Of a stretch of 64,000 nt of DNA, positions 1-64,000 are shown piece by piece. This stretch comes from Candidatus Legionella polyplacis. GTDB taxonomy: Bacteria; Pseudomonadota; Gammaproteobacteria; Legionellales; Legionellaceae. Location: the NCBI RefSeq assembly GCF_037013735.1, contig NZ_CP135136.1, forward strand, positions 124,001-188,000, given 5' to 3'. The notes under the pieces were generated by a model, which worked only from the letters and a program-made list of their open reading frames with translations, was not told the DNA's origin and did not search any database. The position numbers and the translations under genes were made by a program. The stretch's first letter is position 1, and each line of letters opens with the position of its first letter.

Positions 1-1374
1 CATGACTATAACCAATCTGCCTTTACCCAAGAAGGTTATTTAATAAATTCAGGACAATTTAATAACTTATCTTCAAAGAAAGCAAATAAAGAAATTATTC
101 GTTTTTTAATAAAACATGGTTATGGAAATACTTCTATTAATTTACGTATTAGAGATTGGAGTATATCCAGACAACGATATTGGGGTACTCCTATCCCAAT
201 GATTCATTGTAATCAATGCGGAATAATTCCAGTTCAAGAAAAACATTTACCAATAATTCTACCTAAAATACATTCTTTCAAACATAAAAAACTATCCTTA
301 TCTAATTTTCCCAATTTTTATAAAATAAAATGTCATAAATGTAAAAAAAATGCTACTAGAGATACAGATACTTTAGATACATTTTTTCAATCTTCCTGGT
401 ATTACGTTAGATTTACCTGTCCCACACAACATAATACAATGACTAATAATGAAACTAACTATTGGATGCCAGTTGATCAATATGTTGGAGGAATTGAACA
501 TGCTGTTATGCATTTATTATACGCTAGATTTTTTTATAAACTCATGAGAGATGAAAAATTAGTACAATATAACGAACCATTTAAAAAATTACTCACTCAA
601 GGAATGGTCATTAAAGATGGACAAAAAATGTCTAAATCATTAGGAAATATCATAAACGTAAATTATTTAATTGATAAATATGGAGCTGATGCAACACGAT
701 TATTTATCATCTTCCTAGCTCCACCAGAACAAAATTTAGAATGGTCTTCTAATAATTCTATAAAAGGAATACATAAATTCCTAACAAAACTTTGGAATTT
801 TTCATATAAAAATAGAAAGTTATATTTGAAATTAAATAATTCCACTGTAAATGATAATTTTCTAAACTTAGAAAAATCTGAATATAAATTAAAAAAATTT
901 TATTCTTCCATATACAAAATTTTAGAAAAAATTAATTTCAGTTATAAAAATCATAAATTTAACACGATTGTATCAAATGCAATGAAACTTTTTAAAAAAA
1001 TAATCAAATTTACTATTGAAACAAAAAAAGATGAATATCTTATTTATATTAGCACAAGTATATTATTAAGGATATTAGCACCAATTGCACCACATATTTG
1101 TCATGTTTTATGGATTAATTTAGGATTTAAAGACATCATAATAGATGCAAAATGGCCGAAAATAGATAAAAACATTATTAATTTTAATGAGAAAAAAATT
1201 TGTATTCAAATAAATGGAAAATTTAAATCTTTTTTAAAGATATCAAAAAACATTTCAAAACAAAAATTATTATCCTTAACTAAACAACATATGAAAAAAT
1301 ATTTAGAAGAAAAAAAAATCACAAATATTATTTATATCGTTGATAAAAAAATAATAAATCTAATTGTGAAATAA
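1..1374 (+). CDS. leuS: Leucyl-tRNA synthetase, 3' part (5' end outside window)
   Basis: Class I aminoacyl-tRNA synthetase that charges tRNA-Leu with leucine in the cytoplasm. The frame is open from base 1, so only the C-terminal ~457 residues are here; LeuRS is usually ~860. The family signature [16 protein letters not shown] lies near bases 151-201, the [19 protein letters not shown] segment near 475-530, and the catalytic KMSKS loop ([11 protein letters not shown]) at 625-639. The end of the catalytic core is followed by the anticodon-binding helical domain and a short lysine-rich C-terminal domain. In many proteobacteria lptE comes next; here holA follows after 196 bases. The product is rich in Lys, Asn and Ile, as are the other genes on this strand. 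Identification is secure. Confidence 0.97.
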
Positions 1375-1570
1375 TTATATATACTTTTAATACCATTAAT
1401 TATTTTAAATTAAATGTTTTAAAACTTTTAAAATCTTTAAAAGAGATATAACTGATAATTCATTTAAATAAAATAATTCTAATTAATTAAAATTAAAATA
1501 ATTCTTTTTTATTTATTAAAAATTTTATAAATTACTTTTTTACCAAAACAAAATATTTATGTAAAAAATT

Positions 1571-2572
1571 ATGAATAATATAAAAATAACAATTAATTCT
1601 ACAAATAAAATTTTCTTTTTTATTGGAAATGATACCATCTTTTCAAGATACTATAAAAAATATATACAAACACTGTTAATTTCCAATAAACAATATGAAA
1701 TAATTAATATTTTTATAAAAAAAATATCAGAATTAATTAACATTCAAAAAAAAATCTCAATCTATCCATTGTTATGTAAAACTTTTATTTTTAATATTTT
1801 TTTTGACGGAAAAAATCTAAATTTTGAAGAAAAAAAACTCATAAAACAATGTATAAAATCTATCAATCCATGTAATGTACTAGTACTACATTTTCCGTTT
1901 TTAATTATATCACAACTTAAAGAATTTAATAACCTTAATGAAATTAAAATAATTGAAATAAAAAAAATATCTTCAAAAATTATTTACAATTGGATTGTTC
2001 AACAGTTAAATAATAAAAAAATTCAATTTGATATAAAAATACCACATATCATTTGGAAATATTCAAAAAAAAATATATATACTTGCTCAAAAATTTTAAA
2101 ACTTTTTCTTATACCAAAAAAAAACAAATCAATTACATTATTTGAAGCAAAAAAAATTCTAGATTCTCACAATTATAACTCAAATAATTTTATTAAAATT
2201 TTATTAACAAAAAATCCTTACAAAGTAATAAACTTTTTTCAAAATACATATAAAGAAACAAATTTAACTAATATTCTATACTTATTAACTAACGAAATCA
2301 AAAAAATAATCCTATTAAAAAATAGGACTTTTCTTAATAAGAAGAATAGTAATTCAAAAAATTTACAACAATATAACAACTTATATAAATTTTTTCTAAA
2401 AAATATTAATGAAAAACTATTGTTAATATTATTACAACAATGTATAAATATTCATTTAAATATCAATACACAATTTAATTCAAAAAAAATATTTTGGAAT
2501 ATGTTAGAAAATATAACCCTCTCTTTATGCTGTAACAAATTAATAGGAAATAATCTAAATAATGCAAAATAA
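1571..2572 (+). CDS. holA: DNA polymerase III delta subunit
   Basis: Delta subunit of the clamp loader, which opens the beta sliding clamp during replication. At 333 residues it has the usual length. Sequence conservation is low, as expected for this family in AT-rich genomes. The call rests on weak similarity (an N-terminal segment like FFIGNDTIFSRYY, where HolA normally has a 'GdE.ll' element, and a C-terminal helical domain) and strongly on position: leuS-(lptE)-holA-nadD is a conserved proteobacterial order. The ATG at 1571 is the first in frame. The 3' end overlaps nadD by 11 bases, implying translational coupling. The protein is extremely rich in Lys, Asn and Ile. Confidence 0.85.
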   Translation: MNNIKITINSTNKIFFFIGNDTIFSRYYKKYIQTLLISNKQYEIINIFIKKISELINIQKKISIYPLLCKTFIFNIFFDGKNLNFEEKKLIKQCIKSINPCNVLVLHFPFLIISQLKEFNNLNEIKIIEIKKISSKIIYNWIVQQLNNKKIQFDIKIPHIIWKYSKKNIYTCSKILKLFLIPKKNKSITLFEAKKILDSHNYNSNNFIKILLTKNPYKVINFFQNTYKETNLTNILYLLTNEIKKIILLKNRTFLNKKNSNSKNLQQYNNLYKFFLKNINEKLLLILLQQCINIHLNINTQFNSKKIFWNMLENITLSLCCNKLIGNNLNNAK

Positions 2573-3206
2573 TAGTATCGTTATTTATGGAGGCTCATTT
2601 GACCCAATCCATAATGGACACATTAATGTTGCTAATAACGTTCAAAATAATCTAAATTTTAAAAAAATTTTATTTTTACCATGCAAACATTCAAAACTTA
2701 AATATCATAAAAAATTTGCTACAGACAAACAACGTATAGAAATGTTAAAATTAGCTTTTTTCGAAAATAAAAAAAATTTTTCTATTAATTATTATGAATT
2801 AAATAAGACAACACCATCATATACATATGTAACATTAAAATATTTTCGAAACAAGTTTGGAACTCATATTCCTATATCCATAGTGATAGGAACAGACGTA
2901 TTTAATACAATACAATTTTGGTATTCTTGGAAAAAAATATTAAACTTATCAAATTTGATAGTAACAAATAGAGCAGGAATTAATATAAATTATTCAAAAA
3001 CAATAAAAAGACTAATTCAAAAACATAAAATATTTGATTTTAACTTATTACACTACAATACACATGGTTGTATATATTTTTTTAATATACATTCTATCTA
3101 CATATCTTCTAAATTAATAAGAAAATATTTAAATAAAAAAATAATAAAAAAATACATCCCAAAATTAGTAAGAAACTATATATTTAAACATAAAATATAC
3201 CAATAA
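2562..3206 (+). CDS. nadD: Nicotinate-nucleotide adenylyltransferase
   Basis: Transfers AMP from ATP to nicotinate mononucleotide to make deamido-NAD, the committed late step of NAD synthesis. The nucleotidyltransferase signature GGSFDPIHNGHI is at residues ~10-21, with the HxGH histidines present. A C-terminal ISSKLIRKYL element matches the family's ISST.IR motif. Length (214) is normal. It overlaps holA by 11 bases, so the two are probably cotranscribed. Retention of nadD means the cell still finishes NAD from nicotinate mononucleotide. No rsfS follows, although it often does in relatives. Confidence 0.95.
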   Translation: MQNNSIVIYGGSFDPIHNGHINVANNVQNNLNFKKILFLPCKHSKLKYHKKFATDKQRIEMLKLAFFENKKNFSINYYELNKTTPSYTYVTLKYFRNKFGTHIPISIVIGTDVFNTIQFWYSWKKILNLSNLIVTNRAGININYSKTIKRLIQKHKIFDFNLLHYNTHGCIYFFNIHSIYISSKLIRKYLNKKIIKKYIPKLVRNYIFKHKIYQ

Positions 3207-3443
3207 AATATGTTATATTTATATAAAATATATAATTATCAAACTAACAAAAAATAAACAAATTTTTATTTATATATTAACAAAAATAACTTTAATCTCA
3301 ATTAATTTATAAAATAAATCTAAGTAGAAATGTTTATATCTAATATAGAATTGAATAACATCAATTAAGTATTAGACAAATAATAAATGTTATTTTGTTA
3401 TAAATAATCATGAATAATTTAAAATTCAAACAAAAATATTAAA

Positions 3444-4823
3444 ATGTATCAATTAGTAGTAAAATTTGGAGGATCTAGTGTCTCTTCAACTAAAACTTGG
3501 GAAAATATTGCATTAATAATAAAAAATCATATTAAAAATGGAAAACAACCAATTATTGTTTGTTCAGCTATTAAAAATATTTCTAATAAATTAGAAAAAG
3601 CAACAACATTAGCTATAAATGGAAAACATTATCAAAATATAGAAACTGAAATTAAATTTTGTCATACACAATTAACTCATTCTTTAAAATTACCATCAAA
3701 AATTATTGCATTAGACCTAAAAAAATTAAAAAAACTACTTAAAAATATTTCTCTAATTAAAAAAAATTCAGCAAAAATAAAAGCTCAAATCCTAAGTTTA
3801 GGAGAATTTATGATTACACGAATAGGATGTGCTTTTTTAAAAAAAAAAGGAATTAACTGTATATGGTATGATATACGAAAAGCATTAATATCAAGCCCAA
3901 TTCCAGGAAAAAATACAAAAAATTATCTTTCTGCTTACTATAAAATTCAAAAAAATAAAGTACTTAAAAAACAATTTATTAACTCTGGTGCTGAAAGTAT
4001 CATTACTCAAGGGTTTATAGCATCTAACCCAAATGGAGATACAGTATTACTAGGAAGAAATAGCTCAGATATTTCTGCAACACTACTATCTTCTATATTA
4101 AAAGTCAATTATTGCGAAATCTGGAAAGATGTACCAGGAATTTTTACAATCAACCCTAATATATTCCCATACGCAAAATTATTAAAAAATCTAAATTATA
4201 ACGAAACACAAAAAATTATATCTATTGGAAATAATATTTTACATCCTAATTGTATATTTCCAGTTAAAAAATACAATATTCCTATTGTAATTAAAAATAT
4301 TTATAAACCACAACATATAGGAACATATATATCTAAAAAAACCTGCTCAAAAATTCTACCTATTAAATCTATACAAATACAAGATCATATTAATATAATT
4401 AAAATAAATACACAAAAAAATATAAAATCAATATCAAATATTATTTCAACCATTAACTCATATAAATTTAAAATAAAATCACTATTTTATTTAGAGCCTA
4501 ACATAATTCTTTACTTAAAAAATAAATTTAAAAACAACCAAAAAAAATTCTATTTAAACTTTTTTCTTAAAAAAATAAAAAAAATAGAAAAAATTCAACT
4601 AATAAAAGATTGTAGCATCATTACTATAATTGGTAATAATATCAACTATTTATTTTACCAAATAAATTCCATAATTATGAATATATTTAATTCTAAAAAA
4701 ATAAAAATCATCTCTTTAAACTCTGAAAAAATATACTTCAATTTCGTAATTAAAAAAAAACTAAACAGTAAACATTTATATAAAATCTTACATAATAAGC
4801 TTATAGAAAACATAAAGATTTAA
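3444..4823 (+). CDS. lysC: Aspartate kinase (LysC, or kinase half of LysAC)
   Basis: Phosphorylates aspartate, the first step toward diaminopimelate, lysine, threonine and methionine. Visible motifs are KFGGSSVSS at residues 7-15, the SLGEFMITRIG segment near 115, ITQGFIASNPNGDTVLLGR near 190-210 and the WKDVPGIFTINP aspartate-binding stretch near 230. Two divergent ACT-type regulatory regions follow (IIGNN near 395-400). At 459 residues it fits E. coli LysC (449) or the kinase half of LysA-LysC fusions. The N terminus is unlike the ~405-residue KYGGTSVGS type of many Betaproteobacteria. No decarboxylase domain follows. Together with dapF it can feed meso-DAP into peptidoglycan. The ATG at 3444 is preceded by 237 bases without a gene. 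Confidence 0.9.
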   Translation: MYQLVVKFGGSSVSSTKTWENIALIIKNHIKNGKQPIIVCSAIKNISNKLEKATTLAINGKHYQNIETEIKFCHTQLTHSLKLPSKIIALDLKKLKKLLKNISLIKKNSAKIKAQILSLGEFMITRIGCAFLKKKGINCIWYDIRKALISSPIPGKNTKNYLSAYYKIQKNKVLKKQFINSGAESIITQGFIASNPNGDTVLLGRNSSDISATLLSSILKVNYCEIWKDVPGIFTINPNIFPYAKLLKNLNYNETQKIISIGNNILHPNCIFPVKKYNIPIVIKNIYKPQHIGTYISKKTCSKILPIKSIQIQDHINIIKINTQKNIKSISNIISTINSYKFKIKSLFYLEPNIILYLKNKFKNNQKKFYLNFFLKKIKKIEKIQLIKDCSIITIIGNNINYLFYQINSIIMNIFNSKKIKIISLNSEKIYFNFVIKKKLNSKHLYKILHNKLIENIKI

Positions 4824-4973
4824 AATAAACTTAGTATAAAACTGCATCATGTAACTAATATTTAATAAAAATCTACTAAATACAATAAAATATTAACTAA
4901 TAAATTTTTAATTCCTGTATTTAAAAAATTAAATTTTTAACTATTAAATTAATTTCAATTAAATTTAACTTAT

Positions 4974-7900
4974 ATGAAAACAAAAGATCAAATCTATAGA
5001 GTAGAAGCTACTAATACATCCTACTCTTATATAGTTCAAGCACCAGCAGGATCTGGTAAAACAGAATTATTAATACAACGTTATTTAAAACTCTTATCAG
5101 TTACAAAAAAACCAGAATATATATTGATAATAACATTTACCAAAAAATCAGCTAACGAAATACGAAACCGTATTATAAATATAATGCAATATATTATTAA
5201 AAATAAAAATTTTATCAAAAACAATGTGTGTGATACATATCAAAAAAACACTATTTCTTATGCAAAAAAAGCATTAAAACTAAATAAAAATAAAAATATT
5301 CTATATCAATTGCATAAACTACGTGTACTTACAATAGATGCATTATGCCTTGATTTATACAAAATTTTTCCTAAAAAAAATACGCAAATTATGCAATTTT
5401 ATATTACAGATAAACCTCAATATTTATATGAAATAGCAGTTAAAAATTTTTTTTATAAAATAACAAAACACATTAATTTAAAAAAATATCTGAAACTAAT
5501 ATTACAGCACGTAAATAATAACCAAAAAAAACTATTTACACTCCTAATCAACCTATTATCTAACAGAGAACAATGGATATCATTTTTATTTAAAAAACAA
5601 CATGTTAATAAAACATATTATGAAAAAATACTATCCTATATTGAAAAACAAGAAATTTCTAATTTAAAAAACAGCATATCAACAACATATTGGAAAAAAA
5701 TTTTTTCCTTTACAACAAAAATTATAAAATCTAATAAAAAAAATTTACCAAAATTACAAACGTTAAAAAAATGGAGTCACTATACTAAAATAAATCAACA
5801 CATAGCAAAAAGTTTATCTTTTTTATTGATCAACTCTAAAAATCAACTAAGAAAAAAAATTAACCATCATGTAGGATTTAAAAAAAATAATTATAATAAT
5901 GAAACATATAATTTTTTAAAAAATGAAAATAAAAACATCTTAAACATGCTACAAAAACTTCCAGAATTTTGCAAGATTCTTATTAAAATTAAAAATTTAC
6001 CATCTATACATTATCCAAAAAAACAATGGAAAATTCTTCAATCATTATGCATCTTGTTACCAAACCTAATTGCACATTTACATACAGTTTTTTATCAAAA
6101 TAATACAGTAGACTTTTCATACATTTCTCAAGAAATATTATCAGCATTTAAAAATAAAAATCAACTTCATGATCTATCAAATTATATTAAAAATAATATA
6201 CATCATTTATTAATCGATGAATTCCAAGATACTTCAATACAACAATATAAATTATTTAAAAAAATAATTAAACACTGGGAAACCAACATAAAAACAAATA
6301 AAAAAACTATATTTTTGGTTGGAGATCCAATGCAATCAATTTATCGATTTCGACAAGCAGAGGTAGGACTATTTGAAAAAATTAAAAAAGAAGGAATTGC
6401 ACATATAAAAGTAAAATCATTACAATTAAAATATAATTTTCGATCCACAATTAATTTAACTAATTGGATTAACAAATATTGTACTAATATTTTCCCAATA
6501 TCAAACAATAACAAATATGGTGCGGTTAAATTTTATCCATCAATAAGTACTAATCATAATAAAAAAAGCAATATCTATTCCCAATTATACAACAACTTCA
6601 TTGAAGAATCCGAAGCAATTGCTAACTTAATAAAACAAGAGATCAAAAAAAATCCTAAAGATAAAATTGCTATACTGATCCGATCTAGATCTCAATTGCC
6701 TCAAATTATTCATTCATTAAAAAAAAATAATATTCTATTTCAAGGAACTGAAATCAATCCTATACTAAAATTACCTCACATACAAGACATATGGATATTA
6801 ACTCAAGTTCTATTATTACCAGGAAATCGATTAACATGGTTAGCTTTACTAAGGAGTCAATTTTGTGGATTATCTATATCTGATATATATCAAATCGCTA
6901 ATTTTTCACAAAAAAAATCTATTTACCAAATACTGTTAAACATAGATAAAATTCCAAAAATTAGTAATGAAGGAAAATATCGTATAAAATTTATTTTCAA
7001 ACAAATCCATGATGCTCTAAACCAAAGATATCAACAACCATTAGTGCATTGGATAATAAATGTGCTCAAAAAACTTCATATAAAACATATTCTTACACAA
7101 GAGGAACAAGAAGATTTAGAAAAATTCTGGGAATTAATCGAACAATTTAATATTGAAGGAAAATTTATTAATTTAAATACAATAGAAAAAGAACTGAAAA
7201 AATTATATTCTCATAAACATACTACATCACAAATAGAAATAATGACTATACATAAAGCAAAAGGATTGGAATTTGACTCAATCATATTACCTTACTTAAG
7301 TTATACAACAAAAAAAAATATAAACCCATTATTTCGTTATTTAGAAATTTCAGAAAAAAATTTTTCTAAATCACCGTTAATATATCCTATAGAAAATATT
7401 TATAATAAAACACATATATCATTATATGATTATATTAAAAACATAGATAATAAAAAAAACTTCTACGAACTGCAACGTCTTTTATATGTAGCATTAACAC
7501 GCGCTAAAAAAAATATATACCTATTTGACCATAAAAAAAAAGAATCACAATTTTCTTTTCGTTCACTATTAAAAGAACAAAAATTTATATTAAATGAACA
7601 AAATTCAAAAATAAATATTGAAACTCAAAAAATAATCCAATCCTCATTATACAAACTACCTCAAAAATATTATATCAATCCCTTATCTATTAATAAAAAA
7701 CATATTCCATATAAACCAAATAAAATAAAAATCTATATTAAATATTCCATCAATAAAAAAGAAATAGGAACAATATTACATGAATTATTAGAATGGATTT
7801 GCAATAATCACCCGAATACAATAAAACAACTACCATGGCATAACATTAAAAAACAACTGAAAATTTTAGGACTAGATTTAACTGAACAAAAAATAATTTA

Positions 7901-8246
7901 TAAACAAATACTACTAATAATACAAAAATCATTTAATAACCCTATTGCAAAATGGATATTTAAATCTCACTACAAAGAAAAAAATGAATATAAAATACTA
8001 GTTAAAATAAATAAAAAAATTTCAACAAAAATTATTGATAGGATATTTATTTATCAAAACAAATTTTGGATTATTGATTATAAAACAGGAAATCTCAATA
8101 ATAAAAAACATCATATAAAACAAATTAATCATTATGCTAAATTAATAATGAACAATTATAAATATCCAATTTATTGTGGAATTTTTTATCTAAATAAAAA
8201 TTTATTAATTTATTGGAAATATAAGACAATAAATAATTTACTTTAA
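4974..8246 (+). CDS. addA: AddA-type UvrD-family helicase/nuclease
   Basis: Large subunit of an AddAB-type double-strand-break resection enzyme: a superfamily 1A helicase with a C-terminal RecB-like nuclease. Walker A is QAPAGSGKT at residues 22-30, followed by ITFTKKSANEIRNRI (motif Ia). Walker B is LLIDEFQDTS near 415, then VGDPMQSIYRFRQAE (motif III) and LQLKYNFRST (motif IV). Late motifs are MTIHKAKGLEFDSIILP near 760 and LLYVALTRAKKNIYL (motif VI). The nuclease core IIDRIF...WIIDYKTG lies near 1020-1040. All catalytic motifs look intact, so the gene is probably functional. Length (1090) is normal. The usual partner addB, commonly adjacent, is not within the window. RecB is an alternative name, but the N terminus is AddA-like. 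Confidence 0.9.
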   Translation: MKTKDQIYRVEATNTSYSYIVQAPAGSGKTELLIQRYLKLLSVTKKPEYILIITFTKKSANEIRNRIINIMQYIIKNKNFIKNNVCDTYQKNTISYAKKALKLNKNKNILYQLHKLRVLTIDALCLDLYKIFPKKNTQIMQFYITDKPQYLYEIAVKNFFYKITKHINLKKYLKLILQHVNNNQKKLFTLLINLLSNREQWISFLFKKQHVNKTYYEKILSYIEKQEISNLKNSISTTYWKKIFSFTTKIIKSNKKNLPKLQTLKKWSHYTKINQHIAKSLSFLLINSKNQLRKKINHHVGFKKNNYNNETYNFLKNENKNILNMLQKLPEFCKILIKIKNLPSIHYPKKQWKILQSLCILLPNLIAHLHTVFYQNNTVDFSYISQEILSAFKNKNQLHDLSNYIKNNIHHLLIDEFQDTSIQQYKLFKKIIKHWETNIKTNKKTIFLVGDPMQSIYRFRQAEVGLFEKIKKEGIAHIKVKSLQLKYNFRSTINLTNWINKYCTNIFPISNNNKYGAVKFYPSISTNHNKKSNIYSQLYNNFIEESEAIANLIKQEIKKNPKDKIAILIRSRSQLPQIIHSLKKNNILFQGTEINPILKLPHIQDIWILTQVLLLPGNRLTWLALLRSQFCGLSISDIYQIANFSQKKSIYQILLNIDKIPKISNEGKYRIKFIFKQIHDALNQRYQQPLVHWIINVLKKLHIKHILTQEEQEDLEKFWELIEQFNIEGKFINLNTIEKELKKLYSHKHTTSQIEIMTIHKAKGLEFDSIILPYLSYTTKKNINPLFRYLEISEKNFSKSPLIYPIENIYNKTHISLYDYIKNIDNKKNFYELQRLLYVALTRAKKNIYLFDHKKKESQFSFRSLLKEQKFILNEQNSKINIETQKIIQSSLYKLPQKYYINPLSINKKHIPYKPNKIKIYIKYSINKKEIGTILHELLEWICNNHPNTIKQLPWHNIKKQLKILGLDLTEQKIIYKQILLIIQKSFNNPIAKWIFKSHYKEKNEYKILVKINKKISTKIIDRIFIYQNKFWIIDYKTGNLNNKKHHIKQINHYAKLIMNNYKYPIYCGIFYLNKNLLIYWKYKTINNLL

Positions 8247-8504
8247 TATTAGATTATTAAATAATTAAAAATTAATTTAAAAAAAATTATATATATACTT
8301 ATAAAATATATTTTTTAAAATAAAAATCCTTTCAGAAAAAACTTAGTAATATCTATAAATATAAAATCTTAATAACATTTACTAGATCAACAACAAATGA
8401 AAATTATTATTTTTATTTAATCAAAAAATTTATTAATTGAAATATATTCCTCCAAATAATATTATATAAAATATCTTATATATTAACTGCTTAAAATCGA
8501 ATTT

Positions 8505-8578
8505 ATCCCGGTAGCGTAATTGGATAACGCAACCCACTCCTAACGGGTAGATTAGAGGTTCAAATCCTCTCCGGGGTA
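8505..8578 (+). tRNA. tRNA-Arg(CCT)
   Basis: A complete 74-base cloverleaf decoding AGG. The acceptor is ATCCCGG/CCGGGGT (one T-G pair) with discriminator A, the D stem is GCGT/ACGC, and the anticodon loop is CTCCTAA. The T arm is AGAGG-TTCAAAT-CCTCT. The lowest anticodon-stem pair (31-39) is an A-C mismatch. CCA is not encoded. It sits alone between addA and the convergent purA. Confidence 0.95.
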
Positions 8579-8728
8579 TATAAAAAACCCTTACAATAAA
8601 AAAAATTGTATTTGAACAAAATCTGAAAACCGTTTTATAAACGCTATAAATATTACATTTAATATACAAATCATTTTTTTATTATATTTAATAAATATAA
8701 AGATCTTTTATTTTTAAAACTTTATTTA

Positions 8729-10042
<1,314 letters not shown>

Positions 10043-10045
10043 TTA

Positions 10046-10243
10046 CTACTCAAATAATTGATGCACTATAGTTAATAAAAATACTCCAATTAACATACTA
10101 ATAAATCCAACCATTTTTAATGTCTTTTCCTCTTGATTAATAATTTTTTGCAATAATTTTTTCCATTTTTCAGAAAATATAAACAACATTAAACCTTCTA
10201 AAACAAATACTAATGCAAGAGATGAAAAAAAAATATCAATCAT
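10046..10243 (-). CDS. DUF2065 small membrane protein (YjeT-like)
   Basis: A 65-residue membrane protein of unknown function, matching the DUF2065/YjeT family by size, topology and position between hflC and purA. Two hydrophobic helices (about residues 5-22 and 45-62) flank a basic cytoplasmic loop rich in lysine. The start is chosen as ATG at 10243: a GAGGA Shine-Dalgarno at 10256-10260 sits 12 bases upstream, whereas the in-frame TTG at 10255 directly touches it. It is probably cotranscribed with hflKC and purA. Its survival in such a small genome hints at a role linked to HflKC or the membrane, but that is inference. Confidence 0.85.
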   Translation of the reverse strand: MIDIFFSSLALVFVLEGLMLFIFSEKWKKLLQKIINQEEKTLKMVGFISMLIGVFLLTIVHQLFE

Positions 10244-10353
10244 TATAAAAATCAATCCTCCACTTTATTCTAAAAAACTAATTTTTATTAATTTATAATT
10301 AAATCGTTTATCACTTCTTTTATAAAAAATATAAATAATATTTTACATAACAT

Positions 10354-11268
10354 TTAATTTTTATTAAAATTCTTTACATATAAAGAAGGATCAACAAAAT
10401 ATTTAAAAAATTTACTTTTCCCATCTAAAACAAATAAATCTTTGCTACTATAAAAAATATTCTCATATGTTTTGTAATATTGATACAAAGAAAAAAAATC
10501 TAAATTTTTCTTAAATGCTTGTAAATAAATTTTAAAAGCTCTATTTTTTCCATGTGATCTAATAATCTGAGCTTCACTTCTTGCCTTAGCAAGAAGAACA
10601 ATAACTTTTGCATCTGCAGAAGCCAAAATTTCTTCTGCAATAGAATTTCCATCTGCTCTATGACGATTAGCAATTTTTTTCATATTAGCGCGCATTAATT
10701 GATAAATAGCATTACTAGTATTATCAGGAAATTCTATTCCTTTTATTCTTACATCTATAATTTCAATACCCAAATCAACTGCTTGTTTTGTTGCCCTTGT
10801 TCTTAAAATTTCATTAATGTCATCTCTTTCTTCCGAAACTACCTCAGAAATTACACGCTTTCCAAATTCAGCTCTTATAGATGTATTTAACTGCTGAGAT
10901 AACAAAGAATTTGTTTTCAACTCATCTCCACCAGTATATACAAAATATCTACCTAAATCAATAATCTTCCATTTAACATAATACCCAACAATCACATCTT
11001 TTTTTTCTTTTGTTACAATTCTAGATGATTTTATATCTAAAGTTTTTAATCTTGTATCAAATACATAAACATTGTCAATAAACGGAATCTTCATATGTAA
11101 ACCTGGAGAATATATTCTTACTTTTTGGTTATTACTATTCAAAACTAATCGACCTAAACGTAACAAAATACCATTATTTCCTTCTTTAATTATAAAAAAG
11201 CCAAATAATAAAAATATTATTACTAATAACAATAAAACAACACTAAAAAATGTTTTAATTATTTTCAT
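10354..11268 (-). CDS. hflC: HflC, band-7/SPFH membrane protease modulator
   Basis: Partner of HflK in the inner-membrane HflKC complex that surrounds and modulates the FtsH protease. One N-terminal transmembrane helix (residues ~5-26) is followed by an SPFH domain (ILLRLGRLV, PGLHMKIPFIDNVYVFDTRL) and a long helical region (MRANMKKIANRHRADGNSIAEE, then ADAKVIVLLAKARSEAQIIRSHG). The ATG at 11268 has a GGA seven bases upstream; an in-frame ATG at 11277 is also possible. Either start lies inside the end of hflK, so translation is likely coupled. Length (304) is close to the family's. FtsH itself is not in the window. Confidence 0.95.
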   Translation of the reverse strand: MKIIKTFFSVVLLLLVIIFLLFGFFIIKEGNNGILLRLGRLVLNSNNQKVRIYSPGLHMKIPFIDNVYVFDTRLKTLDIKSSRIVTKEKKDVIVGYYVKWKIIDLGRYFVYTGGDELKTNSLLSQQLNTSIRAEFGKRVISEVVSEERDDINEILRTRATKQAVDLGIEIIDVRIKGIEFPDNTSNAIYQLMRANMKKIANRHRADGNSIAEEILASADAKVIVLLAKARSEAQIIRSHGKNRAFKIYLQAFKKNLDFFSLYQYYKTYENIFYSSKDLFVLDGKSKFFKYFVDPSLYVKNFNKN

Positions 11269-12433
11269 AAATTCCATTATTAACTCTAATAGTACGATAA
11301 ACTTTTCTAAAATTTTTATTTTTAATAAATATTTTATTTAAATTATCACTATTTATTCTATTCTTTACTTTATATTCATCTAAAATCATTTTTTTTTTAA
11401 CAAAACTATTAGACAATAATAATTTGTTTAAAGGATAATAAATAAAATTTTTAGAATCAATATTAATAATAATTTTACTAACTTTTTTTAACACAGACTG
11501 CATCATATCTAAATACATACGCTCAGCAATAATTTTAGGAGATATTTTATATTCTGGTAATAAATATAAAAACTCAGATACCTCTCCTTTAGCCTGTAAA
11601 ACTAATTGTTTACTATAAGCTTTCGCTTCTTTAATAATACGCTTAGCTTTTCCTTCAGCTATAGGAATCACTTTAGCTTGATAAGCAAGAGCTTGCTCTT
11701 TAAAACGTTTTTCATCTTCTTGAGCCTTGATAGCATCATCAAACGCATCCTGAACATTCTCTGGAGCACGAGCAGGCTGAGGAGAAACATTAGTAATATA
11801 AATACCAGTTTTATACCTACTAATTATTTTAATTAAAGTTTCTCTTACATTTTTTCCCCATATTTCTCTTCCTGCAGTAATAATTTGATCAAGAGAAGTA
11901 TTTCCAACAACCTGACGCAACGCACTAGAAGTAGCCTGTTGTAAACTTTCTTCAGGGTTTACTACATTAAATAAATAAGCTCTTAAATCACCAATTCTGT
12001 ACTGAACAGCTAAAGAAACCGATACTAAATTCTCATCTTTGGTTAACATCTGCGACGAATAAGAATAATCTAATATTCTATCTACATTTCTTACAATCTT
12101 ATAAGAAAATAAACAAGGTATCCAATGCGGTCCTGGACCAACAGTTTTAATATATCTTCCAAATCTTAAAACAACAGCCTCTTCAGCTGGATTTACAATA
12201 AAGACTCCTGATAATATCCATAAAATAAATACTACTAAAATAGACATTAAAAAAATGAATTTTCCTTTTTTAAAAGTAAAAAAATTATTTGTCTTATTTA
12301 TTTTACCAAAAAATCTACAACATAATTCATTAAATCTTCTATAAAATTTTCTACAAATCTCATCCAAATCAGGAGGATATCTTTTACTATCCCAAGGATC
12401 TTTATCCTTATTTGACGAATTATTCCAATTCAT
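11255..12433 (-). CDS. hflK: HflK, band-7/SPFH membrane protease modulator
   Basis: Partner of HflC in the FtsH-associated ring. The N terminus is the typical hydrophilic segment MNWNNSSNKDKDPWDSKR, but shorter in Gly than usual. A transmembrane helix follows at about residues 57-77 (FLMSILVVFILWILSGVFIV), then the SPFH domain (NPAEEAVVLRFGRY, GPGPHWIPCLF) and a helical part with the conserved SPQPARAPENVQDAFDDAI and KRIIKEAKAYSKQLVLQAKGE. Length 392. The C-terminal ~60 residues are poorly conserved and basic. The upstream neighbours common in relatives (hfq, hflX) are missing; 388 bases without a gene precede it. Confidence 0.96.
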   Translation of the reverse strand: MNWNNSSNKDKDPWDSKRYPPDLDEICRKFYRRFNELCCRFFGKINKTNNFFTFKKGKFIFLMSILVVFILWILSGVFIVNPAEEAVVLRFGRYIKTVGPGPHWIPCLFSYKIVRNVDRILDYSYSSQMLTKDENLVSVSLAVQYRIGDLRAYLFNVVNPEESLQQATSSALRQVVGNTSLDQIITAGREIWGKNVRETLIKIISRYKTGIYITNVSPQPARAPENVQDAFDDAIKAQEDEKRFKEQALAYQAKVIPIAEGKAKRIIKEAKAYSKQLVLQAKGEVSEFLYLLPEYKISPKIIAERMYLDMMQSVLKKVSKIIINIDSKNFIYYPLNKLLLSNSFVKKKMILDEYKVKNRINSDNLNKIFIKNKNFRKVYRTIRVNNGIYENN

Positions 12434-12821
12434 CTATTCTCCCATTTAAGGCTATGGAATTTCCAGTTTAAACTGTAATACATAAATATTTTAATTTTAA
12501 TCTAATATAAAAAATATCCAAGAAAACAAATTGTCCAATAATAAAAATATACTATTTTATCGTTAATTAACCATTAATAAAAACCATATTATACATAATT
12601 TTAATGTTTTACACTAAATAAATTTCATAATTATCTAAAAAATAAAAATAAAACTTCTTTAAAAGACTATATAATCTTATTACTTATATTATATAATAGA
12701 ACATATACTTTTAATTTCACTTATATTTACACAAAATACCTTTTTTAAACATACAAAATAACTAATTTTAGCTTAAAATACTTCAGTAATTTCATAAACT
12801 TTACAATATCCTTTTATATAT
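12434..12821. other. Gene-free spacer between hflK and fau
   Basis: A 388-base divergent spacer with no open frame I can assign. It must hold the promoters for hflK (leftward) and the 5-formyl-THF cyclo-ligase (rightward), but AT runs make -10/-35 boxes impossible to pick reliably. hflX and hfq, often upstream of hflK, are not here. Confidence 0.6.
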
Positions 12822-13409
12822 ATGATTATTCACAATTTTAAAAAAAAGCATGATTTTCTAAGAAAAAAACAACAAAAAATAAGAGAATCTTTCTCAATCT
12901 CTTATCAAAATCTAGTATCTAGTATAATATGTAAAAAAATTTCTTTATTAAAACAATATTACTTATCTAAAAATATAGCTCTATATTGGCCAATAAAAAA
13001 AGAAATCAATCTTAATCTATTATGGTTACACTCTTTACTCAACAAAAAAAAATGTTACTTTCCTTTTATGAAGAAAAATAAAACATTAACTTTTTTACAA
13101 GCAAAATCTAATACTCCTTTTATAAAAAATAAATATAATATTTTAGAACCAGATTATACAAAATCAAAAAAAATAGCTTTAAAAAAATTAGATATTATAT
13201 TTATTCCAATAATAGCTTTTGATAAAAACTGCAACAGACTAGGAATGGGTCATGGATATTATGATAGAACATTATCATATAAAAAAAACATACCCACTTT
13301 AATAGGAGTAGCTTACGAGACACAATGTGTACATCACATTGATAAAAATCACTGGGATATAAATATCAATTTAATAGTTACACAATATTCAACATATTAT
13401 AAAAAATAA
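12822..13409 (+). CDS. fau: 5-formyltetrahydrofolate cyclo-ligase
   Basis: ATP-dependent conversion of 5-formyl-THF to 5,10-methenyl-THF, returning the storage folate to the active one-carbon pool (YgfA/MTHFS family). The family signature RLGMGHGYYDRTLSY lies at residues ~139-153. NIALYWPIKKEI near 50 and the IFIPIIAFDKN element before the signature also match. Length (195) is normal. The N terminus is basic and helical (KKKHDFLRKKQQKIRESF), as in the family. It works with folA and fmt, also in this window. Spacing to ubiK is 250 bases, so joint transcription is uncertain. Confidence 0.93.
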   Translation: MIIHNFKKKHDFLRKKQQKIRESFSISYQNLVSSIICKKISLLKQYYLSKNIALYWPIKKEINLNLLWLHSLLNKKKCYFPFMKKNKTLTFLQAKSNTPFIKNKYNILEPDYTKSKKIALKKLDIIFIPIIAFDKNCNRLGMGHGYYDRTLSYKKNIPTLIGVAYETQCVHHIDKNHWDININLIVTQYSTYYKK

Positions 13410-13659
13410 TTATATAAAAATAAACCTATTATAAACATATATAATATGATATCCTTCCTATAATAAAATTGATAGAATCATATACAAAGATATATGCATA
13501 AAAATATTGATATTTTGAAAAATAGCAAAATTTTTTAAAAATAAACAATAAATTGCATGAATGGAAAATACATTACTAAAAAAATAAAAATATAGATCAT
13601 TAACAAAATTCATAAAAATAAATGTTAATATAAAAACTAACCAATAATCACACAATAAG

Positions 13660-13854
13660 ATGCTAGAAAATAATTTCTACAAAAAATTAAAAAGCACTAT
13701 ACAAAACATATTATTACGCTTAAATATAGTTACAAGAGAAGAATTTGAAATTCAAACAAAAGTACTAAAAAAAACAAGAGAAAAAGTAGAACTTTTACAA
13801 CAACAATTAGAAGATTTTATTAAAAAAACAAAATCTAGCAATAAACTAAAATAA
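13660..13854 (+). CDS. ubiK: UbiK (YqiC/BMFP), ubiquinone biosynthesis accessory factor
   Basis: A 64-residue coiled-coil protein of the UbiK/BMFP family. E. coli UbiK forms trimers that bind membranes and support aerobic ubiquinone synthesis with UbiJ. Here an amphipathic N-terminal helix (residues 5-22) leads to the family core IVTREEFEIQTKVLKKTREKVELL and a C-terminal heptad-like coil (LQQQLEDFI). The usual length is 75-100, so this is a trimmed version. Its presence suggests a ubiquinone-dependent respiratory chain is still kept, an inference from the family. The ATG at 13660 has no clear Shine-Dalgarno. Confidence 0.85.
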   Translation: MLENNFYKKLKSTIQNILLRLNIVTREEFEIQTKVLKKTREKVELLQQQLEDFIKKTKSSNKLK

Positions 13855-14070
13855 TATTTAGTACTAAAAATATTTAAAAATCAATCAAAACATTATTAAA
13901 ATAATTAATAGCCAAAATATATAAATGAATTAAAATATAAAAATTAAAACAAAAATACAATATAAATAATGTAAATAACCCTGTTTATTACTCAACAAAA
14001 ATAAATAGACATTCATAATATATTAAATATCTCTTTCTTATAAGAAAAATATAATTTTTAATTACAACCA

Positions 14071-14898
14071 ATGAAAATTAATTTCACCAAAATGCATAGT
14101 TTAGGAAACGATTTTATCATCATAAACGGAATATATAACAAAGTTTCACTCTCACCAAGATACATAATAAAAATTGCAAACCGTCATACAGGTATAGGGT
14201 TTGACCAATGTATACTTTTAAAAAAAAGTAATAACAAAAAAATCGATTTTTTATGCGCTATATATAATAGTAATGGAAAAGAAATTTTTCAATGTTGTAA
14301 TGGAATACGTTGTTTATATAAATTCATAATTTATAACAACATTACTAAAAAAAAAAGAATTACTATTGCCACAAAATTTACTAAAACTATAACATTTTTA
14401 AATCAAAAAAAAACAATAACTACCGTTATAAAAAAACCTAAATTAATAAATATTATTAAATCTTATGATTATTTCAAAAAAAAACACCTTCACACATTAA
14501 TTATAAAAAAAAAAATAAAATATCAAATCTATACAATTGATATTGGAAATCCTCATGCAGTTATAGTTAATAAAAACATTAATAAAATCTCTATAAAAAA
14601 ATTAGGAAAACAAATCAGTGAACATTCATTTTTTAAAGAAGAGACTAATGTAGAATTTATGCAAATAATTAATTCCAATAATATTAAAATTCGTGTATAT
14701 GAAAGAGGATGTGGAGAAACTAAATCTTGTGGAAGTGGAGCAATAGCATCAGCTGTTATAGCAAAAATATTTTTTAACCTTAATAAAAAAATTAATGTAC
14801 TTTTTTCAGAAGGAAAATTATCAATATATTGGCCTTCAATATATAGCCCTGTATACATTACGGGACCAGCAAATATAGTATATAAAGGTATCTTATAA
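14071..14898 (+). CDS. dapF: Diaminopimelate epimerase
   Basis: Interconverts LL- and meso-diaminopimelate, the last step before meso-DAP enters peptidoglycan. The start MKINFTKMHSLGNDFIII is the family N terminus. The two catalytic cysteines are in FQCCNGIRC (about residue 75; the usual CGN is CCN) and ERGCGETKSCGSGAIAS (about residue 220). IDIGNPHAVI and EETNVEFMQI are also diagnostic. Length 275. With the aspartokinase in this window it supports DAP supply for MurE, which lies outside. A 172-base spacer and an AT-rich leader precede it, so it is probably transcribed alone. Confidence 0.97.
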   Translation: MKINFTKMHSLGNDFIIINGIYNKVSLSPRYIIKIANRHTGIGFDQCILLKKSNNKKIDFLCAIYNSNGKEIFQCCNGIRCLYKFIIYNNITKKKRITIATKFTKTITFLNQKKTITTVIKKPKLINIIKSYDYFKKKHLHTLIIKKKIKYQIYTIDIGNPHAVIVNKNINKISIKKLGKQISEHSFFKEETNVEFMQIINSNNIKIRVYERGCGETKSCGSGAIASAVIAKIFFNLNKKINVLFSEGKLSIYWPSIYSPVYITGPANIVYKGIL

Positions 14899-15143
14899 AG
14901 AAGATAACATTTTAAAAAAAATAATTAACACTTAAAATAATATTTTTTATTATATAAAATATATTTTTAATTTTATTAAACATACTAATTTTATCATATA
15001 AAAAATAATATACAATTCTATTATATTAGAATAAATAATATATCAATTACAAAACTTCATTAGTATAATTAGTAAAAATTTAAATCTTGTATTACTATAA
15101 GATTTTGTATATTTAATGTTATCTAATAAACTACGAAAAAACA

Positions 15144-16583
15144 ATGAATATAAAATATAACTGGATCAAAATTACACTACCAATCTCAATTATTTTTTCA
15201 TTTCGTATGCTTGGATTATTTATGTTAATTCCTATTTTTACAATTTTATCGTCCAAACTAAGATATGCGACTCATACATTAATAGGAATCGCTTTTGGAG
15301 TTTATGGACTAACTCAAGGAGTAATGCAAATTCCGATGGGGATTTTATCTGATTATTACAATAGAAAAACAATACTTACAATTAATCTATTCTGTTTTTC
15401 CATTGGAAGCTTAATAGCTTCTTTCAGTAACTCAATTTATACTATGATTTTTGCTAGAAGTTTACAAGGATTTGGAGCAATAGGAAGTGTTTTAATCGCA
15501 CTACTCTCTGACTTAATTTCAGAAAAAGAAATAACTAAATCTATGCTCATTATAGGAATTAGTATTGGAATTACTTTTAACATCGCCATAATAACAAGTC
15601 CAATTATTACTTACTATTTTCAATTAAAAAGTATATTTTACATATCAACTGTATTACCAATTATTGGTATAATTTTATTATATATCTCAATACCAAATCC
15701 ACAAAAAAAAATCTTTTATTTAACAAAAAATCAAACTTTCTTACATATATTAAATACAGTTATAAAAAACAAAAATCTGCAAAAACTAAATTTAAGTATA
15801 TTTATACATCATTTTATTTTAATCACAACATTTTATGCATTGCCAATCATACTCAAAAACTTATATTTATTTAAAGCAAAACAAAATGAACAGTGGATTT
15901 TTTATTTTAAATTAATAATCCTTGCATCAATCATTACTATTCCAATAATATTTTTTACTGAAAAACGTAAATTAATAAAAAAAACAATATTATATTCAGT
16001 AATCACTATTGGAACTTCACAAATACTTATAGCATTTTTATATCGATACTCTTACTCATTACTATTTTTACTTATATTAATATATTTTATTTCTTTTAAT
16101 ATCTTAGAAGCAAATCTTCCATCTTTAATATCAAAACAAGCATATCACTCTACTAAAGGAACAGCAATTGGAATATATTCTAGCAGTCAATTTTTAGGAA
16201 TTTTTACTGGAGGATTATTTAGCGGAATATTAGATTCTAACGTAGGCATAATAGGAATATTTATAATGAATGCATCTATTTCTTTAATATGGGTAATTAT
16301 TTGTTTTTATATAGAACCAAATATAAGGTTATTAACCTTGCCTATAAAAATATTAAATTTTTACAAAAAAAATAGTGAATATATTAATAATAATTATATT
16401 ATTATTAATAATAAAAATAAAATTAATTTTCTAAAAAAAATAAATAAAATTCCTGGAATAAAAAAAATTTTTTTATCAAAAAAAGAAAAAAAACTTTATA
16501 TATATATTGATAACAATCAAATAAAAAAAAATATATTACACAAATTAACAATATGTAATTTACTTATTATAAAAAAAAATTGA
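15144..16583 (+). CDS. MFS transporter, YajR-like
   Basis: A twelve-helix major facilitator superfamily permease with a C-terminal soluble extension, like E. coli YajR. FRMLGLFMLIPIF opens helix 1. The loop 2-3 motif GILSDYYNRKTIL (about 65-77) is the MFS 'motif A' region, and FARSLQGFGAIGSV is in helix 4. After helix 12 (about residue 395) comes an Asn/Lys-rich linker and a ~60-residue domain (NFLKKINKIPGIKKIFL...) resembling YajR's ferredoxin-like YAM domain. Length 479. The substrate is unknown. It is the only transporter apart from SecYE in the window. Its place next to ssb matches the uvrA-MFS-ssb neighbourhood of some gammaproteobacteria; uvrA is absent here. Confidence 0.85.
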   Translation: MNIKYNWIKITLPISIIFSFRMLGLFMLIPIFTILSSKLRYATHTLIGIAFGVYGLTQGVMQIPMGILSDYYNRKTILTINLFCFSIGSLIASFSNSIYTMIFARSLQGFGAIGSVLIALLSDLISEKEITKSMLIIGISIGITFNIAIITSPIITYYFQLKSIFYISTVLPIIGIILLYISIPNPQKKIFYLTKNQTFLHILNTVIKNKNLQKLNLSIFIHHFILITTFYALPIILKNLYLFKAKQNEQWIFYFKLIILASIITIPIIFFTEKRKLIKKTILYSVITIGTSQILIAFLYRYSYSLLFLLILIYFISFNILEANLPSLISKQAYHSTKGTAIGIYSSSQFLGIFTGGLFSGILDSNVGIIGIFIMNASISLIWVIICFYIEPNIRLLTLPIKILNFYKKNSEYINNNYIIINNKNKINFLKKINKIPGIKKIFLSKKEKKLYIYIDNNQIKKNILHKLTICNLLIIKKN

Positions 16584-16637
16584 ATCTATTTTTAATTTGT
16601 TTTACAATAATAAAAAATTAATTATTAAATATTAAAA

Positions 16638-17177
16638 ATGTCTAGAGGAATAAATAAAGTAATATTAATAGGCAATGTAGGAAACACTCCAGAAATTAGA
16701 TACATGTCCAATGGAAATCCAGTTGCAACGCTTTCATTAGCGACAAATGAAGTATGGAAAAATAAAAAGACATTTGAAAAACAAGAAAAAACAGAATGGC
16801 ATAGAGTAATTTTTTTCAATAAACTTGGAGAAACAGTAAGAGAATATATAAAAAAAGGATCTAAGCTTTATATAGAAGGAAGTCTAAGAACAAGAAAATG
16901 GCAAGATTCAGAAGGAAAAGATAGATATATAACAGAAATTGTTGCTAATGACCTAAATATATTAGGAAACAAAAATGATAATCTATCTGAAAACATAACA
17001 TCTGGAATTCCTGAAAAAAATCTTCAACAAAATGATCCCAAAAAAACTATCAATATAAATACTGAAGACAATTTTCCTATGGAAAATATTAATACAAAAA
17101 ATGAATTATCAAAAAATATATTTGATGAAATCAACGAAGAATTAAATAACGAATTAAATGATGAAATTCCATTCTAA
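16638..17177 (+). CDS. ssb: Single-stranded DNA-binding protein
   Basis: Tetrameric SSB that coats single-stranded DNA and recruits replication and repair proteins. The OB fold occupies residues 1-112: [22 protein letters not shown], then [35 protein letters not shown] and [10 protein letters not shown] disordered Asn-rich linker follows, ending in the acidic tip NDEIPF that binds partner proteins such as exonuclease I and RecO. Length (179) is normal. It converges with rplQ, with 44 bases between the stops. Confidence 0.98.
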
Positions 17178-17221
17178 TCTTTTTATATAAGATATATAAT
17201 TACAAAAAGTAAATAAATTTT

Positions 17222-17575
17222 TTATTCAACCAATAGAACCACAGCCATTAAAGCATTATCTCCAGACCTATATCCACATTTCAATACCCTAGTATAACCA
17301 CCAGGCCTATTTATATATCTAGGTCCTAAAACATTAAATAATTTTTTAACAACTTCTTTTGATCTTAACTTATTAAAAACACTACGACGTGCAAATACAG
17401 AATCTTTTTTACTAATAGTAATAATTGGTTCTATATATCTACGTAACTCCTTACCTTTATATAAAGTTGTTTTTATAATTTCATTTTTTATTAAAGAAAC
17501 ACACATGTTAAAAAACATCAATCTCTTATGACTACTTAATCTATTAAAATTATTTCTATTACATTTGTGACGCAC
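17222..17575 (-). CDS. rplQ: 50S ribosomal protein L17
   Basis: Large-subunit protein near the tunnel exit. [24 protein letters not shown] is the family N terminus, and [26 protein letters not shown] the C-terminal hallmark. Length 117. It starts with GTG at 17575 behind a strong AGGAGG (17581-17586, spacing 5). It is the last gene of the alpha operon, 125 bases after rpoA, and converges with ssb. Confidence 0.98.
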
Positions 17576-17700
17576 ATTATCCTCCTGTTCATAATTAAAT
17601 AAAATATTTTTTTAATAAATATAATTTATAAAAAATTTTAGTATATCATTTTACATTTTTAATAATAACAATCAAAACATTTACTAAAATAATTAAAAAT

Positions 17701-18711
17701 CTATTTTTTCTCCTTACTAGGAGAAACCCAATTTTTAATAGTCATACCTAAAGATAAAGAACGAGATGCAAGAACATCCTTAATTTCATTCATAGATTTT
17801 TTCCCTAAATTAGGCGTTTTTAACAACTCAGATTCCGTTTTCTGTACTAAATCACCTATAAAATGAATATTTTCTGCTTTTAAACAATTTGCCGATCTCA
17901 CAGTTAAATCTAAATCATCAACTGAACGCAACAATACGGGATCAAACATAAAAGAAGACTCCTTCTTTTCAACCTTTTCAACCTCTTCAATCTTAATATT
18001 AATGAAAGCTTGTAATTGTCTTTTCAATATATACGCAGACATTTCAATTGCTTCCATTGGATCAATAGTTCCATTCGTATATAATTCAATAGTCAATTTA
18101 TCAAGATTAGTTCTATTACGTACCCTAGTGCTATCAACAAAATAAGATACTTTTTTTACTGGAGAAAATATATTATCTATTTTTAAAACTCCAATAGACT
18201 TATTCATATTATTTTCTTCTTTATCATTAGAATGTATTAAAGATTCTGAAGAATAAAACCCAATGCCCTTTATAACTTTTAATGACATACTTAAATATCC
18301 ATTTTCATTTAAAGTTGCAATAACTAGATCTGGATTCATAACATCTACACCATTAACTAATTCTATATCACCAGCAACAACTTTACATGGACCATGTTTC
18401 GTTAAATGTAAAATAACTTCTTCTTTACTAGTAGTCATTTTTACAGCAACCTGTTTTAAATTAAGTAATATATTTACTACATCTTCTCTAACTCCATCAA
18501 TTTTACTATACTCATGAGATACATTTTCAATATTTACTTCAACTATAGCACTTCCAGGCATAGAAGATAAAAGAATTCTTCTAAGAGCATTACCTAATGT
18601 ATGACCATAACCTCTTTCCAAAGGTTCAAGAATAATTTTAGAATAATTTATAGAATCTGAAGATACCTTTAATGCAGATGGAACTAACATTTCATTGATT
18701 TTATTATACAT
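17701..18711 (-). CDS. rpoA: RNA polymerase alpha subunit
   Basis: Assembly platform of RNA polymerase and contact for UP elements and activators. The N-terminal dimer domain carries [26 protein letters not shown] (about residues 30-55). A linker leads to the C-terminal domain (about 255-325) with [23 protein letters not shown] and [25 protein letters not shown], the helix-hairpin-helix that binds DNA. Length 336, slightly above E. coli's 329. It sits in the alpha operon between rpsD and rplQ. The intact C-terminal domain suggests UP-element or activator contacts are still possible. Confidence 0.99.
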
Positions 18712-18734
18712 TTAATACATCTCCAAAAAAATAA

Positions 18735-19355
18735 TTATTTTGAATAAAGCTCAACCACCAAATTTATGTTGTAGTCAGAAACCAAATCGCTCATCGATGG
18801 ATAGGAACAAAAAACTCCACTATATTCATTTACATTAACTTTTAACCAATTAAAATTTTTTTTCTGTTTAGAAAAATTAATAGCAGATTTAATTCTGTCT
18901 TGATTCTTTGCTTTTTCACTAATGCAAATAGTGTCATTTATTGACAAAAGATATGATGCTATATTAATAATTTTTCCATTTACCAATATACACTTATGAC
19001 TCACCAACTGCCTAGACTCTGCTCTAGTACTAGAAAATCCCATTCTATAAACTACATTATCAAGACGTCTTTCAAGAAACCTTATTAAATTCTCACCAGT
19101 TGAACCCTTCTTCATGGAAGCTTTTTTATAATAATTTCTAAATTGTCTTTCTAAAACTCCATATAATCGTTTGATTTTTTGTTTTTCTCTTAATTGAATT
19201 CCATAATCACTTAATCTAGGTCTAACTCCAGATTTTTTTCCAGGCAAACTATCATATTTACATTTATTTTTATAATCACGTATACCACTTTTTAAATATA
19301 AATCTAAATTCTCTCTACGTGATAACTTGCATTTTGGTCCAAGATATCTAGCCAT
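18735..19355 (-). CDS. rpsD: 30S ribosomal protein S4
   Basis: Primary 16S-binding protein that nucleates 30S assembly and guards decoding fidelity. [24 protein letters not shown] opens it, and the S4 RNA-binding domain ([25 protein letters not shown], about 95-120) is intact. Length 206. It lies 23 bases before rpoA in the alpha operon. In E. coli S4 represses this operon, but I see no obvious leader pseudoknot here. Confidence 0.98.
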
Positions 19356-19411
19356 ATTTCTATAAATCTCCTTTAATTCAATGTATTTTTCAATATATAT
19401 AACACAACTAA

Positions 19412-19804
19412 CTATACTCTTCTCTTTTTTGGCGGTTTACATCCATTATGAGGAATTCCAGTCACATCAGTTATTTGAATAATTTTAAAATCTTGAGAAA
19501 TTAACTCTCTAATTGTAGATTCACGCCCAGGACCAGGACCGTTAACTAACACAATAACTGAATTCATTCCATATTTTTCTTTAGCAATTTTCGCAGCTCT
19601 TTCCATGGCAACCTGTGCAGCATAAGGAGTGCTCTTTCTCGATCCTTTAAAACCAGAACCTCCAGAACTTTCCCAACATAAAGTATTTCCCTGTCTATCA
19701 GTAATCGTAATTATTGTATTATTAAATGATGCATGAATATGTACTATTCCATCTAATATGGAACTTTTTTTACTTTTTTTTTGTTCTTTATTTTTTTCTA
19801 TCAT
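19412..19804 (-). CDS. rpsK: 30S ribosomal protein S11
   Basis: Platform protein of the 30S subunit near the mRNA exit. [43 protein letters not shown] and the C-terminal [18 protein letters not shown] are family hallmarks. Length 130. The N terminus is short and basic with a run of Lys-Ser. It lies between rpsM and rpsD in the alpha operon. Confidence 0.98.
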
Positions 19805-19848
19805 ATTAACTCTATTATATATAATGTTAATAATATAACACTTTTTAA

Positions 19849-20196
19849 TTATCTACTTCTTTTACTTTTCCTTGTCTTAGCATTTGTCCTTGTCCTTTGT
19901 CCTCTCACTGGCAAACATCTACGATGTCTATTTCCTCTATAACATCCAATATCAACTAATCTTTTTATATTCATAGAAACTATACGTCTTAAATCTCCTT
20001 CAACATTAATTTTTGCAATTTCAGAACGCAAATTTGCTATATCAGAATCTGACAATTCTGATATTTTGGAACAAATATTTACATTAATTGATCTACATAT
20101 ATTTACAGCAGTAGATTTTCCTACTCCATAAATAGACATGATTGCAATCATAATATGTTTACTGTCTGATATATTTACTCCAGAAATACGAACCAC
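19849..20196 (-). CDS. rpsM: 30S ribosomal protein S13
   Basis: Head protein of the 30S subunit that bridges to the large subunit and contacts P-site t[28 protein letters not shown] is the N terminus and [27 protein letters not shown] the C terminus. Length 115, a few residues shorter than usual. The start is GTG at 20196 behind a GGGGG purine run. First gene of the alpha operon, after rpmJ. Confidence 0.97.
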
Positions 20197-20354
20197 AAAT
20201 ACCCCCTTTTTTTTCTTACATCTTGCACTATTAAAGAATTAAACACACTATATAAAATAACTTTTATAAAAAATATTTAAATCTCTACAAAATAGTTTAT
20301 ACCAATACTAACAAAAAATATTTGTATATAAAAATATCATTATTCTTTTACAAT

Positions 20355-20471
20355 TTACCCCTGTTTTTGTTTATGTCGTTTATCTTTATCGCATAAAACA
20401 CGTACAACCCTATTTCTTCTAATTACCTTACAATAACGACAAAATCTCTTTACCGATGCTCGTATCTTCAT
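20355..20471 (-). CDS. rpmJ: 50S ribosomal protein L36
   Basis: A 38-residue zinc-ribbon protein of the large subunit. It starts [20 protein letters not shown] and ends [12 protein letters not shown], with the zinc ligands Cys11, Cys14, Cys27 and His33 all present. It lies between secY and rpsM with no infA, which is the gammaproteobacterial arrangement. Confidence 0.97.
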
Positions 20472-20543
20472 AATATAAAATAAAAATTTCTCTATATAAA
20501 CACAATAAAAAATTATCTCTATTTACTACTTATTTAAAAAAAC

Positions 20544-21848
20544 TTATAAAAACTTTGGTAATTTAATACCTTTAAAATTTGCTTTCTTTATTAAAGAATC
20601 ATATTGTTTAGACATAAGATAAGCCTGTATTTGAGATATAAAATCCATAATAACAACAACTACTATCAAAATAGATGTTCCACCAAAATAAAATGGTACA
20701 TTCCAAGTATACATTAAAAGTTGTGGTAATAAACACACTAACATCAAATATGTTGCACCAAATAAAGTTAACTTCATCATAACAGTATATATATATTTCA
20801 TAGTTTGTTCTCCAGGACGTATACCTAAAATGTAAGCACCGGATTTTTTTAAATTTTCCGCAGTATCTTTAGGGTTAAATACTAAAGTAGCATAAAAAAA
20901 AGAAAAAAACAAAATAGACAAAGAATAAATAAATAAATATAAAGGTTTTCCAGGGGAAATCAGTAACCCTATATTATATAAAAATCCTGTTGTTTTTCCT
21001 TTTGCAAAAAACTGAATTAACATAGAAGGCAATAATATAATACTTGAAGCAAAAATCGGAGGAATAACACCAGAAATATTAATTTTTAATGGTAAATGAC
21101 TAGTTTGCGCAGCATATACTTTTCTTCCATAAGTACGCTGAGCATAATTAACACGAATACAACGTTGTGCCCTTTCAATAAAAACAACAAAACTAATAAT
21201 AAATATTATCATTAATAATAATAACAATAAAACTATTAATTTTAACTTTCCTTCTCTTTCTTGTTGTACTACTCTAACTATAGAAGAAGGAATACTAGAA
21301 ACAATTCCAGAAAAAATAATTAAAGAAATTCCATTTCCTATACCTTTTTCTGTAATTTGCTCTCCCAACCACATTAAAAACATTGTTCCAGAAACTAGAG
21401 TTATAACAGTTGTAAAATAAAATAAAGCATTTGAATACAAAACTAAACCTTGAACAACTAACCATCTTGCCATACCTAAAGATTGAAATACAGATAACAA
21501 TAATGTTAAATATCTTACATATTGATTTATTTTTTTTCTACCTAAAACCCCTTCTTTTTTCAATTGATCTAATGAAGGAATTATTAAAGATAGCAATTGA
21601 ATAATAATAGACGATGATATATAAGGAAATATACCAATAGCAAATACTGTAAACCTAGATAATGAACCACCAGAAAAAATATTAAACAGTCCAAATATTG
21701 TATTTTGTTGATTCTGAAAAAAAATATTCAACTCTCTTAAATTTAACCCAGGAACAGGTATATAAGAACCCAATCTATAAACCACAATAGATACAAAAAG
21801 AAAAAATAATCTAATATTAATCTCTCTTAAACCTATTTTTTTCACCAT
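20544..21848 (-). CDS. secY: Preprotein translocase SecY
   Basis: Channel subunit of the SecYEG translocon in the inner membrane. Ten transmembrane helices are visible. The plug region and helix 2 (IFSGGSLSRFTVFAIGIFPYISSSIIIQLL) and the cytoplasmic loop GEQITEKGIGNGISLIIFSGIV are strongly conserved. YAQRTYGRKVYAAQTSHLPLKIN and ILGIRPGEQTMKYI are also typical. Length 434. Last but one gene of the spc operon, after rplO. With secE at 47409-47777 it gives two of the three SecYEG subunits. Confidence 0.98.
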   Translation of the reverse strand: MVKKIGLREINIRLFFLFVSIVVYRLGSYIPVPGLNLRELNIFFQNQQNTIFGLFNIFSGGSLSRFTVFAIGIFPYISSSIIIQLLSLIIPSLDQLKKEGVLGRKKINQYVRYLTLLLSVFQSLGMARWLVVQGLVLYSNALFYFTTVITLVSGTMFLMWLGEQITEKGIGNGISLIIFSGIVSSIPSSIVRVVQQEREGKLKLIVLLLLLLMIIFIISFVVFIERAQRCIRVNYAQRTYGRKVYAAQTSHLPLKINISGVIPPIFASSIILLPSMLIQFFAKGKTTGFLYNIGLLISPGKPLYLFIYSLSILFFSFFYATLVFNPKDTAENLKKSGAYILGIRPGEQTMKYIYTVMMKLTLFGATYLMLVCLLPQLLMYTWNVPFYFGGTSILIVVVVIMDFISQIQAYLMSKQYDSLIKKANFKGIKLPKFL

Positions 21849-21903
21849 AATCCTTTCTATACTTTTAAAGTAATATAAAATTTATAAAAAATAATAACTA
21901 CAA

Positions 21904-22323
21904 TTAACTTATAATAAACTTCTTAGCTCCTTTAGAAACCTTTAAACCTATAAATTGAAAATTAACAAAACATTTTTTTTTAGGAGCAATAATCTTTACA
22001 TTTCTGACTATTCTTCTTATTAATTTAAATTTTTTTAAAACTTCCAAATCAATTGTCTTAAAATTTTTTATTTTTAATAACTCATCTAGTCTTAATTCCG
22101 TTGAAAACTTTCTTTTTATAGAATTAAAACCTATTTTTGGAACACGTCTATATATTGGTGTTTGACCACCCTCAAAACCAACTTTACAAAAACCTCCAGA
22201 TCTAGATTTTTGACCTTTATGTCCTTTACCAGATGTTTTTCCATAACCAGATCCAATTCCTCTTCCAATACGTTTTTTATACTTCTTCTTTGATAAATTA
22301 CAAAAAGCAAAATTTAAATTCAT
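21904..22323 (-). CDS. rplO: 50S ribosomal protein L15
   Basis: Late-assembling large-subunit protein. The glycine-rich N-terminal extension [20 protein letters not shown] and [18 protein letters not shown] are diagnostic. Length 139. Its ATG shares a base with the rpmD stop (TAATG), so the two are coupled. Confidence 0.98.
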
Positions 22324-22508
22324 TAAATATATTCCTCATATTTTAATAAATATGAAACAACACTAATTAAACCACGAATTGAAGGATTATCATTTTTTAT
22401 AACACTACTATTTATTTTTCTTAATCCTAATTGTCTAATTATATTAACATGTTTAGACCTACACCCAATAACACTTTTTATCAAAGTAATTTTGATCATT
22501 TTAATCAT
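22323..22508 (-). CDS. rpmD: 50S ribosomal protein L30
   Basis: Small large-subunit protein, absent from some bacteria. The core [30 protein letters not shown] and [15 protein letters not shown] match the family. ATG at 22508 gives 61 residues; in-frame ATGs at 22517 and 22499 are possible and none has a clear Shine-Dalgarno. spc operon, between rpsE and rplO. Confidence 0.95.
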
Positions 22509-22568
22509 AACATACATATTATTTATTTTTTTTTAAATAAAATATAAAACTGAATACTTACTTCTTAA

Positions 22569-23060
22569 TTATAATTCTATCTTACCTCTTTTAGCTAAAA
22601 CATAATCTGGAGTTTTAATATGCATTAAAGCTCCTATAGTAGCACGAACAACGTTATTAGGATTAGTAGATCCAATACTCTTCGCTAAAATATTTTGTAC
22701 TCCTAATACCTCTAATACAGCACGCATAGCTCCTCCAGCAATAATTCCAGTTCCATCACTAGCTGGTTTCATAAAAACTTTAGACGCACCAAAACTCCAA
22801 GTAATGGAATGATATATGGTTGTACCATTTAAATAAACATAAGTCATATTCTTCCTAGCTTTATCCATAGCTTTTTGAATTGCAATAGGAACCTCTCTTG
22901 CTTTCCCCCTTCCATATCCAACTTTTCCATTTCCATCTCCTATAACAACTAACGCAGCAAAACCAAAATCCCTACCACCCTTAACTACTTTTGCTGTTCT
23001 AGTAATAGAAACTAATTTATCTTGATAACCTTCATTTTTTTTAAATTCACGAAATACCAT
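22569..23060 (-). CDS. rpsE: 30S ribosomal protein S5
   Basis: 30S protein at the mRNA entry, important for accuracy and helicase action. It has the S5 N-terminal domain ([44 protein letters not shown]) and the C-terminal domain ([29 protein letters not shown]). Length 163. ATG at 23060 has AGGA about 9 bases upstream. Confidence 0.98.
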
Positions 23061-23079
23061 AATATCATATTTCCTACAT

Positions 23080-23451
23080 TTAAAATTTTAAACCAGAAAT
23101 TCTTATACCATTGGCTAAAGATTTTATTCTCCCATGATATTTATATCCAGACCTATCAAAAGCTACATTAACAATCCCTTTATTTCTAGCTCTTTTACCT
23201 AATAAAATACCAACTTGCTCAGATTGCTCAACTTTATTCTTATTAACCAAATTCTTTTTAATTTCTTTATCAACAGATGAAGCAAAAGCAATTACAAAAC
23301 TTTTTCTGCTTTTATCTCTATAATCAACAATCTGTGCATAAATATTTTTAGAACTCCTATAAACTACAACTCTTGGTCTATTAGAGTTATGCAATATAAT
23401 GTATTTACTTCTTAAACATCTTTTTTTTCGAATCTTATTTTTACAAATCAT
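23080..23451 (-). CDS. rplR: 50S ribosomal protein L18
   Basis: Binds 5S rRNA in the central protuberance with L5 and L25. [20 protein letters not shown] near residue 25 and [28 protein letters not shown] at the C terminus are the family's conserved blocks. Length 123, with a basic N terminus. spc operon, only four bases from rplF. Confidence 0.97.
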
Positions 23452-23455
23452 AATT

Positions 23456-24004
23456 TTATTTCTTTTTAGATTCTTTAAGATTTATAACTTCACCAAAATA
23501 ACGAATTCCTTTTCCTTTATAAGCATCAGGAATCTTCAAATGACGAATCCTAGATGCTACATCCCCTATCAATTGTTTATCTATACTATACAAATTAAGT
23601 ATTGTGCCATTATTTAATATTTTTACTGATACATTATCAGGAATATTATAAGTAACAGGGTGTGAATAACCTATAAATAAACTAACACTTTTATCTTTAT
23701 TTGCCCATTGAACCTTATAACCTACACCAAAAAATTCCAATATAATTTTATATCCATACATGACTCCATAAACCATATTATAAACCAACGAACGAATAGT
23801 ACCAGCCAAAGACCAACCATACTTATTATCATTATTTGATACTGGAAAAATTTTTATATTTCTATTTTCACAAAGAATAATTACTCTAGCATCATAATTC
23901 CTGTATAACACTCCTTTGGGTCCTTTAATTTCTAACTTGAAATTCTTTATCGAACATTCTACATCCTTTGGTAAATTAATAATTGATTTAGCAACCCTAG
24001 ACAT
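23456..24004 (-). CDS. rplF: 50S ribosomal protein L6
   Basis: Lies near the factor-binding site of the large subunit. Two tandem L6 domains are visible. The second has the hallmark GVGYKVQWANKDKSVSLFIGYSHPV and the C terminus PDAYKGKGIRYFGEVINLKESKKK. Length 182. The first domain (residues 1-80) is more divergent, with cysteines and isoleucines at unusual places. spc operon between rpsH and rplR. Confidence 0.97.
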   Translation of the reverse strand: MSRVAKSIINLPKDVECSIKNFKLEIKGPKGVLYRNYDARVIILCENRNIKIFPVSNNDNKYGWSLAGTIRSLVYNMVYGVMYGYKIILEFFGVGYKVQWANKDKSVSLFIGYSHPVTYNIPDNVSVKILNNGTILNLYSIDKQLIGDVASRIRHLKIPDAYKGKGIRYFGEVINLKESKKK

Positions 24005-24045
24005 ACATTATTTCATCCTATATAACCAAAAAAAATATATATAAC

Positions 24046-24441
24046 TTAAGATACTCCACAAATAATTTCTCCACCAATTCTATATTTCTTAGCCTTTTTA
24101 CTACTTATTACTCCCATAGAAGTTGACATAATTAATACACCAAACCCTGGTACAGAATATAAATCTTTCATTTTTTTATAAATTCTTAAACCAGGACTAC
24201 TTACCCTAAATATTCTCTCGATTACAGGCCTTCCCTTATAATACTTTAATATCACACTTATTAATTTTATTTTATTATTCAAATTACATATATTGTAATC
24301 TACTACAAATCCTTCTTCTTTTAAAACTAAAATAATCTTCTCTTTTAATTTAGAATAATAAAAAACAACTTTATCACATTTAGATCGTTGTCCATTGCGA
24401 ATACGTGTCAACATATCTGATATAGGATCTTGTATAGTCAT
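24046..24441 (-). CDS. rpsH: 30S ribosomal protein S8
   Basis: Primary 16S-binding protein of the 30S body. MTIQDPISDMLTRIRNGQ is the N terminus. RVSSPGLRIYKKMKDLYSVPGFGVLIMSTSMGVISSKKAKK holds the conserved RNA-binding core. Length 131. In E. coli S8 represses spc translation at rplE; I could not identify the S8-like hairpin here. spc operon between rpsN and rplF. Confidence 0.98.
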   Translation of the reverse strand: MTIQDPISDMLTRIRNGQRSKCDKVVFYYSKLKEKIILVLKEEGFVVDYNICNLNNKIKLISVILKYYKGRPVIERIFRVSSPGLRIYKKMKDLYSVPGFGVLIMSTSMGVISSKKAKKYRIGGEIICGVS

Positions 24442-24489
24442 AATATTATATCATTTTATAAGTAATAAATATATCTTTACAAAAAAACA

Positions 24490-24792
24490 CTACCAACTTG
24501 ATTTTCTTCCACCAGTAACATTACCAAACATTAATTGTTTTCTCAAACAAATACGACAAAGTTCAAACTTACGTAAAATTGACCTAGACCTACCACACTG
24601 TTGGCATCTTCTGCTATATCTTACAGGATTAGAATCAACAGGAAGTTTGCTTAATTTAAACTGAGCATTCCTAATATCATTTACCTCAATAGAAGATTTT
24701 ATAACCTTTTTTAAATACATTCTCTTTTTCTTGTATTTTTCAATTAACTTCTTACGCTTATCAACCCTAGCAATAACTGATTTTTTAGCCAA
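24490..24792 (-). CDS. rpsN: 30S ribosomal protein S14, long form with four-cysteine zinc ribbon
   Basis: 30S head protein near the decoding A site. At 100 residues it is the long form that usually lacks zinc ligands, yet it carries CQQC and CRIC separated by 13 residues (about residues 64-84), the ligand pattern of the short C+ form. The codons TGC, TGT, TGT and TGT were checked directly. The C terminus GRKSSW is normal. Translation starts at TTG (24792), supported by AAGGA eight bases upstream and by the family N terminus MAKKS; the ATG at 24800 is out of frame. spc operon between rplE and rpsH. Confidence 0.97.
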
Positions 24793-24844
24793 AATACCAT
24801 TCCTTATCTATTAAAATTTATTTTTACAAAATAAAAAATGTAAA

Positions 24845-25399
24845 TCATTGTTCATTATACATTCTTACTAAAGGAAAATCAAAAAATTCCAATAAAAAAG
24901 CAGCCTCTTTATCTGTACAAGCATTTGTAACAATAGATATATCTAACCCTCTTATACGATCAACCTTATCGAAATCAATTTCTGGAAAAACAATTTGCTC
25001 TTTAATTCCAAAATTATAGTTACCAGTACCATCAAATGATTTTCTACTTAAACCTCTAAAATCTCTAACTCTAGGCAAAACTATATTAATAATCTTATCA
25101 AGAAAATCATACATTCTATCACGTCTTAAAGTAACTTTACATCCAATTTCAAAATCTTTTCTAATTTTAAAATTCGCCAAAGATTTTTTGGCTTTTGTTA
25201 TAAAAGGCTTCTGACCAGAAATCAAAGTCATATCCTTAATTGCATGCTGTAAAACTTTTTTATCATCTACAGATCTACCAACACCCATATTTAATGTTAT
25301 TTTCAAAATACGAGGAACTTCCATAATACTTTTATAATAAAAAACATTCATCATTTTTTTTATAATTTCTTTATTATAAAAATCTTTTAATCTAGACAT
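24845..25399 (-). CDS. rplE: 50S ribosomal protein L5
   Basis: 5S rRNA-binding protein of the central protuberance that also contacts P-site t[48 protein letters not shown] and [24 protein letters not shown] are the family's conserved stretches. Length 184. It overlaps the end of rplX by eight bases. Confidence 0.98.
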
Positions 25400-25763
25400 T
25401 TTTTATTTTTTTTAAATACCTATTTTTTGTACTGAAATTATCTATTACTTTTTTGTTTGATTTAAAATATCTAACCTTATACCGAAAATTACACTTATCA
25501 ACTTTTAAATACTTAAAACCAATTTTATCATATTTTTCAAAATCATTGTTATATAAACCTACATTAGAAATGTGTATTGGCATTTCCTTAAAGATTAAAC
25601 CACCTTCTTGACCAATTTTTGGATTTGGTTTAATTGCTTTTCTACATAAATTAACACCATCAACAATAACCTTATCTCCCACAACCCTTTTTATTTTGCC
25701 GATACTCCCTTTATTCTTTCCAGATAAAACCATAACTATATCATTTAACTTAATACGTCTCAT
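25392..25763 (-). CDS. rplX: 50S ribosomal protein L24
   Basis: Assembly initiator of the large subunit. The KOW motif is [22 protein letters not shown] (residues 6-27), followed by [33 protein letters not shown]. Length 123, about 18 residues longer than E. coli's, because of a basic C-terminal extension rich in Lys, Asn and Phe. The 3' end overlaps rplE. Confidence 0.96.
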
Positions 25764-25780
25764 ATAATTTTTTTCCTATT

Positions 25781-26146
25781 TTATAGTACTTCAGGAGCTA
25801 AAGAAATTATTTTCATAAATCTATATCTTAATTCTCTTGTTACTGGACCAAAAATTCTAGTACCAAACGGTTCATTTTGATTATTCAATAAAACAACTGA
25901 ATTTTCATCAAAACGAATTACAGACCCATCATCTCTGCTTATTCCTTTTTTCGTTCTAACAATTACAGCACCCATTACATCACCTCTTTTTACTTTACCA
26001 TTTGAAATTACATCTTTTACACTTATCTTAATAAGATCCCCAATATTAGCATATCTTTTTCTTGTTCCTCCAAGAACTCTAATACACATCACTTTACGAG
26101 CTCCACTGTTATCTGCTACATTAAGAATAGTTTGTACTTGTATCAT
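25781..26146 (-). CDS. rplN: 50S ribosomal protein L14
   Basis: Interface protein that forms a bridge to the 30S subunit. [27 protein letters not shown] is the universal N terminus, so ATG at 26146 is used, giving 121 residues (E. coli 123). A longer in-frame start at 26194 would add 16 non-conserved residues and is rejected. First gene of the spc operon, 128 bases after rpsQ. Confidence 0.98.
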
Positions 26147-26274
26147 AATAAACTCATTACTCATTATTAAATAAATAATATAAAATAAAAACAATTACTA
26201 AAAAAACCACAATTTAATATTTTCTTATTACAAATAATTTTTAAAAAAAATCAAATTCATAACTCAATATACTA

Positions 26275-26508
26275 CTAATTTATTGTCTCTAATAATAACC
26301 AACGTTTTTTTTTAGATAAAGGTTTAGACTCAACTATCTTAACTAAATCTCCAATCTTAGATACACAATTCGGATCATGTACATATAATTTCGTAGTCCT
26401 TCTCAAAATTTTTCCATACTTATGATGCTTTAAAACACGATTAACGATCACAACAACCGTCTTTTTCATTTTATTACTTATAATTTTCCCAACCATTATT
26501 TTTTTCAT
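26275..26508 (-). CDS. rpsQ: 30S ribosomal protein S17
   Basis: Primary 16S-binding OB-fold protein. The core MVGKIISNKMKKTVVVIVNR, HKYGKILRRTTKLYVHDPN and IGDLVKIVESKPLSKKKRWLL is complete. Length 77, shorter than E. coli's 84 because both tails are trimmed. Last gene of the S10 operon. Confidence 0.97.
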   Translation of the reverse strand: MKKIMVGKIISNKMKKTVVVIVNRVLKHHKYGKILRRTTKLYVHDPNCVSKIGDLVKIVESKPLSKKKRWLLLETIN

Positions 26509-26523
26509 ATTAACAACCTTATA

Positions 26524-26742
26524 TTAATCTTCTAATAATCCTTCCTTTTTCTTTAAATATAAAATAGTATTAATCCTGGCAATACCCTTATTGATTAATT
26601 TTATCCAATGATAAGATTCTAAAGGTCCATATATTTTTTTCATTTTCAAATTAAATCTTTCTTTACTAAGAAGTAATAACTCAATTTTTAATTGATTCAA
26701 ACTTAAAGTATTTAGTTCTTTACTTTTTTTTATCTTTACCAT
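26524..26742 (-). CDS. rpmC: 50S ribosomal protein L29
   Basis: Two-helix protein at the exit-tunnel rim that helps bind trigger factor and SRP. KELNTLSLNQLKIELLLLSKERFNLKMKK is the first helix, and HWIKLINKGIARINTIL the second. Length 72. It lies between rplP and rpsQ, as in E. coli. Confidence 0.95.
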   Translation of the reverse strand: MVKIKKSKELNTLSLNQLKIELLLLSKERFNLKMKKIYGPLESYHWIKLINKGIARINTILYLKKKEGLLED

Positions 26743-26757
26743 ATATATTTTATTACC

Positions 26758-27171
26758 TTACAATATTCTTCTTTCTTCAAATACAACCTTAAACGGCAAT
26801 TTAGCTCTTGCTAAAATAAAAGCCTCAATAGCAAGTTCCCTATCAACTCCTTCTATTTCAAATAGAATCCGACCTGGTTTCACATTTACTACCCAATACT
26901 CAACATTTCCTTTCCCTTTACCCTGCCTTACTTCAAGTGGTTTTTGAGTTATAGGTTTATCTGGAAAAACTCTGATCCAAATTTTTCCATTTCTTTTAAT
27001 GTGTCTAGTCATAGCTCTTCTAGCTGCTTCAATTTGTCTAGTTGTTAACCTACCTCTTCCTACAGATTTTAATCCAAATTCACCAAAACTAATCCTATTT
27101 CCTCTATGAGAGTTCCCTTTGTTTCTGCCTTTCATCTGCTTCTTATATTTTGTACGTTTTGGTTGCAACAT
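26758..27171 (-). CDS. rplP: 50S ribosomal protein L16
   Basis: Lies at the A-site side of the peptidyl transferase region. [21 protein letters not shown] is the N terminus, with [28 protein letters not shown] and [22 protein letters not shown]. Length 137, as in E. coli. S10 operon between rpsC and rpmC. Confidence 0.98.
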
Positions 27172-27233
27172 AATTTATTTTCCATATATAACAGTATATA
27201 ATATATAATATAAAATATATCAATTTTACAATT

Positions 27234-27875
27234 TTATTTAATTACTTTTCTAGTATATATCTCTCCAGAAAAAACCCAAACTTTAACACCAATCATTCCA
27301 TATGTAGTTCTAGCTTCAGAAAATCCATAACTAATATTTGCTCTAAAAGTATGAAGAGGTATTCGACCTTCCCTATAGCATTCACTACGAGCAATTTCAG
27401 AACCACCTAATCTTCCACTAATACAAATTTTAATACCTTTAGCTCCAGATTTAATTGCAGAATTTATAGATTTTTTCATAATTCTTCTAAACATAATTCT
27501 TTGTTCCAACTGTTGAGCTATGTTCTCAGAAACAAGAATAGGATCTAATTCAGGATGTTTTATTTCTTCAATATTCAACTTTACTGGTATTCTTAAATAA
27601 GATTCTATATCTTTTCTCAAATTTTCTATCCCACCTCCTTTTTTTCCTATTATTATACCTGGTCTAGCAGTATATATAGTTACAACAGCATTTTTTGCAG
27701 GACGTTCAATACAAATCTTACCTATAAACGCATTACTTAATTTCTTTTTTAAATATTTTCTCAGATTAATATCTTGATTAAGTAATCTAGAATAATATTT
27801 ACTAGAATACCATTTAGAATTCCAATCTTGAATAATTCCTAACCTAATTCCAATAGGATTTACTTTTTGACCCAT
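27234..27875 (-). CDS. rpsC: 30S ribosomal protein S3
   Basis: mRNA entry-channel protein of the 30S head. [23 protein letters not shown] is the N terminus. A KH domain ([21 protein letters not shown], about residues 69-89) and the S3 C-terminal domain ([37 protein letters not shown]) follow. Length 213, trimmed at the C terminus compared with E. coli's 233. It lies two bases after rplV. Confidence 0.98.
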
Positions 27876-27877
27876 AA

Positions 27878-28222
27878 TTAATTAACTTTACCTCCATCAG
27901 AAGCTTTAATTACAATATGACAAAATTTTTTATATATTTTATTAGAACGACCTTTTGCTCTAGGAACAATACGCTTAAATTTTATCCCGTCATTTACATA
28001 AATAACAGAAATTTTTAATGAATCAATATCTATATTATGATTATTTTCAGCATTAGAAATCAAGGATTCCAACATCTTCAATAGAATGCGTGCTCCTTTT
28101 TTAGGTAAAAATCTTAAAATATTAATTGAATCTGACAAAGTTTTATTGCGAATAACATTAACAATTAATTTACATTTCTGAGCAGAAATAGGAGCATTTT
28201 TTAACTTAACTTTTACTTCCAT
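27878..28222 (-). CDS. rplV: 50S ribosomal protein L22
   Basis: Lines the exit tunnel. [50 protein letters not shown] is the conserved helical body. [19 protein letters not shown] contains the beta-hairpin that reaches into the tunnel. Length 114. S10 operon between rpsS and rpsC. Confidence 0.97.
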
Positions 28223-28269
28223 TGATTTATAACCCTTTTTTTCAACTTTTAACTAACAACAAAAATTAT

Positions 28270-28548
28270 TTATTTAGATTTGATCTTTTTATCACCAGAA
28301 TGATTTCTAAAAACACGAGTTGATGCAAATTCACCTAATTTATGACCCACCATATTATCGGTAATATAAACTGGAACATGAACCCTACCATTATGTACAG
28401 AAATAGTACGACCAATCATTTCAGGTATAATAGTCGATCTTCTAGACCAAGTTTTTATAGGTTTATTAGAATTCAAATTATTAGATTTTTCTATTTTCTT
28501 TAATAAATTAAAATCTACATAAGGACCCTTTTTAATAGAACGAGACAC
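28270..28548 (-). CDS. rpsS: 30S ribosomal protein S19
   Basis: 30S head protein next to S13. [20 protein letters not shown] and [33 protein letters not shown] are diagnostic. The start is set at GTG 28548, giving M-SRSIKKGP and 92 residues: a GGAG lies six bases upstream at 28555-28558. The longer TTG at 28560 overlaps that GGAG and would add four non-family residues. S10 operon between rplB and rplV. Confidence 0.97.
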
Positions 28549-28584
28549 TGTCTTCTCCAATTTTGTTAATTACTTCTTCACAAT

Positions 28585-29412
28585 TCACTTCACCTTTCTA
28601 CGTTTAATAATAAAAAAATCAGTACGCTTATTATTTCTTGTTTTATATCCCTTAGCAGGAATTCCAGTTGGGCTAACAGGGTGTCTTCCACCTGAAGTCC
28701 TTCCTTCTCCACCTCCATGAGGATGATCTATTGGATTCATAGCTACTCCACGAACAGTTGGTCGTATTCCTCTCCATCTATTTTCTCCTGCCTTCCCTAA
28801 AGTTCTTAAATTATGTTCACTATTACTCACCATTCCTATAGTCGCCTTACATCTTAATAAAACCCTCCTAACTTCTCCTGAAGATAATCTTATAATAGCA
28901 TATCTATCTTCTTTAGATAGAACCTGCCCATAAGATCCAGCACTTCTTAATAATTGAGCACCCTTTTTAGGTTTTAATTCAAGACAATGTATTACTGTAC
29001 CTACAGGTATGTTCTGTAATATTAAACAATTCCCATTACTTATGGGAACATCATCTCCGCTAATTACAATATGTCCTATTTCCAAATTTGAAGGAGATAT
29101 AATATACCTATATTCACCATCAATATAAGAAATTAGAGCAATCAAAGCAGATCTATTTGGATCATATTCTATTCTAGATACCCTTCCTTTAATATAATCC
29201 TTATTTCTTTTAAAATCAATTAATCTATATTTTAATCGACAACCACCGCCAATATGTCTTACTGTTATACGTCCTTGATTATTTCTTCCTCCAGTTCTAT
29301 TTAATTTCCTTATCAAAGATTTATAAGGCTTTCCTTTATAAATATTTTTATGTAACAGCCTAATATGCCCTCTCCTGCCTGGAGTAGTAGGATTTGATCT
29401 TACTAAAGTCAT
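28585..29412 (-). CDS. rplB: 50S ribosomal protein L2
   Basis: Core large-subunit protein needed for subunit joining and peptidyl transfer. [43 protein letters not shown] and [26 protein letters not shown] hold the conserved blocks, including the catalysis-linked histidine in the last. ATG at 29412 gives 275 residues, the family length; the longer in-frame ATG at 29448 would run into rplW. S10 operon. Confidence 0.98.
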
Positions 29413-29419
29413 AATAAAA

Positions 29420-29725
29420 TTACCTTTTATCAAAAAAAGAAAAATCAATACTATGTTGTTTGTCTAAAGATACATATACTTTTTTCCAATTACTTCTTTT
29501 TCCACAAATTCTTTTAAAAACTTTTACTTTACCTTTAATATTGATTACAGAAATCTTATTCACTTTAACATTAAAAATGGATTCTATAGATTTTTTAATT
29601 TCTTTCTTATTTACAAATCTTTGTACCTTAAAAGTATATTGATTATACTTATTAGATATCATAGTTGACTTCTCAGAAGTATACGGTTCTATAATAAAAT
29701 ATAAAAACTTATTACTTATATTCAT
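29420..29725 (-). CDS. rplW: 50S ribosomal protein L23
   Basis: Docking site for trigger factor and SRP at the exit tunnel. [44 protein letters not shown] and [17 protein letters not shown] match the family. Length 101. S10 operon, overlapping rplD by four bases. Confidence 0.97.
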
Positions 29726-30333
29726 TCACTAATTCTCTTTTCCAAAACTTTAACAGCAGATTTCGTCATTAAAATTTTCTTAAAATAAAAAAAATCAACA
29801 AAGCTTACAGTCTTAATATTACAAATTTTATACTGATACAAATTCTGAGATCCTAACAATTCGTTTGTATTAATCTCACATTTTAATATTAATCCATTTA
29901 ATATATTTAAATTATGCATTTTATTTATAAAATACTTAGTTTTATAAGAATCACAAAAAAAACAACTAACAACAATTAAATTCCCTGATCTGTGAAGTTC
30001 TGACACTACACTTCTAAAAGCATATCTATACATCTTCTTATTAATTTTTTGATTATAACTTCTTTTTTTCGAAGCAAAAACAACTCCTCCACCCCTCCAT
30101 AAAGGACTTCGTATTGTACCAACCCTTGCTCTTCCAGTTCCTTTTTGTCTCCAAGGTTTAATTCCACTTCCACTAACTTCTGATCTTGTTTTTTGTGAAC
30201 TATTACCACTTCTTCTATTTTGTATAGAAGATACGAATACTTGATGTATCAAATCAGGATTATATTTACAATTAAAAACATTAGAATCAACTTTTAAATA
30301 TTCATTAGTATCTTGTATTAACAATTGCATCAT
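29722..30333 (-). CDS. rplD: 50S ribosomal protein L4
   Basis: Tunnel protein; in E. coli it also represses its own operon. The extended loop SGNSSQKTRSEVSGSGIKPWRQKGTGRARVGTIRSPLWRGGGVVF is intact. The C-terminal globular part (residues 110-203) is divergent, with many Asn, Lys and Cys residues. Length 203. The start overlaps the rplC stop by four bases, and a second ATG directly follows the first. Confidence 0.97.
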   Translation of the reverse strand: MMQLLIQDTNEYLKVDSNVFNCKYNPDLIHQVFVSSIQNRRSGNSSQKTRSEVSGSGIKPWRQKGTGRARVGTIRSPLWRGGGVVFASKKRSYNQKINKKMYRYAFRSVVSELHRSGNLIVVSCFFCDSYKTKYFINKMHNLNILNGLILKCEINTNELLGSQNLYQYKICNIKTVSFVDFFYFKKILMTKSAVKVLEKRISE

Positions 30334-30983
30334 ATTTTTCCCTTTTTAGAAATTCTTATCTCTAATTTTATACCAGAAAAACCAGGAATTGAACCTTTAA
30401 CAAATAATAAATTACGACTAATATCAATTTGAACCACCAATAAATTTTGAATTGTACACCTTTTATTACCCATGTGACCAGGCATTTTTTTTCCTTTAAA
30501 AACTCTACCAGGAGTTTGATTTTGACCTATGGATCCAGGAACTCTATGAGATAAAGAATTTCCATGACTAGCATCCTGAGTTTTAAAATTATAACGCTTA
30601 ACCGTTCCGGAAAAACCTTTTCCTTTTGATACTGAAATAACATCAACTCTATCCCCTTCTTTAAAAACATCATTAATGCCTAAAACTTTACCAGAAACCA
30701 ATTTACTACTAAAAAATTTTGAACCAAATTCACGAATAATATCTCCAGAACGAACACCAAATTTAGAAAAATGTCCAAACAACGGTTTTTTTATACGAGA
30801 AGCTTTTCTATTACCTCTAGTCAACTGTACAGAAGAATACCCATCATTTTCTAATGTCTTTATCTGTAAAATTCTATTAGGAATAACTTCAATGATAGAT
30901 ACTGGAAAAGTTATACCATCATTCATAAAATACCTCATCATTCCAACCTTAACCCCTAATAATCCAGACATAGACTGTTTCAT
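30330..30983 (-). CDS. rplC: 50S ribosomal protein L3
   Basis: Early-assembling large-subunit protein reaching toward the peptidyl transferase centre. GLLGVKVGMMRYFMNDGITFPVSIIEV, SKGKGFSGTVKRYNF and the extended loop SHGNSLSHRVPGSIGQNQTPGRVFKGKKMPGHMG (modified Gln region) are present. Length 217. It follows rpsJ after 150 bases that hold a strong hairpin. Confidence 0.98.
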   Translation of the reverse strand: MKQSMSGLLGVKVGMMRYFMNDGITFPVSIIEVIPNRILQIKTLENDGYSSVQLTRGNRKASRIKKPLFGHFSKFGVRSGDIIREFGSKFFSSKLVSGKVLGINDVFKEGDRVDVISVSKGKGFSGTVKRYNFKTQDASHGNSLSHRVPGSIGQNQTPGRVFKGKKMPGHMGNKRCTIQNLLVVQIDISRNLLFVKGSIPGFSGIKLEIRISKKGKI

Positions 30984-31096
30984 ATAATATAAACCTTTTT
31001 GTTTTCTATCAAAAAAAATAGTAACTTATATTTCTTAGAAAAAATTTTAAATCTCTTAACCAATAAAAAAAAAGAATATTTACCACCCATTATATT

Positions 31097-31134
31097 ATAA
31101 TACAATAATATAAACATTTATATTATTGTATTAT
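31097..31134 (-). promoter_or_regulatory. 18-bp perfect AT-rich hairpin between rpsJ and rplC
   Basis: Arms 31097-31114 and 31117-31134 are perfect reverse complements with a two-base loop; only one pair is G-C. It begins at the rpsJ stop codon and precedes rplC by about 113 bases. No T-run follows on the transcribed strand, so it does not look like a classic intrinsic terminator. It may be an RNA processing or stabilising element, or a point of differential expression. The stem is seen directly; the function is inferred. Confidence 0.5.
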
Positions 31135-31454
31135 TAATCATCATCATCTAAGCTAATCTGAACATCAACTCCAGAAGCCAAATCAAGTTTCATCAAAGCA
31201 TCTACCGTTTTATCAGTAGGATGAACTATAACAACTAACCTCTTATGCGTTGGAAGTTCATATTGATCTCTAGCATCCTTGTTAACATGAGGAGATGCTA
31301 AAACAGTAAATTTCTCTATTTTTGTAGGCAAAGGTATAGGACCTTTAATTCTAGCTCCAGTACGCTTTGCAGTTTCAACAATCTCCTTTACTGAAGTATC
31401 AATTAACTTATGATCGAACGATTTTAAACGAATCTTAATATTCTGATTACTCAT
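31134..31454 (-). CDS. rpsJ: 30S ribosomal protein S10
   Basis: 30S head protein that also partners NusB in antitermination. [42 protein letters not shown] and [21 protein letters not shown] are diagnostic. Length 106. First gene of the S10 group, 19 bases after tuf. Confidence 0.98.
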
Positions 31455-31473
31455 ATAATAAATAATATTTATA

Positions 31474-32664
31474 TTACTCTATAATTTCAGAAACAACACC
31501 AGCACCAACAGTTCTACCACCCTCTCTTATAGCAAAACGTAAACCTTCATCCATGGCAATTGGAGATAAAAGATTTACAACCATTTGTACATTATCCCCA
31601 GGCATAACCATTTCCACTTTATCTGGTAAATTACAAGATCCTGTTACATCTGTAGTTCTAAAATAAAACTGTGGCTTATATCCAGAAAAAAAAGGAGTAT
31701 GACGACCTCCCTCTTCTTTAGTTAACACATAAACTTCTGCTTTAAATTTTGTATGAGGCTTTATAGTATTAGGCTTTGCCAATACTTGACCACGCTCAAC
31801 ATCTTCACGTTTTGTACCTCTAAGCAAAATACCAACATTATCCCCTGCCATTCCTTCATCAAGTAATTTTCTAAACATCTCAACACCAGTACATGTTGTT
31901 TTCTGAGTATCTTTTAAACCAACAATCTCAATATAATCACCAGGACGTATCACACCTCGTTCAATTCTACCAGTAACCACTGTTCCTCTACCTGATATAG
32001 AAAAAACATCTTCTATAGGTAATAGAAAATTTTTATCTATATCTCTAGATGGAGAAGGGATATAATTATCCATAACTTCTATTAATTTCTCAATTGACTT
32101 AACTCCGAGATCTCCATTATCTCCATTTAAAGCTTTTAATGATGAACCAACAATAATCGGTATTTCACTTCCAGGAAAATTATAACTACTTAATAAGTCT
32201 CTAACTTCCATTTCAACTAACTCTAATAATTCTAAATCATCAACCATATCTGCTTTATTTAAAAAAACTACAATATAAGGAACACCAACTTGACGAGCTA
32301 ATAATATATGCTCTCTGGTTTGCGGCATAGGACCATCTGCTGCAGAAACTACTAAAATAGCACCATCCATCTGTGCAGCTCCTGTAATCATATTTTTTAC
32401 ATAATCCGCATGTCCAGGACAATCCACATGAGCATAATGACGATTTTTTGACTCATATTCCACATGAGCAGTTGCTATGGTAATACCACGCTCTCTCTCT
32501 TCCGGAGCTGAATCAATTTTATCATAAGCCATTGCTACACCACCATATTTCTTAGCCATAATAGTAGTAATCGCTGAAGTTAACGTAGTTTTCCCATGAT
32601 CAACATGCCCAATAGTTCCTACATTAATATGTTCCTTTTTTCTCTCAAATTTTTCCTTAGCCAT
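31474..32664 (-). CDS. tuf: Elongation factor Tu
   Basis: GTPase that delivers aminoacyl-tRNA to the A site. G1 is GHVDHGKT (about residues 19-26), G3 [24 protein letters not shown]4 NKADMVDD (NKxD kept; Ala replaces the usual Cys). Domains 2 and 3 follow, ending [20 protein letters not shown]. Length 396. The second of two adjacent ATGs (32664) gives the standard MAKEKF start. It is the only tuf in the window: the copy common upstream of secE is missing. Confidence 0.99.
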
Positions 32665-32700
32665 CATTGTTATATCACCTCATATTAATTAAAATATAAT

Positions 32701-34785
32701 TTATTGTTTTATAATTTCTTTTATAAGATTACTAGGTACTTCTGCATACTTTTTAAGCTCCATAGAATACGTTGCCCTACCTTGTGTAAACGATCTGAGA
32801 TCAGTTGCATATCCAAACATTTCAGATAAAGGAACTTCTGCAACAATTACATTTCCCAAAGCAGTATCTTCTATATTTTGAACTATCCCTCTTCTCCTAT
32901 TAATATCTCCAATTACATCACCCATATAATTACTAGGTGTTACCACATCAATACGCATAATAGGTTCTAATAAAACTGGAACAGCTCTTAAAACTGCCTG
33001 TTTAAATCCCTGAGAAGCTGCAATCTTAAATGCTATTTCACTAGAATCTACATCATGATACGATCCATCAAATAAAGTTACTTTAATATCCACTACTGGA
33101 TAGCCAAATGCCACACCATTTCTCATTTGTTCTTGAATTCCTTTATCAATAACAGAAATATATTCTTTCGGTATTGCACCACCAACAATAGAGTTAACAA
33201 ACTTATATCCAAATCCTAATTCTTGAGGCTCTACAGTAATCCAAACATGTCCATACTGCCCCCTTCCACCAGATTGACGAATAAATTTACCTTCCTGATC
33301 TACCTTTTTCTTAATTGTTTCTCTATAAGCCACCTGAGGTTTTCCTATATTTACTAAAACACCAAACTCTCTTCTCATTCTTTCTACAATAATTTCTAAA
33401 TGCAGCTCACCCATTCCACTAATGATAGTTTCACCAGATTCTTTATTTATAAAAACACGAAAAGATGGATCTTCCTGAGTTAATTTACCTAAAGCTACAG
33501 ACATTTTTTCTTGATCTACGCTTGTTTTAGGTTCCAAAGATACTGAAATAACAGGATCAGGAAATTCTATCTTTTCTAAGATAACGATATTAGACATATC
33601 ACATAAAGTATCTCCTGTATTTGTTGATTTTAACCCAACAGCAGCTATAATATCTCCAGCTGCAGCTTTTTTTATATCTTCTCTAGAATTAGCATGCATC
33701 TGTAATAAACGACCTATACGTTCTTTTTTATTTTTAGTAGAATTATATACAATATCACCACTTCTAATTCTTCCAGAATATAATCTAATATAAGATAAAG
33801 AACCAACAAAGGGATCAGTAGAAATTTTAAATACCAAAGCAGAAAATGGTTTATCAACATTTTTTAGTACATTAATTTTTTTTCCATCTTTATCTGAAGC
33901 AAAAACAAAAGGAATATCCAATGGAGATGGTAAATAGTCCACTACTCCATCTAAAATAGATTGTATTCCTTTATTTTTTAAAGCTGAACCACAAAATACA
34001 GGAACTATTTCATTATTAATAGTTCTTTTTCTTAATCCATATTTAATCTCTTTTTCGCTAAATTTCCCATCACTCAGATATTTATTCATTAAATCTTCAG
34101 TTGCTTCAGCTGCACACTCAATAATTTTAGAACGATATTCAATACACTCACCCATCATATATTCAGGAATTTCTCTATACTCAAACAACATACCTTGAGA
34201 TAACTCATCCCAATAAATTGATTTCATTTTAATTAAATCAATAATACCTTCAAATTTTTCTTCAGAACCTATAGGCAGCTGCATAATTACAGGTATAGAA
34301 AATAACTTTTCTTTAATTTGACGAATAACATTTAAAAAATTTGAGCCAACTCTATCCATTTTATTAATAAATACTATTCTTGGAACTTTATACCTATCAG
34401 ATTGTCTCCAAACAGTCTCCGATTGAGGTTCTACTCCAGATACAGCATCAAATACAACAACAACTCCATCTAATACTCTTAAAGACCTCTCTACCTCAAT
34501 CATAAAATCAACATGACCAGGGGTATCAATAATATTAATTCGATGAGGTTGAAAATCTCTATCCATTCCAGACCAGTAACAAGTGGTTGCCGCAGAAGTT
34601 ATAGTTATACCTCGTTCCTGCTCTTGATCCATCCAATCCATAATAGCAGACCCATCATGAACTTCTCCTAATTTATGAGAAATTCCAGTATAAAATAATA
34701 CTCTCTCGGTAGTAGTTGTTTTCCCTGCATCAACATGAGCAGCAATACCAATATTTCTATATAATTTTAATGAAAACTCAGACAC
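32701..34785 (-). CDS. fusA: Elongation factor G
   Basis: Translocation GTPase that also acts in ribosome recycling. G1 is [20 protein letters not shown] (about 14-33), G3 [21 protein letters not shown] and G4 NKMDRVG. Domain IV carries [11 protein letters not shown] and [16 protein letters not shown]. Length 694. It starts with GTG at 34785 behind AAGG at a spacing of nine. str operon between rpsG and tuf. Confidence 0.99.
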
Positions 34786-34805
34786 AATATAATACCTTCA
34801 TAAAA

Positions 34806-35309
34806 TTAATTCCATCTAAAATGTGCAAAAGCTTTATTAGCATTTGCCATTTTATGAGTATCCTCACGCTTTTTTACAGAAAGTCCCTTATGTTTAAAAG
34901 CATCTATTAATTCACCAGCCAAACGTAACGTCATTCCCTTTTCAGAACGAGAACGAGCAAATTTTATAATCCACCTCATAGCTAATGCTAAACTTCTATC
35001 TAAACATACTTCAACTGGAACCTGATAAGTAGCTCCACCAACTCTTCTTGATCTTACCTCAACACTAGGACGAACGTTATTAATAGCTTTTTCAAAACAA
35101 CTTAAAATCTTATCCTTTTTCTCAGAAGAATCAATAACATCTCTTTCCACTGAATTATAAAGTAATTTCATAGAATTATAGATTATTTTCTCAGAAATTG
35201 TCTTTTTACCATTTATCATTAAAACATTAATAAACTTCGCAAGTAATCGACTATTATATTTTGGATCAGATAATATTTTTCTTTTTAATACATTTTTTTT
35301 TCTTGACAT
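34806..35309 (-). CDS. rpsG: 30S ribosomal protein S7
   Basis: Nucleates 30S head assembly and contacts E-site t[37 protein letters not shown] and [17 protein letters not shown] are conserved, as is the C terminus [13 protein letters not shown]. Length 167, about ten residues longer than E. coli's because of an insertion rich in Asp, Ser and Lys near residues 57-66. str operon after rpsL. Confidence 0.98.
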
Positions 35310-35352
35310 TTTTTTAATTTAAAAATAATAAAAAACTTAACTATAAAAAATC

Positions 35353-35730
35353 TTATTTTACCTTAACTACTTTTGTTCCATACTTAGAACGACCTTTCTT
35401 TCTATTCTCAACACCAGAAGTATCTAAACTTCCTCTTATAACATGATATCTAACTCCAGGCAAATCTTTCACTCTACCTCCACGTATCAAAACAACAGAA
35501 TGTTCCTGTAAATTATGACCTTCTCCTCCAATATAAGAAGTAACCTCAAATCCATTTGTTAAACGAACACGAGCTACTTTCCTCATAGCTGAATTAGGTT
35601 TTTTTGGAGTTGTAGTATATACACGAGTACATACTCCACGCTTCTGAGGACAACCAGACAATGCAGGAACATTGGTCTTTTTTCTTATATGTTTTCTAGG
35701 TTTTCTAACTAACTGATTAATAGTTACCAT
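35353..35730 (-). CDS. rpsL: 30S ribosomal protein S12
   Basis: Decoding-centre protein. [24 protein letters not shown] is the N terminus, [29 protein letters not shown] carries the streptomycin-site Lys (wild-type TPKKPNS), and [10 protein letters not shown] follows. ATG at 35730 gives 125 residues. An upstream in-frame ATG at 35760 would add ten unconserved residues and is rejected. First gene of the str operon, 148 bases after rpoC. Confidence 0.98.
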
Positions 35731-35841
35731 ATTTAAAACCTTATAATTCGCACAAATCAAAATTTATTTTAAAACTTTAACTAAAATAATTAATTTACAT
35801 TATAACACATTGAAAAAAAATTTTTTTATTTTTAATAAAAA

Positions 35842-35862
35842 AAATTATTTTTAAAATAATTT
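35842..35862 (-). terminator. Possible terminator after rpoC
   Basis: A perfect 10-bp A/T-only inverted repeat (one-base centre), followed on the transcribed strand by five Ts, 17 bases past the rpoC stop and about 110 bases before rpsL. The all-AT stem is weak, so it may only partly end rpoBC transcripts or may be chance in such DNA. Confidence 0.35.
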
Positions 35863-35878
35863 AAAAATAACAAAAATA

Positions 35879-38800
35879 TTAACTTGTTATCCCATCATCC
35901 ATATCAAATACTTTATTCAAATCATGATCAATTTTATTTGATAAAATCACATTTTTCGTTTTATCACAAAACAATTTAACTTTATTTTTTCTTTTTTTAC
36001 GAAGTTTATGATAAGTATATCCAGTTCCAGCAGGTATTAAACGTCCTACCATCACATTCTCCTTTAAACCTCTTAATTCATCTGTTTTTCCACTAACTGC
36101 AGCTTCTGTTAAAACACGAGTAGTTTCTTGAAAAGAAGCAGCAGAAATAAAAGACTCAGTAGATAAAGAAGCTTTAGTAATACCTAACAAAATTGGAACT
36201 CCTTTTGCTATCTGTTTATTATCTAAAGACAACTTATCATTTTCTTGTAAAAGAATTCCCTCTTCAACATGTTCCCCTAATAAAAATTTAGAATCTCCAA
36301 CAAAGGTTATAACGCGTTTTCTCAACATTTGTCTAACAATAGTTTCAATATGTTTATCATTTATCTTTACCCCTTGTAAACGATATACATCTTGAACTTC
36401 ATTAACAATATAATTAGATAAAGCACCAATACCCAATAAAGATAATATATCATGAGGATTTAAAGGTCCTTCTGAAAGAATCTCACCCCTTTCAACATGC
36501 TCTCCTTCAAATACCGAAATATTTCTCCACTTAGGTATTAATTCTTCATGTTTTTCTTTATCAGAAACTGAAATAATCAATCTTCTCTTTCCTTTTGTTT
36601 CTTTACCAAAACTAACTATTCCAGATATCTTAGCCATAACAGCAGAATCTTTTGGTTTTCTAGCCTCAAAAAGATCTGCAACACGAGGCAATCCTCCAGT
36701 TATATCCCTAGTTTTAGAACGTTCTTTAGGTATACGAGCAATCACATCACCTAATTCAACAATACATCCATCTTCAAAATTAATTATAGCATCAGGTGGA
36801 AGATAATACTGAGCTGGAATACCAGTCCCAGTTAAATAAATATCTTTATTATCATCAGAAACCAATTTAACCATCGGCCTTAAATCTCTACCTATCATTC
36901 CTCTTTGTTTAGCATCTACCACTACAATATTAGTTATACCAGTAATTTCATCAGTTTGATGATGCATTGTTAATCCTTCTATTAAATCAACAAACTTTAA
37001 TTTCCCACCAACTTCAGATATCACTGGATGAGTATGTGGATCCCAATTCGCAATGACCTGTCCTGATTTTACTTTGACATCATCATGAACAGTTAATATT
37101 GCTCCATAAGGCAATTTATAACGTTCTTTTTCTCTTCCAAATTTATCTATAATAGATAACTCTCCTGACCTAGAAATAGTAATAAGATTATTATTTTTAT
37201 GTTTAACTGTCCTGATATTATGAAGTCTAACAATACCAGAATTCTTTATACAAATACTATTCAAAGTAGTAGATCTAGATGCTGCTCCACCAATATGGAA
37301 AGTACGCATGGTCAACTGTGTTCCTGGCTCTCCGATAGATTGAGCAGCAATAATACCAACAGCCTCTCCAGTATTAACTAAATGACCTCTAGCTAAATCA
37401 CGACCATAACACTTTGCACAAAGACCGAACCTAGTTTCACAAGTAATAGGAGACCTAACCATAATCTGATCTATACCAAATTTATCAATCTTTTCAACTA
37501 AAATTTCATCCAATAAAGTTCCAGAAACAATATAAGGAACTTTTTTATCATCTATATAAACATCAGATGCAAGTACTCTACCTAATACTCGCTCTCGTAA
37601 AGGCTCTACTATATCTCCACCTTCTATTAAAGAATGCATTAAAATACCTTTTTTTGTACCACAATCTAATTCAGTTATAACTACATCTTGTGCAACATCT
37701 ACCAATCTTCTTGTTAAATAACCAGAATTAGCAGTCTTTAACGCAGTATCTGCCAATCCTTTCCTCGCACCATGTGTAGATATAAAATATTGAAAAACAT
37801 TAAGTCCCTCTCTAAAATTAGCAGTGATCGGTGTTTCAATTATAGAGCCATCAGGAGCAGCCATTAATCCTCTCATTCCAGCAAGTTGACGAATTTGAGC
37901 AGCTGAACCTCTAGCTCCAGAATCTGCCATCATAAAAATTGGATTAAAAGATTCTTGAAATAACATATTTCCATCAGAATCTAAAATTCTTTCTTTAGCA
38001 ATTTCAGACAACATAGATCTAGCTATAACTTCATTTGCCTTAGACCAAATATCAACCACCTTATTGTATCTTTCTCCATTAGTAACTAGTCCAGATCTAA
38101 ACTGAGATTCAATTTCACGAACTTCTTTATCAGCTTGATCAATAATAGAAGCTTTATCGTTAGGAATAATCATATCTTCAATTCCAATAGAAGCACCAGC
38201 TCTAGTAGCATACTTAAATCCCATATACATTAAATTATCTGCAAACAATACAGTTTTTTGCAATCCAAATTTACGATAACAAATATCCACTACTTTCAAA
38301 ATAACTTTTTTTGTCATAGTTTTATTTATTAAACTAAAAGAAGTTCCATCGGGCAAAATATCAAAAAGAATAGACCTTCCTACGGTTGTATCTACCAATT
38401 CATAATCATTAACTTTACTATTTTTATAATAAATACGAACTTTTATCTTTGCATGAAGATCAATATAACCAGCTTCATAAAAATTTTTAACTTCCTGTAT
38501 ATTAGAAAAGATTTTTCCCTCCCCTTTCGCTAAAATTCTCTCTCTGGTTAAATAGTACAATCCTAAAACCACATCCTGACTAGGAACAATAATAGGCTCC
38601 CCATTAGCTGGGGATAAAATATTATTTGTTGACATCATTAAAACTCTAGCCTCAAGTTGAGCTTCAAGAGTTAATGGTACATGGACCGCCATTTGATCTC
38701 CATCAAAATCAGCATTATAAGCTGTACATACCAACGGATGAAGCTGAATAGCTTTCCCTTCTATTAAAACTGGTTCAAATGCCTGAATACCTAATCTATG

Positions 38801-40090
38801 TAAAGTAGGAGCTCTATTTAACAAAATAGGATGCTCCTTAATTACCTCATCTAAAATATCCCAAACTACAGGATCTTCATTTTCAACCATCCTCTTAGCT
38901 GTCTTAATTGTACTTGCAAACCCTCTAAACTCTAATTTACTAAAAATAAACGGTTTAAATAATTCTAAAGCCATCTTCTTAGGTAGACCACATTGATGTA
39001 AACGTAAAGTAGGACCAACAACAATAACTGATCTACCAGAATAATCCACTCGCTTTCCTAATAAATTTTGTCTAAATCTTCCTTGTTTCCCCTTAATCAT
39101 ATCAGCTAAAGATTTTAAAGGTCGTTTATTTGAACCATTTATTGCTCTACCACGACGTCCATTATCTAATAACGCATCAACCGCTTCTTGAAGCATTCTT
39201 CTTTCATTACGAATTATTATATCTGGGGCACTTAAATCAAGTAATCTCTTAAGTCTATTGTTTCTATTAATAACTCTTCTATAAAGATCATTTAAATCTG
39301 AAGTAGCAAAACGACCACCATCTAAAGGAACTAATGGTCTTAAATCTGGAGGTAAAACAGGTAAAACATCTAAAACCATCCATTCTGGCTTATTTTTAGA
39401 TTCATAAAAAGCTTCAAGTAATTTTAATCTCTTAGTTAATTTCCTTGTTTTTGTTTCAGAGTTAATATTTGGTAATTCTTTTCGTAATAATTTAATTTCT
39501 TCTTCTATATCAATTTGCCGTAACAAATCACGAATAGCCTCTGCACCCATACGAGCATCAAACTCATCTCCATACTTATCTATAGCGTTTAAATATGCTT
39601 CATCATTCAAAATTTGTCCTTTTTCCAGTGAAGTCATTCCAGAATCAACTACAACAAATGATTCAAAATAAAGAACTCTCTCAATATCACGTAAAGTCAT
39701 ATCTAACAATAATCCAATTCTTGAAGGAAGTAATTTTAAAAACCATATATGAGCAACAGGACTAGCTAACTCTATATGTCCCATTCTTTCCCTTCTCACC
39801 TTAGATAAAGCAAGTTCCACTCCACATTTTTCACAAACCACTCCACGATGCTTTAATCTTTTATATTTTCCACATAAACACTCATAATCTTTAACTGGAC
39901 CAAAAATTTTTGCACAAAATAAACCATCTCTCTCAGGCTTAAACGTCCTATAATTAATTGTTTCAGGTTTTTTAACTTCACCATAAGACCAAGAACGAAT
40001 TAAATCAGGAGAAGCAAGAGAGATACGAATCTTATCAAACTCCTCACTTTGATTATTCTGCTTTTTAAAAAAATTCAATAAATTATCCAT
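35879..40090 (-). CDS. rpoC: RNA polymerase beta' subunit
   Basis: Catalytic subunit of RNA polymerase. The N-terminal zinc site is [20 protein letters not shown] (about 70-89). The Mg-binding loop [13 protein letters not shown] is near residue 460, the bridge helix and trigger-loop region [29 protein letters not shown] near 920, and a second zinc site ([13 protein letters not shown]) near 890. The C terminus has [31 protein letters not shown]. Length 1403 (E. coli 1407). Cotranscribed with rpoB; 76 bases separate them. Confidence 0.99.
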
Positions 40091-40166
40091 TATATTTTAT
40101 ATACCTTAAAAACCATAAAATCCTAAATATTAAAATTAAAATACATAGAAAAAATTAAAAATGATC

Positions 40167-43100
40167 TCAATCATTTGATAATTCAATATCAATACCTAGA
40201 GCTCTGATTTCTTTTAATAACACATTAAATGACTCAGGTGTTCCAGGATCCATATAATGATTTCCATCAACAATATTTTTATATATTCTAGTTCTACCAT
40301 AAACATCATCTGATTTTACTGTAAGCATCTCTTGTAAAGAATATGCAGCTCCATATGCTTCCAAAGCCCATACCTCCATTTCTCCAAAACGTTGCCCACC
40401 AAACTGAGCTTTACCTCCTAAAGGTTGTTGCGTAACTAAACTATAAGATCCAGTAGAACGAGCATGCATTTTATCATCAACTAAATGATTTAATTTTAAT
40501 ATATACATATAACCAACTGTAACTGGATTATCAAAAGCTCTACCGGTTCTTCCATCATAAAGAATTACCTTTCCACTAGAAGGTAAACCAGCTAAATTTA
40601 ACATATATTTAATTTCATCCTCAGTAGCTCCATCAAAAACAGGAGTAGACATGGGTAATCCATTCCTTAAATTATTTGATAAAGTCAATATCTGATCATC
40701 ATCCAACTCATCTAAATTAATAGGTTTTCTATTATGTTTATTATATACTTGATTTAAAAAATCCCTTAAAACATTCAATGAACAACCATTATCAATAAGA
40801 TCAGAAATCTTTTTACCAATAAATCTAGAAGCAAATCCAAGATGAGTTTCTAAAACTTGTCCAATATTCATTCTGGAAGGAACTCCTAATGGATTTAAAA
40901 TAATATCTACAGGAGTACCATCTTCCATATATGGCATGTCCTCAACCGGAACAACAACTGATATAACCCCTTTATTTCCATGTCTTCCAGCCATTTTATC
41001 TCCAGGTTGAACTCTTCGCTTTACCGCTAAATAAACCTTAACAATTTTTAATATTCCTGGAGCTAAATCATCTCCTTGAATAATTTTTTTTCTACTTTTA
41101 CAAAAACGATTTTCTATCTCTTTATCTAAAAGAGATAATTGTTTAAAAAGATTTTTAATTTGTTTATTAACCTCTAAACTTTCCACTATAATATTAATCC
41201 AATCTTCTCTATTAATACTCTTTAAATGAATTGAATCAATCTCAATACCAGATTGTATTCCAGGAGCAGAAATTATTTTATTACTAATTAATAAATTATG
41301 TATTCTACTATATATATTTTCTTCTCTTATCCTTTTCTCATCATTTAAATTTTTTCTAATTTTCATCAACTGTTCTTCTTCAATAATTTTAGATCTCAAA
41401 TCTTTTTGCATACCATCTCTTGTAAAAATTTGAACATCAATAACAGTACCACTCATTCCAGATGGAACCCTCAAAGATGTGTCTTTCACATCAGAAGCTT
41501 TCTCACCAAAAATTGCCCTTAATAATTTTTCTTCTGGAGTAATTTGAGATTCTCCCTTTGGTGTAACTTTTCCAACTAATATATCACCAGCACTTACTTC
41601 TGCTCCAACATAAACTATTCCAGATTCATCCAATCTAGATAATGCAAAATCACCAATATTAGGTATATCAGAAGTGATTTCTTCTATTCCTAATTTCGTA
41701 TCACGAGCAATACACGACAACTCTTCTATATGAATTGAAGTAAATCTATCTTCATGAACTATGCGCTCAGAAATTAATATAGAATCCTCAAAGTTATATC
41801 CATTCCAAGGCATAAAAGCTACTAATAAATTTTGACCTAAAGCAAGCTCACCCATGTCAGTGCAAGGACCATCTGCTATTATATCTCCTTTTTCAACATA
41901 ATCACCTTTAAAAACAATAGGTCTTTGATTAATACAAGTATCTTGATTTGATCTAGAATATTTGATTAAATTATAAATATCCACACCGGAATCTTCTGAA
42001 GGAATTTCACTATCATCTACTCTAATAACAATACGAGAAGAATCAACTAAATCAACTATTCCACTTCTTATTGCAACTACAGAAACCCCAGAATCAGAAG
42101 CAACTATTCTTTCCATTCCTGTACCTATTAAAGGTTTTTCTGATTGTATTGTAGGAACAGCCTGTCTTTGCATATTAGAACCCATCAAAGCTCTATTCGC
42201 ATCATCATGCTCTAAAAAAGGAATAAGAGAAGCTGCTACAGACACAATTTGTTTTGGAGATACATCCATATAATTTATCTTATCTCTATGAGTTAACAAA
42301 AATTCATTTTTATGTCTACAAGGAACCAAATCTGAAATTATATAACCATCTTTATTAATTTCTATATTGGACTGAGCAATGTATTGATCAACTTCTTCAA
42401 TTGCCGATAAATACTCAATTCTATTAGTTACATAACCATTAATAATTTTTCTACAAGGAGTTTCAATAAATCCATAATCATTAATTCTAGCATACACTGA
42501 TAAAGAATTAATTAGTCCAATATTCGGACCCTCCGGTGTTTCAATTGGACAAACTCTACCATAATGAGTTGTATGAACATCTCTTACTTCAAATCCAGCT
42601 CTTTCTCTAGTTAAACCTCCTGGGCCCAAAGCAGAAACACGACGCTTGTGTGTTATTCCAGATAATGGATTAACTTGATCCATAAATTGAGATAATTGAC
42701 TAGAACCATAAAATTCTTTGATTGCAGCAGATATTGGTTTAGCATTAATTAAATCTTGAGGCATAACATTATCAATATCTATCAAACCTAAACGTTCTCG
42801 AATTGATCTTTCTACTCTTATCAATCCTATACGAAACTGATTTTCAGTCATTTCTCCAACACTTCTTACCCTACGATTTCCTAAATGATCAATATCATCA
42901 ACCATACCAATTCCATTTCTAATATCTATAAGAGTTTTAATAACCAATAAAATATCTTCTTTAGTTAAAGTATTTAACCCTAAATTACTTTTTTTCCCTA
43001 AGCGTCGATTAAATTTCATGCGACCAACTAAAGATAAATCATATCTATCTTCAACGAAAAAAAGATTTTTAAATAAAGATTCAGCAGCCTCTTTTGTTGG

Positions 43101-44306
43101 AGGTTCTCCAGGTCTCATCATACGATAAATTTCAACTAATGCTTCAGACTGACTATAAGTCGTATCAATTTTTAATGTATCAGAAATATATGGTCCATGA
43201 TCTAAATCATTTACATACAATATGCTAAAACTACATATATTATATTCTATAATTTTATCTAATAAATCTATAGTTATCTCATCATTAGGCATAGCTAATA
43301 TTTCATCTTTTTTAAAGACATTAACGATAACATCAGCCAAAATCTTTCCCAATAAATACTCTTTAGGAACTATTAAATATTGAATATTATTCTCTTCCAT
43401 GATTTTAACATGATTAGCTGTAATACGACGACCACTCTTTACAATAATATTTTCAGTTCCAGGAACTGTAATATCAAAAAATGCAATTTCCCCCTTTAAC
43501 CATTTAGGCATCAAATGTATATAAAATACATCATTTTTATATTCACAAATAATAAATTTAAAAAACTCTTTTAATATATCTTTACTACTATAACCTAATG
43601 CTTTTAATAAAATCGTAACAGGAAATTTTCTTCTTCTATCAATTCTAACAAAAAGACAATCTTTAGGATCAAATTCAAAATCTAACCAAGAACCACGATA
43701 AGGAATAATACGAGCGGAATATAATATTTTTCCTGAAGAATGAGTCTTTCCTTTATCATGTTCAAAAATAACTCCAGGAGATCTATGAAGTTGAGACACA
43801 ACTACTCTTTCTGTACCATTAATTACAAACGTACCAACATCTGTCATCAATGGTATATCTCCCATAAAAACATCCTGTTCTCTTATATCTTTAATACTTC
43901 TACTATTATTATCAGAAACATCTTTATCAAATACAATCAATCTTATCCGTGCTCTTAAAGATGAAGAATACGTTAATCCGCGAGATTTACATTCATAAAC
44001 ATTAAAATTAGGTTCACCTAATTTATAACTAATATATTCTAATCTTATATTCCCAGAATAACTATCAATTGGAAACACCGATAAAAAAGCAGCATGTAAA
44101 CCTGTATTTTTTAGTTTATCAATAGGTTTATCAATTTGTAAAAAATCTTTATAAGATTTTATCTGAATATCAAGAAGATGAGGAATATCCAACATATCAA
44201 ACTGCTTTGCAAAACTCTTTCTAAATCTTTTCTTCTCAGCATAAGAATATTTAATTTTATTTTCTTCTTTTGAAAACAAAAAACTAAAATTTTTGGATTT
44301 CATCAT
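40167..44306 (-). CDS. rpoB: RNA polymerase beta subunit
   Basis: Beta subunit forming half of the active-site cleft and the rifampicin pocket. [31 protein letters not shown] near residues 520-550 is wild-type at the usual resistance positions I can align. [51 protein letters not shown] and the C-terminal [24 protein letters not shown] are intact. Length 1379, slightly above E. coli's 1342. Two ATGs in tandem occur at the start. It follows rplL after 81 bases. Confidence 0.99.
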
Positions 44307-44387
44307 ATAGAAATACCCTCTTAAAAATACACAAACACAAAATATTCAAATATAAACCAAATAAAAAAACCATTCATACAAATAACA

Positions 44388-44768
44388 TTATTTTATTTCT
44401 ACAGAAGCTCCAACATCCTCCAATTTTTTTTTAATATCTAAAGATTCATTGTTAGATAAATTATTCTTTACTATAGAAGGAACTTTTTCTACTAAATCTT
44501 TAGCTTCTCTTAAGCCAAGACCTGTAATTTCCCTAATAACTTTAATAACAGAAATTTTATTAGATCCAAAACTAGTCATAACAACATCAAACATAGTTTT
44601 TTCTTCCACAACTTCAGTTTTTTTTTCTTCTTTTAATTTATCTGATACAGAAACTACAGATGAAGAAGAAATATCAAATTTCTTTTCCATAGCATGAATT
44701 AAATCCATAACATCCATTACAGACATATTAGATATTGCTTCAAGAACCTCATCTTTTGATATTGTCAT
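44388..44768 (-). CDS. rplL: 50S ribosomal protein L7/L12
   Basis: Stalk protein that recruits translation GTPases. The N-terminal dimer helix (residues 1-35) is followed by an acidic/serine hinge (Ser, Val, Lys and Glu instead of the usual Ala-rich stretch). The C-terminal domain has [38 protein letters not shown]. Length 126. Cotranscribed with rplJ and rpoBC. Confidence 0.98.
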
Positions 44769-44839
44769 TTTTAATTCTCCTTACTAAAAAACAAACATAA
44801 ACACAAAATTATTAATAATTAACTAAAAATACTAATTTT

Positions 44840-45379
44840 TTATATAACTAAAATACTATTTTCTTTAATATCTTTAACCAAATATAAAATCTTAAACAAT
44901 CTTAATAAGATTAAATAAAATATCTTTAAAATCCTATTAATAGGAGCTTTTATCAAATACAAAAAATTAATAATTGCTTCTTTAAAACTAGGAAGATTTG
45001 CAAAAAAATTTAATTTTTCACAACTATAAACTAACCCATTTACCATAAATAATTTAATTTTAATTTTATCAAATTTTTCAACTAACTCTGTTAATAATTT
45101 AGCTACATCTCTATATGATGTTTTTGAATAAATAAAACAAGTAGAATTCACCAAACTAAAATTTAAATGGCTTAAATTCATTTCTTTAAATGATCTATAC
45201 AACAAAGTATTACGAATTACACGTACGTAAACTCCAAAATTGCGAGCTTTATATCGTAATTCATTCATTTGATTTGAGTTTAATCCATAAAAATCTATTA
45301 AAGCAATTGAAAAAACCTTGGAAAAAATTTTAACAATCTCTTTAACTATATCTTTCTTTTTATCTAAAGTTAATAACAT
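44840..45379 (-). CDS. rplJ: 50S ribosomal protein L10
   Basis: Base of the L7/L12 stalk. The N-terminal RNA-binding domain has KKDIVKEIVKIFSKVFSIALIDFYGLNSNQMNELRYKAR and VYVRVIRNTLLYRSF. The central region LANLPSFKEAIINFLYLIKAPINRIL is followed by a C-terminal helix that binds L12. Length 179. It is clearly more divergent than its neighbours. rplJ-rplL-rpoBC order. Confidence 0.95.
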   Translation of the reverse strand: MLLTLDKKKDIVKEIVKIFSKVFSIALIDFYGLNSNQMNELRYKARNFGVYVRVIRNTLLYRSFKEMNLSHLNFSLVNSTCFIYSKTSYRDVAKLLTELVEKFDKIKIKLFMVNGLVYSCEKLNFFANLPSFKEAIINFLYLIKAPINRILKIFYLILLRLFKILYLVKDIKENSILVI

Positions 45380-45468
45380 AAATTACAATCCTCAAAATTT
45401 AAAATACTTCTAATTTGATATTAACCAAACTCTTAAAAAAATAATTTACATTTTTCAATATTAAATAT

Positions 45469-46164
45469 TTATTTAATTAACGTACTAATATCAATAGATA
45501 AACCAGGACCCATAGTAGTTGATAAAAATATTTTTTTAAAAAAATTACCTCTTACTGATAAAGGCTTATTTTTCTTTAAATCAAATATTAATGCATTAAT
45601 GTTTTCTAATAACTCTTCGTAAGAAAAAGTAATCTTTCCAATTTTACAATGAATGATACCATATTTATCAGCCTTATAACGAACTTGTCCAGATTTTGCA
45701 TTTAACACAGCTCTACCTACATCATTAGTAATAGTACCCATTTTAATATTTGGCATCAATCCTTTTGGCCCTAATATCTTACCTAGTTTTTTAACTAAAC
45801 TCATTGAATCCGGAGTAGAAATAACAATATCAAAATCTAAATTTCCATCTCTTATTTCTTTAAATAAATCTTCAAATCCAAATGCATCAGCACCCGAATT
45901 TTTAGCTTCAATTAACTTATCTCCTTGAGCAAAAACAGCAACACGAAATACTTTCCCTAAACCATGTGGCACACATATCGATGATTTAATAAAATGCTCA
46001 GAATTTTTAGCATCTATATTTAAATTAATAGATAAATCCACACTCTCTTCAAATTTTTTACTTGAAAATCTTTTAAGAAACTTAATAGCATCATCTATCT
46101 TATAGGTAGAATTATAGCTAATCAATTTATTAATATCTTTTCTTTTTTTACTTATTTTTGCCAT
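45469..46164 (-). CDS. rplA: 50S ribosomal protein L1
   Basis: Mobile stalk protein near the E site and repressor of rplKA in E. coli. SSKKFEESVDLSINLNIDAKNSEH, VPHGLGKVFRVAVFAQG, GKILGPKGLMPNIKMGTI and the C-terminal STTMGPGLSIDISTLIK match the family. Length 231. Cotranscribed with rplK (25 bases apart). Confidence 0.98.
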   Translation of the reverse strand: MAKISKKRKDINKLISYNSTYKIDDAIKFLKRFSSKKFEESVDLSINLNIDAKNSEHFIKSSICVPHGLGKVFRVAVFAQGDKLIEAKNSGADAFGFEDLFKEIRDGNLDFDIVISTPDSMSLVKKLGKILGPKGLMPNIKMGTITNDVGRAVLNAKSGQVRYKADKYGIIHCKIGKITFSYEELLENINALIFDLKKNKPLSVRGNFFKKIFLSTTMGPGLSIDISTLIK

Positions 46165-46189
46165 AATAAACTTTATAAATCTTCCTTAT

Positions 46190-46627
46190 TCAATTCAAAT
46201 TTTTATCTACATCTATTCCCATACTTTTTGCTGTTCCTTTTATACAATTAATAGCAGATTCCAAATTAGATGCTGTCAAATCACTTGCTTTTATAGAAGC
46301 TATCTTTTTAAGTTGAACATAACTCAAACTTCCAACTTTCTTACTATTGGATGCATTAGAACCTTTATCTATACCTAATTCTTCTTTAATAAGAACTGAA
46401 ACAGGAGGAGATTTTATAACATAATCAAAACTACGATCAGAATAAATCTTAATTACAACGGGAACAATTAATCCTAATTTCACACTTTTAGTAGATTCAT
46501 TAAATTGCTTACAAAACTCAATAATATTAACCCTATGCTGACCTAAAGCAGGACCAACAGGTGGTGCAGGTGTTGCTTTTCCAGCAGGTATTTGCAGCTT
46601 AACTACTGATTCAATATTTTTAGACAT
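46190..46627 (-). CDS. rplK: 50S ribosomal protein L11
   Basis: Binds the GTPase-associated 23S region together with L10/L12. VKLQIPAGKATPAPPVGPALGQHRVNIIEFCKQFNES and KSPPVSVLIKEELGIDKGS are diagnostic, with the C-terminal KASDLTASNLESAINCIKGTAKSMGI. Length 145. A 202-base spacer separates it from nusG and may carry a promoter. Confidence 0.98.
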   Translation of the reverse strand: MSKNIESVVKLQIPAGKATPAPPVGPALGQHRVNIIEFCKQFNESTKSVKLGLIVPVVIKIYSDRSFDYVIKSPPVSVLIKEELGIDKGSNASNSKKVGSLSYVQLKKIASIKASDLTASNLESAINCIKGTAKSMGIDVDKNLN

Positions 46628-46829
46628 TATAATATTTTCCTTTTAACTACAAATTAAAACTAAAAATACAATATTTTAACTAAAAACGTAATAAATTAAC
46701 AAAAAAACAATAAAAATACTATTTTTAACATTAATTATATAAAAAATAAATCTCTTTAAGTTCTATTAATCAAGTAGTATAATACTTTTATCAAAAAAAA
46801 TAAATTTATATTAAATAAAACTAAAAATT

Positions 46830-47399
46830 TTAAGTCTTTTCAACTTGACTAAATTCTAAATCTACAGGTGTAGATCTTCCAAATATTAAAACAGCAACCC
46901 TTAAACGACTCTTTTCATAATTAACTTCTTCCACTACCCCATTAAAATCAATAAAAGGACCATCCTTTATACGAACAAGCTCACCAGATTCAAACAAAAT
47001 TTTTGGTCTAGGCTTACTAACTCCATCCTCTATACGTTGTAAAACTACCTCAACTTCTTTGTCAGAAATTGGAGTAGGCCATTTTTCTATTCCCATGCTA
47101 GAATTTCTTGTTCCTCCAATAAAACCTAAAACTCTAGGAATTTCACGAATAACATTTCTAGTTTTATCTTCCATAATCATACAAACCAATACATATCCAG
47201 GGAAAAATTTACGTGTACTTCTTCTTTTTTTCCCAAATCTCATCTCAACAACTTCCTCTGAAGGAACTACAACATTGCTTATTTTATCCTCCAAACAAAA
47301 TTGTTTTATCTTAGATTTTATCTCTTTCATTACCAACCTTTCAAATCCAGAATATACATGCACTACATACCATTTTTTAAGATTTTCATTGTTTTCCAC
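46830..47399 (-). CDS. nusG: Transcription elongation factor NusG
   Basis: Joins RNA polymerase to Rho or to the leading ribosome. The N-terminal NGN domain has WYVVHVYSGFERLVMKEIK and RKFFPGYVLVCMIMEDKT; the C-terminal KOW domain has GELVRIKDGPFIDFNGVVEEVNYEKSRLRVAVLIFGRSTPVDLEF. Length 189. It starts with GTG at 47399, ten bases after the secE stop. Cotranscribed with secE. Confidence 0.98.
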   Translation of the reverse strand: MENNENLKKWYVVHVYSGFERLVMKEIKSKIKQFCLEDKISNVVVPSEEVVEMRFGKKRRSTRKFFPGYVLVCMIMEDKTRNVIREIPRVLGFIGGTRNSSMGIEKWPTPISDKEVEVVLQRIEDGVSKPRPKILFESGELVRIKDGPFIDFNGVVEEVNYEKSRLRVAVLIFGRSTPVDLEFSQVEKT

Positions 47400-47408
47400 T
47401 ATATTTTA

Positions 47409-47777
47409 TCAACCCAAATATATTAATTTAGAAACTAACCAAATAATTATAGAATCTATAAACCAAAAAAATAAAGAAGCAAAAAAAATAATAACAATAA
47501 CAACTAACACTAGTTTAGACGTCTCTGATCTATTTGGCCATACAACTTTATATAATTCAATCTTTGCCTCCTTAACAAACTTTAAAATTAATCTTCCCTG
47601 AACAGAAGATATAAATACAAAAATAGTATAAAACAAACTTAAAAAACCTATTATCAATTTAGCATAATATACATAATTTACACAAGCAACATAAAAAAAC
47701 ATTATATTCACTATAAAACAAACAACCCACAACAAAACTCTTATATTTCTTTTAAATAATGTATTCAAATATTTCAC
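47409..47777 (-). CDS. secE: Preprotein translocase SecE
   Basis: Clamp subunit that stabilises SecY. Three hydrophobic segments (about residues 13-32, 38-58 and 90-115) match the E. coli type. The conserved cytoplasmic hinge FVKEAKIELYKVVWPNRSETSKLVLVV precedes the last helix. Length 122. GTG start at 47777 with a GAGAG upstream. First gene of the secE-nusG operon, directly after tRNA-Trp. Confidence 0.96.
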   Translation of the reverse strand: MKYLNTLFKRNIRVLLWVVCFIVNIMFFYVACVNYVYYAKLIIGFLSLFYTIFVFISSVQGRLILKFVKEAKIELYKVVWPNRSETSKLVLVVIVIIFFASLFFWFIDSIIIWLVSKLIYLG

Positions 47778-47799
47778 TATACTCTCAAATTACTAAATA

Positions 47800-47873
47800 C
47801 AGGTCAGGAGGGAATCGAACCCACAACCCACGGTTTTGGAGACCGTTACTCTTCCTATTTGAGCTACTGACCT
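47800..47873 (-). tRNA. tRNA-Trp(CCA)
   Basis: Cloverleaf with acceptor AGGTCAG/CTGACCT and discriminator G; the anticodon arm ACGGT-CTCCAAA-ACCGT gives CCA. CCA tail not encoded. It lies 22 bases before secE, the tRNA-Trp-secE-nusG order of many proteobacteria. Confidence 0.96.
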
Positions 47874-48391
47874 ATTAATATTTAAAATTCTCCATCAAAA
47901 AAATATTTAATATTTCTACCTATAAAAACCAAAACTAATAACACACATCCACATTATTAATATTTTTATATTATCTAAATAATAAAATTAAATTCTTAAT
48001 ATATTACTAATTATATATCAAAAAAAATAATTATATAGTCAAAAAACTAACTTTTATAGTATAAAAATAAGCAATACATCCATATTATAACATAATAAAA
48101 TTATACTTATAATTTTTCAATTATTCATTCTAAAATTTTAAAAAATACAAATTTAAACAATAAAACATCTAAAAAACAAAATTTGTGTTAACTCATAATA
48201 CGATTTTATATATACATAATCTCTTTTATTATATTAATTATTAACATAAAACATTTGCATACCTTATATGTATACAAATAATTAAAATTATTTAAATTTT
48301 AACATTTCGTAAACATATTAAATCAAAATATAAAAGCAAAATTTAATTTTAATTAAAACATATACTAAATATTTTAAAATAATAAAATACA
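47874..48391. other. Gene-free spacer where tuf is expected
   Basis: 518 bases between tRNA-Trp and tRNA-Thr(GGT). Many proteobacteria carry a second tuf here. I see no open frame, no GHVDHGKT-coding remnant and no RNA. It may contain a promoter for the Trp-secE-nusG unit, but none stands out in such AT-rich DNA. Confidence 0.6.
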
Positions 48392-48463
48392 TGCCCACAA
48401 CTGGAATCGAACCAACGACCTCTTCCATACCAAGGAAGCGCTCTACCACTAAGCTATGTGGGC
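48392..48463 (-). tRNA. tRNA-Thr(GGT)
   Basis: 72-base cloverleaf: acceptor GCCCACA/TGTGGGC, discriminator A, anticodon arm CTTCC-TTGGTAT-GGAAG. Decodes ACC/ACU. It equals thrT in the E. coli thrU-tyrU-glyT-thrT cluster order. Confidence 0.96.
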
Positions 48464-48520
48464 ATTATGTAAACTACTATTTTTAATAAAAATAAAATAA
48501 AATAAAGTAATAAATAAAAA

Positions 48521-48591
48521 AGCGGGCGATGGGAATCGAACCCACATTATTAGCTTGGAAGGCTAAGATTCTACCATTGAATTACGCCCGC
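48521..48591 (-). tRNA. tRNA-Gly(TCC)
   Basis: 71-base cloverleaf: acceptor GCGGGCG/CGCCCGC, discriminator T, anticodon arm TTAGC-CTTCCAA-GCTAA. Decodes GGA/GGG. It corresponds to glyT between tRNA-Tyr and tRNA-Thr. Confidence 0.96.
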
Positions 48592-48673
48592 AAAATATTC
48601 TTTATAATATAAAACTTTAAATAATATATTTTATTTTAATTCTATATAGATCCAAATTATACAAAGCAAAACA

Positions 48674-48757
48674 TGGAGGGGGAAGGATTCGAACCTTCGA
48701 AGACATTGAGTCGTCAGATTTACAGTCTGATCCCTTTAACCACTCGGGAACCCCTCC
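48674..48757 (-). tRNA. tRNA-Tyr(GTA)
   Basis: 84-base class II tRNA with a long variable arm: acceptor GGAGGGG/CCCCTCC, discriminator A, anticodon loop CTGTAAA (GTA). It corresponds to tyrU. Confidence 0.96.
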
Positions 48758-48871
48758 AGAATACATAAAATAATTAAAAATCACACAATAATATAAATAA
48801 AAAAATTTCTATTTATCAAAATCAATATAAATAACGCATTGAAAAAAAATAATAAATGAACTAAAGTTACA

Positions 48872-48944
48872 TGCTGACACCAGGAATTGAACCTGGAACC
48901 TACTGATTACAAATCAGTTGCTCTACCAATTAAGCTATATCAGC
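48872..48944 (-). tRNA. tRNA-Thr(TGT)
   Basis: 73-base cloverleaf: acceptor GCTGATA with its 3' partner (one G-T type pair), discriminator A, anticodon arm ACTGA-TTTGTAA-TCAGT. Decodes ACA/ACG. Equivalent to thrU, the first gene of the E. coli-type tRNA cluster. Confidence 0.96.
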
Positions 48945-49183
48945 ACAACAAAAATATAAAAAACAATTCTACTGATTATAGCATAAAATTTTACTCTAAA
49001 CACCACTATTTTTATCAATTATTTATAAATTTTTACAAAAAAAGCTAAATTTCGTTTCTTTTATAAATTTAAGTTAACTAAAAAATATTAAACTTTTAAA
49101 ACCTTAATTAATAAAAACACTATTAATACTTTATAAAAGTATAAATATATATTTAAATAATAATACTAACACAAAAATTATTC

Positions 49184-49257
49184 TGGGTCTGAGTGGATTT
49201 GAACCACTTACCTCACCCTTATCAGGGGTGTGCTCTACCAAAATGAGCTACAGACCC
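49184..49257 (-). tRNA. tRNA-Ile(GAT)
   Basis: 74-base cloverleaf: acceptor GGGTCTG/CAGACCC, discriminator A, anticodon arm CACCC-CTGATAA-GGGTG giving GAT. This isoacceptor normally sits in the 16S-23S spacer; here no rRNA or tRNA-Ala is adjacent. Confidence 0.95.
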
Positions 49258-49425
49258 ATATATATAAAAAAATATTATTAAAAAATAAATTTCATATAAT
49301 AATTAGTTTAAAGCTTTTATATAAAAATATATTACTACTAATAACATATCTAAAATATTTTTTAAATACAATTTATTTTATAAATATTATTTGTATAAAT
49401 TTCATATTTCAATGCATAATCAAAT

Positions 49426-49929
49426 TTATCTTTTTACATAACAATAAAAAGTAAAATCAAATGGATTAAAATCATCTTTTAATTTTAATATTTTATTATT
49501 AATCTTCCAATTATTTATATCAAATTTAGGAAAATAAACATCAGCTTTAAAAACATTATGTATAATAGTTAAATAAATTTTTGAAACAAATGGAAAAAAA
49601 TTTTTATATACTATAGCTCCACCAATAACTACAGATTCTTTATAAGATTTTACTACATTTAATGTATCCTCTAAAGAATTTAAAACTTTAACATTACTTT
49701 TTTGATACTTACTTTTATAAAAATTAAAATTTTTATTAGTTAAAACTAAATTTAATCTTCCTACTAATGGTTTTTTTCCTATTGAAATAAATGTATTTCT
49801 TCCCATTATCACAGGTAATCCCATTGTAATTTGTTTAAAAATTTTAAGATCATCAGGTAAATGACATAATAAATTATTATTTATTCCTAAACCTCCTTTT
49901 TCATCAATAACCGCAATCATACTAATCAT
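49426..49929 (-). CDS. folA: Dihydrofolate reductase
   Basis: NADPH-dependent reduction of dihydrofolate to tetrahydrofolate. MISMIAVIDEKGGLGINNNLLCHLPDDLKIFKQITMG opens the protein. The Trp of the usual 'LPWHLP.DL' is Cys here, while the active-site Asp is kept. PVIMGRNTFISIGKKPLVGRLNLVLT and SVVIGGAIVYKNFFPFVSKIYLT are conserved. ATG at 49929 gives 167 residues, the family length; an in-frame ATG at 49980 adds 17 basic/hydrophobic residues and is rejected. No thyA is adjacent. Confidence 0.95.
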   Translation of the reverse strand: MISMIAVIDEKGGLGINNNLLCHLPDDLKIFKQITMGLPVIMGRNTFISIGKKPLVGRLNLVLTNKNFNFYKSKYQKSNVKVLNSLEDTLNVVKSYKESVVIGGAIVYKNFFPFVSKIYLTIIHNVFKADVYFPKFDINNWKINNKILKLKDDFNPFDFTFYCYVKR

Positions 49930-49980
49930 AAAATTTATTTTATTAAAAATAAAAAATTTTTTTTTTAAATATATAAACAT

Positions 49981-50584
49981 TATATTTCAAATTTTGTTAA
50001 TTATAGAATAAATCTTTATTGAAAAAACCTTTGAAAAGATAAATTTAATAAAAAATTATTAATTCAAAAATAAGAATAAATACTAATTTATATATATTAA
50101 TAATACACCACTAAAAATATTAAATATTCATCACTTTAAAATAATAAAATAAAAAGAAAACTCACTATCTCTTATATAAAATTTATCTTCGATCTTAAAC
50201 AATAAATATCTAACTAAATTATTAAAATTTATAAACCCAAAATAAATTTATTCATTTAAAATAAATCAATATATTTTAATATATATACTATAAATAAAAT
50301 AATTAATTTTTAACGTTCAATGTTACTTATTCTAATTCCTTTTAAAATTTTTAACATAAAATACTAAATTTAATATTACAACCCATTATAACATTCTTTA
50401 TATATATAAAATCACTAATTACAATTATTAAAAAAAATTATATAAAAAAACACATCTTATTATCTTTATTATCTATAAAACACATTTTATTATCCTTATA
50501 ATCAATATCTTAATTCATAAAACTAAAATAACTTATCAAGTTATAAAAAACAACACAAAAAAAACAATAACTTATATGTAAAAT
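49981..50584. other. Gene-free spacer with a short degenerate tandem repeat
   Basis: 604 bases between folA and epmB, the longest gap in the window. No open frame of note. A ~30-base unit at 50451-50480 is followed by a diverged copy at 50481-50510 (about 23 of the first 27 bases match). This is probably the graveyard of one or more lost genes; no remnant is recognisable. Confidence 0.55.
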
Positions 50585-51562
50585 TTATGAAATTAATACT
50601 TTATTTAAACATTCAGGGTTTTCATAAACCAATTTAGGAACAAGATATCCAGGTAACTTTTTTTGTAATTCTCTATATATAAACTTTGCTTCATCTATAG
50701 GTATATCAAAATGTGATATTCCTTTAACCTTATCCAATAGATGTAAATAATACGGTAAAATTCCAAAAGAAAATAAACAATAACTTAATTTCACTAAAAT
50801 ATTAACATCATTATTAATATTTTTTAATAAAACTGATTGATTATATAAATAACAACCTACACTCCTTAAATATACACATACATTCAAAATTGAATTATTC
50901 AATTCTTGCGGATGATTAATATGTAAAACAATAACTTTCTGCAAACGAATCTTATATAATATCTCTAAAAAACTCTTATCAATACGTTCCGGAAAAACCA
51001 CAGGAATCCTAGTATGAATTCTAATAATTTTTAAATGATCAATATTGTTTAATTTATCAAATAAATTAAATAATACCTTGTTTGATACTAGTAATGGATC
51101 TCCACCACTTAATATAACTTCATTAATAGAACGATTTCTATTTATGTAATCCAATACAGAATCCCATTTACGAGTTTGCAACGTATTATTTCTATAAGGA
51201 AAATACTTTCTAAAACAATAACGACAATTAACTGCACAAGAACCAGTCAAAATTAACAAAACACGTCCATAATACTTATGTAAAAGACCTTTTTTAACAT
51301 TAATATTTATTTCCTTTAAAGGATCCTTAACATAATTTAGTTTTTCTTTCAATTCTTTTTTTACAGCTAAAACTTGAAGTAAAATAGGATCTTTAAAACT
51401 ACGTTTTTTTATACGCAATGCAAAACTTAAAGGAACTCTAGTCTTAAATTTTTTTTCTGCTTCCAAATTTCCAATATCAACAGGAAGTGATAAAAATTTT
51501 AATAATTCTTGTACTTTAAAAAAACTTTTTGATAAAACTTTTTGCCATCTCTCCAAAATCAA
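50585..51562 (-). CDS. epmB: EF-P beta-lysylation protein EpmB (lysine 2,3-aminomutase-like)
   Basis: Radical SAM enzyme that turns alpha-lysine into beta-lysine for attachment to elongation factor P. The iron-sulfur motif is CAVNCRYCFRKYFPY (CxxxCxxC, near residue 110), followed by VILSGGDPLLV (SAM-binding) and IRIHTRIPVVFPERI. Length 325. The short N-terminal part (ERWQKVLSKSFFKVQELLKFLSLP) is typical of EpmB, not of catabolic KamA. The start is TTG at 51562, with AGGA four bases upstream. It diverges from efp 68 bases away. EpmA, the ligase, is not in the window. Confidence 0.95.
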   Translation of the reverse strand: MILERWQKVLSKSFFKVQELLKFLSLPVDIGNLEAEKKFKTRVPLSFALRIKKRSFKDPILLQVLAVKKELKEKLNYVKDPLKEININVKKGLLHKYYGRVLLILTGSCAVNCRYCFRKYFPYRNNTLQTRKWDSVLDYINRNRSINEVILSGGDPLLVSNKVLFNLFDKLNNIDHLKIIRIHTRIPVVFPERIDKSFLEILYKIRLQKVIVLHINHPQELNNSILNVCVYLRSVGCYLYNQSVLLKNINNDVNILVKLSYCLFSFGILPYYLHLLDKVKGISHFDIPIDEAKFIYRELQKKLPGYLVPKLVYENPECLNKVLIS

Positions 51563-51630
51563 GTTATCCTATAATATCTAATTTTTTAAAAATACTTATA
51601 TTAACAAATAATATTTAAAAATTAAATCTA

Positions 51631-52197
51631 ATGATTAACTATCATACCAATAAATTTAAAATTGGTACAAAAATCATTGTTGACAACAATCCATATATTG
51701 TCATTGAAAGTCATTTTATAAAACCAGGAAAAGGACAAGCATTCGTACGTATAAAAATTCGAAATTTAAAAAATAATCAAATTATCGAACGTACATATAA
51801 AGCTGGAGAAAAATTACCAGTAGCTAATATTATTGAAGTTAATGTACAATATCTATATCAACATTTACATGCATGGAATTTTATAAACATTAATAACTTT
51901 GAGCAATATGAGCTAAAAAAAAACGACATATCTAATATAGAAATTTGGCTTAAAGAAGAGGAAATATATACTTTAACATTATGGAATAAAAATCCTATAC
52001 ATATCGTCGCTCCTAACTTTATAAATTTTTTCGTAACAGAAACTAATCCAAATTTTAAGAATCAAATATCAAAAAATGGAAATAAAATAGCAATATTAGA
52101 AACAGGATTAAAAATACGCGTACCTAATTTTATACAAAAAGGAGATTTTATAAAAATTGATACAAGAACAAAAGAATATGTTTGTAGAACAAAATAA
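51631..52197 (+). CDS. efp: Elongation factor P
   Basis: Rescues ribosomes stalled at proline runs. The modification loop is IKPGKGQAF with Lys at residue 34, the site beta-lysylated by EpmAB. Three OB-like domains are visible: residues 1-64, 65-128 (INIIEVNVQYLYQHLHAW region) and 129-188 with the C-terminal ETGLKIRVPNFIQKGDFIKIDTRTKEYVCR. Length 188, standard. The loop type agrees with the neighbouring epmB. Confidence 0.98.
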   Translation: MINYHTNKFKIGTKIIVDNNPYIVIESHFIKPGKGQAFVRIKIRNLKNNQIIERTYKAGEKLPVANIIEVNVQYLYQHLHAWNFININNFEQYELKKNDISNIEIWLKEEEIYTLTLWNKNPIHIVAPNFINFFVTETNPNFKNQISKNGNKIAILETGLKIRVPNFIQKGDFIKIDTRTKEYVCRTK

Positions 52198-52264
52198 AAA
52201 ATAATACCAATTATAACATAAACATTACTTTATCTAAACATAGATAAAAAATAATATCTGATAC

Positions 52265-52293
52265 AATTTTTATTGCTAATAAAAATTTTTTTT
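52265..52293 (+). terminator. Intrinsic terminator-like hairpin after efp
   Basis: A 10-bp perfect A/T stem (52265-52274 with 52278-52287, loop GCT) followed by six Ts, 68 bases past the efp stop and before the convergent rsmB end. Its form is right for a terminator, but the AT-only stem is weak. Confidence 0.5.
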
Positions 52294-52307
52294 AATAATA
52301 AAAATAT

Positions 52308-53585
52308 TTAATTATTCTTTTTCTTTAAAACACTATAAAAAAATCCATCCTGATTATTAATCCCAGGTAAAATTTGCCAACCATATCCAGTATCTATTCC
52401 CCAAGAAATATTTTTTTTGCAAATTACACAATTATTATTATTCTTTAAAAAATCTTTAATTACTTCTTCATTTTCTTTTTTTAATATCGAACAGGTAACA
52501 TACACCAATATTCCATTAAAACTAAGCAAAGACCATAAAGTTTTTAAAAAACGTTTTTGTAAAGAACTCATAAATAATACTTCCTTCTTTGTACGTAATA
52601 TTTTGACATCAGGACATCTACGAATAACACCTGTAGAAGAGCACGGAACATCCAAAAGAATACGGTCAAAATACTTTCCATCCCACCAATTTTTTAAATT
52701 TAATACATTTGCTTTTATTACAGTAGCTTTTAATTGCAAACGTAATAAATTTTCTTTAACTTTATTTAAACCATTATGACTACAATCAACTGCTACACAA
52801 TTTAATAATTCTGATTCAGTTTCTAAAATATGACTAAGTTTACCACCAGGAGCACAACAAGCATCAAGTACTCTTAAACCTGGTTTCAAAGATAGCAAAG
52901 AAACAGCCATTTGTGCAGATTCATCTTGCACCGAAACATATCCTTCTCGAAAATAAGGTAAATCCTTAATGCTACAAGCTGTACCTAAAGTAATACCAAC
53001 AGAGGAATACATATGAGGAAAGCCGCTTATATTTTTTTTTCTTAAAAAATACAAATACTTTTCCCTATTAATAAACATTTTATTAACACGCAAACTCATT
53101 GGAGGATGACAATCATTTGCTTTCAAAATCTGAATCCAATTTAATGGCCAATCTTTTTGTATTTCTTGTATATACCAGTTTGGATGATTAAAAATAAAAT
53201 CATTATTATTTTCTAAATATAATTTATCTACATAAGTACAATATTGATTTAATATAGCATTTACCAAGCTTTTTGCCCATGATTTATTTATTAAATCTAG
53301 TAGCAACAAACTTTCTTTTATCACAATATAATTAGATGCTTTCTTCATATATCGTAATTGATATATACCAATTAACAATACAATTAAAATCTCTATAAAT
53401 CTAATACGTTTCCTTAAAAAAAAATTAATTAAAACATTCAATCTATAATACTGCCTACATACACCAAAGCAAATTTCTTTAGATAAAGAAGAAATATTTC
53501 TGTTTTTAATTAAAAAATTAAGTGTCAACTTATTTTTTAAGACTTTTAACAAAACTAAATATGACTCTAATCTAAAATTATTCAT
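52308..53585 (-). CDS. rsmB: 16S rRNA m5C967 methyltransferase RsmB
   Basis: Methylates C967 of 16S rRNA with SAM. An N-terminal NusB-like helical domain (about residues 1-135) precedes the catalytic domain. LDACCAPGGKLSHILE (about 240-255) is the SAM motif, and DVPCSSTGVIRRCPDVK and YVTCSILKKENEEVI hold the two active-site cysteines. Length 425. The ATGA overlap with fmt marks translational coupling in the def-fmt-rsmB operon. Confidence 0.97.
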   Translation of the reverse strand: MNNFRLESYLVLLKVLKNKLTLNFLIKNRNISSLSKEICFGVCRQYYRLNVLINFFLRKRIRFIEILIVLLIGIYQLRYMKKASNYIVIKESLLLLDLINKSWAKSLVNAILNQYCTYVDKLYLENNNDFIFNHPNWYIQEIQKDWPLNWIQILKANDCHPPMSLRVNKMFINREKYLYFLRKKNISGFPHMYSSVGITLGTACSIKDLPYFREGYVSVQDESAQMAVSLLSLKPGLRVLDACCAPGGKLSHILETESELLNCVAVDCSHNGLNKVKENLLRLQLKATVIKANVLNLKNWWDGKYFDRILLDVPCSSTGVIRRCPDVKILRTKKEVLFMSSLQKRFLKTLWSLLSFNGILVYVTCSILKKENEEVIKDFLKNNNNCVICKKNISWGIDTGYGWQILPGINNQDGFFYSVLKKKNN

Positions 53586-54559
53586 TCCAAAAGCAAACCC
53601 TCATAAAGTTTAAAACGATTAGAATTCAACCAACTATTTACTTTCATCACTTTAGATCCAGGAAATTGTAATTCTTTTATTAATAAACTACCAAAACCTG
53701 TACAAACTTCTATCCAACTTTTATTTATTGCAATAATAGTTCCTGGTTTTTTACCATATATTGACATTAAATTACTATTTATATCTGCACAATAAATCTT
53801 TATTAATAATTTATAATCTATATTAAACTTATTGTTATATAATACAGCATGAGTATGTGCTACAGGTTTTGGATTTAACGCCCTAATCTTATTTCTAATC
53901 TCTAAAGCCGATTTATTCCAATCAATTATTGCATCAATTTTTTTTATTTTCTTAGAATAAGTCGCATAACATTCACGCTGTTTTTTTGTAACTATTTTCT
54001 TTTTTATTATAAGATTAAGAACATCTAATAACATAGATTCTGCTAATTTAGATAAACGAATCCCTAAAGAATAAGCAGTATCTTCTAAAAAGATCGGACA
54101 ACATTTTCTATATAAAATATCACCAGTATCTATTCCTAAATCCATTTTTATGAATGTAACACCAGATTTTTTATCTCCATATAATAAAGCATATTCCACA
54201 GGAGATGCACCCCTCCACCTAGGTAACAAAGAGGGATGAATATTAATACAACCAAACCTTGGTATATTTAAAACTTCTAAAGGTAGAATATTACCATATG
54301 CTGATACAATCAGCACATCAGAATTTAAATTTCTCATTTCATTAATAACTAAATGATCCTTAAAATTTTTTGGTTGATATATAGGATATTGATACTCCAA
54401 AGCCCATTTCTTAATATCAGACATTCTTAATTTTCTACCCCTTCCCGAATGACTATCTGGTTGAGTATATATTCCAACTATTTTAAAAAAATCCGATTTA
54501 TGTATAAGCCTTATACAAGGTAAAGCAAAATTACCAGTGGCAGCAAATATAACTTTCAA
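53582..54559 (-). CDS. fmt: Methionyl-tRNA formyltransferase
   Basis: Formylates initiator Met-tRNA using 10-formyl-THF. GCINIHPSLLPRWRGASPVEYALLYGD (near residue 105) has the formyl-folate-binding Asn-His pair, and MDLGIDTGDIL the catalytic Asp. A C-terminal OB-fold domain (about 205-325) binds tRNA. Length 325. It starts with TTG at 54559, with AAGGA about eight bases upstream. It is coupled to rsmB and 33 bases downstream of def. Confidence 0.96.
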   Translation of the reverse strand: MKVIFAATGNFALPCIRLIHKSDFFKIVGIYTQPDSHSGRGRKLRMSDIKKWALEYQYPIYQPKNFKDHLVINEMRNLNSDVLIVSAYGNILPLEVLNIPRFGCINIHPSLLPRWRGASPVEYALLYGDKKSGVTFIKMDLGIDTGDILYRKCCPIFLEDTAYSLGIRLSKLAESMLLDVLNLIIKKKIVTKKQRECYATYSKKIKKIDAIIDWNKSALEIRNKIRALNPKPVAHTHAVLYNNKFNIDYKLLIKIYCADINSNLMSIYGKKPGTIIAINKSWIEVCTGFGSLLIKELQFPGSKVMKVNSWLNSNRFKLYEGLLLE

Positions 54560-54592
54560 AAAAACAATCCTTATAATTAAAAAATTATACTA

Positions 54593-55111
54593 TCACAAAT
54601 ATTTTTTACTATTTTTTAGTATATTTTTTATTTTCTTTCTCACAAGAAATTGTTTTAATGGAGAAAGAAAATCTATAAATAATTTTCCATCTAAATGATC
54701 AATTTCATGTTGAAAACATTCTGCTAATAAACCATTAACACTTTTTTCAAAATAAACACCAAATCGATCTAATGCACGAACAGTTATCTCTTTTGATCTA
54801 ACAATCCATGCATGAACTCCAGGAATGGACAAACAACCTTCATAAGAATCTGTTATACCTTTAGATTTGATAATCTCAGGATTAATTAATACAAACTGAT
54901 CACCTTTTTTTTTAAAAATATCTACAACAAATAATCTAATATTTTTTCCAACTTGAGGAGCAGATAAACCAATTCCATTAAACTTATACATAGTCTCAAA
55001 CATATCTTCAATCAAAATTTGTAAAGAATCATTAAAATTCAAAACTGGCTTAGAAACTCTTCTTAACTGTTCATCATTTTTAACACAATACATTATATCT
55101 CTAACAGCCAT
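54593..55111 (-). CDS. def: Peptide deformylase
   Basis: Metalloenzyme that removes the formyl group from nascent proteins. All three motifs are present: GIGLSAPQVG (about 47-56), EGCLSIPG (about 92-99) with the metal-binding Cys, and QHEIDHLDGKLF (about 134-145) with both metal-binding His and the catalytic Glu. Length 172. It starts the def-fmt-rsmB operon. Confidence 0.98.
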   Translation of the reverse strand: MAVRDIMYCVKNDEQLRRVSKPVLNFNDSLQILIEDMFETMYKFNGIGLSAPQVGKNIRLFVVDIFKKKGDQFVLINPEIIKSKGITDSYEGCLSIPGVHAWIVRSKEITVRALDRFGVYFEKSVNGLLAECFQHEIDHLDGKLFIDFLSPLKQFLVRKKIKNILKNSKKYL

Positions 55112-55417
55112 ATAATAATACTATCTCCATTATATAAAATTATTAATATCTACATCTTAAAATATAAAGCTAAAAATAGTTTATTTTACTTTCTAAAAAT
55201 ATTCAAAAATATAATAATTTCCTTTAATAATAATTAAATAAAATATTTAACACTTAAAACACCACTACTATTAACAATAAATATTCAAAAAAACTTTCTT
55301 AAATACATATTATATTTTTCATACGAATAATCAAACATAGATAAAAATATTTTATCCCACAAAAAAATAATCCTATATAGTTATAAATATCTTTACAAAT
55401 TTTATATAACATTTTAA
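55112..55417. other. Gene-free spacer after ftsZ
   Basis: 306 bases between the ftsZ stop and def. In gammaproteobacterial dcw clusters lpxC commonly follows ftsZ. No open frame or remnant is visible. Confidence 0.6.
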
Positions 55418-56626
55418 TCATTCTGATTTCTCGTCTTTTTTTCTTAAAAAATTTGGAATATCTAAAGAATCTCTTTCATTGGAAATTAAATCTCCGTTCA
55501 ATTTTGTTACTTCACGTAAATTATTCTTTCTAAACTTAGACGATAAAGTATTATCTAACTTACAAAACTCAAAAACACTACTATTGTTCCGAGATAAACC
55601 AATAAAGTTTTTTCTTGAAAAATTAAATAACATATTATTATGTTGATATTTATCCATATAAAAATAATTATTAAGACCAGTGATAATAACCGTCACTATA
55701 ATCTCTTCCTTTACTGCTTCGTCAATAACAGAACCAATTATCATAGTTGCATCATCAAGAACAAATTCTCTTACTATATCACCAACCTCTTGAAACTCAC
55801 CAATAGATATACTTTCATTGGAAGTAATATTTACCAATATTCCACGAGCCCCTGAAAAATTTGTACCTTCAAGAAATGGAGAAGAAATAGCTGATTCTGC
55901 TGCTCTACAAGCCCTATCATCTCCAAAAGCACTTCCTGTGCCTATCATTGCTATACCATTTTTAGACATAACAGTACGAATATCAGCGAAATCAACATTA
56001 ATCAATCCAGGTTTAATAATTAAATCAGAAATACCTTTTACTGCTCTAAACAAAATATCATTAATAACTTTAAAGGCATTAATTAAAGTAATTTTTTTTC
56101 CAAGAACCGTAATTAATCTACTGTTTGGTATAACAATCAATGAATCAACATACTTACTTAATTGATAAATTCCATCTTCAGCAATTAACGATCTTTGCTT
56201 TCCTTCAAATAAAAACGGCTTAGTAACAACAGCAACAGTCAAAATTCCCAACTCCTTAGAAATTTGAGCAAATACAGGAGATGCACCAGTTCCAGTTCCT
56301 CCACCCATTCCAGCAGTAATAAATACCATATCTGAACCAAATAAAATTTCTTTAATTTTATCTTTACTTTCATTTGCTGATTCTCGACCAACATTAGGGT
56401 TTGATCCAGCACCAAATCCATTTGATAAAGTTTCTCCTAATTGAATTTGAATTTTTACATTAGAATTTTTTAAAGCTTGTTTATCTGTATTAGCATAAAT
56501 AAATTCAATATTATTTTTACTAAAATTTTTACTAATCATATAATTTATAGCATTTCCACCACCACCACCAACGCCTATAACTTTAATAATTATATTATCT
56601 TTTTTTGTTTCCATTAATTCAAACAA
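55418..56626 (-). CDS. ftsZ: Cell division protein FtsZ
   Basis: Tubulin-like GTPase that forms the division ring. KVIGVGGGGGNAINYMI opens the GTPase domain; the tubulin signature is GGGTGTGASP (near 109), followed by NVDFADIRTVMSKNGIAMIGTG. The C-terminal linker is short and ends SLDIPNFLRKK, the peptide that binds FtsA and ZipA. Length 402. Start is TTG at 56626: AAAGGAGG lies five bases upstream, whereas the in-frame ATG at 56614 is 17 bases away. ftsQ and ftsA do not lie upstream as they normally would. Confidence 0.97.
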   Translation of the reverse strand: MFELMETKKDNIIIKVIGVGGGGGNAINYMISKNFSKNNIEFIYANTDKQALKNSNVKIQIQLGETLSNGFGAGSNPNVGRESANESKDKIKEILFGSDMVFITAGMGGGTGTGASPVFAQISKELGILTVAVVTKPFLFEGKQRSLIAEDGIYQLSKYVDSLIVIPNSRLITVLGKKITLINAFKVINDILFRAVKGISDLIIKPGLINVDFADIRTVMSKNGIAMIGTGSAFGDDRACRAAESAISSPFLEGTNFSGARGILVNITSNESISIGEFQEVGDIVREFVLDDATMIIGSVIDEAVKEEIIVTVIITGLNNYFYMDKYQHNNMLFNFSRKNFIGLSRNNSSVFEFCKLDNTLSSKFRKNNLREVTKLNGDLISNERDSLDIPNFLRKKDEKSE

Positions 56627-56882
56627 TTTCCCCTCCTTTAAATTAAAAAATAATGATAATACCTTTTATAAATTAAATTTAAAAATATTTAACAAATACA
56701 AAATTTAATAATTATTTAAAAAAACAAAATATTTTATTACTAAATATTATTCCTTATTAATCATAACTTAATTTAAAACTAAAAAATACTAAAATATCTT
56801 TAAAAAAAAATAATATTTATACCTTATATAAAATCTTATGTTTACTAATAAAATTAAATACATTTAATAAATAAATAAAATT

Positions 56883-57971
56883 TTAACTTCTAATCAATCT
56901 ATCAGAATTATTTTTCTTAATAATTGCAAGTTCAATTAATTCATCAAGTAACTTTGTATAACATAAACCACTCATTTCCCACATTTTTGGATACATACTA
57001 ACTTTTGTAAATCCAGGTATAGTATTAATTTCATTAAAATAAATTTCTTCATTTTCATCTGTTACAAAAAAATCAATACGAGCCATTCCATTACATTTTA
57101 AACGAATAAAAATCTCTTTAGCAAAATATTGTACTTTTTTTATTAATTTATAATTCAAATTAGCAGGAATACACAATTCAATAAAATCAGTATCTAAATA
57201 CTTTGCAGAATAAGAATAGAAATTATCAGGATGATTAATATGAATTTCTCCAGGTACACTTACAATTGGATTAATAGAAAATCTGTTTTCTAAAACAGCA
57301 ATCTCTATTTCTCTCCCCAAAATACACTCCTCTATTATTACATTTTCATCATAATTAAATGCGCTATTAACAGCAAAAACCAATTGATCAAAACTTTCTA
57401 CTTTTGCAACACCTATACTAGATCCCAAAGAACATGGTTTAACAAATAAAGGAAAATTTAATTCACTAATTAACTTTTTATAGAATACAATTCGTTCTTT
57501 AAAACTTGTACGAAAAGAAATAACCCTATAACGAGCACATTTTATTGTATTATCACATACAATGCGTTTTGCTAAATCTTTATCCATACTAATCGATGAA
57601 GATTTAACATTATTACCAACATAAGCCACTTCAGACAACTCCAATAAACCTTGTAATGAACCATTTTCATAAAATGAACCATGTATAATAGGAAAAACCA
57701 CATCTGCATCAATAAATAAATTTCCATTTTTCATAAAACTAGATAAAATTTTTGATTTAAATGTCTTAACTGGAAGTTTATCTTTAAATTTTAACAACTC
57801 ATTATAATCATTGATAAAAAAACATCCTGTTTTATCTATGGCAATAGGTATAATTTCATACTTTTCTCTATTTAAATTTGACAGCACTGAAGCAGCAGAA
57901 GATAAAGAAACTTCATGTTCTACAGACTTTCCTCCATAAATTAAAATAATTTTCAAAATTAAAGAACTCAT
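56883..57971 (-). CDS. ddlB: D-alanine--D-alanine ligase
   Basis: Makes the D-Ala-D-Ala dipeptide for peptidoglycan. An ATP-grasp fold: GGKSVEHEVSLSSAASV (residues ~14-30), PLFVKPCSLGSSIGVAKV (about 170-187) and ARIDFFVTDENEEIYFNEINTIPGFT with the metal-binding acidic residues. At 362 residues it has the longer DdlA-like form, yet it sits in the dcw position of ddlB after murB. The murB stop lies one base upstream of its ATG. Confidence 0.96.
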   Translation of the reverse strand: MSSLILKIILIYGGKSVEHEVSLSSAASVLSNLNREKYEIIPIAIDKTGCFFINDYNELLKFKDKLPVKTFKSKILSSFMKNGNLFIDADVVFPIIHGSFYENGSLQGLLELSEVAYVGNNVKSSSISMDKDLAKRIVCDNTIKCARYRVISFRTSFKERIVFYKKLISELNFPLFVKPCSLGSSIGVAKVESFDQLVFAVNSAFNYDENVIIEECILGREIEIAVLENRFSINPIVSVPGEIHINHPDNFYSYSAKYLDTDFIELCIPANLNYKLIKKVQYFAKEIFIRLKCNGMARIDFFVTDENEEIYFNEINTIPGFTKVSMYPKMWEMSGLCYTKLLDELIELAIIKKNNSDRLIRS

Positions 57972-57972
57972 T

Positions 57973-58890
57973 TTATTTATTATCCAATATATGAACTTCA
58001 GTTTCTAACTTAATATTTTTTTTCTTCCATACAGTATATTTAATAATATTTATCAATTTTTTAACATCTTTAAATGAAGCATTGCCATTATAATTTACAA
58101 TAAAATTAGCATGTTTATTTGAAACCATTGCTCCACCAATTTTTTTTCCTTTTAAATTACATGATTCAATTAAATAACCAGCAGAAATATCATTACTAGG
58201 ATTTTTAAATATAGAACCACAATTATACTCTTTAATTGGTTGAACTTTCCTTTTATAAGATAAAAATCTTTTAATTTTATCAATTGATTTTTTTTTTTCT
58301 CCTTTTGAAAAACTAAAAATTGCAGAAACAAACCATTCATCTACATCTAATCCAGTAACACAACGATATGAAATTATAAAATCTGACGGATAACGAATAG
58401 AACGTACACCACAACGATTAAGAATTTCTACAGATACTACAAAAGACCATATATTCTGATTAAAACATCCAGCATTCATATTTAATGCTCCACCTATTGT
58501 ACCAGGTATACCAGATAAAAATTCTATACCAGAAAAATTCTGCTTTACACAAAACGAAACTAATTTCGTACAAGAAACTCCGGCTTCAACATATACACAT
58601 TTATCATCTAATAAAAAAATATTATTCAAACATTTTTTTGTAACAATAACCGTTCCTAAAAAACCATCATCATGAATAAGAATATTACTTCCAGATCCTA
58701 TCCACAATAACGGTTCATCTAAAGATAAATTTTTAAAAAAAACAATTAAATCATAAATATTAATTGGCTTATATAATCTGTTAGCCATACCACCTATTTT
58801 AAACGTAGTAAACCGAGATAAATTTATATTAATAAATAATTTTCCATAAAATGGAAAATTATTATTACAAGTATGAACCATACCAATCAA
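57973..58890 (-). CDS. murB: UDP-N-acetylenolpyruvoylglucosamine reductase
   Basis: FAD/NADPH enzyme that makes UDP-MurNAc. LLWIGSGSNILIHDDGFLGTVI (FAD-binding), FLSGIPGTIGGALNMNAGC and CGSIFKNP (catalytic Ser region) are present. The end IGGAMVSNKHANFIVN is of the shorter type-II MurB form. Length 305. The start is TTG at 58890, overlapping the murC stop (TTGA); the ATG at 58881 is an equally good choice. It lies in the murC-murB-ddl order of several gammaproteobacteria. Confidence 0.95.
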   Translation of the reverse strand: MIGMVHTCNNNFPFYGKLFININLSRFTTFKIGGMANRLYKPINIYDLIVFFKNLSLDEPLLWIGSGSNILIHDDGFLGTVIVTKKCLNNIFLLDDKCVYVEAGVSCTKLVSFCVKQNFSGIEFLSGIPGTIGGALNMNAGCFNQNIWSFVVSVEILNRCGVRSIRYPSDFIISYRCVTGLDVDEWFVSAIFSFSKGEKKKSIDKIKRFLSYKRKVQPIKEYNCGSIFKNPSNDISAGYLIESCNLKGKKIGGAMVSNKHANFIVNYNGNASFKDVKKLINIIKYTVWKKKNIKLETEVHILDNK

Positions 58891-60347
58891 TTATGTAAAT
58901 TTAATAAATTTAAAGCTAAATAATGAATATTTCCAGCACCTTGCATTAAAATAATATCTCCATCATTAACAGATAAATTTAAATATAAAAATATTTCATC
59001 ATTATTTATTAATGTAACTTTGTAATTTAAAAAACGTTGTCTTATATTATCTAACAAATCTTTACTATCTACACAATTAATAAAATTTTCATTTAAACTA
59101 AATACATTTAATAAAAACAATTCCTCTGATAAAGCTAAAACATTAACAAATTCTGAAAATAACAATTTTAACCTACTATAACGATGAGGTTGAAATACAT
59201 GAATTAATCTCTTATTAGGCCAAACAGAACGTATTGCGTTAATAGTAGATAAAATCTCATTAGGATGATGACCATAATCACTAATTATAAGTGCTTCTCC
59301 ATTTTTAAATTGGCACTTACCAAGAATATGAAAACGTCTATTTACTCCTTTAAATTTTAATAATCCATTAATAATATACTTATCATTAATTCCAATCTCT
59401 GTAGAAACAGCAATAGACGCCAAAACATTCAAAACATTATGCCTACCTGGTAAAATAATTTTTACTCTTAAAGAACAAAAAGGTTTTGGTCTATGCACTG
59501 TAAAATGACTAAACAATCCTATTTGAACCCAATTACACGCTCTATAATCGGCATCTTTAGAAAATCCATAAGTTCTTATATATCCATTTATTTTTAATAA
59601 TTTCCTCTTAATTTCTTTATTATCTATACAAATAATAGATAAACCATAACTTGGAACAACATTATTAATAAAATTTATAAAAGTATTACTTAAATTATTA
59701 AAATTATTAAAATAATTATCTAAATGCTCTTTCTCAATATTTGTAACAACAGCTATATCTGGTTTTAAAAATAAAAAAGATGCATCACTTTCATCCGCTT
59801 CTGCAATAAAATATCTAGATTTACCTAATTTTGCATTAACGTTCAAAACATTTAATATACCACCAATTACAAAACTAATATCTATATTACATTCAGTAAA
59901 TATACTAATAATCAAACCAGAAGTGGTAGTTTTTCCATGAGAACCAGATACAATAATATTGTAATGATAATATAATAATTTCGCAAGCATTAATCCTCTA
60001 GATATAATAGGAATTCCATATTTTATTGCAAATTTAATTTCAATATTTTCCATAGAAATAGCGGATGATTTAACAACTAAGTCGCTTTTCAATACATTAA
60101 TTGCTTTATGACCTATACTAATTTTAATTCCTAATAATCTTAAAGAATTTATAATATGATTATCTTCGAGATCAGATCCAGTAATATTATATCCTTTTTC
60201 ACAAAGAATCTTAGCAATTCCAGACATACCAATTCCACCGATACCAATAAAATGAATATTTTTATATTTAAAAAAATTTATATTATCTAAATACTCTTCT
60301 GCTTTATAATATAGTAATTCTTGATTACACATTAAATTATCAACCAT
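58887..60347 (-). CDS. murC: UDP-N-acetylmuramate--L-alanine ligase
   Basis: First amino-acid ligase of the muropeptide. NIHFIGIGGIGMSGIAKIL (near residue 30) binds the UDP substrate; the ATP site is VSGSHGKTTTSGLI (near 130), and AEADESDASFL and NIEKEHLDNY are family motifs. SDYGHHPNEI is near 360. Length 486. The first ~28 residues precede the conserved start and are extra. It follows murD after 184 bases in which ftsW and murG would normally lie. Confidence 0.97.
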   Translation of the reverse strand: MVDNLMCNQELLYYKAEEYLDNINFFKYKNIHFIGIGGIGMSGIAKILCEKGYNITGSDLEDNHIINSLRLLGIKISIGHKAINVLKSDLVVKSSAISMENIEIKFAIKYGIPIISRGLMLAKLLYYHYNIIVSGSHGKTTTSGLIISIFTECNIDISFVIGGILNVLNVNAKLGKSRYFIAEADESDASFLFLKPDIAVVTNIEKEHLDNYFNNFNNLSNTFINFINNVVPSYGLSIICIDNKEIKRKLLKINGYIRTYGFSKDADYRACNWVQIGLFSHFTVHRPKPFCSLRVKIILPGRHNVLNVLASIAVSTEIGINDKYIINGLLKFKGVNRRFHILGKCQFKNGEALIISDYGHHPNEILSTINAIRSVWPNKRLIHVFQPHRYSRLKLLFSEFVNVLALSEELFLLNVFSLNENFINCVDSKDLLDNIRQRFLNYKVTLINNDEIFLYLNLSVNDGDIILMQGAGNIHYLALNLLNLHN

Positions 60348-60531
60348 TCTTATACAAAAAATTAAAACATTAATAACAAATTCAAATTAATATTCTTAAT
60401 CAAAAGAATAAATCTTTATTTATAAATACTATTTATTTTACAAATAAAAACTTTTCTATAAAAAATAAAATTTTCAAAAAAAATATAACTAATATTACTG
60501 CAGAATTTTATCTTTGCAAACAATAAAATTA

Positions 60532-61872
60532 TTAAATTTTAACCAATAATTTATTAAAAACTTCTCCCCTATGATTAAAATCACGAAACATATCCAAACT
60601 AGAACATGCTGGAGAAAAAAGAATTGCATCTCCAAATTTTGCTTTAGACTTAGCAACAATCATTGCTTTTTTTAAAGAAAAAACTAAACATACTGGTACA
60701 ATACCTAAAAATACTGATTTTATTTTATTTGCATCTTTTCCTATAATAATAATTACTCGAACATACTTTTTTATGTATTCACTTAAAATAGAAAAATCAG
60801 CATTCTTACTATCTCCACCAATAATTAATATAATTTTCCCCACTATTAATTCATTCACACTCAAAACTGCAGAAATAGTTGCACCTACATTTGTAGATTT
60901 AGAATCATTAATCCATTTAATCCCATTTGAAGAACCAATCCACTGACATCTATAAGGTAATCCAATATATGATTTTAATACACTAATTATACTATTTTTA
61001 TCTATACCTATATGAGTTGCTAATGCACAAGAAGCTAAAGCATTTTGCCAATTTTGCTTACCTTTAATTTTAATATCTTCAATATTTAATAATATTTCAC
61101 TACCATGAGATATATAACTAATATTATCAATAATTGAAATACCCCATTCTCTAGAAGAATTTGGTTTTTTCAAAGAAAAATTATATTTTTTATCAAAAGG
61201 AAAAATTTTTTTTGGAAAAGTATTATAATCATCTCTATTATATAAAACATAATCAGCATTTTCATAAATACTCTGTTTAACCTCTATATAAGAAAATAAA
61301 TCTAGATGTCTATCTAAATGATCCGAAGAAATATTTAAAATTGTAGCAATAAAAGGTTTTAAAGATCTCAGTAAACTTAATTGAAAACTAGATAATTCAA
61401 GAATCCATATATCATATACATCATTATTCAATAATGCATCAAAAACAGGAAAACCAATATTACCAGCTACAATAACAGATAACCCATAAAACTTAACCAT
61501 CTCTCCTAATAAAGTTGCTACTGTGGATTTTCCATTAGTACCAGTAATAGCTATAACTTTAGAAGAAAATTTTGTTTCTCTTATTAAATACTCTATATCG
61601 CCAAAAATTGGAATATTTAAATCAACAGCTTTTCTAATAAAATCTTCATTTAAACAAATTCCAGGACTCAAGATAACCGCTTTAATTTTCTTGTAAACAA
61701 ATACTGGTATACTTCCAATATATATATCAATATTTGGAAAATTTTTAATAAAAACCGATAATCTTTTAATATCTCTATAGGTATTAAAAACAATAAAACT
61801 TTTATTTTTATTCCATAAATATCTAGAAACAGATAATCCTGTTTTTCCTAATCCAGCAACTAAATAAAACAT
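60532..61872 (-). CDS. murD: UDP-N-acetylmuramoyl-L-alanine--D-glutamate ligase
   Basis: Adds D-glutamate to the growing muropeptide. VAGLGKTGLSVSRYL opens it, AITGTNGKSTVATLLGEM (near 110) is the ATP site, and NISSDHLDRH and WINDSKSTNVGATISAV are Mur-ligase signatures. FSPACSSLDMFRDFNHRGEVF closes it. Length 446. It follows mraY after 36 bases. Confidence 0.97.
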   Translation of the reverse strand: MFYLVAGLGKTGLSVSRYLWNKNKSFIVFNTYRDIKRLSVFIKNFPNIDIYIGSIPVFVYKKIKAVILSPGICLNEDFIRKAVDLNIPIFGDIEYLIRETKFSSKVIAITGTNGKSTVATLLGEMVKFYGLSVIVAGNIGFPVFDALLNNDVYDIWILELSSFQLSLLRSLKPFIATILNISSDHLDRHLDLFSYIEVKQSIYENADYVLYNRDDYNTFPKKIFPFDKKYNFSLKKPNSSREWGISIIDNISYISHGSEILLNIEDIKIKGKQNWQNALASCALATHIGIDKNSIISVLKSYIGLPYRCQWIGSSNGIKWINDSKSTNVGATISAVLSVNELIVGKIILIIGGDSKNADFSILSEYIKKYVRVIIIIGKDANKIKSVFLGIVPVCLVFSLKKAMIVAKSKAKFGDAILFSPACSSLDMFRDFNHRGEVFNKLLVKI

Positions 61873-61908
61873 AATGTTTATAATATTATCTATAAATATT
61901 TCTTTAAT

Positions 61909-63009
61909 TTATATTAAAGAAATAATTAATACAAACAAACCAATGAACGTAAATAGCATATTTATAATCCAAAATCTAACAATAATTTTAGATTCATGTA
62001 AACCTTTTAGTTCAAAATGATGATGCAATGGAGTCATATTAAACAATCTACGACCCTTAGTATATTTAAAATATAACACTTGAAATATTACTGACATCGT
62101 TTCTAAAATAAATATACCTCCTGTAATCATTAAAAAAAACTCCTGTCTTCCAATTACAGAAATAATACCTAATGCAGATCCTATAGCTAAAGATCCAGTA
62201 TCTCCCATAAAAATTTGAGCAGGATAACAATTATACCAAAGAAAACCTAATACAGATCCAATAATAGAAAAACAAAAAACTATTAATTCTTTTATATTAA
62301 AAAAAACTGGAATATTACAATAATAAATATTACCTATTCCAGAAAACATATAAATAAGTAAACATAAAAATCCAATATTCGTAATAATAGGAAATATAAC
62401 TAATCCATCTAAACCATCAGTTAAATTTACTGCATTACTACTTCCCATAACCACAATATAATCTAATAAAAGAAAGATAGGCCCAACATCGATACATATA
62501 CCATTAAACAATGGTATAATCAATTGCGTTTGTATATTATTACAAGAATTAAAATAAAGACATATTAAAGCACCAATTACAATTAACGATTCAAAAAAAT
62601 ATTTACAAGAAACTGATAATCCACCATTTTTATTTTTACATGCAAGTTTCAAATAATCATCTACAGCGCCTACTATCCCAAAACATATAATAACAAATAT
62701 TGCTATCCATAAATTAAATTGACATAAATCTCCCCAAATCAAACAACTAAAGCAAATAGAAAATATAATTAAAATACCACCCATAGTAGGAGTATCTTTC
62801 TTTAATAAATTATTACTATGTTTAGAACATCTAAGAATCTGTCTAATATTAAACTGCTTTAAATATTTAATTATCAAATTACCAAAAAATAAACAAATTA
62901 AAAAAGCAGTTATACCGGATAATATTGAACGTAATATTAAAAACTTAGATAAATATAAAATGTAATGATACTTTTTTTTTATCAAAAAACATATTAACCA
63001 ATAAAACAT
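61909..63009 (-). CDS. mraY: Phospho-MurNAc-pentapeptide transferase MraY
   Basis: Ten-helix inner-membrane enzyme that moves phospho-MurNAc-pentapeptide onto undecaprenyl phosphate to make lipid I. KKDTPTMGGILI (about 70-81), VDDYLKL (catalytic Asp region), NAVNLTDGLDGLVI, FMGDTGSLAIG and the HHHFE motif near the C terminus are present. Length 366. It lies between murF and murD. Confidence 0.97.
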   Translation of the reverse strand: MFYWLICFLIKKKYHYILYLSKFLILRSILSGITAFLICLFFGNLIIKYLKQFNIRQILRCSKHSNNLLKKDTPTMGGILIIFSICFSCLIWGDLCQFNLWIAIFVIICFGIVGAVDDYLKLACKNKNGGLSVSCKYFFESLIVIGALICLYFNSCNNIQTQLIIPLFNGICIDVGPIFLLLDYIVVMGSSNAVNLTDGLDGLVIFPIITNIGFLCLLIYMFSGIGNIYYCNIPVFFNIKELIVFCFSIIGSVLGFLWYNCYPAQIFMGDTGSLAIGSALGIISVIGRQEFFLMITGGIFILETMSVIFQVLYFKYTKGRRLFNMTPLHHHFELKGLHESKIIVRFWIINMLFTFIGLFVLIISLI

Positions 63010-63070
63010 TAATTATTTTATCAACCGTAATAAATAAATTATGAATAAAAAATAATATTTTTGCATATGA

Positions 63071-64000
63071 TTATTCGATCAATAATGCTCTCACAATATC
63101 TTCCATAAAAAAAATTCTAGAACCCTTAACCAAAATAACAGTATCTTTATCAAGATAATAAAATAAATCATAAATTAATTTTTCTTTACACATATAGTGT
63201 TTTTCAATATTCATATTATAAAAAATAATATTAGAATTTATAGAATTCAGACCTAAAGTAAATAATAAATCAATATTATAATACCTAGCCATATATCCTA
63301 TTACCTTATGATGATTTTTTGAAAAACATCCAAGATCATATAAATCACCTAACACTAAAATCTTTTTTCTTCTTTTTACCTTATAAAGCATATTTATTGC
63401 TACTAAAACAGAATATAAATTAGCGTTATAAGTATCATCAATAATTAAAGAATTCTTTTTCCCTCTTAAGAATGTCATTCTACCAGAAACACCTCTAAAT
63501 GTTTCTAAACCATTAACTATTTCAAATAAAGAAATTCCTAAAGCATAACAACAAGCTGCGGCAGCTATAGCATTAATTACAGAATACCTACCAGGAACCT
63601 TTAATTTCACATTACTACAGCCAATAGGTAAAACCAAAGTAAATTTGGCATAACCATAATTATCCATTATAATATTTCTAGCATAAACATCAGAACATCT
63701 AATATGAGAAAAATATATTATTCTTTTATTCAATAAAAATTCTCTCCAAACAAAGTTATAATATTCCTCTCTATTTAAAATAGCCACACCATCAATTAAA
63801 TTTAATGATTTATAAATTTCTCCTTTGGTTTTTGCTACATTATATATATTGCCAAATCCTTTAAGATGAGCAGGAGCAATGTTAGTAACTAAAGAAACAT
63901 CTGGTTTTATTATTTTAGATAAATAATTAATCTCTCCCAAATTAGAAGCTCCTAATTCAAAAACTGCATAAGAATGATAGAACTTTAAATTTAATACACT
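63071..64000 (-). CDS. murF: UDP-MurNAc-tripeptide--D-Ala-D-Ala ligase, C-terminal part (5' end outside window)
   Basis: Adds the D-Ala-D-Ala dipeptide to the UDP-MurNAc tripeptide. The frame is open to the right edge (base 64000), so about 310 C-terminal residues are here; MurF is usually ~450. FELGASNLGEINYLS near 63900-63960, NIAPAHLKGFG, IIDDTYNANLYSVLVAI and VLGDLYDLG are MurF hallmarks, and the last SRIFFMEDIV element ends it. The ATP P-loop is outside. It supplies the pentapeptide for mraY, which follows after 61 bases. Confidence 0.96.
   Translation of the reverse strand, partial: SVLNLKFYHSYAVFELGASNLGEINYLSKIIKPDVSLVTNIAPAHLKGFGNIYNVAKTKGEIYKSLNLIDGVAILNREEYYNFVWREFLLNKRIIYFSHIRCSDVYARNIIMDNYGYAKFTLVLPIGCSNVKLKVPGRYSVINAIAAAACCYALGISLFEIVNGLETFRGVSGRMTFLRGKKNSLIIDDTYNANLYSVLVAINMLYKVKRRKKILVLGDLYDLGCFSKNHHKVIGYMARYYNIDLLFTLGLNSINSNIIFYNMNIEKHYMCKEKLIYDLFYYLDKDTVILVKGSRIFFMEDIVRALLIE

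Follow-up and report, generated by a model that had tools for sequence, protein, structure and literature searches.

The window analyzed here, a 64,000-nucleotide stretch of DNA, covers positions 124001 to 188000 of a single contig of 530,980 bases, the reduced genome of a Legionellaceae endosymbiont that is close to Candidatus Legionella polyplacis. Toward its end, the window holds what is left of a dcw cluster (Table 1), the genes of which were named with NCBIfam models at their curated cut-offs. For murF, which runs past the window, the whole ORF (L138) shares 49% identity with murF of one relative. Elsewhere in the window, the G+C content climbs from ∼20 to 26% to ∼30 to 32% between positions 32000 and 44000. 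For comparison, we searched a sister genome (G001) of 529,746 bases, whose ∼86 to 91% protein identity for most genes compared places it in the same genus as a species of its own. We take this genome to be that of the louse symbiont Candidatus Legionella polyplacis PsAG, reported with a size of 529,746 bases (PMC12175528).

Table 1. Genes and gaps of the dcw remnant, in window coordinates
Feature	Position	Strand	Evidence
ftsZ	55418..56626	-	TIGR00065 401.5 bits, over cut-off; dN/dS 0.12
ddl-ftsZ gap, site of lost ftsQ and ftsA	56627..56882	.	ftsQ and ftsA occupy this place in a family relative
ddl	56883..57971	-	NF002528 391.8 bits, over cut-off; dN/dS 0.21
murB	57973..58890	-	NF010480 314.2 bits, over cut-off
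murC	58887..60347	-	TIGR01082 459.5 bits, over cut-off; dN/dS 0.29 versus sister genome
murD-murC intergenic gap	60348..60531	.	site of lost ftsW; murG never there in Legionellaceae
murD	60532..61872	-	TIGR01087 368 bits, over cut-off; dN/dS 0.21
mraY (makes lipid I)	61909..63009	-	TIGR00445 326.5 bits, over cut-off; dN/dS 0.22
murF, part (runs past window; 451 aa whole)	63071..64000	-	TIGR01143 232.6 bits for in-window part, below 288.6 cut-off

Between the end of MurD (60532) and the start of the MurC open frame (60347), both on the minus strand, exactly 184 bases remain, with a G+C content of 12.5%. A preliminary description of this DNA had noted the absence of both ftsW and murG from this place, and this observation holds. 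With ftsW and murG measuring ∼1.18 kb and ∼1.08 kb in relatives, neither gene would fit into the gap or into its mostly alignable homolog of 214 bases in the sister genome, and tblastn searches with FtsW proteins of the family found no similarity beyond chance (best E value of 1.1 here and 0.15 in the sister-genome gap). Promoter- and terminator-like sites are no more common in the gap than in shuffles, no plasmid similarity to the gap was found, and no RNA genes lie near it, the window holding tRNAs only. As an aside, the called start of MurC (window 60333 to 60347) appears to lie a few codons early; judging from the sister genome, the conserved start is probably an in-frame ATG downstream, which would make the noncoding gap slightly longer than 184 bases.

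A whole-genome search located a single intact murG at G000:C1:459387-460463 (L084:9388-10464), as the preliminary description had envisaged in one of its alternatives. The gene comprises 358 codons without an internal stop and lies between purB and mreB, with mreB, mreC, and mreD coming after it. Its product scores over the cut-offs for PF03033 and PF04101, the N- and C-terminal GT28 domains (the latter with an E value of 8.9e-32), and keeps the GGxxGH loop (TGGGSAGH, residues 7 to 14). This loop is included in the alignment to its best PDB matches, which are the MurG structures 3s2u, 7d1i, and 1f0k. With 350.2 bits, the protein exceeds the cut-off of 339 for the NF009102 equivalog, while its 215.2 bits against the general murG model TIGR01133 stay below that model's cut-off of 250.25; judged by sequence, it is the former and not the latter that identifies it as MurG. 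A subfamily relative from outside the symbionts (G036) also falls under the TIGR01133 cut-off, with 240.1 bits, indicating that erosion alone does not account for a low score here, which is a mark of the subfamily. Between the symbiont and the sister genome, murG has a dN/dS of 0.22. The predicted activity of the enzyme would be the conversion of lipid I to lipid II by GlcNAc transfer. A MurG encoded in the symbiont genome leaves no need for a donor of lipid II synthesis, and the host enzyme that the preliminary description had invoked for this step is unnecessary; this argument bears on lipid II and not on the FtsW/FtsI step. We regard it as most improbable that MurG or septal synthesis is supplied by an enzyme of the host or a co-symbiont, even though hosts are known to take part in the wall metabolism of the insect symbionts Buchnera and Moranella (review PMC7154730).

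That murG was expected in the gap at all goes back to the widely conserved gene order outside the family, which puts murG between ftsW and murC; indeed, murG lies directly beside murC in many of the other-family genomes searched. By that standard, ftsW and murG would have been lost jointly from an ordinary dcw cluster, with murG later moved or re-acquired in the symbiont lineage. The expectation fails in the Legionellaceae, however. In 28 family relatives the murC flank could be read, and all of them carry an ftsW-type SEDS gene directly upstream of murC and next to murD, without murG (the murD end was unmatched in L024, L029, and L031). Beyond the symbiont genus, all 31 family genomes searched have one copy of murG elsewhere (in draft G029, as two fragments on separate contigs). 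In most relatives with murG flanks read, the gene lies near purB, mreBCD, or both. The symbiont has this same murG neighborhood and a MurG of the family's own clade. Family synteny thus refutes a joint loss followed by a move of murG, a scenario to which we attach practically no credence. Because ftsW alone stands between murD and murC in Legionellaceae and murG lies elsewhere, we read the gap as the record of the loss of ftsW alone, with the symbiont having inherited its murG position. This corrects the original gene-order inference, in that none of the sampled Legionellaceae has murG in the dcw cluster. Our literature search found no relevant report of a Legionella murG outside the dcw cluster.

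The murG of this family is also of a distinct type. The symbiont protein is ∼41 to 53% identical to MurG within the Legionellaceae and mostly only ∼24 to 30% identical to the murC-linked (dcw-type) MurG of other gammaproteobacterial families. Only 16 of 274 sampled gammaproteobacterial genomes gave a MurG match over the NF009102 cut-off, one in each genome, and the closest named MurGs outside the Legionellaceae come from Bacillota (Paenibacillus, Bacillus relatives, Clostridium, and Lachnospiraceae) along with some uncultured Gammaproteobacteria. A fully supported long branch in the MurG tree divides the NF009102-type clade from dcw-type MurG. The symbiont MurG nests among those of Legionella, and the two symbionts are placed, weakly, beside Legionella fairfieldensis in this tree, which has many open forks. 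Legionellaceae MurG belongs with the MurGs of the four Bacillota groups in the NF009102/PRK12446 subfamily; unlike in the others, it is the sole MurG found and lies outside the dcw cluster. The presence of a subfamily otherwise typical of Bacillota suggests that the standard MurG of the Legionellaceae was replaced long ago by the NF009102/PRK12446 type, through a transfer that may have run in either direction.

The loss of ftsW is accompanied by that of other division genes. An illustrative family relative (G022) shows the order lpxC-ftsZ-ftsA-ftsQ-ddl-murB-murC-ftsW-murD-mraY-murF and, at a second locus, mraZ-rsmH-ftsL-ftsI-murE, with lpxC and rsmH named by sequence and place and not by a model. 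The corresponding symbiont orders are ftsZ-ddl-murB-murC-murD-mraY-murF and, separately, rsmH-murE. That is, mraZ, ftsL, and ftsI are gone beside rsmH and murE, with ∼100 bases between the kept genes (L231:8443-9500; G000:C1 ∼80.4 to 81.5 kb). FtsA is absent in a genome-wide search, in which the only FtsA-family match is MreB. Judged at their family places only, ftsQ, ftsL, and zipA are missing. Where checked, the sister genome has the same pattern with respect to the gap, the place of murG, the loss of ftsW, ftsA, and class A PBPs, and the loss of ftsL and ftsI from their sites. Losses common to both congeners should be older than their split. The genome that we take as PsAG (PMC12175528) is thus alike in gap, murG place, and losses, differing as a separate species.

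Genome-wide, we found one SEDS protein, RodA (∼519565 to 520683), whose gene adjoins mrdA (PBP2), and no ftsW. The protein reaches 340.0 bits against TIGR02210 (cut-off, 336.7) compared to 246.4 bits against the ftsW model TIGR02614 (cut-off, 337.5), keeps the PExxTDF motif, and groups with family RodA, not FtsW, in the SEDS tree. Similarly, there is one transpeptidase-domain protein in the genome, MrdA, with the three active-site motifs S-T-I-K, S-C-D, and K-T-G-T. Neither genus member has a transglycosylase-domain (class A PBP) gene, compared to two such genes over the cut-off in each of two relatives. Genes for mreBCD, dacA, and an RlpA-type protein are present. A whole-genome search for murG, ftsW, mrdB, and penicillin-binding proteins, as proposed in the preliminary description, has thus recovered murG, rodA, and MrdA, and neither ftsW nor class A PBPs. 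That description had also named murG together with ftsW or rodA elsewhere in the genome as evidence against itself, and both murG and rodA are there. Among the SEDS, transglycosylase-domain, and transpeptidase-domain proteins searched for, RodA-PBP2 is the only visible pair of polymerase and DD-transpeptidase, and as such would have to supply the entire peptidoglycan, any septal portion included.

A further alternative raised at the outset was that the wall pathway is decaying, in which case the mur genes would be relics and peptidoglycan would not be made. Such decay would fit a genome of only 531 kb that has lost divisome genes, mraZ, and class A PBPs, and pathway loss is known in other reduced symbionts. 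Yet the two congeners have kept intact each lipid II step that was searched for: murA, murB, murC, murD, murE, murF, murG, ddl, and mraY are all open, as are murJ, rodA, and mrdA, and catalytic motifs are kept. Moreover, dN/dS between the congeners ranges from 0.02 to 0.29 across the nine tested genes of wall synthesis, cell shape, and division, a sign of purifying selection that also speaks against decay. We consider this alternative very unlikely.

The explanation that we hold to be very probable is that murG, ancestrally outside the dcw cluster, stayed intact; divisome genes and class A PBPs were deleted; and lipid II synthesis, FtsZ, and the elongasome were retained, leaving RodA-PBP2 as the sole synthase. 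From the observed presence, absence, order, and selection of these genes, we infer what the enzymes do, including the double duty of RodA-PBP2, as follows. In the common ancestor of the Legionellaceae, murG would already have been outside the dcw cluster, as a distinct subfamily near mreBCD. In the symbiont genus, ftsW, ftsQ, ftsA, ftsL, ftsI, and class A PBPs would have been deleted. MurG would still turn lipid I into lipid II, MurJ would flip the product, and RodA-PBP2, guided by MreBCD, would serve as sole polymerase and cross-linker for the side wall and any septal wall, while FtsZ would still mark the division site. Viewed like this, most of the finding comes down to a gene arrangement shared across the family, combined with the gene loss that is usual in symbionts.

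The C-terminal peptide of FtsZ docks FtsA and ZipA. In both congeners, FtsZ keeps this peptide (LDIPNFLRKK; window 55418 to 55500) along with the GTPase motif GGGTGTG, and conservation of the docking peptide in the absence of FtsA makes a remaining FtsZ partner likely. More tentatively, FtsZ might recruit the elongasome (RodA-PBP2) for the septum, either directly or via an unknown adaptor, without FtsA, FtsQ, FtsL, FtsI, and FtsW; we see this as possible rather than probable.

Wall synthesis in a reduced form is known from bacteria that lack class A PBPs (PMC8406291). Judged by genes alone, the symbiont has the set that defines such peptidoglycan-intermediate bacteria, since lipid II genes, a SEDS protein, and a class B PBP are kept and class A PBPs are lost; it differs in having a single SEDS protein and a single class B PBP, and Legionella is unnamed in that work. 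In the louse-symbiont literature examined, we found no discussion of L. polyplacis peptidoglycan.

A second known system is Wolbachia, in which supergroups B, C, and D, as well as J, are mostly without FtsI and FtsW and have kept RodA and PBP2; most Wolbachia of supergroups B, C, and D lack FtsL and FtsB too, with FtsZ kept, and RodA-PBP2 has been suggested to carry out septal synthesis there (review PMC10591338). The symbiont likewise has lost FtsL, FtsI, and FtsW and kept FtsZ, RodA, and PBP2. In contrast, ftsA and ftsQ are kept in those Wolbachia and both gone in the symbiont, which moreover is a gammaproteobacterium. A dual role of RodA-PBP2 in the symbiont would be the same reading as that proposed for these Wolbachia supergroups. 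With most septal synthase genes selectively lost and FtsZ, the elongasome, and all of the lipid II pathway still present, the symbiont offers a clean natural case that makes the role of RodA-PBP2 in division testable in a second lineage beside Wolbachia.
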